From Clostridia bacterium (GTDB lineage Bacteria > Bacillota > Clostridia > Oscillospirales > CAG-272), in assembly GCA_017472255.1 (NCBI GenBank), contig JAFUQU010000011.1, positions 186,001-250,000 on the forward strand: DNA of 64,000 nucleotides. The letters are read 5' to 3'. Below the pieces are notes generated by a model. That model was not told the origin of the DNA. It was given only the letters and a program-made list of their open reading frames with translations, and did not search any database. This document shows positions 1 through 64,000 of this stretch, in pieces. The position numbers and the translations under genes were made by a program. Numbering within the stretch: the stretch's first letter is position 1; every line of letters begins with the position of its first letter.

Positions 1-1
1 T

Positions 2-388
2 TCGGTTTATGCCGCCACGCTTTTCGCGGAGATGATCTCCGTCACCGGAAAGTCCCCCTCCGCGCTGATGGACGAGCTGACCGAAAGGTACGGTCGCTAC
101 GAAATGTGCGAGTTCAACCTCCGTTTTGCGCCCGAGGATAAGGCGCGGATTTCGCATATCATCTTCGACGAGAAGAAGCTGCCCGAATTCGGCGCCGACA
201 TCGCCCGCGTCGCCTACGAGGACGGCTGCAAGGTATATTTCGCTCCCAAGGCGGACGGCAGCTACGGCGGATTCATCATCTGCCGCTTCTCCGGCACCGA
301 GCCGCTGCTGCGAATCTTCGCGGAAGCGGACAGCAGGGAAAAGGCGCAGGGCTTCATCGACACCTTCGCGAAGTTTCTGGGGCTGTGA
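2..388 (+). CDS. Phosphohexomutase (phosphomannomutase/phosphoglucomutase family), C-terminal part
   Basis: This is the 3' end of a gene that begins before the window. The readable 128 residues contain the phosphohexomutase C-terminal domain. The diagnostic phosphate-binding loop RFSGTEPLLR lies near residue 98, where the family has R-x-SGTEP-x-x-R, followed by a short amphipathic helix to the stop. Enzymes of this family interconvert hexose 1- and 6-phosphates in the cytoplasm through a phosphoserine that lies outside the visible part. Substrate (mannose, glucose or glucosamine phosphate) cannot be decided from this fragment. The next gene begins 2 bases after the stop, so the two are probably co-transcribed. 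Confidence 0.9.
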   Translation, partial: SVYAATLFAEMISVTGKSPSALMDELTERYGRYEMCEFNLRFAPEDKARISHIIFDEKKLPEFGADIARVAYEDGCKVYFAPKADGSYGGFIICRFSGTEPLLRIFAEADSREKAQGFIDTFAKFLGL

Positions 389-390
389 CC

Positions 391-915
391 ATGCGGCTGT
401 TTCATGTGAGCGAGGATCCGAACCTCTCCGTCTTCGAACCGCGCATACCCACCCGCGCCGACCTTGACCCGGAAGTGCCGCTGGTTTGGGCGCTGGACGA
501 GGAGCATCTGCCAAACTTCCTGACGCCCCGGGATTGTCCCCGGGTGGCGTATCAGACCGGCGTCAACACCACCGATGAGGACGCGGCGCGATTCTTCACG
601 CCGCCCCATCGCTATACGCTGGTTATCGAAAGCGGCTGGTTCCCGCTGTTTGCGCAGACCACGCTCTGGCTGTATGAATTCGACCCGTCAGGCTTTATAA
701 AGCAGGACGACGCGGCGGGCTATTGGGTGGCGACCACAACCCAGACGCCCATCGGCAAGCTCTGCGTCAACGACCTGTTCGACGAGCTGTTCCGCCGGAA
801 TGTGGAGCTGCGGGTGGTGGAAAACCTCTGGCCCATTGCCGATTCGGTGCAGGGGAGCAGCCTTCAATGGTCGCTTTGCCGGATGAGAAACGCCTGCGAA
901 AGGCAGACACTATAA
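391..915 (+). CDS. DUF6886-type protein of unknown function
   Basis: A 174-residue soluble protein starting MRLFHVSEDPN, with no signal peptide or membrane segment. The N-terminal pattern (MRLFHVSE, then FEPRIP, then PLVWALDEEHLPNFL and CPRVAYQTG) matches my recollection of the DUF6886 family, small Firmicutes proteins with no assigned reaction. The ATG at 391 is preferred; a GTG at 385 overlaps the upstream stop and would add two residues. No strong ribosome binding site is visible, so translation may depend on coupling to the mutase gene just upstream. A strong terminator follows at 921. Confidence 0.7.
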   Translation: MRLFHVSEDPNLSVFEPRIPTRADLDPEVPLVWALDEEHLPNFLTPRDCPRVAYQTGVNTTDEDAARFFTPPHRYTLVIESGWFPLFAQTTLWLYEFDPSGFIKQDDAAGYWVATTTQTPIGKLCVNDLFDELFRRNVELRVVENLWPIADSVQGSSLQWSLCRMRNACERQTL

Positions 916-920
916 AGAAG

Positions 921-955
921 CGAGCCTCCCGCGATTGCGGGAGGCTCGTTCGTTT
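921..955 (+). terminator. Intrinsic terminator after the DUF6886-type gene
   Basis: A perfect 12-bp stem (921-932 with 937-948) closes a GATT loop and is followed by TTCGTTT. It sits between convergent genes, so it may act in both directions. Confidence 0.85.
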
Positions 956-963
956 GCGATGGA

Positions 964-1926
964 TTAAAGGCCGAGGCAGAGAATCGAATAAAGCACCGGG
1001 ATTGTAACGACGGAAATCAGCGTGGTGCCCAGCGTGAACGCCACGGAGCTGTCGGTATCGCCTCCAAAGCTGTCCGCGAAGGTGGACGCCAGCCCGGCGG
1101 TGGGCATGGCAAAGGCGATGAAGAATCCCAAAATCATGTTAGCGTCCACGATTCCGCCGGGAAGCAGCGCTTTCGCAGCAAGGAGCGCCGCCGTGATGAC
1201 GAGCGGATAAGCCGCCAGCCTGAGCGCCGAAACATAGTAGGTTCTCCACGACCCGAACAGCGTTTTCAGCTTTACGCCGCCCAGCTTCATGCCCAGAATC
1301 GTCATGGAGATGGGGGTGACGATATTGCTGAAATGGGTGGAATAGGCGGCAAGCTCGGGAATATAGGATTTGACATTCAGCAGATTCAGCAGGATGCCCG
1401 CGATAAAAGCGATCAGCACCGGATTCAGGAACGCCTTTTTCAGGCTGATTCTGCTTCTGTCGCCCGAAACCAGATAGATGCCCAGGGTGTACATCAGGAT
1501 GTTGGAGATGATGTTGAGCATGATCAGCACGGTCATGACGGGCGAATCCGCGCCGAACACCGACATGGCCAGCGGTATGCCGAGAAATCCGTTATTGGGA
1601 AATACCGCGCAGAAACGCATCATGCCCCGCGTCTTTTCCTGCTTTTCGGCTGCGCTCAGCGGCGCTGACGTGACAAACATCACCAGAATGAAGACCGCGC
1701 CGACAACCGCCGTCAGGACAAGCGTAACCAGCAGTTCTTTGTCGAAGGAAAGATTGTTGATGCAGCTGGTGAGAATCAGAAAGGGCATACCGACGTACAT
1801 CAGCAGCTTGGACAGCGGTCCGGAGCCTTCGGGCTTCAGCTGACCGCTTCGCACCAGCAGAAATCCCGGCACGGCGAGGGAAACGAACAGAATGACATTG
1901 CGCAGCATGATAAGCAATGCGTCCAT
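964..1926 (-). CDS. AEC (auxin efflux carrier) family permease
   Basis: A 320-residue integral membrane protein with about ten hydrophobic segments arranged as two similar halves, the typical length of AEC-family carriers. Family marks are the FPNNGFLGIPLA stretch near residue 120 and an AMPTAG stretch in the second half. Characterised bacterial relatives export or exchange organic acids or amino acids; the substrate here is unknown. The start at 1926 is preceded by GGAGG 5 bases upstream, and longer in-frame extensions run through the upstream AraC gene. It is the last gene of a minus-strand run (phosphofructokinase, AraC, AEC). A second, divergent AEC gene is at 34981-35925. Confidence 0.88.
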   Translation of the reverse strand: MDALLIMLRNVILFVSLAVPGFLLVRSGQLKPEGSGPLSKLLMYVGMPFLILTSCINNLSFDKELLVTLVLTAVVGAVFILVMFVTSAPLSAAEKQEKTRGMMRFCAVFPNNGFLGIPLAMSVFGADSPVMTVLIMLNIISNILMYTLGIYLVSGDRSRISLKKAFLNPVLIAFIAGILLNLLNVKSYIPELAAYSTHFSNIVTPISMTILGMKLGGVKLKTLFGSWRTYYVSALRLAAYPLVITAALLAAKALLPGGIVDANMILGFFIAFAMPTAGLASTFADSFGGDTDSSVAFTLGTTLISVVTIPVLYSILCLGL

Positions 1927-1984
1927 GGTTGATATCCTCCTTGTGATGTCTATCGTATACCATAGATTGAGACCGGAAGGCTGT

Positions 1985-2827
1985 CTATATCTGCATATGA
2001 TCCTTCCGATAGTCCGACGGAAGCCGGCCGTAGCGCGCCTTAAAGGCGGCGGTGAAGTGGGCGGGGGAGGAAAAACCGAACTCGGCGGCGATGGATTCGA
2101 TGGTGTCGCCGCCGGAAGTGAGCCGTCCCAGCGCCGCCTGAAGGCGGCAGTCGATGAGCCAGCGATGGGGCGTAATGCCCGTCGCTTCCCGGAAAACCCG
2201 GGAGAGGTAGTTGGGATGATAGCCCAGCGCCGCCGCGACGGATTCGTTGGACACATCCTCCCGGCAGTGCTCGCGGATGTACGACCGCACCTCGTCCGCA
2301 AGACGCGCCCGCCGGGAACTTCCGCCCGCCGACGCACGAATCGCGCGCACCAGCAGATCGGTCATAAGCGCCGACAGCCGCAGACGGGTGTGGGGACGAT
2401 TGTTCTGGAATTCCTCGAACACCTCCGCAACGCCGTCCGCCAGTCCACTGTCGCCCTGAATGACGATGGGTGCGGACAGCTCGGGAAAGTCAATCCGCTC
2501 GATAACCTTCGCGGGATCGTAGTCCTCCGGATGGTTCGGCTGCACCACCGGCTCGTTTGCGTGGGCGCAGGTCAGATCGAAGTTGACGCAGATGTAGTCG
2601 AAGGATTTGTCCGCGACCCGGCAGAACCAATAGGGAATCCCCGTGTTGAAGACGCAGACGGCGTCCTTTTTCAGCTTCAACTCGCCCGTGGTCGTGCGAA
2701 GCAGTGCTTCGCCTTCGCGGATGCAGAAGACGCGGCAGTCGTAGGCCATCGAATAGCCCCGGTTGTTCCACTTCCAGTTCGCTTCGGTGACGTTGCGCAC
2801 CCAGGGGCGGATCTCCTCCAGCGTCAT
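1985..2827 (-). CDS. AraC family transcriptional regulator
   Basis: A 280-residue protein. Residues 1-140 form a cupin-like sensor (GYSMAYDCRVFCI, then LKKDAVCVFNTGIPYWF), and residues 175-275 are the double helix-turn-helix DNA-binding domain, with LGYHPNYLSRVFREATGITPH in the first half and IAAEFGFSSPAHFTAAFKARYG in the second. The start lies 3 bases after the phosphofructokinase stop, so it is co-transcribed with that gene and with the AEC carrier. It may control this transport and glycolysis cassette in response to a sugar or organic acid; that role is inference. Confidence 0.92.
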   Translation of the reverse strand: MTLEEIRPWVRNVTEANWKWNNRGYSMAYDCRVFCIREGEALLRTTTGELKLKKDAVCVFNTGIPYWFCRVADKSFDYICVNFDLTCAHANEPVVQPNHPEDYDPAKVIERIDFPELSAPIVIQGDSGLADGVAEVFEEFQNNRPHTRLRLSALMTDLLVRAIRASAGGSSRRARLADEVRSYIREHCREDVSNESVAAALGYHPNYLSRVFREATGITPHRWLIDCRLQAALGRLTSGGDTIESIAAEFGFSSPAHFTAAFKARYGRLPSDYRKDHMQI

Positions 2828-2830
2828 GGG

Positions 2831-4066
2831 TCAGCGGGGGATGACAAAGTGCTTGGGCAGACCGTTTTCGTAGGGAATGTCGCACTCGCCCTGAATCAGC
2901 GGCAGCAGGTAGTCGATGCCCGCGTCGGTGATGTTGTTGCCCTCGGCGTTGATGAATTCGTCCGGAACCTCGCGGATCATGTTGGCGATCTTCGCGATGT
3001 CCCCGGGCTGGATGTCCACATAATAGTCGCCCTCCCGGCGGATGAAGCACATCATCTTGCCGGACAGACCGCCCACGGCGTTTTCGACGGCGGCTCTGCC
3101 TACGCGAACCGATTCGCTGATGTCCGCGCCCGACGCGATGTGGGACGCGCATCTCTGGAGGATGTTCAACTCAACCGAACGCACCTTGCAGCCGATTTCC
3201 GCCTTGACCGCCATTTCCAGCGTTTTGCCGGTGCCGGACAGATAGCGGTGTCCGAACACGTCCACCGCGCCGCTTTGGGAACCTTCGCCCACATAGTGAC
3301 CGTCCGCCAGCTTGATGCCTTCGGAGACGGCGACCACCACGTTGGGATGCACCTCCAGCGCCGCGCGAACGTCGGCGTAGAACCTATCGTAATCGAACAC
3401 CCGCTCGGGCAGATAAACAAGGTCGGGCGCCACGCCGCAAACCTTGCGGGTCAGGGCGGCGGAAGCGGTGAGCCAGCCGGCGTCCCGTCCCATGATTTCG
3501 ACGATGGTGACAGCCTTCATCGTGTAGACGGCGGTGTCGCGGATGATTTCCTGCATGGAAGCGGCGATGTACTTGGCGGCGGAACCGAAGCCGGGGGTGT
3601 GATCGGTGCCCACCAGATCGTTGTCGATGGTTTTCGGCACGCCCATAACCCGCATTTCCCAGTCCTTGTCAGCCAGCCAGGCGGTGAGCTTTGCCACCGT
3701 GTCCATGGAATCGTTGCCGCCGATGTAGAAGAAATAGCGGATATCGTGCTTTTTGAAGAAGGTCAGCAGCTGCTCGTAAATGACCGCGCCCTCGGCGTCG
3801 TCTAACTTTGGCAGCTTGCGGCGGCAGGAACCGAGCGCGGCGGCGGGCGTAGCTTCCAGCACGCGCAGGTCGGCTTCGTTTGCGAAAACTTCGCTTAAAT
3901 TGCAGATTGTGTCGGCGAGCATACCCTCCACGCCGTTGAAGGCGCCGTAGATGGTCGGGATGGCGTCCGACGCCATAGCGCCGCGAATGACGCCCGACAG
4001 GGTAGCGTTGATGGCGGCGGTGGGTCCGCCCGACTGTCCGACGATGGCATTTCCTTTAAGTAACAT
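2831..4066 (-). CDS. pfp: 6-phosphofructokinase, PPi-type
   Basis: A 411-residue cytoplasmic enzyme that phosphorylates fructose 6-phosphate to the 1,6-bisphosphate. Signature stretches are GQSGGPTAAINA at residues 10-21, IGGNDSMDT near 115, and PKTIDNDLVGTDHTPGFGSAA near 145-165. In ATP enzymes the second motif is GGDGS and the third PGTIDND; an Asp in the fourth position of GGxDS and the Lys of PKTIDND are the known marks of pyrophosphate-using enzymes. PPi is therefore the likely phosphoryl donor, making the step reversible. The length fits the roughly 400-residue clostridial type. First gene of a three-gene minus-strand unit with its own promoter. Confidence 0.92.
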   Translation of the reverse strand: MLLKGNAIVGQSGGPTAAINATLSGVIRGAMASDAIPTIYGAFNGVEGMLADTICNLSEVFANEADLRVLEATPAAALGSCRRKLPKLDDAEGAVIYEQLLTFFKKHDIRYFFYIGGNDSMDTVAKLTAWLADKDWEMRVMGVPKTIDNDLVGTDHTPGFGSAAKYIAASMQEIIRDTAVYTMKAVTIVEIMGRDAGWLTASAALTRKVCGVAPDLVYLPERVFDYDRFYADVRAALEVHPNVVVAVSEGIKLADGHYVGEGSQSGAVDVFGHRYLSGTGKTLEMAVKAEIGCKVRSVELNILQRCASHIASGADISESVRVGRAAVENAVGGLSGKMMCFIRREGDYYVDIQPGDIAKIANMIREVPDEFINAEGNNITDAGIDYLLPLIQGECDIPYENGLPKHFVIPR

Positions 4067-4110
4067 GGGTTTATCTCCTGTTATGATTTAATGAAAGGTT
4101 TGATATCAAC

Positions 4111-4139
4111 AGTTTATCATAATTTTGCCCTTTTGTCAA
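4111..4139 (-). promoter_or_regulatory. Sigma-A type promoter for pfp
   Basis: On the minus strand TTGACA (4139-4134) and TAAACT (4116-4111) are separated by 17 bases, about 45 bases upstream of the phosphofructokinase start. Confidence 0.7.
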
Positions 4140-4213
4140 GATGCAAGGTAGAATTATAACGAAAAACTAACGGAATTGTGTGAATATTCGCAAAAATGAA
4201 GTGCAGAAAAGAA

Positions 4214-4242
4214 TCGCCATCGGCTTTGAAAGCCGATGGCGA
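4214..4242 (-). terminator. Intrinsic terminator of the ABC-2 exporter operon
   Basis: A perfect 13-bp stem (4214-4226 with 4230-4242) lies just after the last permease gene; on the minus strand it is followed by TTCTTTTC. Confidence 0.85.
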
Positions 4243-4246
4243 AAAA

Positions 4247-5041
4247 TCACGAACCCGTGGATTTGTAATGCCGCACGCCCAGCTTCCAGAGCAGGGCGCA
4301 GGGAATCAGGAAAACCAGCGCCAGCAGCGGCGCGAACAGATTCAGAAGGCTGTCCGTCCGCCCGATCAGATAGTGCAGCGGATAAACCTGCACCAGCGTA
4401 TAGGGCACGACGAAGGTCATGACGGTCATGATTTCTTTTCCGTAGATGTCGAAGGGATAGCTGCCATGCTCCCGCACGCCGTCGGTGAGGATGTTCATGA
4501 ACTCCAGCCCCTCCAGCGTGAAAAAGCAGATGAAGGCGAAAATTACGAACACACCGACAAACACCAGCGCGCCGCATACTACCATCAGCACAAGGCAGAG
4601 GATTTTGTCCGGCGTAAAGTCGATGCCGCTGGCGGGGATGGCGTAGCAGAAGGTGACGATGGCTTGAAGGAGCCTTCCGAGGCGGGTAAGCTCGGTTTTG
4701 CTGGCGATGACCTGGAAAATTTCGTTCCGGGGACGGACGAGGATGCGGTCAAATTCGCCGTTGCCGATGACCGCCGGAAAGCGGTCAAGCCCGCGTGCAA
4801 AGGTTTCCGCCAGTGAAAACGCCATATAGATCGACGCGAAGCAGAGCAGCACCTCCTGATAGGTGTAGCCCTCCACCGTGCCGAACCGCCGCAGCAGGAA
4901 GTAAATCGTCAGAAACGCGCTGAACGCGCCCGAAAACTGTCCCAGCAGCGTCATGATGAAGGACGCCTTGTACTGCATCAGCGAGCGCAGGTGGATGGAC
5001 AGAAATTTGCGGTAAACGGTGAGATTGGAGATTTTTTTCAT
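4247..5041 (-). CDS. ABC-2 family transporter permease
   Basis: A 264-residue membrane protein with about six hydrophobic segments. It resembles the DUF990-like ABC-2 permeases, which occur as pairs beside one ATPase. The region after residue 90, ARGLDRFPAVIGNGEFDRILVRPRN, matches the cytoplasmic element seen in these permeases (its partner has GGSISMELIRPCD at the same place). The start at 5041 has a GGGAGG site upstream and follows the partner's stop by 2 bases. Together with the next two genes it should form an exporter in the cytoplasmic membrane. The cargo is unknown; relatives move drugs, peptides or polysaccharide precursors. Confidence 0.88.
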   Translation of the reverse strand: MKKISNLTVYRKFLSIHLRSLMQYKASFIMTLLGQFSGAFSAFLTIYFLLRRFGTVEGYTYQEVLLCFASIYMAFSLAETFARGLDRFPAVIGNGEFDRILVRPRNEIFQVIASKTELTRLGRLLQAIVTFCYAIPASGIDFTPDKILCLVLMVVCGALVFVGVFVIFAFICFFTLEGLEFMNILTDGVREHGSYPFDIYGKEIMTVMTFVVPYTLVQVYPLHYLIGRTDSLLNLFAPLLALVFLIPCALLWKLGVRHYKSTGS

Positions 5042-5043
5042 AA

Positions 5044-5898
5044 TTAACCTCCCTGTACCACGACCCGCTTCAGCGAACGGTTCAGCCACATCCGACCGGT
5101 GACGATCAATACCGCTGCCCAGATAAACTGCAAGCCCACCGTTCGCAGCGCGTCCATGCCCGCCAGCGTGCCGCCCCAGATCAGACAGGGCGCGCTTTGC
5201 ACCGCCGCGAAGGGAAGGTATTGCAGCACGTCGTAGAAGCCGTCCGGCAGGAAGGGCAGGGGAACCAGCTCGCCGCCGAGAAATCCGGCGACCATGCCGT
5301 AAACCATCCGCACGCCCGCGTGATTCAGCGTGTAGAACGTGCTGATGTAGACGAACATTTCGATGGACGAAACCACCAGCAGGCTGCCGATCAGCGAAAT
5401 CAGCGTGACCGCCAGGGCGAACACCACATCCCCCGCCGTTTCGCAGCCCTCGGGAAAGCGCATTCCGTAGCCCGCGGGCAGAAAGGAAGCGATGACCAGA
5501 ATCGGCATACAGCGCAGCACCACACGCGAAAGCCTGGACGCGCAGGATTTGGTCAGCCACATGGCGTAGAGGTCACAGGGGCGGATCAGCTCCATGGAGA
5601 TGGAGCCGCCGGTGATGGCGGAGAAGATGCTGCTGTCGAAGTGCCACGAATTAAACATGGAAAGCATCGCCTGCCGGAACCAGATGTAGTTGACCGTCGC
5701 CTGCAAGCCCATGGGGAAGGCGGACGGATCGCCGCGCCAGAAGGCGTTATAAAGGAGCGTTTCCATGAAGCCCCAGAAAAACTGGGTGGCGATTCCCGCC
5801 AGCGCGGCGGCGCGGTATTGCAGCCCCGCCGAGAAGCGGATATGAAAGAATGCCAGATATTTGTGCAGGAAGGACGGTTGTTTTGCAGCTTCACTCAT
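5044..5898 (-). CDS. ABC-2 family transporter permease (partner)
   Basis: A 284-residue permease with about six membrane segments and a short cytoplasmic N-terminus. The GGSISMELIRPCDLYAMW element near residues 95-112 corresponds to the same element in the neighbouring permease, which suggests that the two form a heterodimeric channel. Its start overlaps the ATPase stop by 4 bases (ATGA), so translation is probably coupled and the subunits made in fixed ratio. Confidence 0.88.
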   Translation of the reverse strand: MSEAAKQPSFLHKYLAFFHIRFSAGLQYRAAALAGIATQFFWGFMETLLYNAFWRGDPSAFPMGLQATVNYIWFRQAMLSMFNSWHFDSSIFSAITGGSISMELIRPCDLYAMWLTKSCASRLSRVVLRCMPILVIASFLPAGYGMRFPEGCETAGDVVFALAVTLISLIGSLLVVSSIEMFVYISTFYTLNHAGVRMVYGMVAGFLGGELVPLPFLPDGFYDVLQYLPFAAVQSAPCLIWGGTLAGMDALRTVGLQFIWAAVLIVTGRMWLNRSLKRVVVQGG

Positions 5899-6899
5899 AC
5901 GCCGTACTCCCTGTACATATTGACCACGATTTCGTCGATGGACGTGGATTCCACGGCGATGTCGGTCAGCTCAGTCTTGCCCGACAGCAGCGATATCAGC
6001 GCCGACGGCGAACCGTCGATGGCGAACACCGCTCGGTGCGAACCGTCCGAAACGGCGCTTAAGCCCTCCCGACCGTCCAGCGTCAGCAACGACGCGCCCT
6101 CGGGAAGGGCGGTCAGGTCGGCGGAGCCGGTGAATTCGGCGGTGAGTCTGCGCCGTCCCTCGAAGCGGTGGCGCAGGTCGGACAGCTGTCCGTCCAGCAG
6201 AATCCGCCCTCTGCCGATTAAAATGATGCGTTTGGTCAGGGCTTCAATATCCTGCATATCGTGGGTGGTAAGAATCACCGTGGTGCCGCGCTCCCGGTTC
6301 AGGTCGGCGACGAAATCCCGGACGGCGATTTTTGACACCGCGTCAAGCCCGATGGTCGGCTCGTCCAGAAAGAGAATCTTCGGCGAGTGAATCAGCGCCG
6401 CCGCGATTTCACAGCGCATACGCTGACCCAGCGAAAGCTGGCGGGTGGGGGTTTGGAGCAGCTGGGATAAATCCAGCATTTCGGTAAGGCGGTCGAGATT
6501 CCGGCGGTATTCGATCGGGTCAACCGAATAAATGGCCTGCAAAAGCTCAAAGGAGTCCGCCACCGGCACGTCCCACCAAAGGGCGGAGCGCTGTCCGAAG
6601 ACCACGCCCAGCTCGGAAACGTGTTCCTTTCTCTGCTTCCACGGTACGCGGCCGTTGATGACGCATTCACCCGAATCGGGGGTGAGGATGCCGCTCATCA
6701 CCTTGACGGTGGACGATTTTCCGGCGCCGTTTGGACCGATGTAGCCCACCATCTCACCGTCGCCGATTTCGAAGCTGATGTCGGCGAGGGCTTCCACGGT
6801 ATCGTACTGTCGGCGAAAGAAGCTGCCCACGGCGTTTTTGATGCCGCCCGCTCTGCGCGATACCCGAAAGCTCTTTTTGATGTGCGAAAGACGAATCAT
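5895..6899 (-). CDS. ABC transporter ATP-binding protein
   Basis: A 334-residue ATPase. Walker A is GPNGAGKSS near residue 55, the ABC signature appears as LSLGQRMRCEIA near 155, and Walker B is ILFLDEPTIGLD followed by the H-loop in LTTHDMQD. After residue 245 there is a C-terminal extension typical of exporters paired with two DUF990-like permeases. It is the first gene of the exporter operon, with a GGAGG site just upstream. A promoter and a terminator-like hairpin lie between 6922 and 7006, so expression may be attenuated. Confidence 0.93.
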   Translation of the reverse strand: MIRLSHIKKSFRVSRRAGGIKNAVGSFFRRQYDTVEALADISFEIGDGEMVGYIGPNGAGKSSTVKVMSGILTPDSGECVINGRVPWKQRKEHVSELGVVFGQRSALWWDVPVADSFELLQAIYSVDPIEYRRNLDRLTEMLDLSQLLQTPTRQLSLGQRMRCEIAAALIHSPKILFLDEPTIGLDAVSKIAVRDFVADLNRERGTTVILTTHDMQDIEALTKRIILIGRGRILLDGQLSDLRHRFEGRRRLTAEFTGSADLTALPEGASLLTLDGREGLSAVSDGSHRAVFAIDGSPSALISLLSGKTELTDIAVESTSIDEIVVNMYREYGV

Positions 6900-6921
6900 A
6901 AATTCCTCCGTATTGGACAGA

Positions 6922-7006
6922 CGAAAAAACCGCAGCTGTTCAGCCGCACAGCCTGCGGAATCGGTCTGTTTTTTCGCTTTGGTAACGGCAAAGCAGTACT
7001 ATTATA
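6922..7006 (-). promoter_or_regulatory. Leader of the ABC exporter operon with terminator-like hairpin
   Basis: On the minus strand a TATAAT box lies at 7006-7001. About 36 bases further on, a hairpin (stem 6958-6948 with 6939-6930, one bulge) is followed directly by six Us at 6929-6924 and then by the ribosome binding site of the ATPase gene. An A-rich stretch before the stem (6976-6968) can pair with the U run and extend the stem. No gene lies upstream on this strand, so the hairpin stands in the operon's own leader and may be an attenuator; alternatively it is a bidirectional terminator facing the divergent gene. Confidence 0.5.
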
Positions 7007-7093
7007 CTATATCTGCTAAGTGCAATTGTTACGGAATTGTAAATTTTATAAGGCGGATTTTGGAAACGAAGAATATCTTATGTTTTAGAAATC

Positions 7094-7122
7094 TTGACAA
7101 GTACGTCAAAAACAAGTATAAT
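7094..7122 (+). promoter_or_regulatory. Consensus sigma-A promoter for the solute-binding lipoprotein
   Basis: TTGACA (7094-7099), exactly 17 bases, then TATAAT (7117-7122). The predicted transcript starts near 7130 and reaches the GGAGG site at 7172. Confidence 0.85.
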
Positions 7123-7184
7123 GGAAGCACACTTATGTGCAAAGTATACGTGCAAAAATCACAAAGAAAACGGAGGAAACCAAT

Positions 7185-8642
7185 ATGTTCAAAAAAGCGA
7201 CCCTGCTTCTTCTGATCGGCGCGATGCTGACTTCCGCCGCGTCCTGCGGCACAACGTCCGACGTGGGAACCGACACCACCACGTCCGGCGATACCACCAC
7301 AGCCGCTCCCGAGGGGTACGATTACAGCGGCAAAAACTACAACGGCAAAACCTTCCGCGTTTTTGGCATGGATGACATCTACACCATGCACATGAAGTTC
7401 GACCGGGACGAATCCAACGGCGAAATTCTCAACGACGCCATCTACGACCGCAACCGTCTGGTGGAGGACAAGCTGAACGTGGTCATCGAAGAAACCACCG
7501 TGGCAACCTTTGCCGAGGTCAACAACACGCTGGGCACCTCAATTCTGTCGGGGGATGATATCTGCGATCTGGCGCTGATTCCGCCGAGCACCTGCTGCGG
7601 CATTATTATTGAAGGCTATTTCAAGGATCTGCGTTCCATCGGAAGCTGGGATCTGGACGCGGAATGGTACAATCAAAGCTACAACGACGCCGTGACGCTG
7701 AACGGCAAAATGTACTTCGGTATGTCCGACGCCACCATCGCGCTGACCGACGGCATCTGGGCGCTCTTTTTCAACGAAGACATGATGGAAAACCTCAAGA
7801 TGGACAAGCCCTATGACCTGGTGCGCGACGGCACATGGACGACGGACAAGCTGATTTCCTATCTGAAGGCCGCCGCTTCCCTGAACGGCGACGAGGACTG
7901 GAGCTGGCATATGAACGGCAATGCGGTCTACGGTCTTTCCACCGTGGGAACCACCCACTACCGCGTCACCAACGCCATGGGCGAGAAGCTGGTGGAAAAT
8001 CAGGACGGCAAGCTGGTCTTCACCGCCGGTACCGACCGCTTCTACAGCGTCATCGATAAGCTGCGCACGCTGATGGATACCAGCTCCGGCGCGGTTTACT
8101 TCGGCGGAACGAACGGCGGCGACTTCAACATGGAGAGCGGACAATATCTGGCGCCTTTCCCGTCCCAGCGCACCCTGTTCCAGACGGCGGAAATCTGCAA
8201 GACCCAGAGCTTCCGGGAGCTGGAGTTCGATTATGGCGTGGTTCCGTACCCCAAGTACGACGAAAATCAGAGCAGCTATTACTCTCCGATCTTCGAAGCC
8301 TGCGTCGCCTTTTCCATTCCGATCACCGCGCCGGACGCGGAGTTCTCCGCCTCCGTCTGGGACGCGCTGGCTTATGAGGGCGGACAGAGCGTGGTTCCCG
8401 CCTACCGCGAGGTAACGCTGGAGCAGAAGGGTCTGCGCAACGATGATTCCATCGAAATGCTGGGCATTATCACCGACAGCGCTTTTCCGGATGCCGGTTC
8501 CATGTTCGGCATCAGCGGCAGCTTCCGCACCGAGTTCAACACCGAGATCACCAACAACACCGGCGCCATGGCGTCGATCATCGACAAGCACAAGACCTCC
8601 ATTCAGGAAAAAATCGACGAACTGGTGGACGCCATCGGCTGA
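7185..8642 (+). CDS. Extracellular solute-binding lipoprotein (probable sugar-binding), orphan
   Basis: A 485-residue exported lipoprotein. Residues 1-20 are a lipoprotein signal ending SAAS before the lipid-modified Cys21, followed by a Thr/Ser-rich linker to about residue 45. The mature part resembles family 1 solute-binding proteins of carbohydrate ABC importers (FRVFGMDD, then LNDAIYDRNRLVEDKLNV, and WALFFNEDMM later). No permease or ATPase lies nearby. The start has a clear GGAGG 8 bases upstream. A paralogue of identical length is at 42932-44389, sharing phrases such as KPYDMVREGTW/KPYDLVRDGTW and LRN(D/E)(D/E)SIEML. Ligand unknown; it probably serves a remote shared permease. Confidence 0.85.
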   Translation: MFKKATLLLLIGAMLTSAASCGTTSDVGTDTTTSGDTTTAAPEGYDYSGKNYNGKTFRVFGMDDIYTMHMKFDRDESNGEILNDAIYDRNRLVEDKLNVVIEETTVATFAEVNNTLGTSILSGDDICDLALIPPSTCCGIIIEGYFKDLRSIGSWDLDAEWYNQSYNDAVTLNGKMYFGMSDATIALTDGIWALFFNEDMMENLKMDKPYDLVRDGTWTTDKLISYLKAAASLNGDEDWSWHMNGNAVYGLSTVGTTHYRVTNAMGEKLVENQDGKLVFTAGTDRFYSVIDKLRTLMDTSSGAVYFGGTNGGDFNMESGQYLAPFPSQRTLFQTAEICKTQSFRELEFDYGVVPYPKYDENQSSYYSPIFEACVAFSIPITAPDAEFSASVWDALAYEGGQSVVPAYREVTLEQKGLRNDDSIEMLGIITDSAFPDAGSMFGISGSFRTEFNTEITNNTGAMASIIDKHKTSIQEKIDELVDAIG

Positions 8643-8661
8643 TAAAAAACGGATATAATAC

Positions 8662-8716
8662 TTGACAACCTCCGATATTATTGGTATAATTGTAGTATTA
8701 ATACATATCGGAGGTT
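8662..8716 (+). promoter_or_regulatory. Promoter with flanking 12-bp inverted repeat
   Basis: TTGACA (8662-8667), 17 bases, TATAAT (8685-8690). A perfect 12-bp inverted repeat (8667-8678 and 8705-8716) brackets the -10 box; the right arm contains the GGAGG ribosome binding site of the following gene. The left arm lies in the promoter spacer and is not transcribed, so it is more likely a DNA operator than an RNA hairpin. Confidence 0.7.
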
Positions 8717-8720
8717 TTTC

Positions 8721-9857
8721 ATGCCAACCATCACCATCGAGCGCCGGACGATTGAGCCGGGGCGGCGGATTCTCGTCACCAGCGACATTCACGGGCACAA
8801 AGAACACCTGCGCGCCGTTCTGGAACAGGCCGCTTTCACGTCGGACGATCTGTTGATCATCGTGGGCGACATCATCGAAAAGGGACCGGACAGCTTGGGC
8901 ACGCTGCGGTATATCATGGAGCTGCACGAGCGGGGAAACGTGATTGTCACCGCCGGAAATGTGGATCAGTGGCGGATGGATATGCTTGACCGTTTGTGCG
9001 AGGAAAGGGTTCCCGAATTCTTCGAATACCTGCAAACGATGCGCAAGCGTTGGAAGAAAACCAGCCTGTTCGACGAAATGACCGCCGAACTGGGCTTCCG
9101 GGTCGTACACCGCAATCAGCTGCTGGGCGCAAAGGAGCGGGTGGAGAAACATTTTTCCGCCGAGCTGGCGTTCCTGCGTTCCCGTCCGACGATTCTGGAG
9201 ACGCAGAACTTCACCTTCGTCCACGCCGGGCTGCCCACCGCCGATCTGGAATCGCTGAGGGGGCGGAGTATTTACGACGTGCTGGGGCTGGGCGATTTTA
9301 TGAGCAAGGCGGGGAAATTCGACAAATACGTGGTGGTCGGGCACTGGCCGGTGACGCTGTACAGCGATCGGATTGCCCAGGCGAACCCGATTATCGACAC
9401 GGAACGGCGCATTATCTCCATCGATGGCGGCTGCGGGCTGAAATCGGACGGACAGCTGAACCTGCTGATCATCCCGCACATCGACTGCGATGAAAGCGAA
9501 ATCAGCCATATCTGGTACGACGGCTTCCCGGTGGTGCGTGCGCTGACGCCACAGCGGGGCGCGGACGTGCCGCTGGGTTCGCGGGAGTGGATGAACATTC
9601 GCTGGGGGGACAACAAAATCACCGTCCTCGACCGGGTGGACGATTTTGTTTTCGCCAGCCACGACCGGACAGGTCACCGATTCTGGATGCCCGCAAGCTA
9701 CCTCTACAGCGACGGCGTTTCCTGCAACGACTACACCGACCGCACGCTGCCGGTGAATATCGGCGACCGGCTGGCGCTGGTGATGGAAACCTCCCGAGGC
9801 TATATCGTGAAGAAAAACGGCGAAACCGGCTGGTATCGGGGCGAGATTCTGAGATAA
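8721..9857 (+). CDS. Metallophosphoesterase (Ser/Thr phosphatase-like)
   Basis: A 378-residue cytoplasmic protein. The metal-ligand motifs of calcineurin-like phosphoesterases are in order: SDIHGH near residue 22, GDIIEKGPDS near 49, AGNVDQW near 76, FVHAGLP near 170 and VVGHWP near 208, then SIDGGCGLKSDGQL, as in bacterial PPP phosphatases and diadenosine tetraphosphatases. The usual GNHE/GNHD is GNVDQ here, so the catalytic His is replaced by Val-Asp at that point. The last 60 residues (YIVKKNGETGWYRGEIL) look SH3-like. Substrate unknown. It has its own promoter and is monocistronic. Confidence 0.85.
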   Translation: MPTITIERRTIEPGRRILVTSDIHGHKEHLRAVLEQAAFTSDDLLIIVGDIIEKGPDSLGTLRYIMELHERGNVIVTAGNVDQWRMDMLDRLCEERVPEFFEYLQTMRKRWKKTSLFDEMTAELGFRVVHRNQLLGAKERVEKHFSAELAFLRSRPTILETQNFTFVHAGLPTADLESLRGRSIYDVLGLGDFMSKAGKFDKYVVVGHWPVTLYSDRIAQANPIIDTERRIISIDGGCGLKSDGQLNLLIIPHIDCDESEISHIWYDGFPVVRALTPQRGADVPLGSREWMNIRWGDNKITVLDRVDDFVFASHDRTGHRFWMPASYLYSDGVSCNDYTDRTLPVNIGDRLALVMETSRGYIVKKNGETGWYRGEILR

Positions 9858-9860
9858 AAA

Positions 9861-9890
9861 GCGGGTCTGACGCAATCGCGTCAGACCCGC
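9861..9890. terminator. Bidirectional terminator between convergent genes
   Basis: A perfect 13-bp GC-rich stem (9861-9873 with 9878-9890) closes an AATC loop between the phosphoesterase and the sialidase-fold gene. It is preceded by AAAAA; on the plus strand it is followed by ATCTTAGTTT. Confidence 0.85.
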
Positions 9891-9893
9891 ATC

Positions 9894-10994
9894 TTAGTTT
9901 GCCGTTCCCGTCGCTTTGTTCACGAGGATTCGAAGCGCCGAACCTTCGTCCACCAGCTTCCCGGCGAGGATGTCCTCCTCGGTGACACGCGCCAGCAGAA
10001 TTTCCTTATCGCTGGTGCGGTTCCAGTCGTAGATGATGTTCAGCTTTCCGTCTGCCGATACCGCCATGTCGGGGTAGGAGACGCCGGCGCGCTCGTCCAG
10101 CATCAACCCGCCGATCCACGTTTCGCCGTCGTCCTCGGACAGCATCGCCGCCAGATTGTTCCGCCCGGTGAATTTCACGTGGTTGACCAGCAGCAGCCGT
10201 CCGCTGGGCAGGCGGCGGATGCAAAAGCGGGAGTTAGGATTGCCAACGCCCATGTCCACGCCGCGGCTCCAGGTTTTTCCGCCGTCGTCGGAAAGCGACA
10301 CGCCGATGTCCGACTTTCCGCGGATATACATGGCGACCCTGCCGTCGTTGCGCTGGATGACCATATGCTCGTCAAAGTGGCGGTTCGGGTAGTCCGCGCC
10401 GCCAAGCAGAGAGAAGGTTTCGCCGTTGTCTGTGGAAATGTAGACGTTGGAAAACCGCTCGTCCGGCAGCCAATTGTACTCCGAATTGCAGACCGCCCAG
10501 ACCGCGCAGGGAAGCAGCCACGCCCCGTCGTCCCGGACGGTGGGCTTGTTCATCATGATGCCGTTGGCGATGCGGCGGGGTTCGCCGAAGCGCACTTCGG
10601 GGGCGTCAGGCTCGTCGCAGACCGCCTCCCAGACGCCGCAGCGCCCGTCGTACCAGCCGAAGCTCTGCGCCCAGTAAAGCCGCAGCTTCCCGTCCGGCGA
10701 AATCCAGAGGGTGGGGTCATAGCAGCGGGTGTCGGAGGTGGGCGGAATCACCGCCATGAAGGATTTGCCGAAATGCACGCCGTCCTCGCTCATCTGGAGC
10801 AGCAGGAAGTTGCCGTCCCCTTCGCCCTCGGTGCCGGTGTAGAAGACGGTGAAGGTACGTCCGCCCTTCGTGCATTCGATGCCGGGGATGCCCTGAAATT
10901 TGCGCACCCCGTCGGCATAGACACCGTCTTTGTCGTGCAGGACGACGGGGTCGGTGATATAGGAAGCGGGAAGCAGGGAATTGTCTTTGCTCAT
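9894..10994 (-). CDS. Sialidase-superfamily (BNR/Asp-box) glycosidase-like protein
   Basis: A 366-residue protein with no signal peptide. At least three Asp-box repeats are visible: STDNGETF near 190, SDDGGKTW near 242 and SEDDGETW near 298, the hallmark of the six-bladed sialidase propeller. An arginine-bearing FSNVYIST region and YDPTLWISPDGKLRLYW fit the fold. Members hydrolyse or bind terminal sugars, not always sialic acid. It follows the IclR gene by 13 bases and is probably regulated by it. A cytoplasmic location suggests action on imported oligosaccharides. Confidence 0.8.
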   Translation of the reverse strand: MSKDNSLLPASYITDPVVLHDKDGVYADGVRKFQGIPGIECTKGGRTFTVFYTGTEGEGDGNFLLLQMSEDGVHFGKSFMAVIPPTSDTRCYDPTLWISPDGKLRLYWAQSFGWYDGRCGVWEAVCDEPDAPEVRFGEPRRIANGIMMNKPTVRDDGAWLLPCAVWAVCNSEYNWLPDERFSNVYISTDNGETFSLLGGADYPNRHFDEHMVIQRNDGRVAMYIRGKSDIGVSLSDDGGKTWSRGVDMGVGNPNSRFCIRRLPSGRLLLVNHVKFTGRNNLAAMLSEDDGETWIGGLMLDERAGVSYPDMAVSADGKLNIIYDWNRTSDKEILLARVTEEDILAGKLVDEGSALRILVNKATGTAN

Positions 10995-11007
10995 GGTAAT
11001 CTCTCCT

Positions 11008-11775
11008 TTAATATGCAGTGGTTTTCGTGGATTGAAGCGTCGCCGAGACGCGGAGGGAAGCGGACATGACCGCCCCCGCGATGGCGTCGATATCGCAGGA
11101 CGGCAGATCCGATTTTAGGATGGGCACGGAAATCGCCGCCGCCACCCGGTCGCAGCAGTCGTAAATCGGCGCGGCGATGCCGTAGATGGAACTGTTTTCC
11201 TCGAAATTTTCCGCCGCCCAGCCCCGTTCACGGATGGCAGCCAGCTCCCGGCAGAGCTGAGAATAGGTAGGGATGGACGCGGATGTGTGGACGGCGTAGC
11301 ATCCGGTGCCCAGCAGATCGCCCACCGCTTCGTCGCTCATGGCGGCGAGCATCGCCTTTCCGGCGGCGGTCATGTGCATATCGAAGCGGTCGCCCACCCG
11401 CAGAATCAGCTGCACCCGACCCGGCGGCTCGGTCTTGTCCATGACCGTCACCCGGTCGCCTTCGGGAACGGCGAGAAATACGGTCTGCCCGAATTTGCGG
11501 CAGAGCTTTTCCAGTTCAGGTCTCGCCAGCCGAACCACGCCGTATTCCCGCATGGCGGCATAGCCCAGACGGGCGGATGCCTGACCGAGGGCGAAGGTTT
11601 TGCGCGCCGGGTCGTCGATGCGCAGATAGCCCGCCTCCGCCAGCGAATAGAGACAGTCGGACGCGCTGGATTTGGGAATATCCAGCAGCCGCGCGATCTC
11701 CGATATGCCCGCCGGACGCCCGGTTTCGGCGAAGAAATCGAGAATCTGCCCAGCGCGGGCGATGGATTTGTTCAT
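11008..11775 (-). CDS. IclR family transcriptional regulator
   Basis: A 255-residue protein. The N-terminal winged helix (residues 1-65) contains ISEIARLLDIPKSSASDCLYSLAEAGYL; the C-terminal effector domain contains GKAMLA near residue 130 and GIAAPIYD near 200, both typical of IclR. The start at 11775 is chosen because GGAGG stands 6 bases upstream; a further in-frame ATG at 11805 overlaps a repeat in the leader. Likely controls itself and the downstream sialidase-fold gene in response to a sugar-derived ligand. Confidence 0.93.
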   Translation of the reverse strand: MNKSIARAGQILDFFAETGRPAGISEIARLLDIPKSSASDCLYSLAEAGYLRIDDPARKTFALGQASARLGYAAMREYGVVRLARPELEKLCRKFGQTVFLAVPEGDRVTVMDKTEPPGRVQLILRVGDRFDMHMTAAGKAMLAAMSDEAVGDLLGTGCYAVHTSASIPTYSQLCRELAAIRERGWAAENFEENSSIYGIAAPIYDCCDRVAAAISVPILKSDLPSCDIDAIAGAVMSASLRVSATLQSTKTTAY

Positions 11776-11785
11776 GGATTCACCT

Positions 11786-11858
11786 CCGTTCGGTATGCTG
11801 AACACCGTTCGGCTTAATTAAGATGCGATATTATAGCACGCCGGGAGGGATTTGTCAA
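11786..11858 (-). promoter_or_regulatory. iclR promoter with two direct repeats
   Basis: On the minus strand TTGACA (11858-11853), 17 bases, TATAAT (11835-11830). Downstream of the predicted start are two direct copies of CCGAACGG (11812-11805 and 11793-11786), 19 bases apart, plausible half-sites for autoregulation. Confidence 0.7.
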
Positions 11859-11867
11859 CCCCCGACG

Positions 11868-11902
11868 AAAAATTCCGCTGACAAAAAATCAGCGGAATTT
11901 TT
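11868..11902 (-). terminator. Terminator after the AraC/lipoprotein operon
   Basis: A 14-bp stem (11868-11881 with 11889-11902) with T runs on both flanks separates the lipoprotein gene from the iclR promoter. Confidence 0.8.
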
Positions 11903-11912
11903 GTGTAAATTG

Positions 11913-12725
11913 TCAATCGAACGCCGCCGATACCGTCCACGTCCCCACGGCAATCGCCGCGTCGGGCAGACGATACCAAAGCGTGAAGCCGTCGCCTTCC
12001 GGGATGACGCCGGAGAGCAGCTCCTCGGTAATCTCGCCCTCGCCGATGTCGGTTTTGCCGAGATGGCGGGCGCTGCATTCGGCAAGCAGCGTTTCGACGG
12101 TGTAATCGCTGATCGTCGGCAGAAACTCCGCCAGCGTCAGAAAGGTGTCGGTCTTGGTATTGTAATAGTAGATATCGTGGGTATTGACGTGTGAAAAGCC
12201 GCCGGCTTCCAGCATGACGTCGATGACGAGAATGTCGCCGTGAAGCACCGACGTGCAGGTCTGCTCAAAGGAAATCACAGTTGCCCACCATTCGCCCTTT
12301 ACCGCCAGCGTGCCGTAGCTGATTTCCGACCCGAACCATTTGTCCACCTGCGTGCGGTTCCACGCGGCGGCGTTGGGCGATTCGCTGTTGATGCGGGGAA
12401 TTTGCAGGCGGAGATGGCGGCCGTAACCGTTCTTATCCGTAGTTTCAAGGTCGAGTATGTAAGCGTCCGCGAACAGCGAATCGGATGGGGGCGCGGCGTA
12501 GGGCGCGAGATCAATCAAATCGGGGACGGATGTCCCCGTGGGTGCGTCTGTTTCGGGCGAAGAAGTTGTCTCGGGTTGAGCGGTGGTGACTGGAGCGGTC
12601 GTTTCGGTCGTAATAGAAGTGGTGGTTTCGGGCAGTGCTGACGTGTCATCCGGCGCGGCTTCGGCGCAGCCGGAGACGGTCAGCGTGAGCAGGAGCAGAG
12701 CGGAGAGAAGCGTCCGTTTCTTCAT
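11913..12725 (-). CDS. Lipoprotein of unknown function
   Basis: A 270-residue exported lipoprotein. The signal ends LTVSGC with Cys20 as the lipid anchor; residues 25-70 are a Thr/Pro/Ser-rich linker. The folded part after residue 80 has NRTQVDKWFG and later LHGDILVIDVMLEAGG followed by YYYNTKTDTFLTLAEFLP. This arrangement loosely recalls the PdaC/RsiV-like DUF3298 domain, but I cannot confirm it. Its ATG overlaps the stop of the upstream AraC gene (TAATG), so translation is coupled. Role unknown. Confidence 0.8.
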   Translation of the reverse strand: MKKRTLLSALLLLTLTVSGCAEAAPDDTSALPETTTSITTETTAPVTTAQPETTSSPETDAPTGTSVPDLIDLAPYAAPPSDSLFADAYILDLETTDKNGYGRHLRLQIPRINSESPNAAAWNRTQVDKWFGSEISYGTLAVKGEWWATVISFEQTCTSVLHGDILVIDVMLEAGGFSHVNTHDIYYYNTKTDTFLTLAEFLPTISDYTVETLLAECSARHLGKTDIGEGEITEELLSGVIPEGDGFTLWYRLPDAAIAVGTWTVSAAFD

Positions 12726-13527
12726 TAAAGCATACCTCGTTCGATTTTGCGATAATCCCGCGGGGGAAGTCCGGTCACAGCGTGGAATACCCGCCGGAAA
12801 TAGGCCGCCGATTCAAAACCCGTCCGCTCGCTGACTTCCTCAATGGAAAGCGACGGTTCGTCGATGAGCAGACGCTGGGCGCGCTGTACCATGGCGCGGT
12901 GCTTGTATTCGATGGGCGTGCAGCCCGTGACCTGCTTGAACCGGCTGAACAGATGGGAGCGGGAAAGATTGCAGAGGGCGGAAAGCTCGTCGATTGTAAT
13001 GGCGCGGCGGCAGTTCGCTTCGATGTATGAAACAGCGCGGCTGATCACAGGATCGGGCGGCGGAAGCTCGCAGCCGTCAAAGTCAGGCGAAACCTGCCCG
13101 AGAATGGCGTAAAACCGGCTCATCACGCCGTAATAGGCGTCGGGATCGTTCTGCTTGTTTAATATGTACTCAAAATCCTCCCGAAGATTGGAAAAGCCGC
13201 TTAAACGCTGAACAAATAGCCGGCGTCCGGCAAAATTCGCGGGCGGTGCGCGGAAAATAATCGCACCGAAATGTGCTGGAAAAACAAATCGGTGTTCCAG
13301 ACCTGCCTGTAAGTGGAACCCATCGGCGTGAGCACCAGATCGCCGGGGCGAACACGATCGTTGCGGTCGGCGCTGATGAACTCCCCCTCACCCTCCAGAA
13401 TGTAAGCAAGCGCATTGTGCGGACGTGGAATCGCGGAAAAATCCTGCGAATATTTGGGCGCGTACCCCAACCCGCAGCCGCAGCGGTCACAATAAAAATA
13501 AGTCAGTTCGTGGTCGGTAATCTTCAT
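12725..13527 (-). pseudogene. AraC family regulator interrupted by a single-base frameshift
   Basis: The N-terminal cupin sensor is read from 13527 to a TAA at 13203-13201 (ending DAGYLFSV). The rest of the protein continues in the -1 frame from about 13211, starting LSGFSNLREDF and reaching a complete AraC DNA-binding domain (LCNLSRSHLFSRFKQVTGCTP, then TGFESAAYFRRVFHAVTG) that stops at 12725. One missing T in the GTTT run at 13203-13206 would restore a continuous 267-residue protein. The start at 13527 has GAGGTG 7 bases upstream. Either a recent mutation or an assembly error; both halves otherwise look intact and keep coding character. Confidence 0.82.
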
Positions 13528-13565
13528 TTCGCACCTCAAATCATAGTATCGTTCTCTTTTTTCAT

Positions 13566-13594
13566 ATTATACTATCTTTTTTTTCGCCTGTCAA
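13566..13594 (-). promoter_or_regulatory. Promoter of the AraC/lipoprotein operon
   Basis: On the minus strand TTGACA (13594-13589), 17 bases, TATAAT (13571-13566). A TATAAT-like box also faces the other way at 13600-13605 and could start the structured RNA downstream. Confidence 0.75.
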
Positions 13595-13635
13595 TATGCT
13601 ATAATAAGAAATGTAAAATCAGTACGCTCAAACAC

Positions 13636-13919
13636 TAGAAAAGCCAATCCAAAAGCAAAGAACTTTCAGCACGCTGAACGAGTTTGTACAGACCCGATTT
13701 GCCGGAGGGGGTAGGGGCCCCGAGAGGACAAATCGTTCAAGAGTGCTTAGCCTATGTTAGCACATAGTGTGAGTTGCGTTGCACTCGCAAACAAGTCTGA
13801 AGCGTAAACATCGTGGGTGAAGAGCATTCCGGGACGGTAAACCGTCCCGAAGGAAAGCCAAAACATCCCTCTTCTAAAGCTTTTGCACAGCCTTTTCTAT
13901 GACCTCGCTTCGCGAGGTC
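13636..13919 (+). ncRNA. Structured RNA candidate (large multi-helix element)
   Basis: No reading frame fits this 284-base stretch, but nested complementary segments suggest one compact fold. Closing helices: 13636-13643 with 13892-13899, and 13655-13660 with 13880-13886. Internal helices: 13671-13675 with 13801-13805, 13689-13693 with 13795-13799, 13695-13701 with 13729-13735 (enclosing a conserved-looking G-rich loop at 13703-13718), 13752-13756 with 13763-13767, 13769-13775 with 13783-13789, 13819-13824 with 13869-13874, and a perfect 8-bp hairpin 13830-13849. A separate perfect hairpin is at 13901-13919. It precedes the SDR gene. It reminds me of the raiA-motif RNA of Clostridia in size and G-rich segment, but that identification is unverified; an unknown cis-regulator is equally possible. 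Confidence 0.55.
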
Positions 13920-13955
13920 GTTAAAGCGCGTACCCCCATAAAGGAGGAACTAAAA

Positions 13956-14705
13956 ATGGAATTTCAGAATAAAACCGTGCTTATCACCGGCGGGGCGTCG
14001 GGGATGGGATATTTGTGCGGGCAGTGTTATGCGAAGGAGGGCGCGAAGGTTGTGCTCGTCGATGTGAATCGGGAGGCGCTGGATAAGTGCGTGGCGGAGA
14101 TTGCGGCGTATCCGGCGGAGGTTATGGGCGTTTGCATTGATATTCGCGATTACAGCAAGGTCGTTGAGGCGAGGGATATGGCGGTGGAGAGATTCGGGAG
14201 TATTGATATTCTCGTAAACTGTGCGGGCGGCGCGGAGACACGTGTCTGCAACGCGCACGGAGAGTTCCATCAGAATCCTATCGATATTTACGATTTCAGC
14301 ATCGACGTGAATCTGAAGGGCGCGATTTATTTTGGTCACGCGGTTATGGCGCAGATGGCTGAGCAGAAGAGCGGTGTCATCATTCATATGGGTTCCATTA
14401 CTGGCGAGGAGGGCGGGAGCACGAACGTCGGCTACGCCGCGTCCAAGTCCGCGTTGATGAACGGCGTTACCAAGTCCATCGCTCAACTGGGCGCGAAATA
14501 TAACGTCCGCAGCGTCTGCATCGCTCCCGGTCCGGTGCTTACCCGCCCCGGCATGGCAAGCATGAAGACCATGGCCGGACGTGCCGCCGATCCGCAGGAA
14601 ATCGTGGACATGATTCTTTACGTTACGTCCAAAAAGGGCGAGTTCATCAACGGCACCACCTTCTTAATCGACGGCGGACGCAACGTTATGTTCAATAAAG
14701 GTTAA
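13956..14705 (+). CDS. Short-chain dehydrogenase/reductase (classical SDR)
   Basis: A 249-residue NAD(P)-dependent oxidoreductase. Cofactor loop TGGASGMG at residues 11-18, NCAGG near 88, catalytic Ser147 (GSITGE), Tyr160 and Lys164 (YAASK). The start at 13956 follows AAAGGAGG at a good distance. It lies 14 bases before a type I dehydroquinase-like gene, so the two probably act in one pathway on a cyclic polyol or keto acid, for example a quinate- or shikimate-like compound; that substrate is inference. The structured RNA just upstream may control it. Confidence 0.9.
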   Translation: MEFQNKTVLITGGASGMGYLCGQCYAKEGAKVVLVDVNREALDKCVAEIAAYPAEVMGVCIDIRDYSKVVEARDMAVERFGSIDILVNCAGGAETRVCNAHGEFHQNPIDIYDFSIDVNLKGAIYFGHAVMAQMAEQKSGVIIHMGSITGEEGGSTNVGYAASKSALMNGVTKSIAQLGAKYNVRSVCIAPGPVLTRPGMASMKTMAGRAADPQEIVDMILYVTSKKGEFINGTTFLIDGGRNVMFNKG

Positions 14706-14719
14706 ACGAGGAAATTCAC

Positions 14720-15499
14720 ATGAAGCCTACATTCTTAAACCAAAACAAGCCTTTGATCACCTGCATGATTCAGGCGAAAAATGTTTCCGACGCCGTACAT
14801 ACCGCCCGCGCCGCCGCTTTCGACGGCTGCGACGCCTACGGCTTCCAGATTGAGCAGCTCGACCCCGCTCAGCGCAGCGAGGACAAAATCAAATCCATTT
14901 TCCGGCAGATGGGCAATAAGCCCATCTACGTCACCAGCTACCGCTCGGGCTTCAATCAGGGCAAAACCGACGACGAGCTGGCGGAAGACCTGCTCTTTCT
15001 GCGTAAATGCGGCGCTACGCTGTTGGACGTGATGGGCGATTATTTCTGTCCCGACCCTATCCAGCTTACCCGTAATCCTACCGCCATCGAGAAGCAAAAA
15101 GCGCTGATTGAGCGGATTCACGAAACGGGCGGCGAAGTGCTCATGTCCTCCCACACCCTGAAATTCATGTCCGCCGACGAGGTGCTGGACATCGCCTTCG
15201 CCCAAAAGGAGCGAGGGGCGGATATCGTCAAAATTGTCACCGCGTCGGGACGCGAGGACGAGGAACTGGAAAATCTGCGCATTATTACGCTGCTCAAGCG
15301 GGAGCTGGGAATTCCGTTTCTATATCTGGCGGGCGGCTCCCACTGCAAGTTTATCCGCACCATCGGCGCGATGATGGGCAGCTGTATGTGGCTCACCGTC
15401 CACGATTACGACGAGCTGGCGACCATGTCCCAGCCCATGTGCCGTGCCATCCGCGCCATCGCCGACAACTTCGACTGGATGCCGGATCGGGAGGGGTGA
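14720..15499 (+). CDS. Type I 3-dehydroquinate dehydratase-like protein
   Basis: A 259-residue TIM-barrel protein with the paired catalytic residues of class I dehydroquinases: His145 in SSHTLKF and the Schiff-base Lys171 in DIVKIVT. ITCMIQAKNVSDA at the N-terminus and FLYLAGG near residue 208 fit the family. True AroD converts 3-dehydroquinate to 3-dehydroshikimate. Here the partner is an SDR rather than shikimate-pathway genes, so a catabolic role or a related substrate is likely. No upstream promoter; it is translated from the SDR transcript. Confidence 0.82.
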   Translation: MKPTFLNQNKPLITCMIQAKNVSDAVHTARAAAFDGCDAYGFQIEQLDPAQRSEDKIKSIFRQMGNKPIYVTSYRSGFNQGKTDDELAEDLLFLRKCGATLLDVMGDYFCPDPIQLTRNPTAIEKQKALIERIHETGGEVLMSSHTLKFMSADEVLDIAFAQKERGADIVKIVTASGREDEELENLRIITLLKRELGIPFLYLAGGSHCKFIRTIGAMMGSCMWLTVHDYDELATMSQPMCRAIRAIADNFDWMPDREG

Positions 15500-15517
15500 A
15501 TCGATTTTCCCCCCGCA

Positions 15518-16282
15518 TCACATCCCATAAGTCTGCGCGGACGGGGGATAGCCGAAGCGCTTCTTGAAGGCGGTGGCGAAATTCTTCGCGTCGCGGAAGC
15601 CGACCTGCTCGGCGACGGCGGCGACCGTGTCGTAGCCCGCGTTCAGCAGGGATTGGGCGCGCTCCATGCGCAGATCGGACAGACAGCGCTTGGGTGAAAC
15701 CCCCAGATCGCGCATGAACAGGCGGCGGACGTAGGTCTCGCTCATATGCAGATGCTCCGCCAGTGCTTCCACATTGCAGCCCGGGTCGGCGAAATTCGCC
15801 CGCAGATAGCGGATTCCCTCCGCCACCGTTGGCGAAAGATTCTGCGGGTGAGCGGACGGCGTGGGATTGCGCGCGGCGTATACCTGCGCGAAAATCGAAT
15901 AGAGCAGAGCGGCGGCCCGGTAGCGATATCCGGGACGCCGCTCCTGCCATTCGTGCAGAGCGTCCCGGAACATGGGCAGCAGATGTTCCATGTCGTGCAG
16001 CACATCCAGCTCGTAGCTGACGTAATCCTGCACATAAAAGTGAAAGACGATCATAATGTCGCGGCGGCTGCGGCGGGTATACTCCGTATTCGGCGGGAAG
16101 CAGGCAAGATCCCCGGCAGTAAAATGGATATCCCTGCCGCGCAACTCAACATCCGTGTCTCCCTCCATGCGCAGGGAGAGGGCAAAGAAGGTGCGGGCGC
16201 GGGTTCGGTAGGCGACGTTGGATTCGTCGAACCAGAGAACGTCCAGCAGCTGGAATTGCAGATTATCCTGATCAAATATCAT
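15518..16282 (-). CDS. AraC family transcriptional regulator
   Basis: A 254-residue protein. Residues 1-120 are an AraC-type sensor (TFFALSLRMEG, then FTAGDLACFPPNTEY). The DNA-binding domain at 160-250 carries LAEHLHMSETYVRRLFMRDLGVSP and VAEQVGFRDAKNFATAFKKRFGYPP. The start at 16282 is preceded by AAGGAGC; the in-frame extension upstream has no ribosome binding site and runs past the promoter. It is convergent with the SDR/dehydratase pair and divergent from the GH10 gene, and is a plausible regulator of either. Confidence 0.9.
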   Translation of the reverse strand: MIFDQDNLQFQLLDVLWFDESNVAYRTRARTFFALSLRMEGDTDVELRGRDIHFTAGDLACFPPNTEYTRRSRRDIMIVFHFYVQDYVSYELDVLHDMEHLLPMFRDALHEWQERRPGYRYRAAALLYSIFAQVYAARNPTPSAHPQNLSPTVAEGIRYLRANFADPGCNVEALAEHLHMSETYVRRLFMRDLGVSPKRCLSDLRMERAQSLLNAGYDTVAAVAEQVGFRDAKNFATAFKKRFGYPPSAQTYGM

Positions 16283-16313
16283 GGCGGTGCTCCTTGTCGA
16301 AGATTGTAATAAT

Positions 16314-16342
16314 ATTATACACCAAATAGTTGCGAAAATCAA
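16314..16342 (-). promoter_or_regulatory. Promoter of the AraC gene
   Basis: On the minus strand TTGATT (16342-16337), 17 bases, TATAAT (16319-16314). A TATAAT at 16388-16393 on the plus strand is the likely -10 box of the divergent GH10 gene, with no good -35. Confidence 0.65.
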
Positions 16343-16444
16343 ACCTTTTCTGCCGGAAAAACAGTTTTTTTCTTTGCCAATGTATGCTATAATGAAAATG
16401 CGGGAGAAAATCCCGCCATTCATGCCGACTAAGGAGTGTTTACC

Positions 16445-17764
16445 ATGTCAAGAAAAGAAACCGCCCTTCGTTATTTCGCAAATCAGAGCGATTCCACGAA
16501 AACCCGCATCGCCAGCGGTATCGAGCTGAACCGCAAGGGCAGCGCCAACATCCGCCTGAAAACTGCCGACGGTTCGCCCCTGCCCGAAAATATCACGCTG
16601 GAGCTGAACCAGAAAAACCATGAGTTCAAGTTCGGCGCGAATATCTTCATGCTGGACGAATTCGAGTGCCAGGAGAAAAACGCGATCTATCGCCAGAAAT
16701 TCCCGGAAATCTTCAACCTCGCCACCGTTCCGTTCTACTGGAGCGATCTGGAGCCGGAACGCGGCAAGCCACGTTATGCCGCCGATTCGCCGAAGGTTTA
16801 CCGCCGTCCCGCGCCCGATCTCTGCGTGAGCTACTGCAAGGAGAATGGCATCGAGCCGAAATGCCACTGCCTGAATTACGACGTTTTCCTGCCGAAGTGG
16901 CTGGAGGGCGCCACCGTTACCGAGCATAAAAACGCGCTGATCAAACGCTTCCGCGAAATTGCCGAGCGTTACGGGGCCGATATCCCCAGCTTCGAAGTGA
17001 CCAACGAGACCATCCAGAACTGCAAGTCCAAATTCTTCTACGAGGACGATTTCGTGGAGTGGAGCTTCCGCATGGCCGACCGTTATTTCCCGGGCAATCG
17101 GTTGATCATCAACGACTACAACGTCTGGTATCCCGAAAATTACACCAACCGCCATCCCTACTATATGCAGATCGAACGCCTGCTGCGGGAGGGGATCACC
17201 CATCTCGATTCGGTGGGCATCCAGTTCCACAGCTTCTTCCCGAAGGAAAACGAGGAGCGCAGCGCCGCCCAGCGCTACAACCCCGAGACGCTGTTCAAGA
17301 TGATGGATCTCTACGCAAAGTTCGGGCTTCCCGAGCAGATCACCGAAATGACCATCCCTGCTTACTCCGACACCGAGGAAGACGAGTTTGTGCAGGCCGA
17401 GCTGCTGCGGAACGTTTACACCACCTTCTTCAGCCATCCCGCCATGGAAGCGGTGATCTACTGGAACGTGGTGGACGGCTATGCAGCCTTCGCACCCCAG
17501 GGCGACATGACCGCGGGCGAGAACAAATATTTCGGCGGTCTGCTGCGCTTCGACATGAGCGAAAAGCCGGGCTACAAGATGCTGAAGCAGCTGATTAACG
17601 AGGAATGGCACACCTCCGCCGCCGTTCCGGTGAAGGACGGCGCTGCCTCCTTCCGAGGCTTCTACGGCGAATACGACGTGAAGGTTCACGCCGACGGCAA
17701 GGTCATTCCCGCGACGCTGAATCTGTCCAAGGAAGGTCCGAAGAACCTGACGATCACAATCTGA
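16445..17764 (+). CDS. GH10 family endo-1,4-beta-xylanase-like enzyme, cytoplasmic
   Basis: A 439-residue protein. A short beta domain with NIRLKTADGSPL and the heF-fGaN pattern (HEFKFGANIF, residues 59-68) precedes a GH10 TIM barrel. The acid/base Glu188 lies in EVTNE and the nucleophile Glu301 in QITEM, where typical xylanases have ITELD. There is no signal peptide, so the enzyme probably cleaves imported xylo-oligosaccharides or a related glycan. The start at 16445 has AAGGAG 8 bases upstream. A terminator follows at 17883. Confidence 0.88.
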   Translation: MSRKETALRYFANQSDSTKTRIASGIELNRKGSANIRLKTADGSPLPENITLELNQKNHEFKFGANIFMLDEFECQEKNAIYRQKFPEIFNLATVPFYWSDLEPERGKPRYAADSPKVYRRPAPDLCVSYCKENGIEPKCHCLNYDVFLPKWLEGATVTEHKNALIKRFREIAERYGADIPSFEVTNETIQNCKSKFFYEDDFVEWSFRMADRYFPGNRLIINDYNVWYPENYTNRHPYYMQIERLLREGITHLDSVGIQFHSFFPKENEERSAAQRYNPETLFKMMDLYAKFGLPEQITEMTIPAYSDTEEDEFVQAELLRNVYTTFFSHPAMEAVIYWNVVDGYAAFAPQGDMTAGENKYFGGLLRFDMSEKPGYKMLKQLINEEWHTSAAVPVKDGAASFRGFYGEYDVKVHADGKVIPATLNLSKEGPKNLTITI

Positions 17765-17882
17765 CATGACAAAAGTTGAACCGTAAGGGCGGCTGGGTGT
17801 GATTCCAACGACCCGGCGCATCTCAAAGGAACTGCCGTGGGAATTAACCATCACCATATGAACAAGACGCACGATGACACAC

Positions 17883-17911
17883 GAGACCCCCTCCCGTTGG
17901 GAGGGGGTCTC
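17883..17911. terminator. Bidirectional terminator between GH10 and CocE-like genes
   Basis: A perfect 13-bp GC-rich stem (17883-17895 with 17899-17911) with a GTT loop, followed by GGTTTATT on the plus strand. Convergent genes end on both sides. Confidence 0.85.
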
Positions 17912-17914
17912 GGT

Positions 17915-19468
17915 TTATTCCACGGGGATTGTCAACTCGGAGCCGTCGAGGACGATGGTGTTGTGCGCAATTTTGGCGGTAGTTTGCTCGGAATAAAGCC
18001 CGCGGTTGTTGGTGTGCCGCAGATAGTGGGGGAATGCCGACGAGGACACGTCAATCCGCAGCCGTTCGCCCGCTTTGATCAGAAATGCGTGCTCATCGAA
18101 AGTGAAATCGAGGGTCACGGTATCGCCGGGCGTATAGTCGGGAGCGACGTTGGAAATCTGCGTAATGTCGTCCCGCAGACCGTAAGCGCCTTCCGCCTTG
18201 TCAAGACTGACGCGGACGTAGAAGCAGGTATCCTCGCAGTCGGATTTCACCGTTAGGCGCGCGCGCATTTTGCCCCGCACGAAGGTGTCGGCGGCAAAAG
18301 GTTCGCTGAAGAAGGACTTGATGTCATAGCGCCAATTGGGAGCGTCCTGCCATGCGCAGCCGTCGAAGTTGCAGGAAAGTCCGCCTTTGAAACTGGCGGG
18401 AGCGTAGGGGTTGTAGGTGTACGTCACCTCGCCGCTTCCCAGCGGGATGGTTTGTCTGTCCGGCGCGTCGGTGAAGTCTTCCGTCCGCCAGCCGTTTTCA
18501 AACAGGCGATAGTATGTGACTTTGCCCAGTTCCACAGGAGGCTGACCCTTGCCGCGCACCGATTCAATCCATTTTAACGGGTAACTGCCGAAAGCCTCGC
18601 GAATCTGACCGTTTTCGAAGCAGATCGGCTGTTTTTCGGGATGGCAGCCGTGGTCGTAGGGATGAACGATCAGCGCGCACATGGCGCGGGTTTCCTCATC
18701 CAGCAAATTCCACATATCGAAGATGCCGCCGGTATAGATGTCGTAGAAGCCGGTGATCAGCAGAATCGGAATTTTCGCACCTACCAGCGCGTTATGCGAT
18801 TCCACGCCGCCTACGTGCGTCTGCCAGAACGGGTCGTCCCGGCGGGGATGGCGGATGCATTCGTCGAAGTCGGCGGCAGGCTCGCCGAGGACGGTTTTTG
18901 TGAAATCGGAGAGAGGCAGCATCTGAAAGGACGTGGCGGAATAGTTCTTCTCACGGATGGACTTGTATTTGTACATTCCCACGTACCAGCTGCCGTGCAG
19001 ACCGCATTTCAGAAAGCCGTTCCGGTAGCAGACGTTGTAGCGCTCGCTGTCCTGTACCTCCAGCACTGCGGCCTTGATGTCGGGCGCGTAGGGGGCGGCA
19101 ACGAGAAAGACCGACGAGGTGTAGCTTGCACCGCAGAGGTAGATTTCGCCGTTGTAGAAGGACTGCACGCGTATCCAATCCAGGAGCGCCAGGGTGTCCT
19201 CACGCTCGTAGATGTAGGGGATGCAGTCGCCGGAGCTGCGTCCCCGTCCCCGGCAGTGCTGGCGGATGACGGCATAACCCGCTTCCAGCCACGGACGGTC
19301 AGCGCTCAATATGTGCTCGCACAACTCGGCGTCGGATTTGTTCTCGTCGCAGTCCACATAAGGGCTGCGCCCCACGACGACGGGGAAGCGACCGGTCGTA
19401 TCGGGCAGAGCGACGAGGGTATACAGCTCGGCTTCGCCGACACGGACAAAGGTGGAATATGCGTGCAT
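17915..19468 (-). CDS. CocE/NonD family alpha/beta hydrolase
   Basis: A 517-residue hydrolase with an N-terminal alpha/beta hydrolase domain and a C-terminal jelly-roll of the X-Pro dipeptidyl-peptidase type. The nucleophile elbow is GASYTSS near residue 120, where CocE enzymes have GxSYxG; the acid lies in ITGFYDIYTGG and the base in HPYDHG near 265. Members hydrolyse esters or amides. No signal peptide. It is the last gene of the minus-strand carbohydrate run, so it may remove acyl groups from sugars. The start at 19468 has GGGAGG upstream. Confidence 0.85.
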   Translation of the reverse strand: MHAYSTFVRVGEAELYTLVALPDTTGRFPVVVGRSPYVDCDENKSDAELCEHILSADRPWLEAGYAVIRQHCRGRGRSSGDCIPYIYEREDTLALLDWIRVQSFYNGEIYLCGASYTSSVFLVAAPYAPDIKAAVLEVQDSERYNVCYRNGFLKCGLHGSWYVGMYKYKSIREKNYSATSFQMLPLSDFTKTVLGEPAADFDECIRHPRRDDPFWQTHVGGVESHNALVGAKIPILLITGFYDIYTGGIFDMWNLLDEETRAMCALIVHPYDHGCHPEKQPICFENGQIREAFGSYPLKWIESVRGKGQPPVELGKVTYYRLFENGWRTEDFTDAPDRQTIPLGSGEVTYTYNPYAPASFKGGLSCNFDGCAWQDAPNWRYDIKSFFSEPFAADTFVRGKMRARLTVKSDCEDTCFYVRVSLDKAEGAYGLRDDITQISNVAPDYTPGDTVTLDFTFDEHAFLIKAGERLRIDVSSSAFPHYLRHTNNRGLYSEQTTAKIAHNTIVLDGSELTIPVE

Positions 19469-19485
19469 GATAACCTCCCGAACAA

Positions 19486-20772
19486 TCACTTGGAATGCTT
19501 GTCAACCCACTCGCGCACCAGACCGACGTAGGTGTCGGCGGACTTTTGCGAGAAGATATCCGGCAGCAGCGATACACACGGATAGCCGCCGTCCAGCTTG
19601 AGCAGCATTTTGGAATGCGCCATGAAGCCGTTCTCGTCGGGATCGGGGGTGTTGGTGCCCAGATGATCCAGATTCAGGATGCGGTCGGGGGACGAATTGC
19701 GACAGACGCGATAATGCTCGGTGGTAACAGCCCGCCACGGATGCTCAAGGCTTACGTCGTTGATACGCACCGTGTCGCAGTACCGGGAGACGAAGATGTC
19801 GGGAATATGCGCTTCCACCTCCACGGCGGGATTGATGGACTTGATGACGCGGTACATCATCGCCAGCAGCTCCTTCATCTCGCGCTTGGTGCCGTAGGAC
19901 ATATCCAGCTTGAACTTGCGGAAGCCCATGCCGATGTAAGTCGTAAAGATGTCGGTGTAATACGCTTCCAGCACAGGATCGGGATGGATGAACATCAGCT
20001 GTCTGACCGCCTCGCCCTCGGCGTTCTCCGAGAAGGTGTCGCCGATCAGGTGGGGGTATTTCTTCGCCAGCTCACAGTTGGGCGTGAAGGTGAAGGGCGC
20101 GAACCAAAGCCCGGGGATGAATCCTTCCTCGGTCATGTCTTTCACCAGCTGCTCCATATGCGGGAATTTCTCCCGGTTGATCTGCCAGTTGCCGTAGCAC
20201 ATTCTGCCGTCCGGGGCATAGCGGATGTCCCAGCCGTCGTCGATGGTCAGCTTGCCCTTCGGCAGACCCAGCTTTTCGACGCGCTTCATGTAATCGTAGA
20301 CATACTGTTCGTTCAGCTGCGACCACATATCACGGCTGCCCGCGCGGACAGCCTTGTTCTTCTGATCGACCCAGGTGCAGAATTCCAGACCGCTCCAGAA
20401 GGGCTGCGCGGGTACGGGTTTGTTCAGCGTTTCGTCGGCGAGGACGGTTTCGCTGTACGCGCGCCATGCGTCGTAGGGATTGCAGTGCTCGTCCACGTAG
20501 AGCGCCTGTCCCGCCGGGCAGAAAATCGACAGCGTATAGCTTCCGTCGTAGGTGAAGCGTCCGCCCCGCTCATTCAGAAAGCCGAAGAATTTCTCTCCGG
20601 CCAGCACCACGGGCGAACCCGAGGTGCTGACGGCGCGGTGATTGAACGGATCCAAGTCAAACGGCTCGTAGGTCGTGTAGGCGTTGGCGCTCCATTTGTT
20701 GTAGAAGGGCAGATAAAGGGGCGGCAGCACCTCAAAGGTCAGGGTTTCATCCCTGTCAAAATGAAGAATCAT
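19486..20772 (-). CDS. Clan GH-D (GH36/GH31-like) alpha-glycosidase
   Basis: A 428-residue protein with a melibiase-type TIM barrel. LTIDDGWD near residue 178 and FIPGLWFAPF near 220 are typical of GH36. The probable nucleophile is the Asp of FRKFKLDMSYG near residue 290, and the later RINDVSLEHPWR region should carry the acid/base. It is shorter than full GH36 alpha-galactosidases because the N-terminal beta-sandwich is reduced and the C-terminal domain is missing. No signal peptide. Four bases separate it from the PHP gene upstream. Confidence 0.78.
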   Translation of the reverse strand: MILHFDRDETLTFEVLPPLYLPFYNKWSANAYTTYEPFDLDPFNHRAVSTSGSPVVLAGEKFFGFLNERGGRFTYDGSYTLSIFCPAGQALYVDEHCNPYDAWRAYSETVLADETLNKPVPAQPFWSGLEFCTWVDQKNKAVRAGSRDMWSQLNEQYVYDYMKRVEKLGLPKGKLTIDDGWDIRYAPDGRMCYGNWQINREKFPHMEQLVKDMTEEGFIPGLWFAPFTFTPNCELAKKYPHLIGDTFSENAEGEAVRQLMFIHPDPVLEAYYTDIFTTYIGMGFRKFKLDMSYGTKREMKELLAMMYRVIKSINPAVEVEAHIPDIFVSRYCDTVRINDVSLEHPWRAVTTEHYRVCRNSSPDRILNLDHLGTNTPDPDENGFMAHSKMLLKLDGGYPCVSLLPDIFSQKSADTYVGLVREWVDKHSK

Positions 20773-20775
20773 GAT

Positions 20776-22059
20776 TTACTTTACAGCTTTCGCAGCCATG
20801 GCGGAGACGCGCGCCTTGATGGAAGGCTCGGCTGCCACGGATTTGGCGGAGAACAGACCGTCGTCCAGGCTGGCGGTGGCTGCCTGCTCGTGACCGATGA
20901 GGGCGTAGGTCGCCTCGGACAGGTGCGCGAACATGGGGTCTGCCATAGCCTTGCAGATGAAGGACTGGCGGGGGGAGTTGATGTCCTCGCCGCTGATTTC
21001 GAAGAAGCCGTTGTCGGCGCAGAGCTTCATCAGGCGCTGGAGCTGTTCCTTGGTGTTGCGGGAAGGCATATAGGTGATGGCGTTGAAGCCCAGGCGCTTC
21101 AGCTCGGAGATGAGCAGATCGAGGTAATCGTCCTCAAACTTCTGGGTCTTCTTGTCGCCGGTGACGGAATCGCCCACGTCGCCCAGATAAGCATACGCGG
21201 AAATGATGCCGCAGCGGCGGCAGATGTCGATGTATTCGGTGACATCCGGGCATTCATCCGTGGCGGGGATGTAGAACTGCTCCACCATGTTGCTCTTGAG
21301 CGCGCCGAGGATGTCGTACTCGTAGAACTGGGGCGTCTTATCGCCGTCCAGAATCTGGGCACGCACCTTGGCGGAGAGGGGCAGCTTCATTTCGTTTTCG
21401 AGGAAATTCACCACGTCGGCGGGGTTGGGATAGCGGGCGGTGATCTTCTTTGCCAGCGCGAAGGTGATGTGGCGCTCGGTGACGGAACCGCCCTCCCATG
21501 CGCAGGAGAGGGGAAGCACGTCCTGCTTGAAATCGAGGGTGATGCCGTAGGGCGCAGTCAGCTCGCTGATTCTGCGGCACATATGGAGGTTGCGCAGATT
21601 GCGGTGGCGGCGGTAGCCCTCAAAGAAGGCGTCCAGCTCGTCGATGAACTGGTGCGGGATGCCGTGCATGGCGCAGTAAGCCACCGAAGACTGGTCGGGG
21701 TTGTTGATCTTTTTGCCGTTGACGGCGGTGTTCGCCATGCTCACCCGGCATTCGGAACCGATGGTAGTGGGCATACCGATGATTTCGCCCGCCTCGATGA
21801 ACTCTCTGGCGCCGGCGATGGAATCGTGATCCATGATGCCCGCGGTTTTCAGACCCGCCTGCCACGCCATGTAAAGCGCCTTGGTGGGAGAATAGGGCGA
21901 GAAGGAGTAGATCGTGTGGATGTGGTTGTTGACGTAATCGGTTTTCTCGGGTGTGGGAAGCTCGCCCGCGTCGGTGCGCGCCTTAACCTCGCGGAGAGCG
22001 TCCAGCCGCTCCTCGCGGGTTTCAGCGTTGAGCGCGTCAATTAACTTGGAAGTATCCAT
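20776..22059 (-). CDS. PHP-domain metal-dependent hydrolase
   Basis: A 427-residue cytoplasmic protein. PHP metal-binding motifs are visible: NNHIHTIYSFSPYS at residues 44-57, GIMDHDS near 75, and later ISGEDINSPRQSF. The long insertion between them is typical of the large uncharacterised PHP enzymes of Clostridia rather than HisJ or polymerase PHP domains. It probably hydrolyses a phosphoester of a sugar intermediate; the substrate is unknown. It sits between the aldolase/SDR fusion and the glycosidase in the same orientation. Confidence 0.8.
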   Translation of the reverse strand: MDTSKLIDALNAETREERLDALREVKARTDAGELPTPEKTDYVNNHIHTIYSFSPYSPTKALYMAWQAGLKTAGIMDHDSIAGAREFIEAGEIIGMPTTIGSECRVSMANTAVNGKKINNPDQSSVAYCAMHGIPHQFIDELDAFFEGYRRHRNLRNLHMCRRISELTAPYGITLDFKQDVLPLSCAWEGGSVTERHITFALAKKITARYPNPADVVNFLENEMKLPLSAKVRAQILDGDKTPQFYEYDILGALKSNMVEQFYIPATDECPDVTEYIDICRRCGIISAYAYLGDVGDSVTGDKKTQKFEDDYLDLLISELKRLGFNAITYMPSRNTKEQLQRLMKLCADNGFFEISGEDINSPRQSFICKAMADPMFAHLSEATYALIGHEQAATASLDDGLFSAKSVAAEPSIKARVSAMAAKAVK

Positions 22060-22095
22060 GACAGATCCTTTCTGTTAAATATATATTTATGTATA

Positions 22096-22131
22096 GCGGG
22101 GGAAACTTTTTTGAAAAAAGGTCTCCCCCGC
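22096..22131. repeat. Intergenic hairpin element, copy A
   Basis: GCGGGGGA at 22096 pairs with TCCCCCGC ending at 22131 around a T6/A6 core. A 22-base core of this hairpin recurs exactly, in inverted orientation, at about 57788-57815. It lies in the gap between the PHP gene and the aldolase/SDR gene; the remaining AT-rich part of that gap (22132-22285) shows no gene. Confidence 0.6.
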
Positions 22132-22285
22132 ACCCCATCAAAAAACTTTAAAAAATATTAGTAGGAACTTTGTTCGTATGTACTATTTGGTTTGTGCGCA
22201 CATTGTAAGTACGTGCAAATTTGCTCGGACTAACATGGGGGAGAAAAAATATATTTTTATAAAGTTTTAGCGAGTAGAGGGGGGC

Positions 22286-22333
22286 GCGGGGGGAGGAGGG
22301 AGCCTTTTTCAAAAGGCTTCTTCCTCCCCCCGC
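22286..22333 (-). terminator. Long hairpin after the aldolase/SDR gene
   Basis: A stem of about 22 bp (22286-22309 with 22311-22333, a few mismatches) directly downstream of the gene on the minus strand. Strong enough to terminate or to stabilise the upstream message; no long U run follows. Confidence 0.6.
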
Positions 22334-22345
22334 AATAAAAATAAC

Positions 22346-24295
22346 TCAATTCAGCATACTCTGGCCGCCGGTTACGGGGATAGCCTGTCCGGTTTCGTAT
22401 TCCTGCTCGATGATGTAAAGGATGGCGCGGGAGACGTCCTTGGTCTCGCAGCCGCGTCCCAGCGGAACCTTCGATTCGTAATACTTGCGCACGTCGTCCA
22501 CAGTCTTCGCGCCGGGAACCTTGCCCGCGTTCAGATACTGCACGAACAGACCCTTCACCGGATCGGACCACAGCGGACCGTTCAGGAAGTTGCCGGGGCA
22601 GACGGCGTTGACCTTGATGCCGAACTCGCACAGCTCGAGGGCGAAGCTCTGGGTCAGACCGATGCCGCCGAACTTGGAGCCTGCGTAGGCGAAGTTCTTC
22701 TTGGAGCCGTCCAAACCGGACTTGGAGTTGATCTCGATGATATCGGACATATAGGCAGGGCAGACCGCGTGCTGACGCTTCAGGATGGCTGCGGCGTACT
22801 TGACACAGAGGAAGTAAGCGGTGTAGTTGACAGAAGTAACCAGCTCAAAGTTTGCCTTGGTCATTTCATCCACGCCGCCCGCACGAACGATGCCCGCGTG
22901 GTTGACCAGCACGTCCAGACCGCCGTATTCTACGACAGCCGCGTTGAACATTGCCTTCACGCTCTCCTCGTCGGTGACGTTGGCAGCCACGGAAATGGCG
23001 GCGTTGGCGCCGTACTTCCCGCACAGCTCGTCGGCGGTAGCCTTCGCGCCGGCGGCGTTCATGTCGGCGACGATGATGTAAGCGCCCTCGGCGGCCATAT
23101 CCTCGGCGATACCCTTGCCGAAGCCCTGGGCGCTGCCGGTAACGAGGGCGATTTTACCTTCCAGACGGCGGGCGGATTTGCCAGCCAGCGAAACCTTGGA
23201 GCGGTAGCTTTCAACCTCCCAGTTGACGATGAAATCGATCAGCTCGGGGGTCATCGGCTCCTCGCCGCCGAAGGACTGGGAATAAACGGCGATCTTCAGC
23301 GCGTCCATCCAGACGGCGGTGACGGTTTCGGTCTCCTTGCGGGTTGCGCCCAGCGCGAACATACCCAGCTTTTCGGCGAAAACAACCTTCGGCTTCAGAC
23401 CGTTCTTAGCCACATAAGCGGCGAACTCGGCGGCGATGTCGCAGCCCTCGGCGAGGAACAGCGGATGCGCCTTGCAGTAAACGATATGGTCGGGGGTGAA
23501 GCTCTCCACCAGCGGCGCGAAAGCGTCGGCGGAGGCGGCGAAGTTCAGCACCTCGTTGTTGCAGACGAAGTGCGCGACAGCGGGCTGACCCTCGCCGTAG
23601 AGCATACGCAGAACGGGAGCGATTTCAGCCACCTTGTCGGCGTCGAATTCGCTGGGGGTGAAGTCGGGGCGGCGGGAAATCACCGCGTCGATCTTGTCCA
23701 TGATGCCGGAAACGATTTCGTCCAGCTCAGACTCGCTGTTGGCGGCGAAGAAGATGCCGTGGTTGGCGAGGAAAAGAACGGAAGCGTCCTTGCCGTTGGC
23801 GGCCTTGTAAGCGCTCAGCTTGTCCTTGCAGAGGGCTGCGAGGATGTAGCCGGGGCGGGTGGATTCCACCCAGACAGCCTCGGGGAACAGCTCGGCGACG
23901 AAGGCCTGACCGCCCTTGGAGCAGGTGATGCCGTTGACCTTGGAGGGGTGTACATGGAGCACGAAGGTCTGGGGGAAGAGGTCGTGGAGCAGGGTCTCGA
24001 CGGAGGGGCGCTTGGCTTCCTCGCCGGGAGCGCGGGCTGCCATCATGTCGGAAAGAACGGCGGCTTCGCGCTCATCCTCACCGGCGGGATAGGTTTTCGT
24101 CCACATGGCGGCGAGCTTTGCGCGATCCATCTTCACGAACTGCTCGGGCGCGATGGTGGCAAGGGAAGAGCCGGAACCCTTGATGTACAGGTTCTCAGCG
24201 TCTTTGCAGGAGGTGTTTCCGCCGCCGGCCAGCACGAACTCCGGGTTCGCGCCGTAGCGGTGGGAATAATTACACAGAATATCAAGATTCGACAT
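22346..24295 (-). CDS. Bifunctional class II aldolase / short-chain dehydrogenase
   Basis: A 649-residue fusion. Residues 1-370 are a class II aldolase/adducin domain (AGGGNTSCKD near 29, LHVHPSKVNG near 123, ANHGIFF near 188, supplying zinc ligands). Residues 390-649 are an SDR with TGSAQGFGKGIA as the cofactor loop, NHAG near 478 and YAGSK with catalytic Tyr and Lys near 545. This is the layout of rhamnulose-1-phosphate aldolase/lactaldehyde dehydrogenase fusions, so it likely cleaves a ketose 1-phosphate and oxidises or reduces the aldehyde product. No sugar isomerase or kinase lies nearby. The start at 24295 has AAAGGAA upstream. Confidence 0.85.
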   Translation of the reverse strand: MSNLDILCNYSHRYGANPEFVLAGGGNTSCKDAENLYIKGSGSSLATIAPEQFVKMDRAKLAAMWTKTYPAGEDEREAAVLSDMMAARAPGEEAKRPSVETLLHDLFPQTFVLHVHPSKVNGITCSKGGQAFVAELFPEAVWVESTRPGYILAALCKDKLSAYKAANGKDASVLFLANHGIFFAANSESELDEIVSGIMDKIDAVISRRPDFTPSEFDADKVAEIAPVLRMLYGEGQPAVAHFVCNNEVLNFAASADAFAPLVESFTPDHIVYCKAHPLFLAEGCDIAAEFAAYVAKNGLKPKVVFAEKLGMFALGATRKETETVTAVWMDALKIAVYSQSFGGEEPMTPELIDFIVNWEVESYRSKVSLAGKSARRLEGKIALVTGSAQGFGKGIAEDMAAEGAYIIVADMNAAGAKATADELCGKYGANAAISVAANVTDEESVKAMFNAAVVEYGGLDVLVNHAGIVRAGGVDEMTKANFELVTSVNYTAYFLCVKYAAAILKRQHAVCPAYMSDIIEINSKSGLDGSKKNFAYAGSKFGGIGLTQSFALELCEFGIKVNAVCPGNFLNGPLWSDPVKGLFVQYLNAGKVPGAKTVDDVRKYYESKVPLGRGCETKDVSRAILYIIEQEYETGQAIPVTGGQSMLN

Positions 24296-24325
24296 GATAT
24301 GTATTCCTTTCAATATAAATTAGGC

Positions 24326-24377
24326 GGAATGGAGAACCTCGCTCCCGTAGGGAACGACGCCCTCGTCGTCCCGCCCA
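24326..24377. repeat. Imperfect palindromic intergenic repeat
   Basis: Between the aldolase/SDR and dehydrogenase genes, GGCGGAA at 24326 faces TCCCGCC ending at 24377, and an inner GGGAACGACG pairs with CGTCGTCCC. From memory such elements are scattered between genes in gut Clostridia; function unknown. No second copy was noticed in this window. Confidence 0.45.
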
Positions 24378-24418
24378 TATCGTACAAACGTAATATACCC
24401 GATTGGAACGGTGTTCCG

Positions 24419-25678
24419 TCAGATTGCCTTGGCGTTGGCCAGCAGATAGCGCTCAGCCTCCAGATTCCACAGACCGCCGGTCTTGGCAACGATCTTCGCC
24501 AGCTCGGCGAACAGCGGATCGGTTTTGCCCAGCTCCTCGAAATCGGCGATGGCGGTCAGCGGCAGGGAAATGTTGGTATAGCACAGCTTCTTGCCGCCCT
24601 TGATCTTGTCCAGGTTGATGGTGGTTTCGGCGACGGCGTCCAGACCGCAGATGTGGGTGATCATCGCGGAGGGATTCAGGCGTCCGTCCTCCATCATGGC
24701 AAGCGCTTCGCGCATATCGTCGGTGTTGCCGCCGCTGGTGCCGACGATGTGGGTAGCGGCGTAATGTACGTTGTAGAAGTTGAACTCGGCGGAGAACGCG
24801 GTGTTGGTGGGACCTGCGAAGAAGTTCAGGCAGCCGTCCCGTCCGAGAAGGGCGTCGCCCATCTCGACCACGGACTTAACGGGCGCGTAAACAAACACAT
24901 CGTCGAAGCCCTCAGGCGCGAATTTCTTCATGTAAGCAATCGGATCGTCGAAGTTGGCGGTGTTGACGTACATCAGCTTTACGCCGTTCTTTTCAGCCTT
25001 TTCCACGGGCAGAATCTCAGCGGCGCGGGCAAGGCGTGCGCCGTCGATGTCGGTGACGATCAGCAGGGAGGGACGGCGGTCGCAGTTGATCACATAGTCG
25101 ATCATGCCCAGACCCATGGGGCCTGCACCGGCGAGAATCGCCATTTTGCCGCCCTCGCGGATGCCCATTTCATGGACGTAGCTGCCGCCCTTGGTGTGAT
25201 AGTTGGCGTGACAGCCGCCGATGATGCAGCTCATCGGCTCGGACTGGGAACCGTAGAAGAAGGCGTCGCCGGCGTATTTCAGCAGGCAGTCGCACTCCAG
25301 CGTTTCGCGGGGGATGATGACGTAGGTAGCGTCGCCGCCGCACCAGCGGTAGCTGTAGCCGGGGGCGTCCAGGCTGCCCTTGTAGTTGTGGGCGGGCTGG
25401 ATGGAGAACTTTTCGCCGGGGGTAAACTTGTCCTGCCACTTTTTGCCAACCTTTTCGATGACGCCGCAGAACTCGTGACCGATGATGGTGGGATTGACCG
25501 CCACATCGTCCGGCACGCGCTTGTGGGAAGCACCCTGCATGGCCGCCTTGTGGGACGACATACAGATGCTGTCAGAAATGACGTGGACGAGGATTTCGTC
25601 CTCGCTGATCTCGGGCAGCTCGAATTCCTCGAGACGGAGATCGTTGACGCCGTAGATGCGTACTGCTTTGGTTTTCAT
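24419..25678 (-). CDS. Zinc-binding alcohol dehydrogenase (MDR family, sugar-phosphate reductase-like)
   Basis: A 419-residue oxidoreductase. The catalytic zinc motif is IGHEFCGVIEKVG at residues 66-78, preceded by the Cys of DSICMSSHK. The Rossmann loop is LAGAGPMGLG near 185. Insertions around SLDAPGYSYRWCGGDATY resemble L-sorbose 1-phosphate reductases of the SorE type. Its ATG overlaps the stop of the DUF3006 gene by 4 bases, and the aldolase/SDR fusion follows, so it likely interconverts a keto-sugar and a polyol phosphate feeding the aldolase; that pathway is inference. Confidence 0.85.
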   Translation of the reverse strand: MKTKAVRIYGVNDLRLEEFELPEISEDEILVHVISDSICMSSHKAAMQGASHKRVPDDVAVNPTIIGHEFCGVIEKVGKKWQDKFTPGEKFSIQPAHNYKGSLDAPGYSYRWCGGDATYVIIPRETLECDCLLKYAGDAFFYGSQSEPMSCIIGGCHANYHTKGGSYVHEMGIREGGKMAILAGAGPMGLGMIDYVINCDRRPSLLIVTDIDGARLARAAEILPVEKAEKNGVKLMYVNTANFDDPIAYMKKFAPEGFDDVFVYAPVKSVVEMGDALLGRDGCLNFFAGPTNTAFSAEFNFYNVHYAATHIVGTSGGNTDDMREALAMMEDGRLNPSAMITHICGLDAVAETTINLDKIKGGKKLCYTNISLPLTAIADFEELGKTDPLFAELAKIVAKTGGLWNLEAERYLLANAKAI

Positions 25679-25920
25679 GATTTTTCCTCCTTGGATCTGC
25701 GCGCAAGACGGGCGAAGCGGTTTTTAATCCGAGCGCGCCTTGCGGCAGTTTCGATTTCGTTGAATTGTGGTTCGCCGGATGGAGTGAGCGTGAAGACATC
25801 GCCCTCCCGCCGCCCGACAAAGCGGCATCGGGGCAGGGTGAGCAGCGTTTCGTCGTCCCCGACGAGAATCGCGGACTCTCCCTCGAAGCGATCAAGAACA
25901 TATGTCGTAGCGACAGTCAT
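25675..25920 (-). CDS. DUF3006 family small protein
   Basis: An 81-residue protein beginning MTVATTYVLDRFEGE, with REGDVFTLTPSGEPQF in the middle and a basic Arg-rich C-terminus. The VDRFEG-like start, the REGDV turn and the basic end are the DUF3006 pattern; these small beta-barrel-like proteins have no known reaction. It is the first gene of the catabolic run and overlaps the dehydrogenase start by 4 bases. Confidence 0.78.
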   Translation of the reverse strand: MTVATTYVLDRFEGESAILVGDDETLLTLPRCRFVGRREGDVFTLTPSGEPQFNEIETAARRARIKNRFARLARRSKEEKS

Positions 25921-25957
25921 AACGACACCTCCGGCGTGCGATAGTTTGCCTTATAAT

Positions 25958-25986
25958 ATTGTATCAAAAAAACGCGGTTTTGTCAA
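25958..25986 (-). promoter_or_regulatory. Promoter of the DUF3006/dehydrogenase/aldolase cluster
   Basis: On the minus strand TTGACA (25986-25981), 17 bases, TACAAT (25963-25958), about 38 bases before the DUF3006 start. The remaining divergent gap to ligA (25987-26236) holds only AT-rich sequence and a TATAAT box at 26200-26205. Confidence 0.75.
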
Positions 25987-26092
25987 TCATGACGGCGATA
26001 AATGGCGCATTTTTGGCGGATGTATGCTCAAATTGACACCTTCGGGGGAAATTCACATCATGCGTTTGGTGAAAATGAACATGGTATGATAA

Positions 26093-28629
<2,537 letters not shown>

Positions 28630-28677
28630 GGACGCCTGAATATTAGAAAATTTCATTAAAAGAACTGAGTGACAAAT

Positions 28678-29184
28678 ATGAAAATGAAAACCAAACGCTT
28701 AACCATCCGTCTGCTCTCTCCCGACGACTGGAAATCCATGCAGACCATCGCCGCTGATTTTGCCGCATCGGAATACGCGGTTTACGACCGACCGCTGCCC
28801 ACCGAAGACAACGAAATCCGTGAGCTGACCGGGCGATTCGCCGCCACACAGCTTTTTTTCGCCGTACTGCTGGATGACAGCATGATCGGCTATGTCTGCT
28901 TCCATGAGGAAGACGGGCGCTTCGACCTCGGCTATTGCTTCCACTCGGCATTTCACGGGCAGGGCTTCGCCAGGGAAGCCTGCGCCGCGCTGATGGAGCA
29001 TATCGCGCAGAATCACCGCGTGGAAGCATTTACCGCCGGAACTGCGCTAGAAAATAAGCCCTCCTGCCGCTTGCTGGAAAAGCTGGGCTTTACCCTTGAA
29101 GGGACGGAACGGCTGGCGTTCAATCAGGACGCCGAGGGCAGGGATATCGAATTCGAGGGCGGCAATTTCATTCGAAAAGGATGA
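28678..29184 (+). CDS. GNAT family N-acetyltransferase (RimJ/RimL-like)
   Basis: A 168-residue acetyltransferase. TKRLTIRLLSPDDW at the N-terminus is the RimJ/RimL-type opening; the acetyl-CoA motif A is HGQGFAREACAALMEH near 102, and NKPSCRLLEKLGF near 128 is the conserved C-terminal part. The acceptor (a ribosomal protein N-terminus or small molecule) is unknown. Ribosome binding site weak; a GTG 9 bases earlier is possible. Confidence 0.88.
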   Translation: MKMKTKRLTIRLLSPDDWKSMQTIAADFAASEYAVYDRPLPTEDNEIRELTGRFAATQLFFAVLLDDSMIGYVCFHEEDGRFDLGYCFHSAFHGQGFAREACAALMEHIAQNHRVEAFTAGTALENKPSCRLLEKLGFTLEGTERLAFNQDAEGRDIEFEGGNFIRKG

Positions 29185-29224
29185 ATGCGGCAATGCAAAA
29201 TTCAACTAAATTCAGGAGAAAATC

Positions 29225-30508
29225 ATGTTTATCGATAAAGTAACAATCCATATTAAAGCTGGCAACGGAGGAAACGGCTGCGTTGCGTTTCACAGAGAGA
29301 AGTACGTCGCCGAGGGAGGACCTTCGGGCGGAGACGGCGGAAACGGGGGAAATATCGTTTTTGCCATCGATGAGGGAACGAATACGCTGCTGGATTTCCG
29401 GTACCGCAGGAAGTTCGCCGCGCAGAACGGCGGGGACGGTATGCCGGAGAAGTTTCACGGAAAGAACGGCGAGGATTTAACCATCCTTGTGCCGCCCGGA
29501 ACCGTTATCCGCGACGCGGTGAGCGGTCAGGTTATCAAGGATATGTCCGAGTGCGAGCCGTTCGTCTGCCTGAAGGGCGGGCGCGGCGGATGGGGCAATA
29601 AGCATTTCGCAACCCCGACCCGCCAGATTCCCCGATTCGCCAAGCCCGGCATCAAGGGAGAGGAAATGGACGTGACGCTGGAGCTGAAAATGCTGGCGGA
29701 CGTGGGTCTGGTCGGCTTCCCTACCGTGGGCAAATCCTCGCTGCTGTCCGTTATCAGCTCCGCAAAGCCGAAGATCGCGAACTACCATTTCACCACCCTC
29801 CAGCCTCAGCTGGGCGTGGTCAGAACCGGCGAAGGAAAAGGCTTCGTCTGCGCCGACATCCCCGGTCTGATCGAGGGTGCCGCCGACGGCGCGGGTCTGG
29901 GTCACGACTTCCTCCGCCATGTGGATCGCTGCCGCCTGCTGGTACACGTGGTGGACGTTTCCGGCGCCGAAGGACGGGATCCCGTGGACGATATTCAGAA
30001 GATCAACGCCGAGCTGGCGCAGTATTCCCCCGAGCTTGCGTCCCGCCCGCAAATCTTCGCCTTCAACAAAATCGATTCCTGCGACAGGGAAGCGGTCGAT
30101 CTCGCCGCCCTTGAAGCCTACGTGAAGGACGAGCTGGGCTGCGAATTCCACTATATTTCCGCCGTCACGAAGGAAGGGGTGGACGCGCTGATCTGGCGGG
30201 TGTCCGAGCTGCTCGCCGAACTGCCTCCGCTGACCATCTACGAGCCGGAATACGTTCCCGCCGCCGCCATGCCCGAAATCGAGGGCGACCGTGAAATCAC
30301 CGTCCGCAACGTCAACGGCGATTACGAGGTGGAGGGCGAGTGGCTGCTCAACCTGATCGCATCCATCAACTTCGACGACCGGGAATCCGTGGGCTACTTC
30401 CAGCGCATCCTAAAAAACAGCGGCGTTATCGACGCGATGGTTGCCAAGGGCTGCGAAGATGGCGATACGGTCAGAATTTACGAAATTGAGTTCGACTTTA
30501 TCCGATAA
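29225..30508 (+). CDS. obgE: GTPase ObgE/CgtA
   Basis: A 427-residue essential ribosome-assembly GTPase. The glycine-rich Obg fold occupies residues 1-158 (GNGGNGCVAF, GGPSGGDGGNGG), followed by a GTPase with P-loop GFPTVGKSS at 164-172, DIPGLIEGA as G3, and NKID as G4. A C-terminal OCT domain follows residue 345, as in Firmicutes Obg. GGAGAAA precedes the start. Confidence 0.97.
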   Translation: MFIDKVTIHIKAGNGGNGCVAFHREKYVAEGGPSGGDGGNGGNIVFAIDEGTNTLLDFRYRRKFAAQNGGDGMPEKFHGKNGEDLTILVPPGTVIRDAVSGQVIKDMSECEPFVCLKGGRGGWGNKHFATPTRQIPRFAKPGIKGEEMDVTLELKMLADVGLVGFPTVGKSSLLSVISSAKPKIANYHFTTLQPQLGVVRTGEGKGFVCADIPGLIEGAADGAGLGHDFLRHVDRCRLLVHVVDVSGAEGRDPVDDIQKINAELAQYSPELASRPQIFAFNKIDSCDREAVDLAALEAYVKDELGCEFHYISAVTKEGVDALIWRVSELLAELPPLTIYEPEYVPAAAMPEIEGDREITVRNVNGDYEVEGEWLLNLIASINFDDRESVGYFQRILKNSGVIDAMVAKGCEDGDTVRIYEIEFDFIR

Positions 30509-30548
30509 AGCCTGACGATTATACGTATAGGAACGGCAAATCGGGTTA

Positions 30549-30577
30549 TTGACAAAAACAAATGAAAATAATACAAT
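30549..30577 (+). promoter_or_regulatory. Promoter of the ACT-domain gene
   Basis: TTGACA (30549-30554), 17 bases, TACAAT (30572-30577), just upstream of AGAGGAGG. Confidence 0.75.
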
Positions 30578-30610
30578 ATTTTAGGATAGAATCTCAGAGG
30601 AGGAACACCA

Positions 30611-31024
30611 ATGATCATTAAGCAAATTTCCATTTTCATCGATAACAAACCGGGCAGACTGGCCGAAATCACGGACATCATCGCCGCCAACAACATCAAC
30701 ATTCAAGCGCTTTCGGTCGCCGATACCGCTCATTTCGGCGTCCTGCGCATCATCGTTGACAATCCCCTCGATGTGGAGCAGGTTCTCAGAAAAGCCGGGC
30801 TGACCGTGTCCGTCACCAGCGTTATCACCGCCAGCATCAAGGACAGACCCGGCGGTCTTGCCGAGGTGCTGAAGCTGCTTTCCGCTCATGATATCCAGAT
30901 CGAGTATATGTACGCTTTCATCGCCAAGCACGAAAACGAGGCCTACGTGGTCATGCGCATCGAAGCCGAGGGCGCCGCTGAAAAGCTGCTCCGCGAACAC
31001 GGCTTCACCGGCGTGGAGGACTGA
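30611..31024 (+). CDS. Tandem ACT-domain protein
   Basis: A 137-residue protein made of two ACT domains: IFIDNKPGRLAEITDIIAANNINI at residues 8-31 and ASIKDRPGGLAEVLKLLSAHDIQI near 74-97. ACT pairs bind amino acids. Stand-alone proteins of this kind in Clostridia often accompany phenylacetate-CoA ligase or indolepyruvate oxidoreductase genes, which are absent here. It is transcribed alone, between its own promoter and a terminator, so it is probably an amino-acid-responsive regulator; partner unknown. Confidence 0.88.
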   Translation: MIIKQISIFIDNKPGRLAEITDIIAANNINIQALSVADTAHFGVLRIIVDNPLDVEQVLRKAGLTVSVTSVITASIKDRPGGLAEVLKLLSAHDIQIEYMYAFIAKHENEAYVVMRIEAEGAAEKLLREHGFTGVED

Positions 31025-31036
31025 ATCTTACAACCA

Positions 31037-31069
31037 AGGGCACCATTGTCGAATGGTGCCCTTTTATTT
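31037..31069 (+). terminator. Terminator of the ACT-domain gene
   Basis: A perfect 11-bp stem (31037-31047 with 31052-31062) with a GTCG loop and TTTATTTT tail. Confidence 0.9.
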
Positions 31070-31189
31070 TCAGATACACCACACACTGTTCATACGCAGG
31101 ACATAAACATATAGTATAATACTTACACAATCCGATGACCGCATGACGGAATTCTCCGAACCGCACATCGGGAGAAAGGAAACGTACAT

Positions 31190-32185
31190 ATGAACAACAA
31201 CTATCAGAGCGGGCAGACCTTCTACCAGAAGCCGCCCCAGCAGAACTTCAACTGGAAGAAGATTCGCACCATTGTGATCATCGCCGTCGTGGCCATCGCC
31301 GCGCTGGTGCTGGTCTCCACCTGCTGGTACACCGTGGACGAAAAGCAGGAGGCCGTGGTCACTACCTTCGGCAAGGTCACGGACGTTACCGGCGCGGGCA
31401 TCCACTTCAAGCTGCCCTTCGGCATCCAGAACGTGAAAAAGGTGGACGTGAACGTCTACCAGAAGATCGAGCTGGGCTACCGTTCCGACGGCTCGTCGGA
31501 CGGCTACGAGACCATCGAAAAGGAATCCAAAATGATCACCGGCGACTACAACATCGTCAACGTGGATTTCTTCGTGGAATACAAGGTCTCCGACCCGGTG
31601 AAGTACCTCTATAACTCCCGCTATCCGGAGACGATTCTGAAAAACCTCATCCAGAGCCAGATCCGTGCCGTGGTGGGTTCGGCCACCGTTGACGCGGTGC
31701 TTACCGACGGCAAGACCGACATCCAGATCCGCGTCAAGGAGCTTGTTACCGAAATTCTCGAGGATTACGACATCGGTCTGACCCTCACCGACATCAAGAT
31801 TCAGGACTCCGAGCCGCCTACGGAATCGGTTATCGAAGCCTTCAAGGCCGTTGAAACCGCCAAGCAGGGCGCGGAAACCGCCATCAACCAGGCAAAGGCT
31901 TACTCCAACTCCGAGCTTCCCAAGGCGCAGGCTCAGGCCGACCAGCTGATTCAGAACGCGGAATATCTGAAGCAGAACCGTATCAACGACGCGGTGAAGC
32001 AGGTGGCGCGCTTTGAAGCCATGTACGACGAGTATTCGAAGAACCCCGAAATCACCCGCATCCGTATGTATTACGAGATGATTGAGGAAGCCCTCCCCGG
32101 CGTGAAGCTCTACATCGACGTGTCCGACGGCTCCACCGAAAAGCTGCTGCCGCTGGATGATTTCACCGCCAACGCCGCCAACTAA
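31190..32185 (+). CDS. hflK: HflK-like SPFH/band 7 membrane protein
   Basis: A 331-residue protein with a single N-terminal membrane segment (residues 27-46) followed by a band 7 domain. YTVDEKQEAVVTTFGKVT is the usual opening of HflK, and the Ala/Gln-rich coiled coil near residues 220-285 is the oligomerisation arm. With HflC it should form the cage that regulates the FtsH protease. A TATAAT at 31115-31120 is a probable -10 box; AGAAAGGAAA precedes the start. Confidence 0.9.
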   Translation: MNNNYQSGQTFYQKPPQQNFNWKKIRTIVIIAVVAIAALVLVSTCWYTVDEKQEAVVTTFGKVTDVTGAGIHFKLPFGIQNVKKVDVNVYQKIELGYRSDGSSDGYETIEKESKMITGDYNIVNVDFFVEYKVSDPVKYLYNSRYPETILKNLIQSQIRAVVGSATVDAVLTDGKTDIQIRVKELVTEILEDYDIGLTLTDIKIQDSEPPTESVIEAFKAVETAKQGAETAINQAKAYSNSELPKAQAQADQLIQNAEYLKQNRINDAVKQVARFEAMYDEYSKNPEITRIRMYYEMIEEALPGVKLYIDVSDGSTEKLLPLDDFTANAAN

Positions 32186-32203
32186 AGAAAGGGAATTACG
32201 AAC

Positions 32204-33079
32204 ATGAAAAAAGGAACCATCATTGCCGCCGTTATTGTTGTGCTGCTGCTGATTGTCGGCTCGGGCGCGTTCTACACGGTGGCTGAGAACGAATATGTCT
32301 GCGTCATGCGCTTTTCGGAGATTGTCACCATCACCGACCAGCCCGGTCTGCACCTGAAGGTGCCCTTCATCGACGAGACTCGCACCTTCCCCAAAACCAC
32401 GCTGATTTACGACATCCCTCCGTCCGAGGTGCTTACCTCCGACAAGAAGAACATGACCGTTGACAGCTACATCATCTGGGAAATTTCTGATCCCCGCACC
32501 TTCTACCGCACGCTGGGCAGCACCACCGAGGCGGAAGCCCGCCTGAACGCCGTCACCTACAACTCCCTGAAAAACCTCATGGGTAAGCTGGAGCAGAACG
32601 ACATCATCAACATGGACGACGCTTCCGGCAGAAACGACATCTACGCCGGCATTACCACCGAGGTGGCGGAGCTTTGCCAGACCTACGGCATTAACGTGCT
32701 GGACGTGCGCATCAAGCGCTTCGACCTGCCCGGCGACAACGAGCAGGCGGTGTACGACCGCATGATTTCCGACCGCAACCAGATCGCCGAAAAGTACACG
32801 GCGGACGGCGAGTACGAAGCGTCCATCATCCGCAACGACGTGGATAAGCAGGTGAACATCATCATCTCCAACGCCGAAGCTGAGGCGGCCCGTCTGGAAG
32901 CCGAGGGCGAGCAGGAATATATGCGCCTGCTGGCGGAGGCTTACAACACCGAGGACAAGAAGGATTTCTACGAGTTTATGCGCGCCCTCGACGCGCTCAA
33001 GGCGTCGCTGAACGGCGAGGACAAGACGGTCATCATCGACAGCAACTCCCGCCTCGGTCAGATTCTGATGAATCCGTAA
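32204..33079 (+). CDS. hflC: HflC-like SPFH/band 7 membrane protein
   Basis: A 291-residue partner of HflK, 18 bases downstream. One N-terminal membrane segment (residues 5-24), then YTVAENEYVCVMRFSEIV and HLKVPFIDETRTFPKTTLIYD. The HflC hallmarks RIKRFDLPGDNEQAVYDRM and a charged coiled coil rich in EAEAARLEAEGEQE follow. Confidence 0.92.
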   Translation: MKKGTIIAAVIVVLLLIVGSGAFYTVAENEYVCVMRFSEIVTITDQPGLHLKVPFIDETRTFPKTTLIYDIPPSEVLTSDKKNMTVDSYIIWEISDPRTFYRTLGSTTEAEARLNAVTYNSLKNLMGKLEQNDIINMDDASGRNDIYAGITTEVAELCQTYGINVLDVRIKRFDLPGDNEQAVYDRMISDRNQIAEKYTADGEYEASIIRNDVDKQVNIIISNAEAEAARLEAEGEQEYMRLLAEAYNTEDKKDFYEFMRALDALKASLNGEDKTVIIDSNSRLGQILMNP

Positions 33080-33093
33080 TCACGCGGCACGAC

Positions 33094-33594
33094 CATGGAT
33101 ACCGTCATCGTTTCGGGATATTCCGATGAACCCTTCAACCTGAACGGCTATATCTGCCTGAAATTCTCGCTGCTGTAGGGCGTGGCAGCAGCTTCGTGGT
33201 GAAGCTGGTGCTCCCGCTCACCGATAAGCTCATCGTCATCGTTCCGGCGCTGGCGGGGAAGATTGTGGTCTTTTCCTTCATCGGGCTGATGTTCGCCAAC
33301 CTGACCGCCACCGTGGTCGCCATCGTCGGCATCACGACGATATCGCCGCGAAGCTGCGCCGGCAGTCGGACAGCATGGGCGGGTTTATTTCCAGGGAAAA
33401 CCATCGAGCTGCGCGTGGGCGTGGTCTGGGGACTGTTCATCTCGGTCTACGGCTTCGGCGCGGCTGTCACCCGCTGGGGCGAACGCCGGGACAGCATCCC
33501 CGCCGACTCGGCGATGGACAGATGGCTGGACAAAACGCTGCCGGACGACTATATGGAATTCATTTACCCCAATATGATTTTTGTGGATGAATAG
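33094..33594 (+). pseudogene. Decayed CmpB-like ABC transporter permease remnant
   Basis: The reading starts DTVIVSGYSDEPFNLNGYICLKFSLL, which matches the SD-P-FN--G-ICL-FSL region of the CmpB (putative ABC transporter type IV) family, and then hits a TAG where that family has Trp. A one-base deletion near 33185 shifts frame to VVKLVLPLTDKLIVIVPALAG and further membrane sequence; another shift near 33340 reads DDIAAKLRRQSDSMGGFIS. The last part (VGVVWGLFISVYGFGA to the stop at 33594) is open but has no start of its own. At least three lesions, so it is very unlikely to be functional. Confidence 0.65.
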
Positions 33595-33597
33595 CCC

Positions 33598-33634
33598 GAA
33601 AGGACGCGCTTTTCAGGCGTGTCCTTTCTCTTTC
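33598..33634 (+). terminator. Intrinsic terminator
   Basis: An 11-bp stem with one G-U pair (33598-33608 with 33618-33628) followed by TCTTTCC, immediately after the permease remnant. Confidence 0.75.
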
Positions 33635-33718
33635 CAGAAATTTAGAGGTTTCATTTTTTGCGATTCTCGCTTATAATATTAATAGGTCATGATCTCTATA
33701 AGAAAGGGAACCCATATT

Positions 33719-34312
33719 ATGGAACATATATTAATCAGTCCCGGTAAGCTGAAGCTGATGCTTACCAAGGATGATCTGGATCACTACGAGCTGGACTGCG
33801 ACTGCATCGACTGCGACAATCCGTCCACACGCCGCGCTCTGCGGAGTATGCTGGACGATGCTCGCCGCCTGTCGGGCTTCGACGCGGCCAGCGATAAAAT
33901 CTTCGTGCAGCTCTATCCCTCCAAGGACGGCGGCGCGGAAATCTACATAACCAAGCTGAACACCCCCGCTGCCGATTTGATGGAGCCGGTGGATGACAAC
34001 CGCAAAGTAACGGTCAGCGACGTCTGGGGCTTTGCGCAGATGGACGATCTTCTCCACGCCTGCGCACACATCGAGCGCCGGGGCTTCGACGGCGACAGCT
34101 CGGCGTGGTCGGACGGTCGGCGCTGCTACCTTCTGCTGGAGGAAAAGCTGACCTATCGCGCCTGCCTCGACCGGGGCGGCAGGGAAGCGTGGTCGTTCCT
34201 CGGCGACTACGGGCGCAATCTTGCCGGCGGGACGGCGCTTTCGTATATTCGCGAGCACTGCCGCTGCTTCTGCGACGCTCACGCGGTGCAGACGCTGGCG
34301 GGAATGGAGTGA
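33719..34312 (+). CDS. MecA-like ClpC adaptor protein
   Basis: A 197-residue protein. The N-terminal part reads MEHILISPGKLKLMLTKDDLDHYELD, the short recognition domain of MecA; the C-terminal part (residues 115-197) has AQMDDLLHACAHIERRG and YLLLEEK, as in the ClpC-binding half. MecA proteins deliver substrates such as competence factors to ClpCP. The sequence between the two halves is well kept. A TATAAT lies at 33672-33677 and AGAAAGGGA precedes the start. Confidence 0.82.
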   Translation: MEHILISPGKLKLMLTKDDLDHYELDCDCIDCDNPSTRRALRSMLDDARRLSGFDAASDKIFVQLYPSKDGGAEIYITKLNTPAADLMEPVDDNRKVTVSDVWGFAQMDDLLHACAHIERRGFDGDSSAWSDGRRCYLLLEEKLTYRACLDRGGREAWSFLGDYGRNLAGGTALSYIREHCRCFCDAHAVQTLAGME

Positions 34313-34340
34313 CGGTATTCTCATCATAATTAAAAAATTA

Positions 34341-34370
34341 TCGCATTATGTCTTTACATAATGCGATTTT
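34341..34370 (+). terminator. Terminator after the mecA-like gene
   Basis: An 11-bp perfect stem (34341-34351 with 34356-34366) and TTTT tail. The promoter of the next gene overlaps its right half. Confidence 0.75.
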
Positions 34371-34381
34371 CATGGTATAAT
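34353..34381 (+). promoter_or_regulatory. Promoter of the uracil-DNA glycosylase gene
   Basis: TTTACA (34353-34358), 17 bases, TATAAT (34376-34381). The -35 box lies in the loop and right arm of the preceding terminator. Confidence 0.65.
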
Positions 34382-34427
34382 ATAAGGTAACAAATATTAT
34401 ACCCGACAGAATGGAGCAAGTATTATC

Positions 34428-34979
34428 ATGACATGGGAAGAATTGGAGGCACAATGTGAAGCCTGCCAGAACTGTCCGCTTGGGGCAACGCGAACGAAGC
34501 TGGTCTTCGGCACGGGAAACCGGGAAGCCGACCTGATGTTTGTGGGCGAAGCCCCCGGCGAGAAGGAGGATCTTTCCGGCATCCCCTTTGTGGGTGCCGC
34601 CGGAAAGCTGTTCGACCGCTATCTGGAGGCGGTGGATATCCGCCGGGAGGACGTTTACATCGCCAACATCTTAAAGTGCCGCCCGCCCAAAAACCGCGAC
34701 CCGCAGCCCGCCGAGGAGGACGCCTGCATCGGCTTTCTGCGCGAACAGGTGAAGCTCATCCGCCCGAAGATGATCGTCTGCCTTGGACGGATTTCCGCCA
34801 TGCGGCTGATTAAGCCCGACTTCAAAATCACCAAGGAGCATGGCGTCTGGTTTAACAAAGGCGGCTTCGAAATGTGCGCCGTCTACCATCCCTCCGCCCT
34901 GCTGCGCGACCCGCACAAGAAGGAAGATATGCTGGTCGATATGAAGGCAATCAAAGCAAAGCTGGAGGCGCTGTCTTAA
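34428..34979 (+). CDS. Uracil-DNA glycosylase, family 4 (iron-sulfur type)
   Basis: A 183-residue repair enzyme that removes uracil from DNA. The 4Fe-4S ligand pattern CxxCxxC (residues 10-16) plus the later Cys in ILKCRPP and IVCLG fit family 4. The catalytic loop is GEAPGEKEDLSGIPFVG at residues 39-55, and the second motif is HPSALLR near 157. Its stop is 1 base before the TTG start of the AEC gene, so they are co-transcribed. Confidence 0.92.
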   Translation: MTWEELEAQCEACQNCPLGATRTKLVFGTGNREADLMFVGEAPGEKEDLSGIPFVGAAGKLFDRYLEAVDIRREDVYIANILKCRPPKNRDPQPAEEDACIGFLREQVKLIRPKMIVCLGRISAMRLIKPDFKITKEHGVWFNKGGFEMCAVYHPSALLRDPHKKEDMLVDMKAIKAKLEALS

Positions 34980-34980
34980 C

Positions 34981-35925
34981 TTGGAAATCGATATTACCAT
35001 CGTGCTCGGCGCGGTGCTGACCCTGTTTCTGCTGATTTTAGTGGGCTACTTCGCCCGGAAAACCGGCATCATCGACGACGCCCTTTCGAAAAAGCTGTCC
35101 AACATCGTCATCGTCCTCGGTCAGGCTCCCATGCTGCTGGGCGCATTGCTGAAAAACGACTACTCCCCCGAGCTGCTTAAAACCGGTCTGACCGTGATTG
35201 TCATCGGTCTTGCGGCGCATATCCTGCTGGCGGTGATGGCGCACTTCCTGACGCTGGGCTTCCGGGAGCCGGACGAGCGCAAAATCCTCGAATTCTCGAT
35301 GATCTTCGCCAACTGCGCGTTCATCGGCTTTCCGATTTTAGAGGCGGCATTCGGTCCCGAGGGGCTGTTTTACGGCTCCTTTTACGTGATTTCGTTCAAC
35401 ATCTTCATGTGGTCCTACGGCATGATCGTGCTGGGACGGGGGCGGGACGACATCAAAATGAACCCGAAGAAGATGATTCTCAACTACGGCACCACCCCCT
35501 GCATCATCGGTCTGGTGCTTTACATCTGGCAGCTCGATCTGCCCGACTTCTTCCTCAACGCCTGCACCTATCTTGGCAATCTCTGCACGCCCCTGTCCAC
35601 GCTGGTCATCGGCGGTCTGCTGGCGACCTGTACGCTGCGGGAGCTGTTCTTAAACAGAAAAATCTATCTGTTCTGCGTCCTGAAGCTGCTGATTTTGCCC
35701 ACGGTGATTATTTTCATCGCCCGGCTCTGTCAGCTGCCCGAGACCATGATCTATCTGGTTGCTGTCATGAGCGGTCTGCCCACTGCGGCAAATACCGCCA
35801 TGTTCGCCGAAATCTACGACATCAAGCCCCGTTACGCCGCGCAGGCCGTGGGAATGTCCTCGCTGCTGTCGGTGGTGACGATTCCGCTGCTTCTGATGAT
35901 TGCAAAGCTGGCGGTAAGTTTATAA
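34981..35925 (+). CDS. AEC family permease
   Basis: A 314-residue, ten-segment carrier. SMIFANCAFIGFPI near residue 100 and SGLPTAANTAMFAEIY near 267 are the AEC half-signatures. It is a distant relative of the carrier at 964-1926. The start is a TTG 1 base after the preceding stop, with GGAGG inside the upstream gene, so translation is probably coupled. Substrate unknown. Confidence 0.85.
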   Translation: MEIDITIVLGAVLTLFLLILVGYFARKTGIIDDALSKKLSNIVIVLGQAPMLLGALLKNDYSPELLKTGLTVIVIGLAAHILLAVMAHFLTLGFREPDERKILEFSMIFANCAFIGFPILEAAFGPEGLFYGSFYVISFNIFMWSYGMIVLGRGRDDIKMNPKKMILNYGTTPCIIGLVLYIWQLDLPDFFLNACTYLGNLCTPLSTLVIGGLLATCTLRELFLNRKIYLFCVLKLLILPTVIIFIARLCQLPETMIYLVAVMSGLPTAANTAMFAEIYDIKPRYAAQAVGMSSLLSVVTIPLLLMIAKLAVSL

Positions 35926-35934
35926 AGAGGTAAA

Positions 35935-36052
35935 GTCTGAAAAATAAATTTTTCAGACAGTGTTTTGGGACTTACATTGCCGTTCCGGCAATGTTTCACT
36001 ACGCGAACCAGTCCCAATTCCACAGAAAGGAAACTTTTGCTACGCAAAAGTC
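35935..36052 (+). promoter_or_regulatory. Hairpin-rich leader before the winged-helix/pyr operon
   Basis: Four perfect stems in 118 bases: 35935-35944 with 35949-35958 (possible terminator of the AEC gene), 35974-35982 with 35986-35994, enclosed by 35967-35972 with 36010-36015, and 36033-36040 with 36044-36051. The last one lies exactly between AAAGGAA (36027-36033) and the ATG at 36053. No convincing promoter is visible inside, so the pyr genes may be reached by readthrough. Confidence 0.6.
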
Positions 36053-36685
36053 ATGGTCATAAAAATGAAATTCAAGGTAATCGCGGCCGATCCTCTCTGC
36101 GGACGGCTGCTGACGCTGGAGCTGGAACGGCTGGGTCTGACGCCCGCCAGAGAGGGGACGCAGGATTTTGAGCTGCTGGCCGCCGAGGGGCTGACCGAGC
36201 TTCCCAAAGCCCGCCGCCTGGAAGCGGCGGTTCTGGTGGACTGCGGACTGCTCTCCGCCGGACTTCCCGATACCGTACAGGTGCTGCTGCTCGACCGTCC
36301 CTTCGCGCTGGCGGAGCTTCGCGCCTTCGTGAAGCGCCTGCAATCGGACGGCGAGACGTCGGACGAGCCTGATTTGTGGCTGGACGAGGAGGATCAAACC
36401 GTCACCTATAACGACGACACGGTGAAGCTCACCGGACGGGAGTTTGCTCTCTTTTCCTATCTGCACGCCCGTCCGGGACAGACCATCACCCGGGGCGAGC
36501 TGCTTCGGGAGCTGTGGCAGGACGAAACCGCCCGGGACAGCAACATCATCGACGTCTACGTCAAATACATCCGCACCAAGCTGGATGAACGCTTCGGCGT
36601 CCGCTTCCTGCGGGCGGTGCGGGGCGAGGGTTACGTCTACGAGCCGGACAACGGCGATAAACTAAAGGAGGTCAGCGAAGCATGA
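36053..36685 (+). CDS. Winged-helix (OmpR-type) DNA-binding protein with degenerate receiver
   Basis: A 210-residue protein. Residues 125-200 form an OmpR/PhoB-type winged helix (LTGREFALFSYLHARPGQTITR, then DSNIIDVYVKYIRTKLDERFG and VRGEGYVYE). The N-terminal 110 residues have roughly the size of a receiver but lack a convincing phospho-Asp pattern. No sensor kinase is near. The ATG at 36053 (or 36065) follows a hairpin. Its stop overlaps the pyrC start (ATGA), placing it in the pyrimidine operon. It could be a ligand- or protein-responsive regulator of pyr genes; that is inference. Confidence 0.82.
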   Translation: MVIKMKFKVIAADPLCGRLLTLELERLGLTPAREGTQDFELLAAEGLTELPKARRLEAAVLVDCGLLSAGLPDTVQVLLLDRPFALAELRAFVKRLQSDGETSDEPDLWLDEEDQTVTYNDDTVKLTGREFALFSYLHARPGQTITRGELLRELWQDETARDSNIIDVYVKYIRTKLDERFGVRFLRAVRGEGYVYEPDNGDKLKEVSEA

Positions 36686-37989
36686 CTTGCGATTTACTGG
36701 TAAAAAATGTACGCTGCTGGAACCGTTCGGCGAACGCCTTCGAAAGCGTCAATCTGGCGGTGAAGGACGGTCGGGTGGCGGCGGTTCTGCCGCGCAGCCA
36801 TGGCGATGAAGTGTCCGCGAAGACGGTTGTCGAGGGCGCGGGACGCTGTGCGCTTCCCGGCTTCATCGATCTGCACGTGCATCTGCGCGACCCGGGTTAC
36901 ACGTACAAGGAGGATATCCTTTCCGGCTGTCGTGCGGCGGCGGCAGGCGGCGTTACGTCGGTCTTCTGTATGCCCAACACTAAGCCGGTCTGCGACAGCG
37001 CCGAGGTGCTGTCCTATATCCTCGATAAGGCGAAGTCCGCCGACGCGCGGGTCTTCCCGGTGGCGGCGATCACCGAGGGAATGCTCAGCGAGAAGGTTTG
37101 CGACCTGACCGCCCTGCGCGACGCGGGAGCCGCCGCTTTCTCGGACGACGGAAAGCCGGTTATGACCGCCGCGCTCCTTCGGGAAGCCATGAAAATCGCC
37201 GCCGAAAACGATCTTTTGATCATGTCTCACTGCGAGGATATGTCGCTGGCAAAGGGCGGCGCCATCAACGAGGGCATGATCGCCCGAAAGCTGGGGCTGA
37301 AGGGAATTCCCAACCTGGCCGAGGATCTCTGCATCGAGCGGGACATCATGCTTGCCGAGGAAACGGGCGCGAGACTGCATATCTGCCATGTTTCCACGAA
37401 GGGCGGGCTTGCCTGCATCCGCCGGGCGAAGGAGCGGGGCGTCCGCGTTACCGCCGAAACCTGCCCGCATTATTTCTCCCTCACCGAGTCGGACGTGATT
37501 TTCTACGGCGCCAACGCCAAGATGAATCCGCCGCTTCGCACCCGGGACGATCTGGAAGCGGTCATCGAAGCCATCCGCGACGGCACCATCGACGCCATTT
37601 CCACCGATCACGCCCCCCATTCCGCCGAGGAGAAGGGCAACGACCTTGCCAAAGCGCTGAACGGCATCATCGGTATGCAGACCTCCTTCGCCGTTTCCTA
37701 CACCAACCTGGTGCAGGCGGGGCATATTACGCTGTCCCGGCTCATCGAGCTGATGTCCTACAATCCGGCGAAGATTACCGGGCTGGACAAGCTGGGGCTG
37801 GGTATGCTGGAAGCCGGTTCCGCCGCCGATTTCTCGCTGGTCACGCTGGGCTGCGAGGACACGATTTCCCCGGACGAGCTGGCGGGAAAATCCGCCAACA
37901 CTCCCTTCGCGGGCATGACCTTCAGCGCCCGCATCGACGCCACGTTCATGGGCGGGCGTCAGGTTTACGCAAACAAAAAATATCATTAA
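36682..37989 (+). CDS. pyrC: Dihydroorotase
   Basis: A 435-residue type I dihydroorotase that cyclises carbamoyl-aspartate in pyrimidine synthesis. Metal motif IDLHVHLRDPG near residue 62, MPNTKP near 97, then NPPLR and ISTDHAPHS near 305. The normal length fits the catalytic (not the non-catalytic PyrC') type. First enzyme of the pyr run; overlaps the winged-helix gene by 4 bases. Confidence 0.96.
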   Translation: MTCDLLVKNVRCWNRSANAFESVNLAVKDGRVAAVLPRSHGDEVSAKTVVEGAGRCALPGFIDLHVHLRDPGYTYKEDILSGCRAAAAGGVTSVFCMPNTKPVCDSAEVLSYILDKAKSADARVFPVAAITEGMLSEKVCDLTALRDAGAAAFSDDGKPVMTAALLREAMKIAAENDLLIMSHCEDMSLAKGGAINEGMIARKLGLKGIPNLAEDLCIERDIMLAEETGARLHICHVSTKGGLACIRRAKERGVRVTAETCPHYFSLTESDVIFYGANAKMNPPLRTRDDLEAVIEAIRDGTIDAISTDHAPHSAEEKGNDLAKALNGIIGMQTSFAVSYTNLVQAGHITLSRLIELMSYNPAKITGLDKLGLGMLEAGSAADFSLVTLGCEDTISPDELAGKSANTPFAGMTFSARIDATFMGGRQVYANKKYH

Positions 37990-38012
37990 AACATACAGGA
38001 AGGAACATCATC

Positions 38013-38927
38013 ATGTCTTTTGAACCCTTAATCGAAAAAATTGCGCAGAAGAAGAACCCCACCGTCATGGGTCTCGACCCTGTGCTGGATTACATCCCCG
38101 CTTTCATGAAGGACGCCGCCGTCAGCCAGTACGGCGATACCTTCAAGGCCGCCGGTGAAGCCATCTTCGCCTTCAACAAGGCGCTGATTGACGCCGCCGC
38201 AGACCTGATTCCCGCTGTCAAGCCCCAGTCCGCCTTCTACGAAATGTACGGCATCGAGGGCATGATCGCGCTGGAGCGCACCATCGCTTATGCCAAGGAA
38301 GCCGGGCTGTACGTGATTCTCGACGTGAAGCGCAACGACATCGGCAACACCGCCGAGGCTTACGCGAAGGCCTTCCTGGGCGAAACCCAGCTGTTTTCGT
38401 CCAAAGCGCAGGCTACCCCCGTGGACTGCGTGACGGTCAACCCCTATCTGGGCATCGACGGCATCGAGCCTTTCGTGAAGGCCGCCGCCCAGTACGACAA
38501 ATCCATGTTCATTCTGGTTAAGACCTCCAACAAGTCCTCGGGCGACTTCCAGGACATGGATATGGGCGGTCTGCCCCTTTACCGCCGGGTTGGCGCGAAG
38601 GTGGAGGAATGGGGCGAGGTCTATCGCGCCGCGTCCGGCTATTCTCCCTGCGGCGCGGTGGTGGGCGCGACCTATCCCAAGCAGCTGACCGAGCTTCGTG
38701 AAGCGCTGCCGCACACCTTCTTCCTCATCCCCGGCTACGGCGCGCAGGGCGGCGCGGCGAAGGATATCGCCGGTGCGTTCGACGCCAAGGGTCAGGGCGC
38801 GATTGTCAATTCCTCCCGTGCGCTGATGTGCGCTTACAAAAAGGCGGGCGACGACGGTTCGAATCTGGCAAAGCACACCCGCGACGCGGTAATCGCCATG
38901 CGCGACGACATCAACGCCGTTCTGTGA
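38013..38927 (+). CDS. pyrF: Orotidine-5'-phosphate decarboxylase (type 2)
   Basis: A 304-residue type 2 OMP decarboxylase forming UMP. The catalytic Lys/Asp array is LDVKRNDIGNTAEAY near residue 105, and the phosphate loop region is FFLIPGYGAQGG near 240. The gene lies 23 bases after pyrC with AGGAAGGAA as its ribosome binding site. Confidence 0.96.
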   Translation: MSFEPLIEKIAQKKNPTVMGLDPVLDYIPAFMKDAAVSQYGDTFKAAGEAIFAFNKALIDAAADLIPAVKPQSAFYEMYGIEGMIALERTIAYAKEAGLYVILDVKRNDIGNTAEAYAKAFLGETQLFSSKAQATPVDCVTVNPYLGIDGIEPFVKAAAQYDKSMFILVKTSNKSSGDFQDMDMGGLPLYRRVGAKVEEWGEVYRAASGYSPCGAVVGATYPKQLTELREALPHTFFLIPGYGAQGGAAKDIAGAFDAKGQGAIVNSSRALMCAYKKAGDDGSNLAKHTRDAVIAMRDDINAVL

Positions 38928-38935
38928 GGTAAGCC

Positions 38936-39715
38936 ATGAATTATAAGGATAACGGAAAAGTGCTGCAAAACCGCCGCATCATCGACGGCGCGCAGCTCTA
39001 CGATATGCTGATCGAGTGCCCGGAAATCGCCCATAACGCCGAGCCGGGACAGATCGTTCACATCGCCTGCGGGGAGGGAACCACCCTTCGCCGCCCGATC
39101 TCCATCTGCGAGACGGCGGGCGATTGCGTGCGCCTCTGTTACGAGGTGCGCGGCAAGGGCACGAAGTGGATGGCCGAGCGTCGGGAAGGCGATACGGTCA
39201 GCCTGCTTGGCGCGCTGGGACACGGCTTCACGCCCCGGGACGGCAAGGTTCTGCTGGTCGGCGGCGGCATCGGCATCTACCCGCTGCTGTCCATCGGCAA
39301 AACGTGTCAAAACGCGAAGGCGCTGTTCGGCTTCCGTAACGTGAGCCTGATCAACTCCCTTGAGCTGTTCGAGAACAACGGCATCGAAACGTCGGTCATC
39401 ACCGATGACGGTTCCAGCGGACGGAAGGGCTTTGTTACCGAGCTTCTGCGGGACGAGCTGACCGCCGGCGGCGTGTCGCAGGTGTACGTCTGCGGTCCCA
39501 AGCCGATGATGGCGGTCGTGGCGAAGCTTTGCGCCGGATTCGGCGTGGACTGTCAGGTCTCCATGGAGGAGCGGATGGGCTGCGGCGTTGGAGCCTGCCT
39601 TGCCTGCGTCTGCAAAACCATGTTCCGCGACAACGAGGGCGCGGAAGGCGAGAAGTACAAACGGGTCTGCGTGGACGGACCGGTATTTGACGCAAAGGAG
39701 ATTATTTGGGAATGA
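38936..39715 (+). CDS. pyrK: Dihydroorotate dehydrogenase electron transfer subunit
   Basis: A 259-residue PyrK. FAD-binding RRPISIC near residue 52, NAD-binding VLLVGGGIGIYPLL near 105, CGPKPMM near 187, and the 2Fe-2S cluster Cys set in MGCGVGACLACVC near 218-230. It passes electrons from PyrD to NAD+. Overlaps pyrD by 4 bases. Confidence 0.96.
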   Translation: MNYKDNGKVLQNRRIIDGAQLYDMLIECPEIAHNAEPGQIVHIACGEGTTLRRPISICETAGDCVRLCYEVRGKGTKWMAERREGDTVSLLGALGHGFTPRDGKVLLVGGGIGIYPLLSIGKTCQNAKALFGFRNVSLINSLELFENNGIETSVITDDGSSGRKGFVTELLRDELTAGGVSQVYVCGPKPMMAVVAKLCAGFGVDCQVSMEERMGCGVGACLACVCKTMFRDNEGAEGEKYKRVCVDGPVFDAKEIIWE

Positions 39716-40629
39716 AAGCGATCGATCTTTCCGTGAATTTTGCCGGTGTGACGCTGAAAAATCCGGTTGTCACCGTGTCCGGCACCTGCGGCTTCGGCGA
39801 GGAGTACGCACCCTTCTATAAGCCGTCCGAGCTGGGCGCCATTGCCGTCAAGGGCATGACCCTCGCCCCCCGTCTGGGCAATCCGCCCCCCCGCATCGCC
39901 GAAACGCCTGCGGGCATCCTGAACAGCATCGGCTTACAGAATCCGGGCGTGGACGCTTTCGTTGAGAACGAGCTGCCCCGCCTGAAAGCCGAGGGCGCCT
40001 GCGTCATCGCCAACATCTCCGGCTCCACCATCGCCGATTACTGCAAGGTGGCGGAAATTCTGTCCGAAACGGACGTGGATTTCATCGAGATGAACATTTC
40101 CTGCCCCAACGTGAAGGAGGGCGGCGTGGCGTTCGGAACCAACGCGAAGACGGTCAACGAGATCACTTCCGAGGTGAAGAAGCATACGAACAAGCCGCTG
40201 ATTGTCAAGCTTTCGCCCAACGTCACCGACATCACCGAAATGGCGCGCGCTGCCGAAGCGGGCGGCGCCAACGCGCTCAGCCTGATCAACACGCTGCTGG
40301 GTATGCGCATCGACCTGAAAACCCGCCGCCCCATTCTGCACAACAACGTGGGCGGACTTTCCGGTCCCGCCGTTTTCCCGGTGGCGGTGCGCATGGTTTG
40401 GCAGGTGCGCAATGCGGTCAGCCTGCCGCTGCTGGGCATGGGCGGCATTGCGTCGGCGGAAGACGCCATCGAAATGCTGATTGCCGGTGCGGACGCCATC
40501 GGCGTGGGCACGGCGATGTTCGCCAACCCCAATCTGCCGATGGAAATTGCCGACGGTATCGCCAAGTATATGGAAGCCAACAGCATCGAGCACGTGGCCG
40601 ACATCTCGGCGACGGTGCAGCCCTGGTAA
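39712..40629 (+). CDS. pyrD: Dihydroorotate dehydrogenase, class 1B catalytic subunit
   Basis: A 305-residue FMN enzyme oxidising dihydroorotate to orotate. NGITLKNP-like NFAGVTLKNPVVTVSGTCGFG at the N-terminus, NISCPNVKEGG near 127 with the catalytic Cys, and GMGGIASAEDAIEMLIAGA near 244. The ATG overlaps the pyrK stop. No carA, carB, pyrB or pyrE is present in the window. Confidence 0.97.
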   Translation: MKAIDLSVNFAGVTLKNPVVTVSGTCGFGEEYAPFYKPSELGAIAVKGMTLAPRLGNPPPRIAETPAGILNSIGLQNPGVDAFVENELPRLKAEGACVIANISGSTIADYCKVAEILSETDVDFIEMNISCPNVKEGGVAFGTNAKTVNEITSEVKKHTNKPLIVKLSPNVTDITEMARAAEAGGANALSLINTLLGMRIDLKTRRPILHNNVGGLSGPAVFPVAVRMVWQVRNAVSLPLLGMGGIASAEDAIEMLIAGADAIGVGTAMFANPNLPMEIADGIAKYMEANSIEHVADISATVQPW

Positions 40630-41181
40630 ATGCTGGCTGACACGCTTTCCGCCGCCGTCGCTTACACGGCGACGAACATCGACGACCTGTTTCTGCTGAT
40701 GCTGCTTTACGCCCAGACCGACACGAAGGTCGGGCGCGGACGAATCCTCGTGGGACGCTATCTGTCCATGCTGCTGCTGACGGCGGTGAGCCTTGGCGGC
40801 GCGCTGGGCGCGCGGATGCTGCCCGACCTTGTGATCCGCCTGCTGGGATTGATTCCCATCGCGCTGGGCGTGAAGGCGATTTTTGAGGGGGACGGGGATG
40901 GTGCGAATTCCGCCGAGCCGACGGCGCTGGGCACCGCCGCGCTGTCCATTGCCAGCGGCGCGGACAACATCGGCGTGTACATACCGCTTTTCGCGGGGTA
41001 TACGATCGGCGGCATGATCGCCGCCGTGGTGGTTTTCGCCCTGCTGACGCTGGCGCTGTGTATGCTGGGACAGCGGCTGATGAGCCTTGGCTGGCTTCAT
41101 GGGCTGCTGGAAAAACACAAACGCTGGCTGGTTCCGGCGGTGCTGATCATGCTGGGCGTTGGAATTTTGCTGGGAATATGA
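40630..41181 (+). CDS. CadD-family membrane transporter
   Basis: A 183-residue membrane protein with about five hydrophobic segments. VAYTATNIDDLFLLMLLYAQ at residues 10-29 and IASGADNIGVYIPLFA near 107 are the paired (T/A)-N-(I/F)-DD motifs of the cadmium-resistance transporter family. Whether cadmium is the substrate is unclear. It starts directly after the pyrD stop and overlaps the LUD gene by 4 bases, so it is in the pyr transcript. Confidence 0.82.
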   Translation: MLADTLSAAVAYTATNIDDLFLLMLLYAQTDTKVGRGRILVGRYLSMLLLTAVSLGGALGARMLPDLVIRLLGLIPIALGVKAIFEGDGDGANSAEPTALGTAALSIASGADNIGVYIPLFAGYTIGGMIAAVVVFALLTLALCMLGQRLMSLGWLHGLLEKHKRWLVPAVLIMLGVGILLGI

Positions 41182-41792
41182 GTAGAAAAGATTTTACCAA
41201 GGTCAGGGAAAGGCTGCTTTCTCTGGGATATATCGTCACCTGCTTTGACACTGCCGTCGAAGCCGCAGACTATCTGAACGCGCAGATTGATGGTCAGACG
41301 GTGGGGTTCGGCGGTTCCATGACGCTGGAGGAAATGGGGCTTTACGAGCGATTGACAGGGCATAACGAGGTCTTCTGGCATCAGCGGATTCCGCCCGGAA
41401 AGACGAGCAGGGAGGTTCGTTTGCAGGCAAACGCCGCCTCGATTTACCTTTCGTCGGTGAACGGAATCGCCGAAAGCGGGGAGATTGTCAACATCGACGG
41501 CAACTGCAATCGGGTGGCTTCGATCTTTTACGGACACGACAAGGTCTATCTGATTGCGGGGGAAAATAAGCTTGAGAAGGATTACGACAGCGCGCTTTAT
41601 CGGGCGAGAAATGTGGCGGCTCCCCTGAACGCAAAGCGGTTCGGCGTGAAAACGCCCTGCGCCAGAAAAGGCGACCGCTGCTATAACTGCGCAAGCCCGG
41701 AAAGAATCTGCCGGGGACTGTCGGTTTTATGGGGAAAGCCAATGACCGGGGAGTTTGAAGTGATTCTGATTCATGAAAATTTGGGCTATTGA
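41178..41792 (+). CDS. LUD domain protein
   Basis: A 204-residue protein of the LutC/YkgG-like LUD fold. Marks are VGFGGSMTLEEMGL near residue 41, then ANAASIYLSSVNGIAESGEIVNIDGN and RVASIFYGHDKVYLIAG. A Cys-rich C-terminal stretch (CARKGDRCYNCASPERICR) could bind a metal. Relatives take part in lactate or other oxidation, but this subtype has no assigned role. It ends the pyr transcript, followed by a terminator. Confidence 0.85.
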   Translation: MSRKDFTKVRERLLSLGYIVTCFDTAVEAADYLNAQIDGQTVGFGGSMTLEEMGLYERLTGHNEVFWHQRIPPGKTSREVRLQANAASIYLSSVNGIAESGEIVNIDGNCNRVASIFYGHDKVYLIAGENKLEKDYDSALYRARNVAAPLNAKRFGVKTPCARKGDRCYNCASPERICRGLSVLWGKPMTGEFEVILIHENLGY

Positions 41793-41832
41793 AATCAGGC
41801 TGATGCACGATGGTGCGTCAGCCTGATTTTTC
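41793..41832. terminator. Terminator of the pyr operon
   Basis: A 15-bp stem with one G-U pair (41793-41807 with 41814-41828) and TTTTTC tail; the convergent AraC gene begins its stop at 41831. Confidence 0.85.
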
Positions 41833-42745
41833 ATTTCTCCCCCGGGCGCTTGAAATAGCCGGAGGGGGAGGTTCCCATGAATTTTTTGAACTGGCGGGCG
41901 AAGTGGGTATAATCGCCGAAGCCCGCCGCTTCGGCGATGGCGGTGAGGGGAAGCTCCCGTCCGCGCAGGTTGGTCGCCGCGTAAGTCACGCGGTACCGGC
42001 AAAGATAGTCCGTGAAGGTCATGCCGAAGCATTCGCGGAAGCGGCGGCAGAAATAGCTTTTGCTGTAGGAGAAATCCCGGGCGATTTGCTCGGTGGACAG
42101 CTCGTCCGCGAAATTCTGGTCGATGTATTCGTTGACGCGCAGGACAAAATCGAAGCTTTGGCTGTGGGACGCGCCGTCGGTGACGCACTCATGGAGCAGA
42201 ATGTCCAGCAGCGTATACATTCCGGGCAGCATACGCAGGCGGTCACGGTCGCTGAAGGCGTAGCACTTTTCAAACAGTCCGGGAAGGAGGGCGTGGATGT
42301 TCCTGCTGCGGGAATCGTCGGCGTCGAGGATGCTGACGAACTGTTTGTCGCCCCGGCAGATTTCGTGGGTCAGCGCCGCCGCGCTTTGGGGCATGGCGGA
42401 AATGAAATGCTCCGGGTTGAACAGCAGGCAGTAATAATGCAGATGCTGCGAGTCCTTCGGCATATAGCCGCAGTGGTCGTCGAAGCGGTTGACGATCATC
42501 GTACAGCCCGCCGTGATGCGCCGCTGAGCCGCGCCGACGGTCACATCCAGCTCGCCGTCCACAACGGTGATGATTTCGATGTCCGGGTGAATATGGGGTA
42601 AAATGCAAGTATAAGGTTCCCAGCGTCCGTTGTCGCCGGTCAGCATCGGGCTTTTGCCCGTGACGTGCACATAGCCGTCCTCGCGGATGAAGGCGAAATC
42701 ATACAGACGGACGGCGATATCGTTCAGATTGGTTAAAAGCAGCAT
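41831..42745 (-). CDS. AraC family transcriptional regulator
   Basis: A 304-residue regulator. Residues 35-140 are a cupin-type sensor with HIHPDIEIITVVDGELDV; residues 205-304 are the AraC domain with IARDFSYSKSYFCRRFRECFGMTF and IAEAAGFGDYTHFARQFKKFMGTSP. The start at 42745 has GGGAGG 5 bases upstream; the predicted transcription start (near 42764) excludes the longer in-frame options. It is divergent from a solute-binding lipoprotein and probably regulates it. Confidence 0.92.
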   Translation of the reverse strand: MLLLTNLNDIAVRLYDFAFIREDGYVHVTGKSPMLTGDNGRWEPYTCILPHIHPDIEIITVVDGELDVTVGAAQRRITAGCTMIVNRFDDHCGYMPKDSQHLHYYCLLFNPEHFISAMPQSAAALTHEICRGDKQFVSILDADDSRSRNIHALLPGLFEKCYAFSDRDRLRMLPGMYTLLDILLHECVTDGASHSQSFDFVLRVNEYIDQNFADELSTEQIARDFSYSKSYFCRRFRECFGMTFTDYLCRYRVTYAATNLRGRELPLTAIAEAAGFGDYTHFARQFKKFMGTSPSGYFKRPGEK

Positions 42746-42770
42746 GACAGCCTCCCGGAGGTTTTTCATA

Positions 42771-42799
42771 ATTATATCACATGGCATTCCTCCTGTCAA
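42771..42799 (-). promoter_or_regulatory. Promoter of the AraC gene
   Basis: On the minus strand TTGACA (42799-42794), 17 bases, TATAAT (42776-42771). Confidence 0.8.
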
Positions 42800-42852
42800 C
42801 ACCATTTCGTGAAATAAAGTCAATCAGCGCATAATTCAGGTCAATTGCCGCA

Positions 42853-42881
42853 TTGCAATTCGCGGAACGGTACGGTATAAT
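42853..42881 (+). promoter_or_regulatory. Promoter of the second solute-binding lipoprotein
   Basis: TTGCAA (42853-42858), 17 bases, TATAAT (42876-42881), divergent from the AraC promoter; about 50 bases lie between the two -35 boxes, room for an operator. Confidence 0.78.
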
Positions 42882-42931
42882 ATATGTAACATCCATAAAA
42901 CAGGATGGAATTACAAGGAGGTCTGATTTAC

Positions 42932-44389
42932 ATGAAAAAAGCAGTTACCCTGATCCTATTAGCGTCCATGCTGGCAGGCACCGTCTCTTGCGGCGGTACA
43001 ACGCCCTCCGGCAGCGAGGACACCACCGCGTCTACGACCGCGGATACCACCACCGAAATGGAGGAAGCCTATGATTTCCCCGAACTGGATATGAAGGGCG
43101 AAAGCCTGCGCATCCTGAACTCATCCACCACATGGGGCTTTTACACAACGCTCGATCTGGATGAATCCACTGGCGAAGCACTGGACGATGCCGTATACAG
43201 CCGCAACAGAAATTTTGAGGAACGTTATAATGTTGTTCTGGATATCACGGAGGAAAACATCGACAGCACGGTGGAAACCGCGAAAAAGGTGATTATGGCG
43301 GGCGAGGACGCTTTTGATGTGACCTGGCTTCGCGCTGACCTCATGTTTTCCATGATCACAGACGGTTACTTCACCGATCTGTCCGAGATCAGCACGCTGA
43401 ATCTGGATCAGCCTTGGTGGGATCAGTCTGTGATAGAAAACGGTTCGATCAGCGCAGATGGAAGCCTGTATATTGCCAGCAACTATATCAGCTTTATGGG
43501 CGTACAGGGGTCGGTCTGTGTGTTCCTTAACGAAGATATGTTCGCAGATCTGAATCTGGAGAAGCCCTACGACATGGTGCGAGAGGGCACTTGGACGCTG
43601 GACAGGCTGAAGGAATACGCCAAAGTCGGCGCAAATCTGAACGGCGAGGAGAACTGGAGCTATAAAAAGGGCGCGGCTTCCACCTACGGGCTTGTGACAT
43701 GGTATGACGGCATTGAGGCGCTCTGTATCGGTTCCGGCTGGAAGTATGTGGAGAAGGATGACAAGGGCATTCCCCAGTTTGTGGCGGGCGACGAGCATTT
43801 CTTCGACGTAGCCGACGCCGTCTCCCAGCTCTGCTCGACGGCGGGCGAATTCTGCGAAATCAACAACAGTTCTAACGGCGCGCATTATGAGATTGCTTTC
43901 GGGGATGGCCGTTCGCTGATGATGATCGCCGAGATGAAAGCGGCGTCCAATCTGCGTGACTTTGACGACACCTTCGGTATTGTACCTATTCCGAAATATG
44001 ACGAAAGTCAGCAGGACTATATTACCTTCGTCTCTGCGGCACAGACATTGATGAGCGTTCCCGTAACGGTGAAGAATCCCGAGCAGATCGGTACGCTGAT
44101 CGACGCGCTGGCCTATATGTCATACCGTGACGTGCTGCCTGTTTTCAACGAGGTAACGGTAAAGCAGAAAGAGCTTCGCAACGAAGAATCTATCGAGATG
44201 CTGGACTATATTCACTCCAGCCGGTACTTTGATATGTGCTATGCTTACGGTTGGACGAATAACGAAGTCCGCGAGAATATTCGTTATCAGGTTAAGAGTT
44301 CGAACGGCAATGTGGCTTCCAAGCTGGAATCCCTTGCACCGGGCATCAAACAGAGAATTCAGGATACACTGGATATGATGGAAGATTAA
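42932..44389 (+). CDS. Extracellular solute-binding lipoprotein (probable sugar-binding), orphan
   Basis: A 485-residue lipoprotein, the same length as the protein at 7185-8642 and clearly its paralogue. The signal ends LAGTVSC with Cys20, followed by a Thr/Ser/Glu linker. Shared phrases include LDDAVYSRNRNFEERYNV, FLNEDMF, KPYDMVREGTWTLDRL and VVPIPKYDES-like FGIVPIPKYDES. No transporter genes are adjacent. AAGGAGG precedes the start. Its partner regulator is the divergent AraC gene. Ligand unknown. Confidence 0.87.
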   Translation: MKKAVTLILLASMLAGTVSCGGTTPSGSEDTTASTTADTTTEMEEAYDFPELDMKGESLRILNSSTTWGFYTTLDLDESTGEALDDAVYSRNRNFEERYNVVLDITEENIDSTVETAKKVIMAGEDAFDVTWLRADLMFSMITDGYFTDLSEISTLNLDQPWWDQSVIENGSISADGSLYIASNYISFMGVQGSVCVFLNEDMFADLNLEKPYDMVREGTWTLDRLKEYAKVGANLNGEENWSYKKGAASTYGLVTWYDGIEALCIGSGWKYVEKDDKGIPQFVAGDEHFFDVADAVSQLCSTAGEFCEINNSSNGAHYEIAFGDGRSLMMIAEMKAASNLRDFDDTFGIVPIPKYDESQQDYITFVSAAQTLMSVPVTVKNPEQIGTLIDALAYMSYRDVLPVFNEVTVKQKELRNEESIEMLDYIHSSRYFDMCYAYGWTNNEVRENIRYQVKSSNGNVASKLESLAPGIKQRIQDTLDMMED

Positions 44390-44394
44390 AGCAA

Positions 44395-44430
44395 AATGGC
44401 TGCTGCACAAATGTACAGCAGCCATTCTTC
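44395..44430. terminator. Terminator between the lipoprotein and glycyl-radical genes
   Basis: An 11-bp perfect stem (44395-44405 with 44416-44426) and TTCTTC tail between convergent genes. Confidence 0.8.
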
Positions 44431-44431
44431 A

Positions 44432-46576
44432 TCATATCGAGGAAGCCGCGGACCAGCGGATGAACTCATCCTGCTCCCGCCGGGAGAGGTTCACGAAGTA
44501 GACATTCCAGCCGCAGAGCCGAACCTGTAGGTTGGCGTACTTCTCGGGATTTTCCTGCGCCTTTTTCAGCACCGAAGGATCGAGCACGTTGAACTGTATC
44601 GCGAAGCCGCCCTCCCGCATGAAGGTGTCCACCAGCCCAACCATCGCCGCCAAACCGTCTACTCCGACCACCGCCGTGGGATGGAGCGTCACATCCAGCA
44701 CCGTGCCGTTGGGCAGGGCCGTGTGATCGATGGCGCAGACGCTGTGAATCAGCGCGGTGACGCCGTTTTTGTCGGCGCCGTCGGACGCGCCGCTGTTTTT
44801 GCTCAGGGATTCGCCCGCGTGACGTCCATCCGGCGTGGCCGCCAGCTTGTGTCCGTAGTCAAACCGCCAGTCGATGGAAAATCCGCCCGCACGCCAGAAT
44901 CCGCGCCGTCCGTTGGGCTTGCGGTTAATGTGCGCCGCACAGTCGGACAGCAGTTCGGCGGCGATGGCGTCCGTTTCGGCGTCGCCGCAGCCATACTTGG
45001 GCAGCTTCTTTTTGCAGGAAAGCCGCAGCGTCTCATTGTCCGCCCAGTCGGCGCGCAGAATCTCCCGAAGCTCGGCGAGGGTCAGCCGCCCCTCGTCGTA
45101 CACCAGCGCTTTGACCGCCGCCAGCGAATCGGCAGCCGTCGCCGCGCCGAAAACGTTGATGGACGAGAAGTTGTAGTCCGCGCCGCCTTCGTACAGATCA
45201 AGCCCCCGCTCCACGCAGCAAGCCATGGTGCCGGACAGCATGGGCGACGGGTTCACCTGCATATACAGCCGTTCCATCGCCATGGTGCGCGCCATGGAGC
45301 CGTCGGCAAAATGCCGCGCCTGACGCTTAACCTCAGCGGTCAGCGCGTCAAAGCTTGCGAAATCCTCCGGGCATTCGGGACCGAGCTGAACGCCGTCCCG
45401 CAAGTCGCGTCCGCCGTTTAAGGCGCATTCCACCGCCTTTGCCAGCGAAATCCGTCCGTTGCAGGTGCAGGATGCTTCCCGCCCCATGACCGACGGCTCG
45501 TAGCAGCCGATCATCACGTAATTGCGGGCGTCCTCCGGCTTATGCCCCAGCCGCTCCAAACCGGCGATAACTGTATTATCATTGCAAAATACAAGGCTGT
45601 TCGAGCCGCCGCGCATCATGGTGCAGACCTTTTCGATGATGCTGCGGGGCGTATTCTCCGCCACGCGAACCTGAATCTTGGGGCTGGGAATCTGGAGCTT
45701 TTCGTGCTCCTCTAAAATCATCAGGTCAAGGGCTTCGATGGCGGGATTTCCGGCGATATCCGCGCCGCCCAGCGTGAAGGGAATGTTCGCGCCGATGTTC
45801 TTATCGTTGAAGCGGGTCAGATAATAGCGAAGCAGCTCCCGGGTCTCGGCTTCCCCGCCGACATAGGGGAGGAACAGCTTGTCAATCCGTCCCAGCGAGC
45901 GCACGTTTTCGCCCTCCACATGGGTGATCAGGCGATAGAAAATCGCGTTGAGCTGCATGGCTTCGTAAAGCGTGGCGGGGGCATGATCGGCGACGGCGCG
46001 CAGATTCTCCGCCATCAGCGCGGCGGTGGGAGAATCGGCAGCGAAACGGTCGGCGAGGGTTGCCCAGCGCTTCACCAGCCGAACCAGCGCCGCGTAAACA
46101 ATAACCACCGCACGCAGAAAATCATTGCCGGGATGGGCTGCGGCGGCGTCCTCGGCGCGTTTCAGCAGACCGGGCAGACCCAGCGAATAGATCGACTCCC
46201 AGTCGGGGCAGGTGTGCCCGAAATCGTCGTCGCCCGACCAAGCGCCGTGATCGTTGCCGGTGCCATCCATCACCGCCGGATCGATGGCGGCGTAGGCTTC
46301 GCTTGCCCAGCGCTGGCGTAGATGCTGAAGCTTGCAGCCGTGGTTGATGCGGTCAACGAACAGGGATACGGGGGAGAATTCCAGCTGGGCGTTGTCGAAC
46401 AGGTAAGCCAGCAGCTCGGCTTTGAGCAGGACGCGGGGCTTGTTCTGGGCGGCGATGGCGTCGAAGCCGACGATCAGCTGATTCATGGGAAGTCCGCTTT
46501 CGGGAACGAAAACGACGTTGTCCCGGTTGCGTTCGATCTCGGCGCGCTGCTCGGCGAAGGTGTAGGGAAGGTTCAT
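44432..46576 (-). CDS. Glycyl-radical enzyme of the pyruvate formate-lyase superfamily, substrate unassigned
   Basis: A 714-residue oxygen-sensitive enzyme. The catalytic Cys358 lies in IGCYEP with Glu360 two residues on, the GC-x-E(P) arrangement of glycyl-radical dehydratases and CutC-type lyases rather than the double Cys of pyruvate formate-lyase. The radical-bearing Gly689 lies in RLCGWNVYF near the C-terminus, where the family usually has RV(S/A)GY. It is shorter than typical members (about 780-850 residues). The start at 46576 is preceded by GAGGTAA. The cognate activase lies 14 bases upstream, so the pair is one operon. No microcompartment or aldehyde dehydrogenase genes are near, so the product pathway is open. 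Confidence 0.88.
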   Translation of the reverse strand: MNLPYTFAEQRAEIERNRDNVVFVPESGLPMNQLIVGFDAIAAQNKPRVLLKAELLAYLFDNAQLEFSPVSLFVDRINHGCKLQHLRQRWASEAYAAIDPAVMDGTGNDHGAWSGDDDFGHTCPDWESIYSLGLPGLLKRAEDAAAAHPGNDFLRAVVIVYAALVRLVKRWATLADRFAADSPTAALMAENLRAVADHAPATLYEAMQLNAIFYRLITHVEGENVRSLGRIDKLFLPYVGGEAETRELLRYYLTRFNDKNIGANIPFTLGGADIAGNPAIEALDLMILEEHEKLQIPSPKIQVRVAENTPRSIIEKVCTMMRGGSNSLVFCNDNTVIAGLERLGHKPEDARNYVMIGCYEPSVMGREASCTCNGRISLAKAVECALNGGRDLRDGVQLGPECPEDFASFDALTAEVKRQARHFADGSMARTMAMERLYMQVNPSPMLSGTMACCVERGLDLYEGGADYNFSSINVFGAATAADSLAAVKALVYDEGRLTLAELREILRADWADNETLRLSCKKKLPKYGCGDAETDAIAAELLSDCAAHINRKPNGRRGFWRAGGFSIDWRFDYGHKLAATPDGRHAGESLSKNSGASDGADKNGVTALIHSVCAIDHTALPNGTVLDVTLHPTAVVGVDGLAAMVGLVDTFMREGGFAIQFNVLDPSVLKKAQENPEKYANLQVRLCGWNVYFVNLSRREQDEFIRWSAASSI

Positions 46577-46590
46577 AATGATTACCTCAT

Positions 46591-47478
46591 TTAACGTATG
46601 ATTTTGTGTCCGCTGGCGGCGAGAGCGTCGGCGGCTTTCTGCATTTGCTCCTCCGTGGGCGGCGTAATGCCGGCGGCGGGATATTGAAGCCCCAGCGAAC
46701 CGTATTTTGTCTCGGCGTAGGGGTGATAAGCCAGCAGACGGACGGCGGTGATGGATTGCAGCGGCTTCAACAGCGCCGCGATGGCATCGCACTGATCGTC
46801 GTTGGCGCCCGGAATCAGCGGCACACGGATTTCGATGGGCACGCCCCGGGCGTTGATATAGCGCAGATTGTCTAAAATCAGCTCGTTCGGACGTCCCGTC
46901 CAGCGTTCGTGAACGGTGGAGTCGGCGGCTTTCACGTCGAACAGCACCTTGTCGGTGAAGGGAAGCACCCGGTCAAGGGACGCGCGGGGAGCAAGCCCGC
47001 AGGTATCGAGAGCGGTGGAAATGCCGCGCTCCTTCACAAGGCGGAAGACCTCGGCGGTGAAATCGGGCTGCATCAGCGGCTCGCCGCCGGACAAGGTAAC
47101 GCCGCCGTCCGAGCTTTTGAAGAAGGCTTCATCCTCGCAGAGGGTCTTTGCGGCTTCTTCGGCGGTGACGGTGCGCCCATAGAGAATCAGCGCGTCACCG
47201 AGACAGGCGGATTCGCATTTGCCGCAGGCGGTGCAAGCATCGCGGTCGAAGCTGTGTCCGTCGGCGAAGGAATGAGCGCCCACGGGGCAGACCTTTGCGC
47301 ACTCGCCGCAGCCGATGCATTTGTGGGGGAGATAGGCGAGCTGGGGCGGGAAGGCGATGCCTTCGGGGTTATGGCACCACGCGCAGTGAAGGGGGCAGCC
47401 CTTGAGAAAGAGGGTTGTGCGGATGCCGTCGCCGTCGTGGACGGCGAAGCGTTTGTATTGTAGGATTGTTCCGGTCAT
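46591..47478 (-). CDS. Glycyl-radical enzyme activating enzyme (radical SAM)
   Basis: A 295-residue radical SAM activase. The SAM-cluster motif CPLHCAWC has Cys28, Cys32 and Cys35. A ferredoxin-like insert with two clusters follows (CIGCGECAKVCP and CTACGKCESAC, near residues 54-90), as in activases of dehydratase-type glycyl-radical enzymes. GGVTLSGGEPLMQ near 135 is the SAM-binding GGE motif. It generates the Gly689 radical of the next gene product. The start at 47478 has GGAGG 5 bases upstream. Confidence 0.94.
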   Translation of the reverse strand: MTGTILQYKRFAVHDGDGIRTTLFLKGCPLHCAWCHNPEGIAFPPQLAYLPHKCIGCGECAKVCPVGAHSFADGHSFDRDACTACGKCESACLGDALILYGRTVTAEEAAKTLCEDEAFFKSSDGGVTLSGGEPLMQPDFTAEVFRLVKERGISTALDTCGLAPRASLDRVLPFTDKVLFDVKAADSTVHERWTGRPNELILDNLRYINARGVPIEIRVPLIPGANDDQCDAIAALLKPLQSITAVRLLAYHPYAETKYGSLGLQYPAAGITPPTEEQMQKAADALAASGHKIIR

Positions 47479-47498
47479 GATGACCTCCAAAAAAGATA

Positions 47499-47534
47499 CC
47501 CGGGATTGTGACTATAGTATAGCACAATTCCGGG
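47499..47534 (-). promoter_or_regulatory. Palindromic operator candidate over the glycyl-radical operon promoter
   Basis: Inverted 12-base arms at 47499-47510 and 47523-47534 match at 11 of 12 positions and enclose TATACT, the likely -10 box on the minus strand. A dimeric repressor or activator could bind here. The region lies between the activase and the XRE protein gene. Confidence 0.55.
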
Positions 47535-47564
47535 CGAATGTAAATACGGAAAGCGAACCAGTAT

Positions 47565-48428
47565 TTAAGATTTTCGAACTTGGTTGTCAACGAGCGGTTT
47601 ACAATCCCTCAGACGAAGCCCGCAGTAAACGATCAGCGCCGCGCCAGCCGCCAGAACGGCGCAGCCGTAGGAGCAGGAATCGAAGACGGATTGGAGCGGC
47701 GTAAAGCGGACAGTCACACCGGATGAATTAAAGGAGGGGATATATTGTACGGGCGAGAGAAAGGAGATGAACGAGTTGATCGGCAGTATGGGTGAAATGA
47801 TACAGAGAGCGACGCCCGCCAGACGCAGCCGTTTTAGCTTGACCTGCGAGGGCAGAATTCTGTCCGGACCAGGACGGAGAATCATCCCACGATAGGGGCG
47901 GAGATACGTCCCGCTTTTTGGGAAAAGCAGAATGGCGGCGATAACGCATCCGGCGGTGAGCAGAAGATGAAGAATCAACCACAGTCCGTCATTGCTGCCG
48001 CCCAGCAGCAGCGACGCGCTTTTCGCCGCCTGCCAGAGCATGACGAGGGTTCCCACGCAGCAGGCGGACGCGGCGGCGACCGTCAGACAGCGGCGTTTGC
48101 TGGCGGAAAGATAAGCGTCGATGGCATCGTCGGCACTGGTGTCCGGCGTTGGCGCTTCCGCGGCGTCCGACACCGGAGCTTTCACAGGCTCAGGCTTCGG
48201 CTCGGGCGTGAGCGTCGGTTCGATGCCCAGCAGATAGTCGGCGGAGACGCCGTAGACGCGGCAAAGGTCGGCGATTCGATCAAGGTCGGGCAGCGACTGA
48301 GCACCCTCCCACTTGGACACCGACTGCCTGGACACGCCCAGCTGCTCGGCAAGCTCCTCCTGAGACAGCCCGCGCTGACGCCGGAGCGCCAGCAGCCGTT
48401 CGGCGAGGGTGTTGGGATTGATTGGCAT
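47565..48428 (-). CDS. XRE-family helix-turn-helix protein with C-terminal membrane segments
   Basis: A 287-residue protein. Residues 8-65 are an XRE helix-turn-helix (LALRRQRGLSQEELAEQLGVSRQSVSKWEG). A Pro/Glu/Thr-rich linker (residues 80-115) leads to about four membrane segments from residue 125 on. Such membrane-bound XRE proteins are frequent in Clostridia and may sense envelope or small-molecule signals. The start at 48428 has AAGGAGG upstream. It faces the same way as the glycyl-radical genes and is a candidate for their regulator, without direct evidence. Confidence 0.88.
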   Translation of the reverse strand: MPINPNTLAERLLALRRQRGLSQEELAEQLGVSRQSVSKWEGAQSLPDLDRIADLCRVYGVSADYLLGIEPTLTPEPKPEPVKAPVSDAAEAPTPDTSADDAIDAYLSASKRRCLTVAAASACCVGTLVMLWQAAKSASLLLGGSNDGLWLILHLLLTAGCVIAAILLFPKSGTYLRPYRGMILRPGPDRILPSQVKLKRLRLAGVALCIISPILPINSFISFLSPVQYIPSFNSSGVTVRFTPLQSVFDSCSYGCAVLAAGAALIVYCGLRLRDCKPLVDNQVRKS

Positions 48429-48560
48429 AAAGGATACCTCCTTGGGGATTTGATGGGTATAGTATAGCATAAATCCGGTGCAAAAGCAAGCAAGTCCGGT
48501 TGGAAATTGAAAATATCCTGCGCAACTGCTGGTTGCGGGACGATATTTTTCAAAAAAGTC

Positions 48561-48589
48561 TTGACAAACCCGGGAAAATGTGTTATACT
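48561..48589 (+). promoter_or_regulatory. Promoter of the mntP riboswitch transcript
   Basis: TTGACA (48561-48566), 17 bases, TATACT (48584-48589); the transcript should start near 48597, at the first base of the riboswitch. Confidence 0.8.
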
Positions 48590-48596
48590 ATCAAGG

Positions 48597-48704
48597 TTGA
48601 ATCCCAGTGAGGGAGTAGCAAGCAGTTCGGGAGACCGACCTGCAGCAAGTCAACATACTGACCTGCGGTTTCCGACCGCGTGTCTGGCTTGCTTTAATTT
48701 GCGA
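48597..48704 (+). ncRNA. yybP-ykoY (manganese) riboswitch
   Basis: The leader of mntP contains GAGGGAGTAGCAAGC at 48609-48623, matching the conserved GGGGAGUAGC-type start of the yybP-ykoY aptamer. AGCAAGC (48617-48623) pairs with GCTTGCT (48687-48693) as a closing helix, with two internal hairpins including CTGCGGT...ACCGCG. Known members bind Mn2+ and turn on Mn2+ exporters, which fits the downstream gene exactly. Confidence 0.88.
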
Positions 48705-48790
48705 GACTCACGTATGCGTCATGCCATACGTGTGTCATTTTTTTGATTAACATTGACCCGGTATGGTTATAACCGTACCGGGGTTTTTCG
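48705..48790 (+). terminator. Two consecutive terminator hairpins of the Mn riboswitch
   Basis: First: GACTCACGTATG (48705-48716) pairs with CATACGTGTGTC (48725-48736, one T-T mismatch) followed by ATTTTTTT. Second: CCCGGTATGGTT from 48757 pairs with AACCGTACCGGG (to 48783) followed by GTTTTT. Two expression-platform stems in a row is unusual; the second could act as a backup or as a separate control. Confidence 0.75.
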
Positions 48791-48825
48791 TATACATTAT
48801 TATATTACACACGAGGTAGCAATTT

Positions 48826-49413
48826 ATGGAATGGAATCTCATTTTCTTCATTAACAGCGCGCTTCTGGGCGTGGGTCTGGCGATGGATGCGTTCTCGGTA
48901 TCGCTGGCGAACGGTCTTGCCGACCCCAAAATGAAGCGGGGACGGATGTGCGGCATCGCGGGCGTTTTCGCGGCGTTTCAGGCGGCAATGCCCCTCACCG
49001 GCTGGGTATGTATTCACACAATTGTACAATATTTCAAGTCCTTCGAGAAGCTCATTCCGTGGATTGCGCTGGTGCTGCTATGTTATATCGGCGGCAAGAT
49101 GCTGCTCGAGGGCATTCGCGGCGGGGAGGAAGAAACTTCCGGGCAGAAGCTGACCTTCACTGCGCTGCTGGTACAGGGCGTGGCAACCTCCATCGATGCG
49201 CTGTCCGTGGGTTTCACCATCGCGGAATATCAGCTTCCCATGGCCATCGTATGTGCGCTGATTATTGCCGCCGTGACCTTTGTAATCTGCATGGCGGGGC
49301 TTTTCCTCGGGCGCACCTTCGGCACGAAGCTGGCGGGCAAGGCGGGCATCCTCGGCGGCGTGATTCTGATCGCCATCGGTCTGGAAATCTTCATCACGGG
49401 TGTATTCTTCTAA
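48826..49413 (+). CDS. mntP: Manganese efflux pump MntP
   Basis: A 195-residue membrane protein with six segments. The family motifs GLAMDAFSVSLANG (residues 17-30) and ATSIDALSVGFTI (near 123) carry the two conserved Asp residues in membrane segments. It exports Mn2+. Expression should rise when Mn2+ binds the upstream riboswitch. Confidence 0.95.
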   Translation: MEWNLIFFINSALLGVGLAMDAFSVSLANGLADPKMKRGRMCGIAGVFAAFQAAMPLTGWVCIHTIVQYFKSFEKLIPWIALVLLCYIGGKMLLEGIRGGEEETSGQKLTFTALLVQGVATSIDALSVGFTIAEYQLPMAIVCALIIAAVTFVICMAGLFLGRTFGTKLAGKAGILGGVILIAIGLEIFITGVFF

Positions 49414-49478
49414 GAAACAGCTCGCTTTCAACGAGAGCGAGCACGTCTCCACGAGGAACCGCTCCGCGCTTCCTCATT

Positions 49479-49515
49479 GGAAACTGCACGTTCTCAACGA
49501 GAACGTGCAGTTTCC
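49479..49515. terminator. Long perfect hairpin terminating mntP and lysR
   Basis: A perfect 17-bp stem (49479-49495 with 49499-49515) overlaps the lysR stop codon and last codons, serving both convergent genes. Two further hairpins precede it: GCTCGCT/AGCGAGC near 49422-49442 and GAGGAA/TTCCTC near 49453-49476. Confidence 0.75.
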
Positions 49516-50390
49516 CGATAAATCCCCAGCAATTCATGCAGAATCTCGCTGTGGTTGAAATCCCTCGGGTAGACGATATTGACCTCGCGGATCATGCTGA
49601 GATTTTCAATGGGCAAGGCGGTGATCTTGCCCTTTTTCAGCTCGTCCATGCAGGCCGACCGCGCCAGAATCGAAACGCCCAGATCCTTTCGGATCAAATC
49701 CTTGATGGCGGCGATGCTGTCCACCTCCAGAATCACGTCGAAGCCGGAAATCGATTCGCCGATGCTCTCCAGATGGGATTCGAACAGAATCCGCGTGGCG
49801 GAGGTGGGCAGACGGAGAATCATCTTCTGCTGCTTCAGCTCGCTCAGCGTAACCATCTGCCGGGAGGCTAAAATGTTGTTGTTGGACATCACGCAGACCA
49901 GCGTGTCCGTGTCCAGCATCAGCGAATTCAGGTTGCGTCCCATGGGGCGTCCCTCCACAATGGCCAGATCCAGTTCGTAGCTTTCCAACATGGTATAAAG
50001 ATTGTTTATGGTGTCAGTAATGATTGTTATGCTGACGCCGCTGTTTTTGCTGCTGTATTTGGCGAGCACCTCGGTAATCAGGTTGGATTCGGCGGTGTGG
50101 GTGATGCCGATGCGCAGCTTGGAAGGACAGCGGTCGGCGGTTCGGATGGCGGTGCGCATACGGTTGTCCATGGCCTTCATGCGGCGCGCGTACTTCAAAA
50201 CCACCTCTCCCTGCGGGGTCAGGTGAAGCTCACCCTTTCCGCGGACAAAAATCTTCGCGTCCAGATCCTTTTCCAGCTGGCTGATATGGTGGCTGACCGC
50301 GGGCTGGGTCAGAGAAAGCATTTCCGCCGCCTTGGTGAAATTCCGTGTTTCCGACACGGTAAGCAGGGTTTGCACTTTTACATCGAGCAT
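49494..50390 (-). CDS. LysR family transcriptional regulator
   Basis: A 298-residue LysR regulator. The N-terminal helix-turn-helix reads NFTKAAEMLSLTQPAVSHHISQLEKDL (residues 17-43); residues 88-295 are the effector-binding domain (LRIGITHTAESNLITEVLAKY). The start at 50390 has AGAGGTAC upstream. It is divergent from a cation/proton antiporter gene and probably regulates it; ligand unknown. Confidence 0.93.
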   Translation of the reverse strand: MLDVKVQTLLTVSETRNFTKAAEMLSLTQPAVSHHISQLEKDLDAKIFVRGKGELHLTPQGEVVLKYARRMKAMDNRMRTAIRTADRCPSKLRIGITHTAESNLITEVLAKYSSKNSGVSITIITDTINNLYTMLESYELDLAIVEGRPMGRNLNSLMLDTDTLVCVMSNNNILASRQMVTLSELKQQKMILRLPTSATRILFESHLESIGESISGFDVILEVDSIAAIKDLIRKDLGVSILARSACMDELKKGKITALPIENLSMIREVNIVYPRDFNHSEILHELLGIYRETARSR

Positions 50391-50438
50391 GAGAGTACCT
50401 CTATAAAGAATTTTTATGGCAGTCAATAAAAAAATAAT

Positions 50439-50467
50439 TTGACAAAATCGTAATTATAGTATATCAT
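50439..50467 (+). promoter_or_regulatory. Promoter of the antiporter gene
   Basis: TTGACA (50439-50444), 17 bases, TATCAT (50462-50467), followed by a roughly 75-base AT-rich leader. Confidence 0.6.
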
Positions 50468-50547
50468 ATTATTATTACAAAAGCTATACACAGATTTTAC
50501 AAAAGTGTGCTTTTTTAAATATTCTTTTTACATATATGAGGTAAAAT

Positions 50548-51978
50548 ATGCTTGATTCCTTTTATGCCATGCTGGAATCCCGCTCGCCGGTGGCGGTGGT
50601 GATTCTTTCGGTGGCGCTGATGCTCTTTGGCGGATTCGCGATGACGCGCCTTACCAAGCGCGCCCGCCTGCCTAATGTTACCGCGTACATACTGACCGGC
50701 ATCCTGCTCGGACCCAGTGTGCTGAATATCATCCCGGCGGGGCTGATTGACGGCACGGAGTTTCTGTCCGACGTGGCGCTGGCGTTCATCTCCTTCGGCG
50801 TGGGACGCTTCTTCAAGGTTTCCCACCTGAAGCGAAGCGGACTGCGGGTTATCGTAATCACGGCGCTGGAAGCGCTGCTGGCGTCTCTGCTGGTGTTTAT
50901 CGTCACCTTCTTTATTTTGGGGCTGGAGCCGTCCTTTGCCATTGTGCTTTCGGTGCTGGCATCCTGCACAGCCCCCGCTTCCACGATGATGACCATCCGT
51001 CAAACCGGCGCAAAGGGCGATTTCGTGGATACGCTGCTGCTGGTTGTGGCGCTGGACAACGTGCTGAGCCTTGTAGCCTACAGCGTTGCCATTACGGCGG
51101 CCACCTCCAACGGCTTCTCGCTGGTGACGGTGGCGCTGCCGATTCTGCGCAATCTGCTGGCGGTGGTGATCGGCGGCGTGTTCGGACTGCTGCTCAAGCT
51201 GCTCATCGTGTCCAAACGTTCGGACGACAACCGCCTGATTATTGTTATCGGCGTGCTTTTCCTGTTCTGCGGCATCTGCGCGATTCTGGACGTATCGCCG
51301 CTGCTTGGCTGCATGATGCTGGGCGCGGTTTACATCAATCTGGCAGACGACGAGAAGCTGTTCATGCAGCTGAACTACTTCAATCCGCCGGTGCTGCTGC
51401 TGTTCTTCGTCCGCTCGGGTCTGAGCTTCAACCTGAACGCGCTGACGCAGGGCGGCGGACAGATCGGAAGCTCGCCCCTCTGGCTGATCAGTATCTGCTA
51501 TTTCGCGGTGCGCATCATCGGCAAGTACGCGGGCGCATGGCTCGGCTGCTTCTCGGTGAAGAAGCCGAAGGAAGTGCGAAACAATCTGGGTCTTGCGCTG
51601 ATACCGCAGGCGGGCGTTGCCATCGGTCTTGCGGCCATGGGAGCGCGTCAGCTGGGCGGCGAAACGGGCGCGGCGCTGGAGACGGTAATCCTGGCGTCCA
51701 GCATCCTGTACGAAATCGTCGGTCCCCCTCTTGCCAAGCTGTCGCTCTACCTGTCCCACTCCTACTCCGACAAGCTGGAGGAGCTTGCTCCCGTGGAGGA
51801 GCCGGAGGGCGCGCAGAAAAACGATGTGGAAATTCTCATCGCGCGGATTCAGAAGATTCAGTCGGAGCTTCCGCCCCACGGCGTAAGCATATCCGAGGAG
51901 GAGCGCGCCTTTGACGAGGCTGCGCAGCAATATGAGTCGATCAGCCCCAACCGGCGCGGACTGATGCGGCGGAACTGA
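50548..51978 (+). CDS. Cation:proton antiporter (CPA2 / Na+/H+ exchanger family)
   Basis: A 476-residue membrane protein with about twelve segments. ILTGILLGPSVLNIIP near residue 50 and ASCTAPASTMMTIRQTGAKG near 132 are CPA2 marks; the transport site of this family is usually an Asp pair, here probably VALDNVLSLVAY near 170. A 65-residue cytoplasmic tail rich in Glu follows the last segment. It should move Na+ or K+ against protons. MgtC-like gene follows by 18 bases. Confidence 0.87.
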   Translation: MLDSFYAMLESRSPVAVVILSVALMLFGGFAMTRLTKRARLPNVTAYILTGILLGPSVLNIIPAGLIDGTEFLSDVALAFISFGVGRFFKVSHLKRSGLRVIVITALEALLASLLVFIVTFFILGLEPSFAIVLSVLASCTAPASTMMTIRQTGAKGDFVDTLLLVVALDNVLSLVAYSVAITAATSNGFSLVTVALPILRNLLAVVIGGVFGLLLKLLIVSKRSDDNRLIIVIGVLFLFCGICAILDVSPLLGCMMLGAVYINLADDEKLFMQLNYFNPPVLLLFFVRSGLSFNLNALTQGGGQIGSSPLWLISICYFAVRIIGKYAGAWLGCFSVKKPKEVRNNLGLALIPQAGVAIGLAAMGARQLGGETGAALETVILASSILYEIVGPPLAKLSLYLSHSYSDKLEELAPVEEPEGAQKNDVEILIARIQKIQSELPPHGVSISEEERAFDEAAQQYESISPNRRGLMRRN

Positions 51979-51996
51979 GATTAAAGGAGATTTTTT

Positions 51997-52719
51997 ATGC
52001 AATATGTGGATCCCATAGCCATTCTGCTTGGCACGTGGTCGGAGGAAATCACCCTCGGCTCGGTGCTGCTTCGCCTGGCGATATCGATTGTGTTCGCGGC
52101 GATTGTCGGCTGCGAACGCGCCAGCAAGCGTCACGCGGCGGGACTGCGCACCTTCATGCTGGTGTCGATGGCATCGACGACGGCGATGCTGATTGATGTT
52201 TTTCTGATTGAGACGTTCAGCCTGCCGTTTCCGCTGATATCGGCGGCGACGGTGGTCAGCTCGGCGCAGATTGCGGGCAGCTCGATTTTGTTCAGCTCGA
52301 AGAATCAGATTAAGGGTTTAACGACCTCGGCGGGACTGTGGGCGTGCGGCATTATCGGCATGAGCGCGGGCGCGGGGTTTTACACAATCACGCTGGTGGG
52401 ATTCATCGCGTTGTTATGCTGTCTGTCGCTGTTCCCGTCCATCGAGCGGTATCTGAAAAATCGCTCGAACCACTTCGAGGTGCATCTGGAGCTGGTAAGC
52501 AAGGACAAATTACAGGATTTTGTGACGACGCTCCGGCGGCTGGGGCTTCGCATCGACGACATCGAGGCGAACCCGGCGTATCTTGGGTCGGGGCTGAGCG
52601 TTTACTCGGTGTCGATGACGATCAACAGCCCCGAACTGAAAAAGTACAAGACTCACAGCGAAATCATTCAGGCGCTGGGAACCATCGATTATGTGTATTA
52701 CATTGAGGAAATGAATTAA
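51997..52719 (+). CDS. MgtC/SapB family membrane protein
   Basis: A 240-residue protein. Five membrane segments occupy residues 18-150, with the MgtC signature VGCERASKRHAAGLRTFMLV near 38-57; the C-terminal 85 residues resemble an ACT domain (LELVSKDKLQDFVTTLRRLGL). MgtC proteins are linked to Mg2+ homeostasis and ATP synthase control. Co-transcribed with the antiporter. Confidence 0.88.
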   Translation: MQYVDPIAILLGTWSEEITLGSVLLRLAISIVFAAIVGCERASKRHAAGLRTFMLVSMASTTAMLIDVFLIETFSLPFPLISAATVVSSAQIAGSSILFSSKNQIKGLTTSAGLWACGIIGMSAGAGFYTITLVGFIALLCCLSLFPSIERYLKNRSNHFEVHLELVSKDKLQDFVTTLRRLGLRIDDIEANPAYLGSGLSVYSVSMTINSPELKKYKTHSEIIQALGTIDYVYYIEEMN

Positions 52720-52723
52720 AGAG

Positions 52724-52753
52724 AGAGCGCCCGTGAAACGGGCGCTCTTGCTT
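52724..52753. terminator. Bidirectional terminator before GH31
   Basis: Perfect 11-bp stem (52724-52734 with 52738-52748), GAA loop, TGCTT tail, between convergent genes. Confidence 0.8.
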
Positions 52754-52754
52754 A

Positions 52755-54950
52755 TTAAACCTTCAGCGCGTCGCTGCCATCGCACGCAAACAGCGCCACG
52801 GGATTCTTCGGAATGGAGAAGAAAACCTTGTCGCCCGCCGCGCAGCGGACGTTCAGGAAGCGGTCGTCGTTCTCCTTCGGATGAACGCGGACGAGCCATG
52901 TGCGGCTTTCCGGCTTGCCGTTGTAATCGCCGACCCGCTCGCCGATGTTGATATCCACGCTTTCCTCGCCCTCGTGAACGGTGATTTCCGTATGGCAGGA
53001 GGTGTTCGTCTGGTAATCCAGCGACACGCCGTCGTCCTCGCGCAGAATGTAGGACGAATCGCCGTCAGGCCAGATATCCAGCGTCAGCGTGGAATCGTCG
53101 TATTCCGCCATATACTTCCGATCGCGCCAGCCGGGGATGATTGCGCCGCCCTTGATGAACAGACCGCCGCCCCGTCCTTCGGGGGGATTGTAGGGATTGA
53201 TGTCGCAGGGGCCGGCGTATTCCTCGCCCGTCCATCCATCAATCCAGCGTCCGGCGGGAAGATGCACGCTGTCCGCGTAAGCGGAAACCAGCAGGGAATC
53301 GCCGATCATATACTGGCGGGAAGCGTCCATGGTCGCTTCATCCTCCGGGAACGCCAGCGGCATGGGACGGACGATGGGCATGGCTTCCTCGTGACCCTCC
53401 AGGGCGGCGGAATAATAGTAGGGCAGGATGCGATAGCGGATTCGGGCGTACTCGACGAACATTTTGTGCATATCATCGCCCGCGTACCAGGGCTGCTCCA
53501 CGCCGTGCCATGCGTTCAGGTGCGCCCACGGCACGAACATACCAAAGTGAATGCTCTCGGGATGGTGGATGTTCATATCGATGGTGGTGTTCATATGCCC
53601 GGACAGCGCCAGCGTCTCCAGCCAGATCATCGCGCCCAGCTCGCCGCCGTTATCGCCGGTGGTGGAAGCGCTCCAGTGCTGGATGCCGGTGTATCCGCCG
53701 GAATAATGGTGCATGGAGCGTTTGTTCGTCTGCGCTTCAAAGCCCTCCTTCACCTGCTTGGTCAGCAGAATCTGGTTGTAGTTGTGCATCTGCATGGAGG
53801 TCAAACCGTTGAACAGGCGGGGGCGGTTCATGCGGTCGAAGCAGCATACCATGTCGGCGGGATCAAGCTTGTAGCCGTCCACGCCGATGTAGGTGAACTT
53901 TTTCAGGTGCTCGTACCAGCCTTCGCCGTAGTCCTCAACCGAACCGTCCGCCAGCTCGCGTTCGGCTTCGGCGGTCAGGTCATAGCGGATGCAGCGCCAG
54001 AGGGAGAGCTTGAGGTTCATTCGGTGGAGCGCCGACACGAAGGTGATGGGATTGTTGGGGCTGGTCATATGATAGTCGCAGATATGGAAGCGCTTGGTGT
54101 CCCATTGGGGGGCGGTGGAATAATCGTAGAATTTTTCCATCCAGCCCGGCTCCAGCGAAATCATATCCACGGGAATGCTTTCTTTACGGAAGCGTTCGGC
54201 GTCGGCGAGCACCTCCATCTGGTCGGAGAAGATGGGGGCGATGTAGGTTAAGCCATACGCCCATTTGGGCATAACCATGGGATTGCCGGTCAGCGTTGTG
54301 TAGGCTTTCAGCACGCCCTGATAGCTGCCGCCCCAAAGGATGAACAGGTCAAGCTCGTCGTCCTCGCCAAGGCAGATCAGCTGATCGCTCACCCGTCCGC
54401 CGATGTCCATGAAGCTGCGGCTGCGGGCGTTGAGAAAAATGCCCCAGCCCGAGGAACTGATAACCAGCGGAATCGGGATTTCGTTGTACTGGTAGCGCAC
54501 CCAGTTCTGATAGGCGCGTCCGCGCAGCTGGATGCGGTCGTTGGCGCCCTCGCCCAGACCGTAGAAGCGTTCGCCCTCGCCGATGCCGAAGTAAATGGCG
54601 TAAGCGGCTTCGGGGGGCAGGGTTTCGACGGGGATGGGGGAAGGCTTCTGCGCCTCCTCGGGGGTGCCGATGATGGCCTGATAATCGGTGTACTTCTCCT
54701 TGAATTCCTCGACCAGACTGTCGTGGAGCGCCTGATATTCCTCGGTTTCGTCGGTGACGATGCGGAAGGGAAGCAGACGTCCGTCGGGAAGGGTGACGGT
54801 GTCGTCGGAATACGTAATGCCGCTATCGGACAGCGTTTGGGGCAGGGTGATAATGCCATAGCGCTCGGCGAGGGTTTCGGCGTGCAGCTCGGAGAGCCTG
54901 ATGCGCAGAATGCCGGGGGCGATGTGGGTGAATTGAAGCGTTCTTGCCAT
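52755..54950 (-). CDS. GH31 family alpha-glycosidase
   Basis: A 731-residue cytoplasmic enzyme. The N-terminal sandwich contains FYGLGEGANDRIQLRGR near residue 129; the TIM barrel carries the nucleophile Asp363 in GYKLDPAD and the acid/base Asp433 in TTGDNGGE; then IRYRILPYYYS and LPAGRWIDGWTGEEY mark the C-terminal domains. GH31 includes alpha-glucosidases and alpha-xylosidases; specificity is not clear. No signal peptide. Divergent from an unknown gene at 55119. Confidence 0.93.
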   Translation of the reverse strand: MARTLQFTHIAPGILRIRLSELHAETLAERYGIITLPQTLSDSGITYSDDTVTLPDGRLLPFRIVTDETEEYQALHDSLVEEFKEKYTDYQAIIGTPEEAQKPSPIPVETLPPEAAYAIYFGIGEGERFYGLGEGANDRIQLRGRAYQNWVRYQYNEIPIPLVISSSGWGIFLNARSRSFMDIGGRVSDQLICLGEDDELDLFILWGGSYQGVLKAYTTLTGNPMVMPKWAYGLTYIAPIFSDQMEVLADAERFRKESIPVDMISLEPGWMEKFYDYSTAPQWDTKRFHICDYHMTSPNNPITFVSALHRMNLKLSLWRCIRYDLTAEAERELADGSVEDYGEGWYEHLKKFTYIGVDGYKLDPADMVCCFDRMNRPRLFNGLTSMQMHNYNQILLTKQVKEGFEAQTNKRSMHHYSGGYTGIQHWSASTTGDNGGELGAMIWLETLALSGHMNTTIDMNIHHPESIHFGMFVPWAHLNAWHGVEQPWYAGDDMHKMFVEYARIRYRILPYYYSAALEGHEEAMPIVRPMPLAFPEDEATMDASRQYMIGDSLLVSAYADSVHLPAGRWIDGWTGEEYAGPCDINPYNPPEGRGGGLFIKGGAIIPGWRDRKYMAEYDDSTLTLDIWPDGDSSYILREDDGVSLDYQTNTSCHTEITVHEGEESVDINIGERVGDYNGKPESRTWLVRVHPKENDDRFLNVRCAAGDKVFFSIPKNPVALFACDGSDALKV

Positions 54951-54990
54951 GATGGGATTCCTTTCTCACATTGGTATGATCGTTATATTC

Positions 54991-55019
54991 AGTATACCGT
55001 ATCAAAAGAATTTTGTCAA
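54991..55019 (-). promoter_or_regulatory. Promoter of the GH31 gene
   Basis: On the minus strand TTGACA (55019-55014), 17 bases, TATACT (54996-54991). Confidence 0.8.
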
Positions 55020-55071
55020 TGCATAAACTCCTATATTTTGACGGAATTTAAGCATATATTAGATATTTCTC

Positions 55072-55100
55072 TTGACAGCGTCGGCGGATTGGGGTATAAT
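55072..55100 (+). promoter_or_regulatory. Promoter of the first unknown paralogue
   Basis: TTGACA (55072-55077), 17 bases, TATAAT (55095-55100). The transcript should start near 55107, only about 12 bases before the first ATG. Confidence 0.8.
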
Positions 55101-55118
55101 TGTATCATATTATAATAT

Positions 55119-56933
55119 ATGAAAGCAGGGATTCCTATCAAAACGAACAATCCGAACATTGAACTGGCCGCACTGACATCGGACATTGTGCTGGGAGAGG
55201 ATGACGGTCTCTGGTACGACACGGGCAGCGGGAAGATTGCCTACGAAGACACGATCTGCGTGCAGGGGAGCACTTCCGTGGCGGGAGTGCGGGTGACGGG
55301 CGGCAGTCATAAGCTGCTGTTCAACGACAGCGAGGACGTCGGCTGCTGCGCCGAAATCTGCCTGAGCAAGCCGGTATTCGATATCGCGGCGGGGGCTTCG
55401 CTGACGATCGTGCCCGGATACTGGGGCGGAACCGCTTCCAACTGCATTGGTCCCATCAAATCGGGCGAGGGGAAGCTGATCTTCGGCGAGCCGCTGTTTG
55501 TCGGCAGCAGCTTGGAGGAGAAGTGTACCTTCGATCTGCGCTGTGGCGGCGATACGCCCATGACCATGCCCGACGCCGATGATCGCTGGTATCGGCGCTG
55601 GTGCAATTACGAGCGGGTGCTGACCGTGGGCAGCGGTCGGATTGTGATTGGGGAAACCTGCTGGCTGACGGCCGCCGACCGTTCGGCATGGGCGCATTTT
55701 GACAAGGACAGCGGGCGGCTGACCCTTCACGGAGCGTTTGCCGCCGATGAGCTGGAGGTGGCGAAGGACGCTCTGCGGGATGAGCCTCGGGGAATCGAAG
55801 AAAGCCTGTCGTCCCGGGCAGCGCTTCCCACCCGTCTGCTGACGGTGGACGAGCGGATGGGCAGCCTGAACGGACGGGTGGTCAACACCGCATGGCTGTC
55901 CGAAAGCCGGGATGAGGAAGCCGGGCGGGATTTGAAGACGCTGCATCTAACGGGGAACGCCATTCTGTACGGGAACTGCCAGCCCGACCGGGTGGAGTTT
56001 GACGGCTGCGAATCGCTGGATATTCCCCAGGGCGTGACGCTGGATCTGTCGCTGCTTGACGGGATTCCGCCTCTCGCGGGCTGCCAGGTCAAGGGCACGC
56101 TCCTTCTGCCCGAAGCCGATGCCGGGCTTGGGCAGGAAATGCTGGCGGACGGCAGAATCCGCCCGGTCTATCGGGGCGTGGTGCGCATCGGAAAGCAGTC
56201 CTTCCGCGCCGAAGCCAAGCTGGATTTTTCCAAGCCCGACACCCCCGCCGAGGGAGAGGGCTACCGTTGGATTGCCTTCTCAAAAACGCTGGTGCTTACC
56301 AATTTTGTCTGCGAATGCGAGACCGACTGCATCCGTCTGCCCTCGCGTTCCGTCATCGAGCTGCACGGCGTGAACCGCATCACCGTCACCGGCTATAAGA
56401 GCCGTACCATCGCGGCAGGCGATCAGCCGAGGAATTTCCGCGGTATGCTGATCGTCACGGGCGACGGCAGGCTGACGCTGAACGGCGCGCTGCGTGTGGG
56501 CAACAACGATTTGATCATCCGTGGCGGCGGCATCGATCTGAACGGAAGACTGAAAACCGATTCGGTCACGCTGTCCGGAGGTAAGCTGACCTGCCGGAAA
56601 AAGACCGAGCTGGGGCAGCTGGAGCTGTGCGGCGGCGAATTCATGAGCGAGGGACAGTTCGAAATCGGCAAGCTGATTATGTCGCGCGGGCAGTTCTCCT
56701 ACGAATCGGAGACCCGGGTGATAACGACGCTTGGAACGGCGGTGGAATACCGTCCGATGAACAGTTTCCGCGAATTCCCGACGCTGACGACCCGCTGCAA
56801 GGAGGTACACGGGTACACGCTTCGGAGAAGCGAATACAACGGAAGCTACATATACACGACCAATGTAGATGATCAGAAGGAGTACGCGGATCAGAACGAC
56901 TACGCGCCATCCGTGAAAATCGTCGTGAAGTGA
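55119..56933 (+). CDS. Unknown protein, first of two paralogues; beta-solenoid-like
   Basis: A 604-residue soluble protein that I do not recognise. No signal peptide or membrane segment. The C-terminal third alternates short Gly- and polar-rich beta strands (RLTLNGALRVGNNDLIIRGG, then GGKLTC, GGEFMS), which suggests a beta-helix. The middle contains conserved RCGGDTPM, GETCWL and SKPDTPAEGEGYRWIAF. The paralogue at 59357-61102 aligns along the whole length. The ATG at 55119 has no ribosome binding site and lies about 12 bases from the transcription start. An alternative is ATC at 55137 behind GCAGGG, matching the paralogue. It sits among GH31, GH28 and AraC genes, so a carbohydrate-linked role is plausible but unproven. 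Confidence 0.75.
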   Translation: MKAGIPIKTNNPNIELAALTSDIVLGEDDGLWYDTGSGKIAYEDTICVQGSTSVAGVRVTGGSHKLLFNDSEDVGCCAEICLSKPVFDIAAGASLTIVPGYWGGTASNCIGPIKSGEGKLIFGEPLFVGSSLEEKCTFDLRCGGDTPMTMPDADDRWYRRWCNYERVLTVGSGRIVIGETCWLTAADRSAWAHFDKDSGRLTLHGAFAADELEVAKDALRDEPRGIEESLSSRAALPTRLLTVDERMGSLNGRVVNTAWLSESRDEEAGRDLKTLHLTGNAILYGNCQPDRVEFDGCESLDIPQGVTLDLSLLDGIPPLAGCQVKGTLLLPEADAGLGQEMLADGRIRPVYRGVVRIGKQSFRAEAKLDFSKPDTPAEGEGYRWIAFSKTLVLTNFVCECETDCIRLPSRSVIELHGVNRITVTGYKSRTIAAGDQPRNFRGMLIVTGDGRLTLNGALRVGNNDLIIRGGGIDLNGRLKTDSVTLSGGKLTCRKKTELGQLELCGGEFMSEGQFEIGKLIMSRGQFSYESETRVITTLGTAVEYRPMNSFREFPTLTTRCKEVHGYTLRRSEYNGSYIYTTNVDDQKEYADQNDYAPSVKIVVK

Positions 56934-56935
56934 TC

Positions 56936-57748
56936 TCAATCCTGCCGGAATCTGCTGGGCGCGCAGCCGGTTTCGCGCTTGAAGAATCGGGAAAAATAGT
57001 TGGAATCGCGGAAGCCGCAGGCTTCCGCGATTTCGCTTATCGTCAGGGAAGTGTTGCGCAGATGTTCTTTGGCGGCTTCAACGCGGCAGGCGTTCAGATA
57101 GTGGATGGGCGTGATGCCGGTTTCCCGCAGAAAAAGGCGGCAGAGGTAGCGTTCGCTGAGCCGGACGGCACGGGCGGCATCGCTGACGGTGACGCCTTCG
57201 GACAGGTTCAGGCGTAAAAAATCCATGGCCTGTCGGACATAGCCCGCCGGACTTTTGTCCGCCGCGCGAGTTTGAGGAAGCAGGGCGAGAAGCATATACA
57301 GCAGCCCCGTCTGACGCAGAGAAGCGGAGGCTTCGTCCTGTTCGTCATAGACGGCGGCGTGAAGCAATGGCAGCAACGGGGAAGGGTCGATGCCGGAAAA
57401 GCGGTCGGTGTTGGCGAAGGTGTAATCCGCGATCAGACCGGACGCCTCGCTTCCGCCGAATTCGACCCAATACTGCTCAAAGGGCTTGTCCGGCAGGATT
57501 TCAAGCCGGTGCGCCAGCATAGGGCGCATGAGAAAGGCGTCCCCCGCCGACACGGGCTGGCCGTTGTGCAGCGCCTGTCCGCCGAGAACCATGTGCAGCA
57601 CGTATTCCCCACGCACCATGGTTGGGGAGATGTAGCCGGGCTGAGCGATGCCGTGGCTGATGGAGCGCACGTACAGCCCCGCCGACGGACGAACCTGGGT
57701 GAAAAAGGTGTGGATGACGGAACCGGCGCGCATTTGCTTGAAAAACAT
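56936..57748 (-). CDS. AraC family transcriptional regulator
   Basis: A 270-residue regulator. Residues 20-130 are a cupin sensor (GEYVLHMVLGGQAL, then AGDAFLMRPMLAHRL); residues 170-268 are the AraC domain (AARAVRLSERYLCRLFLRETGITP and IAEACGFRDSNYFSRFFKRETGCAPSRFR). The ATG at 57748 has AGGAGGAA 4 bases upstream. The leader contains a hairpin element and a second ribosome binding site (57761-57846). Likely regulator of the GH28 gene and flanking unknown paralogues. Confidence 0.92.
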   Translation of the reverse strand: MFFKQMRAGSVIHTFFTQVRPSAGLYVRSISHGIAQPGYISPTMVRGEYVLHMVLGGQALHNGQPVSAGDAFLMRPMLAHRLEILPDKPFEQYWVEFGGSEASGLIADYTFANTDRFSGIDPSPLLPLLHAAVYDEQDEASASLRQTGLLYMLLALLPQTRAADKSPAGYVRQAMDFLRLNLSEGVTVSDAARAVRLSERYLCRLFLRETGITPIHYLNACRVEAAKEHLRNTSLTISEIAEACGFRDSNYFSRFFKRETGCAPSRFRQD

Positions 57749-57760
57749 ACTTCCTCCTGC

Positions 57761-57835
57761 ATGTCATTAACTTAAGAGAACGGGGAGGGTTTTTTTTCAA
57801 AAAAGTTTCCCCCCCACGGCTTAAGTTAATGACAT
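57761..57835 (-). repeat. Nested inverted-repeat element in the AraC leader
   Basis: Perfect 16-base inverted repeats (57761-57776 and 57820-57835) enclose a second GC-rich hairpin (57783-57817). Nine-base direct repeats TTCCTCCTG flank it (57751-57759 and 57838-57846); on the minus strand both are AGGAGGAA-type ribosome binding sites. The outer site precedes ATG TCA TTA ACT TAA inside the repeat. The inner core recurs at 22096-22131. It looks like a small non-autonomous insertion or a leader control element. Confidence 0.6.
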
Positions 57836-57864
57836 TGTTCCTCCTGAGCGGATTTTTTTATTCC

Positions 57865-57893
57865 ATGATACATCAAAAAACGTAAAAAGTCAA
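57865..57893 (-). promoter_or_regulatory. Promoter of the AraC gene
   Basis: On the minus strand TTGACT (57893-57888), 17 bases, TATCAT (57870-57865). The transcript would start near 57858 and include the hairpin element. Confidence 0.65.
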
Positions 57894-57937
57894 GATGTTG
57901 GCGTAAATATTTCATGGACTTGGGGGCGGTGGTGTGC

Positions 57938-57966
57938 TATAATACTGATAACGGAACAAGTTCCGT
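57938..57966 (+). promoter_or_regulatory. GH28 promoter -10 box and perfect palindrome
   Basis: TATAAT at 57938-57943 is followed by a perfect 16-base palindrome, ACGGAACAAGTTCCGT without its AA centre symmetric (57951-57966), right at the predicted transcription start, then GGAGG at 57977. A repressor or regulator site is plausible. Confidence 0.6.
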
Positions 57967-57989
57967 ATTACATTCTGGAGGAACGAATT

Positions 57990-59231
57990 ATGTTAAACTG
58001 TGATATTCGCGAATTCGGCGCGGTGGGAGACGGCGTAACCCTCTGCACCGAGAGCATTCAGTCGGCCATCGACGCCTGCGGAGCGGCGGGCGGCGGACGT
58101 GTAACCATCGCCGGGGGACGCTATCTGTCCGCGCGCATCGATCTGCGTTCGGGCGTGGAGCTGCACATCGACGTGGACGGCGTGCTGCTGGCCACCACCG
58201 ACGGCTCGGCGTTCAAAGAGATCGAAACCGATTTCTGGATTACCGACATGGCGCCCCGACGCAACAAAAAATGCTTCATCTACGCCGAGGGCTGCCACGA
58301 CATCGCCATCACTGGGCGGGGCATGATCGACTGCCAGGGACGCTTCGCCGTGGAAAAAGTTCCGGAGGGCGACCCGTCGGGCTTCGTGTGGGGCTATCGG
58401 CGGAAGGTGTTCGATCTGCCCGCGCGGATGATTCTCTTTATGGGCTGCAAGGACGTGATCTGCGAGGACGTGCTGCTTTATGAGCCTTGCTCGGGCTGGG
58501 GCTACTGGGTCTGTGACTGCGACCGCGTGACCATGCGCGGTCTGCGGGTGGAATCGGATCCGGGTTATCCCAACGCCGACGGCATCCACGTGAACTGTTC
58601 CCGGGACGTGCGCATCTCCGACTGCACGATTCAGGCGGGGGACGACGCCATTGTCGTGCGGGCGTACACCGGCGTACTCCATAAGAAAACGCCCTGTGAG
58701 CGGGTGCTTGTTACCAACTGCAACCTGTCCAGTATGTGCAGCTGCATCCGGGTGGCGTGGGTCAACGACTGGATTATCCGGGACTGCGTGTTCTCCAACC
58801 TGACCTTCCACGACTGCAACACGGGCGTGGGAATGACCATTCCCACCGTCAACGAAAAAACGCACTACACCGACGACGGCGGCGATTTTACGTTGGTGGA
58901 GCGGCTGACCTTCTCGAACATCACCACGGTGCGCTGCTATCACGAACCGCTGATTATCACGCTGATGCCCGGCTGTCAGGTGGAAGCCATCCGCGACATC
59001 CGCTTTTCGGGCATTCTGTCGGAATGCGGCTATCTGCCTGGCTTCGTTGGACGGGCCGACGCGCCGCTGGAGCGGATCAGCTTCTCCGACTGCGACTTCC
59101 GCGTGGTGGATTATCACGGCGAAGGTCCCAGCCGCTCGTCGAATATGCGCCGGGGCAGCGCCACCGAGCCGCGCTTCGAATACTGCCGCGACCTGCGCAT
59201 GAACAACACGTCGTTCACGTCGCTGTGTTAA
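57990..59231 (+). CDS. GH28-like (polygalacturonase-fold) glycosidase
   Basis: A 413-residue right-handed beta-helix protein. The GH28 opening is FGAVGDGVTLCTESIQSAIDAC (residues 9-30), and two of the catalytic elements are present: NADGIH at 195-200 and AGDDAIVV at 216-223. The usual Gly-His-Gly motif is replaced by SSMCSCIRV, and the later RIK is not obvious, so the active site differs from classical polygalacturonase. No signal peptide. It is preceded by GGAGG and flanked by AraC and the unknown paralogue pair. Confidence 0.85.
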   Translation: MLNCDIREFGAVGDGVTLCTESIQSAIDACGAAGGGRVTIAGGRYLSARIDLRSGVELHIDVDGVLLATTDGSAFKEIETDFWITDMAPRRNKKCFIYAEGCHDIAITGRGMIDCQGRFAVEKVPEGDPSGFVWGYRRKVFDLPARMILFMGCKDVICEDVLLYEPCSGWGYWVCDCDRVTMRGLRVESDPGYPNADGIHVNCSRDVRISDCTIQAGDDAIVVRAYTGVLHKKTPCERVLVTNCNLSSMCSCIRVAWVNDWIIRDCVFSNLTFHDCNTGVGMTIPTVNEKTHYTDDGGDFTLVERLTFSNITTVRCYHEPLIITLMPGCQVEAIRDIRFSGILSECGYLPGFVGRADAPLERISFSDCDFRVVDYHGEGPSRSSNMRRGSATEPRFEYCRDLRMNNTSFTSLC

Positions 59232-59246
59232 GGATTATTTACGCAA

Positions 59247-59283
59247 AGAGTGTCTGCACGGCTGTGCAGACACTCTTTTTTCG
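59247..59283 (+). terminator. Terminator of the GH28 gene
   Basis: Perfect 13-bp stem (59247-59259 with 59264-59276) and TTTTTTC tail. Confidence 0.9.
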
Positions 59284-59292
59284 CCGAAGGTC

Positions 59293-59321
59293 TTGACATC
59301 AGCCGTACAATCATGTATAAT
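59293..59321 (+). promoter_or_regulatory. Promoter of the second unknown paralogue
   Basis: TTGACA (59293-59298), 17 bases, TATAAT (59316-59321), the same layout as before the first paralogue. Confidence 0.8.
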
Positions 59322-59356
59322 TTTATCATAATTAATATAAAAGGCAGGGGATTTTT

Positions 59357-61102
59357 ATCGAAACGACATATCCGACCATTGAACTGAGCACGCTGACGGG
59401 GGACATTGTGCTGGGGCAGGACGACGAACTGTGGTACGACGCGGGAAGCGGCAGAACGCCCTACGAAGGCGTTCTGTGCGTGCAGGGAATCACCACCACG
59501 TCGGGCGTCCGCGTCACGGGCGGCGATCACAAACTGTTGTACGCCGATACGGAGGATCGACATCATGAGGTTCAGATCTGCCTAAGCAGACCGGTTTTCG
59601 ACATCGCTGCGGGGGCTTCGCTGACGGTGCAGCCCGGACGCTTCGGCGGAACCGCATCCAACTGCATCGGTTCCATTCAAACCGGCGAGGGAAAGCTGAT
59701 CTTCGGCGAACTGCATTCCGGCGAACTCAAGGAAAAATTCAACATCCGCTGCGGCGGCGAAACGCCCCTGAATGTGCCCGACGCCGACGATGACCTGTAC
59801 GAGCGTTACTACAATTACCAGCCCGTGCTGAACTGTGACGAACGGGTGGAAATCTGTGAAACCTGCTGGCTGGTGGCTTCCGACCGCTCGGCGTGGGCGT
59901 ATTATGATTTCGACACCGCGACCCTCACTTACCACGGCGAGCTGAACGTTCCCGAGCTGCTTGTGACAAAGTACGCGCTGCGCGAACGGGAACCGGAGAA
60001 ACGCCCGATTTACTACATATCCAGCGCCAACGCGGCGGATCACCTGCTGACGGTGGATTCCAGCATGGGACAACTGAAGGGCAGACTGCTGAACAGCGCG
60101 TGGCTCAGCGATTCGCGGGATGCGTCGTCGGAAAGGGATGTGCGCACCCTCCATCTGTCGGGGGATGCTTACATCGCCGAAAACTGCAAGCCCGACCGGG
60201 TGGAAATGGACGGCTGTACTTCCATCTATATTCCCGAACGGGTGACTTTCGACCTGTCCGGGCTTGATAAGCTCCCGTCGATTGCCCACTGTGAGGTGAA
60301 CGGCGTTCTGGTGCTGCCCGAGTCCGCATTTGAAACCGTCAATTCGCTTCTGTCCGACGGCAGCATCCATCCGTATTACCGGGGCGTGGTGCGCGTCGGT
60401 AAGAACCACCTTTTCCGCGCCCAGGCGAAGCTGGACTTTTCCAAGCCCGATACCCCCGCCGAGGGAGAGGGCTATCGTTGGATTGCCTTCACCAAAACGC
60501 TGGTGCTCACCGATTTTGTCTGCGAATGTGCCGACGACTGCATCCGCCTGCCTTCCCGCTCTACCGTGGAGCTGCACGGAAAGAGCAGCATCACCGTCAC
60601 CGGAAAAAAGAGCCGCGCCATCGCCGTGGGCGATCAGCCCAGAAACATCCGCGGTATGCTGATTTTCACCGGGGACGGCAGTCTGACGCTGAACGGCAGG
60701 CTGCGGGTCGGCAACAACGACTTGTTCATCCGGGGCGGCGAAATTGACCTGAACAGCCGGATAAAGACCGATTCCATCACCCTGTCCGGCGGACGCCTGA
60801 CCTGCCGGCAGGAAGCGGAGATCAGCTTCATCGAGCTGTGCGGCGGAGAATTCATGGGCTATGGAAAGCTGACCATCGGCGGATTGACCATGTCCCGGGG
60901 CGTGTTTGCCTACGAATCGGATGGCTGGCAGCTCAATGAATTCCACTCGCGCCCCACGCTCAGCACCCGCTGCACAGAGGTGAACGGATGCACCTGCGTG
61001 CGGGAAAAAGGCGGCAGGGATAACGTCTTCTCCATCGACGGCAGACCGTTTCATGTGACGAACGGCAACTACGCCCGTCAGGTGAAGATTATTGCGAAAT
61101 GA
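59357..61102 (+). CDS. Unknown protein, second of two paralogues; apparent non-AUG start
   Basis: About 581 residues, aligned throughout with the protein of 55119-56933 and equally unrecognised. Shared stretches include DIVLGxDD, VRVTGG, KLIFGE, GGTASNCIG, RCGGxTP, AKLDFSKPDTPAEGEGYRWIAF, GDQPRN and the Gly-rich repeat end. Similarity starts at ETTYPTIELSTLTGDIVLG, upstream of the first possible standard start (GTG at 59408), yet no ATG, GTG or TTG lies between the in-frame TAA at about 59330 and that point. An ATC at 59357 (or ATT at 59351) follows AGGCAGGGG and is the likely start; the GTG would cut conserved residues. No signal peptide. Followed by an acyltransferase gene 16 bases on. Confidence 0.72.
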   Translation: METTYPTIELSTLTGDIVLGQDDELWYDAGSGRTPYEGVLCVQGITTTSGVRVTGGDHKLLYADTEDRHHEVQICLSRPVFDIAAGASLTVQPGRFGGTASNCIGSIQTGEGKLIFGELHSGELKEKFNIRCGGETPLNVPDADDDLYERYYNYQPVLNCDERVEICETCWLVASDRSAWAYYDFDTATLTYHGELNVPELLVTKYALREREPEKRPIYYISSANAADHLLTVDSSMGQLKGRLLNSAWLSDSRDASSERDVRTLHLSGDAYIAENCKPDRVEMDGCTSIYIPERVTFDLSGLDKLPSIAHCEVNGVLVLPESAFETVNSLLSDGSIHPYYRGVVRVGKNHLFRAQAKLDFSKPDTPAEGEGYRWIAFTKTLVLTDFVCECADDCIRLPSRSTVELHGKSSITVTGKKSRAIAVGDQPRNIRGMLIFTGDGSLTLNGRLRVGNNDLFIRGGEIDLNSRIKTDSITLSGGRLTCRQEAEISFIELCGGEFMGYGKLTIGGLTMSRGVFAYESDGWQLNEFHSRPTLSTRCTEVNGCTCVREKGGRDNVFSIDGRPFHVTNGNYARQVKIIAK

Positions 61103-61118
61103 CCGAACGGAGGTTAGC

Positions 61119-62231
61119 ATGAACGCTGAAACGAAAGCCTGCGCACCGCTGAGGGAAACCGACGTTTTTTCGCTGGTTTCAAAGCATCGGAGCGCCATTA
61201 TGGGCATCGCCGCGCTCTGGATTCTGGTTTTCCACGAATGGATTCCGCTGCTGGGAGGCGTACCCGGTCTCGGACGGATTGAGAGCTTCGCCAAGCAGGT
61301 GGGCTTTTGCGGCGTGGACATTTTCCTGTTCCTGTCGGGCATCGGACTGACCTACTCCATCGGAAAATCCAGCCTGCCCGCCTTCTATTACCGACGCATC
61401 CGGCGGATTGCGCTGTCCTTCCTCATTGTCGCCGTCCACCGCTGCATCGACGAGGGCTGGGACATTGCCCGCTTCGTCGGCAACGTCACCGGCTGGAATT
61501 TCTGGACGAAGGACATCTACTCCTTTCTCTGGTTCGTTCCGGCGGTGACGGCGCTCTACCTGCTGTTCCCGCTGTACTGGCGGTTCTTCTCCCGATCGAA
61601 GAATCAGCTGCTTTTCACGGTGGGGGCGCTGGAGGTCTGGCTGCTTTTGTCGCTGTCCATGCAAAGCGTCATCCGCTACGAGATGTACGGCTTCACCAAC
61701 CGCATCCCGGTCTTTCTGCTGGGCATCTACGCCGGATGGCTGGCGCAGAATAAGCAGGAGCGGCATGAGAAAATTACCTTCGGGCGGGTTTATTGGAGCT
61801 TCGCGGGAATTACGCTGGCGCTGGGAGCATATCTCGCCTATCAGACCAACTATAACGGGCTGTTCGTGCTGGTGCCTGCGTCCAACTGCTGCATCCCCAA
61901 TCTGCTAATCGCCGTGTCGATGACCTTCATTCTAGCGGCGCTGCTGGAGCTTCTGAACCGGGGCGTCGTGAAGCCGGTGGGGAAGGTTCTGTCGGCTGTG
62001 CTGGCGTTTTACGGGGGCTTCAGCCTGGAACTGTACTTCGTGCAGGAGTGGCTGCATAAGGTGATTTATCTGCGCGTCGAGGGCGTATGGCATCCGGCGC
62101 TGGTTAATCTGGCGATGATCGCCGCCGCCACGGTATGCGGCTGGGTCGTCTGTCAGGCGGCGAAGCTTGTCTGGAAGCTGGTGGATAAGCTGACGGCAGC
62201 GAGGAACTTAAAAGAAAAAACCGCAGGATAA
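61119..62231 (+). CDS. Acyltransferase family 3 membrane protein
   Basis: A 370-residue integral membrane protein with about ten segments. GIAALWILVFHEW near residue 30 carries the probable catalytic His of the OafA/YrhL-like family, and FLFLSGIGLTY followed by the basic FYYRRIRRI (near 74-98) is typical. Such enzymes acylate cell-surface glycans or small sugars. GGAGG precedes the ATG. It belongs to the transcript of the upstream unknown gene. Confidence 0.87.
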   Translation: MNAETKACAPLRETDVFSLVSKHRSAIMGIAALWILVFHEWIPLLGGVPGLGRIESFAKQVGFCGVDIFLFLSGIGLTYSIGKSSLPAFYYRRIRRIALSFLIVAVHRCIDEGWDIARFVGNVTGWNFWTKDIYSFLWFVPAVTALYLLFPLYWRFFSRSKNQLLFTVGALEVWLLLSLSMQSVIRYEMYGFTNRIPVFLLGIYAGWLAQNKQERHEKITFGRVYWSFAGITLALGAYLAYQTNYNGLFVLVPASNCCIPNLLIAVSMTFILAALLELLNRGVVKPVGKVLSAVLAFYGGFSLELYFVQEWLHKVIYLRVEGVWHPALVNLAMIAAATVCGWVVCQAAKLVWKLVDKLTAARNLKEKTAG

Positions 62232-62254
62232 TACATATTGAAGGAGATACGAAA

Positions 62255-63019
62255 ATGAAGCATCTTGGTTTGCAGTTATGGACAATCCGCGACGTGATTA
62301 AGGACGAGGAACAAGTGAAATTCGCCTTCTCGGAGGCGGCGAAATATGGTTATGACGAGATCGAGACGGCGGGCTTCCCGATTCCGCCGGAGCGTCTGAA
62401 CCAAATCGCGCGGGAGAACGGGCTTACCATCATCAGCTCCCACATCGGCTGGAACGAGATCGAAGCCGATCCCGACGGTGTCATTGCCCGCTCGAAGATG
62501 TTCGGCTCAAAGTTTATTGGAAGCGGCTATCGGATGGAAACGAAGGAGGAAGTCCTCGCCTTCATCGAAAAGGCCAACGCCTTCGGCAGAAAGTGCGCCG
62601 GGGCAGGGATAAAGTTTGTCTATCACAACCACAGTCAGGAATTCATGAAGACAAGCGAAGGCAGAACCCGTTATTCTTATCTGATGGAGGGACTGGATTT
62701 TTCCTGCACGTCGCTGGAGCTTGACACGTACTGGGCGCAGCATGGCGGCATGGACGTTCGCGCTCTGCTCGAGCAGCTGCGGGGCAAAATCGACGTGCTC
62801 CACCTCAAGGACATGGCGGCGCACCTCTACCGCGACGGCGAGAATCCCGACATCACCGAAATCGGGAACGGCAATCTGAACTTCGCGGGCATCATTCCGC
62901 TGGCGGAATCTTTGGACGTGGAGCATTACATCGTTGAACAGGACCGCAACTGGAAGGTTTCCCCGCTGGAGTCGGCCAAGGAGAGCGCGGCGTATCTGCG
63001 CGCAAATTTCGGCTTCTGA
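62255..63019 (+). CDS. Sugar phosphate isomerase/epimerase (xylose isomerase-like TIM barrel)
   Basis: A 254-residue protein starting MKHLGLQLWTIRDVI, with ISSHIGWNE near 65, FVYHNHSQEF near 125, LELDTYWAQHGG near 155 and DVLHLKDM near 185. These carry the metal ligands of the IolE/xylose isomerase-like superfamily. It probably isomerises or epimerises a keto-sugar or inositol derivative. AAGGAGA precedes the start; the gene lies 23 bases after the acyltransferase. Confidence 0.9.
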   Translation: MKHLGLQLWTIRDVIKDEEQVKFAFSEAAKYGYDEIETAGFPIPPERLNQIARENGLTIISSHIGWNEIEADPDGVIARSKMFGSKFIGSGYRMETKEEVLAFIEKANAFGRKCAGAGIKFVYHNHSQEFMKTSEGRTRYSYLMEGLDFSCTSLELDTYWAQHGGMDVRALLEQLRGKIDVLHLKDMAAHLYRDGENPDITEIGNGNLNFAGIIPLAESLDVEHYIVEQDRNWKVSPLESAKESAAYLRANFGF

Positions 63020-63051
63020 AAAAATAATTTCAACGATTTTTCAAATACCTA

Positions 63052-63080
63052 TTGCAATTGCCGGCGATTTGTGGTACAAT
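63052..63080 (+). promoter_or_regulatory. Promoter of secG
   Basis: TTGCAA (63052-63057), 17 bases, TACAAT (63075-63080). Confidence 0.7.
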
Positions 63081-63129
63081 AGTATTATGTAATCATGTGC
63101 AAACACATTTTATGGAGGATTTTTGGAAA

Positions 63130-63480
63130 ATGGAAATCGTAATTGGCGTAATTTTACTGATCGCGGCTGTGTTTCTGATTGTCGCAGTGCTGATGCAGAA
63201 CGGCAAGTCTCACAATATGTCCGGCGTTATCACCGGCGGCGCTGAGACCTTCTTCGGCAAGACCAAGGGCAACACGATGGACAAGATGCTTAACAAGCTG
63301 ACCACCGTTGTCGCTATTGTTTTCTGTGTACTGGTTGTCATTATGTATGTCTTCCAGGACGACACCGACCTGAGCAGCATCATTTCCACCACGGAGCCGA
63401 ACGCTGTCGAGGACACCACTGCCGTTGACGACACTGCTGTTGAAGACACATCCGCAGCAGATACATCTGCAGCTGAATAA
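63130..63480 (+). CDS. secG: Preprotein translocase subunit SecG
   Basis: A 116-residue SecG. Two membrane segments (residues 3-22 and 55-74) flank the conserved LMQNGKSHNMSGVITGGAETFFGK loop. An acidic Asp/Thr/Ala-rich tail of about 35 residues (VEDTTAVDDTAVEDTS) follows, longer than in most SecG. It is part of the SecYEG channel; TGGAGGA precedes the start. Confidence 0.94.
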   Translation: MEIVIGVILLIAAVFLIVAVLMQNGKSHNMSGVITGGAETFFGKTKGNTMDKMLNKLTTVVAIVFCVLVVIMYVFQDDTDLSSIISTTEPNAVEDTTAVDDTAVEDTSAADTSAAE

Positions 63481-63496
63481 GCGATTGTGAACCTGA

Positions 63497-63588
63497 AAAG
63501 CCGCCTGTTTTACCGCTCTCCGCCTGTCCGCCGCATAAAATGCGCGGCGTTGGCAGAAAATGAAGGAGAGCCGGTTGAGGGCGGCTTT
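63497..63588 (+). other. Structured RNA element between secG and rnr
   Basis: Nested stems: 63497-63505 with 63580-63588, 63515-63521 with 63565-63571, and 63529-63536 with 63540-63549 (two-base bulge). The tail CTGTTAT is not a strong U run. It could be a terminator with internal loops or a leader controlling rnr. Confidence 0.5.
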
Positions 63589-63618
63589 CTGTTATCTATA
63601 GAAAAAAGGAAAATTTCA

Positions 63619-64000
63619 ATGAACCATATCGATACACTTGCCGGCATGACCGAAGCCGTGTCGGCGCTGGTGAAAAGCGAGGGCTACGTGCCCATGGATA
63701 TGCGGGATATGACCGCTGTCCTGACGCTGGAGCCGGATCAATACGACCTCTTTGCCCAGGCGGTGGAGGGGCTGATTCAAAGCGGCGAGCTGACCGAAAC
63801 CAAGCGGGGAAAGCTCATGGGCGTGGAAGGAAGCGACCGGGTCAACGGCGTTTATCACGCCACCTCCCGGGGCTTCGGCTTCGTTACCCCGGATTCCCGC
63901 ACGCCAGGCAAAACCGAGCCGGATTTCTTCATTTCCCGGGACAATTCGCTGGGCGCCATGAACGGAGACCGGGTGCAGGTTCGCCTGCTGAACACAAAGC
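63619..64000 (+). CDS. rnr: Ribonuclease R, N-terminal part
   Basis: The first 127 residues of an RNase R whose end lies beyond the window. Residues 1-65 form the winged-helix RNase R N-terminal domain (HIDTLAGMTEAVSALVKSEGYVPMDMRD), and VNGVYHATSRGFGFVTPD near 75-92 opens the first cold-shock OB domain. RNase R degrades structured RNA 3' to 5'. The secG-rnr neighbourhood is conserved in Firmicutes. Confidence 0.93.
   Translation, partial: MNHIDTLAGMTEAVSALVKSEGYVPMDMRDMTAVLTLEPDQYDLFAQAVEGLIQSGELTETKRGKLMGVEGSDRVNGVYHATSRGFGFVTPDSRTPGKTEPDFFISRDNSLGAMNGDRVQVRLLNTK

Follow-up and report, generated by a model that had tools for sequence, protein, structure and literature searches.

The gene pair and its neighbourhood

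The window, a stretch of 64,000 nucleotides from a contig of a Clostridia bacterium, contains two paralogous genes on the plus strand, gene 1 at 55119..56933 and gene 2 at 59357..61102. Translation predicts a product of 604 aa for gene 1 when counted from an ATG and of 598 aa when counted from an ATC; the product of gene 2 is 581 aa long from an ATC or 564 aa long from a GTG at 59408. The two products are 58% identical, and their alignment runs over the full length of approximately 600 residues with few gaps. A preliminary description of this DNA had placed a pair of paralogous proteins of about this size at these positions and had listed conserved blocks, including GGTASNCIG and GDQPRN, all of which we found in both proteins. 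Its open reading frame coordinates hold, except that position 59357 is not a start of the usual kind, the codon there being ATC. A Nei-Gojobori codon comparison of the two genes gave a dN of 0.33 and a dS of 0.88 (dN/dS about 0.37). From these values gene 1 and gene 2 look like maintained genes, which indicates that both paralogues have been kept under purifying selection.

The preliminary description also named AraC, GH28-like and divergent GH31 neighbours, and Pfam matches back each of them. Between the paralogues lie a gene for an AraC-family regulator (56936..57748, minus strand; HTH_18 and AraC_binding) and one for a GH28-like enzyme (57990..59231, plus strand; GH28, 6.7e-11) that has no signal peptide and is similar to solved exo-galacturonosidases. 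The GH31 glycosidase gene (52755..54950, minus strand) is divergent from gene 1. Located 16 bp behind gene 2 is a gene predicted by Pfam to encode an acyltransferase-3 membrane protein (61119..62231, plus strand), which is likely to be on one transcript with gene 2. A gene for a sugar-isomerase-like TIM barrel (Pfam) also adjoins the locus. The GH28-like protein keeps a NAD and a GDD block; the usual GHG block seems to be missing, with SSMCS in its place, and cysteine makes up 6% of the protein.

Promoters and candidate start codons

Each paralogue is preceded by an exact match to TTGACA-N17-TATAAT, at 55072..55100 for gene 1 and 59293..59321 for gene 2, both on the plus strand, so the earlier report of consensus promoters with the same layout is borne out. 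We rejected the idea that this layout is special to the pair, since the window contains seven perfect promoters of this form, five of them elsewhere (shuffled sequence contains none). In a pairwise DNA alignment the similarity between gene 1 and gene 2 starts at the -35 box, as if promoter and gene had been duplicated together as one cassette. A longer -10 region is common to gene 1 and gene 2 alone, with no other match in the genome at up to one mismatch, and common descent would explain this. A terminator-like hairpin with a T run (59245..59284, plus strand) lies after the GH28-like gene and before the gene 2 promoter, formed by a perfect 15-nt inverted repeat (59245-59278). Because the promoters are separate and this hairpin appears to close the GH28-like gene before gene 2, co-regulation of the paralogues with GH28 and GH31 is not established. 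The proposal that they are regulated with the glycosidases is thus unproven; a congener also has the GH31-AraC-GH28 genes without them.

Two other repeats lie in the AraC-GH28 intergenic region. At 57761-57835 two 37-nt arms, separated by 1 nt, form an imperfect inverted repeat, the outer 16 bp of which are perfectly paired and adjoin the Shine-Dalgarno sequence of AraC. The near-palindrome ACGGAACAAGTTCCGT (57951-57966) is just downstream of the -10 box of the GH28-like gene and looks like an operator.

In gene 2 the first in-frame ATG, GTG or TTG is the GTG at 59408, which is codon 18 and lies 17 codons into the region of similarity. An ATC is found at the same aligned place in both genes, at 55137 in gene 1 and 59357 in gene 2, and each is six bases behind a Shine-Dalgarno-like GCAGGG(G)A. 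The candidate start of gene 1 (55124..55139, plus strand) has GCAGGGA, with an anti-Shine-Dalgarno duplex of -10.2 kcal/mol, and that of gene 2 (59342..59359, plus strand) has AGGCAGGGGA, with a duplex of -9.9 kcal/mol. These values of approximately -10 kcal/mol, calculated with an assumed 16S tail, equal those of ordinary genes in the window, and 4.5% of the ATC sites in the window have equally good pairing. Initiation at ATC is possible in both genes. In gene 1, the ATG at 55119 is disfavoured as a start; it has no Shine-Dalgarno match (duplex +0.8 kcal/mol), and the frame of its spacing to the conserved ATC is not the same in the two copies.

The segment between ATC and GTG encodes a sequence like that of the secreted clostridial protein L009 (TIELSTLTGDI in the segment, TIDLATLTQDI in L009), which favours translation of this segment. 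By contrast, its 12 base differences between the paralogues are distributed 5, 4 and 3 over the three codon positions, versus 9, 8 and 18 in the next 43 codons, and this lack of third-position bias means that a start at GTG (55188 in gene 1, 59408 in gene 2) stays a live alternative. We tentatively consider, at somewhat worse than even odds, that an AUC start predates the duplication and has been retained ever since, downstream of a strong promoter and Shine-Dalgarno site, with discrimination by IF3 setting a low or conditional protein level. The sigR gene of Streptomyces has a GTC start codon that is repressed by IF3, a non-canonical start with regulatory meaning (PMC5472188). Initiation here would be of the same kind if ATC were the start; sigR differs in its codon and in the type of gene, and the ATC in the window is a candidate start only. 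If it is used, it would be a conserved non-canonical initiation site beyond the few known regulatory genes, and gene finders would place the start of gene 2 wrongly.

Two modules related to surface beta-helix proteins

Alignment of a profile of the two products with three clostridial proteins that have a signal peptide and a C-terminal membrane anchor (L004, L005 and L007) gave an hhalign probability of 95.9% (E 5e-9), and two of these anchored relatives exceed the Pfam cut-off for the Cthe_2159 family. The similarity identifies a C-terminal module in gene 1 (56211..56708, plus strand; residues 365-530) that is predicted to be a Cthe_2159-like beta-helix and that also matches the secreted protein L008 (BLASTP E 4e-10). 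With the relatives included, the profile of this module has a sole match among all PDB sequences, Cthe_2159 (4peu; E 5.4e-7), which is carried largely by those relatives; the gene 1 product alone has no PDB match. The earlier statement that the pair matches no family was thus too strong. Cthe_2159 is a binder of cellulose and polygalacturonic acid (PMC6712302). Through the anchored relatives the C-terminal module appears to belong to the same homology group as the Cthe_2159 family (PF14262; PDB 4peu, 4phb), with which it is predicted to have the beta-helix in common. The window proteins differ from that family in having no signal peptide, in having additional N-terminal and middle regions, and in being below the Pfam cut-off (25.8 bits; the gene 2 product reaches 11.9 bits and the gene 1 product is not listed). 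A classical Cthe_2159 protein is encoded elsewhere in the same genome (contig 37, positions 535-2463 of locus L040), with a lipoprotein-like leader, a Pfam E of 1.9e-80 and a Gly/Met-rich tail.

Other families were not matched. The filamentous haemagglutinin repeat PF05594 gave 14.7 and 14.1 bits for the two proteins, below its cut-off of 21.5 bits, and no bactofilin family was among the Pfam and NCBIfam matches up to an E of 10, a search whose filters drop weak matches. The PHROGs and PADLOC collections gave no match for the paralogues.

The N-terminal module of gene 1 (55158..55538, plus strand; residues 14-140) resembles the mature start of L009, a secreted protein of 1618 residues (profile E 8.8e-6, BLASTP 2e-6), and the alignment begins directly behind the L009 signal peptide. 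L008, L009 and L034 are secreted clostridial multi-module proteins containing a 'GYxW...KTLTL...LPSGATVxLxGTNxI' module, and the N-terminal module of the window proteins is like L009 as the C-terminal module is like L008. Whereas these proteins have signal peptides and further surface modules, those in the window consist of the beta-helix-type parts only.

AlphaFold models, which had only the two sequences as input, were weak (mean pLDDT 44 for the whole protein and 59 for the C-terminal half). The core of the C-half model is a beta-helix, and its best aligned chain is the C-terminal domain of tapirin (PDB 6n2b; Z 15.7, rmsd 2.2 over 145 residues, at a model pLDDT of 59), a protein with which the window proteins have no sequence match. 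Tapirins are described as surface proteins through which cells adhere to lignocellulose (PMC9933333). The C-half model also aligns with Pel3 (Z 9.8). Foldseek listed Cthe_2159 for the full model at a probability of 0.77 and a non-significant E of 0.55, and for the C-half model it gave no match with an E below 0.9.

Origin, location and proposed role

The source genome carries two copies of the gene and no more. No full-length relative turned up in approximately 1,140 genome searches (59 genomes of relatives, 295 of the family, 394 of the order and 391 of the class, partly overlapping), and scans of phages, plasmids and of GTDB and viral contigs gave none either. In a congener (G001, contig 70), GH31 and AraC genes are on the minus strand, 4 bp apart, followed by a GH28 gene on the plus strand; its AraC and GH28 proteins are 45% and 69% identical to those of the window. 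Both paralogues are absent from this site. The genes on either side of gene 1 adjoin each other in the congener, and gene 2 comes after GH28, so that the paralogues look like lineage-specific additions, with the limit that a single congener site cannot fully separate insertion from loss. A search of five congeners found no gene corresponding to the acyltransferase-3 gene of the window, which may have arrived together with gene 2. A foreign origin is unsupported by composition, as the GC and GC3 of gene 1 and gene 2 equal those of their neighbours.

The absence of signal peptides, already proposed in the preliminary description, holds up. In-frame TAA codons upstream of the coding regions, at 55113 in gene 1 and 59333 in gene 2, rule out an upstream signal peptide in either protein. 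Neither has a strongly hydrophobic N-terminal stretch or a membrane segment, and each contains 18 cysteines versus 0-12 in the relatives. The lack of an export signal and of a membrane segment, together with the cysteine content, argues for a cytoplasmic location. We considered whether the proteins could nonetheless be surface adhesins or polysaccharide binders that are released non-classically or by lysis and bind the plant cell wall as their relatives do. Every relative found is secreted or anchored and the fold matches are to tapirin and Cthe_2159, but the upstream stops, the missing membrane segment and the high cysteine content speak against this, and we regard it as unlikely, at about one chance in five.

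Slightly less probable still is that these are fragments of surface-protein genes, either decaying or domesticated, which have lost the signal peptide and retain little or no function. This would fit with the lack of a usual start codon at the homologous place in gene 2 and with the occurrence of the paralogues in one genome only, among the genomes searched. However, both frames keep approximately 600 open codons, the consensus promoters and Shine-Dalgarno-like sites are intact, and the dN/dS ratio is that of constrained genes. The least probable of the alternatives is that they are cytoplasmic beta-helix enzymes working alongside GH28 on sugars derived from pectin, as a lyase, hydrolase or epimerase, since despite the glycosidase neighbours and the pectate-lyase fold in common with Pel3, neither Pfam nor NCBIfam places the paralogues in GH28 or in a pectate lyase or epimerase family (the neighbour at 57990 matches GH28 clearly) and the closest relative to have been described, Cthe_2159, is known as a binder.

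We favour the reading that these are cytoplasmic, non-catalytic beta-helix proteins that bind acidic oligosaccharides and derive from surface proteins, with a probability of roughly 0.45. The binding properties of Cthe_2159 and the leaderless, exo-galacturonosidase-like character of the neighbouring GH28 point to it. Each gene would encode a chain of right-handed beta-helix modules, kin of the secreted or anchored Cthe_2159-like carbohydrate-binding proteins of clostridia, that lacks a signal peptide, an anchor and any further surface module. The mature portion of a surface protein of this type probably gave rise to the ancestor; the ancestral gene with its promoter would have come to the GH31-AraC-GH28 cluster in this lineage and then duplicated. 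The proteins would stay in the cytoplasm and may bind the pectin or uronate fragments that intracellular GH28 and GH31 process. Of the earlier suggestion of a cytoplasmic beta-solenoid scaffold that binds or modifies sugars, the binding part is consistent with leaderless, cysteine-rich proteins that are distant kin of Cthe_2159, and the modifying part found no support. A seemingly family-less pair of proteins can thus turn out to be a branch of the surface carbohydrate-binding beta-helix proteins that apparently resides in the cytoplasm and, if the proposed function is correct, a surface glycan-binding module has been recruited into the cell interior.
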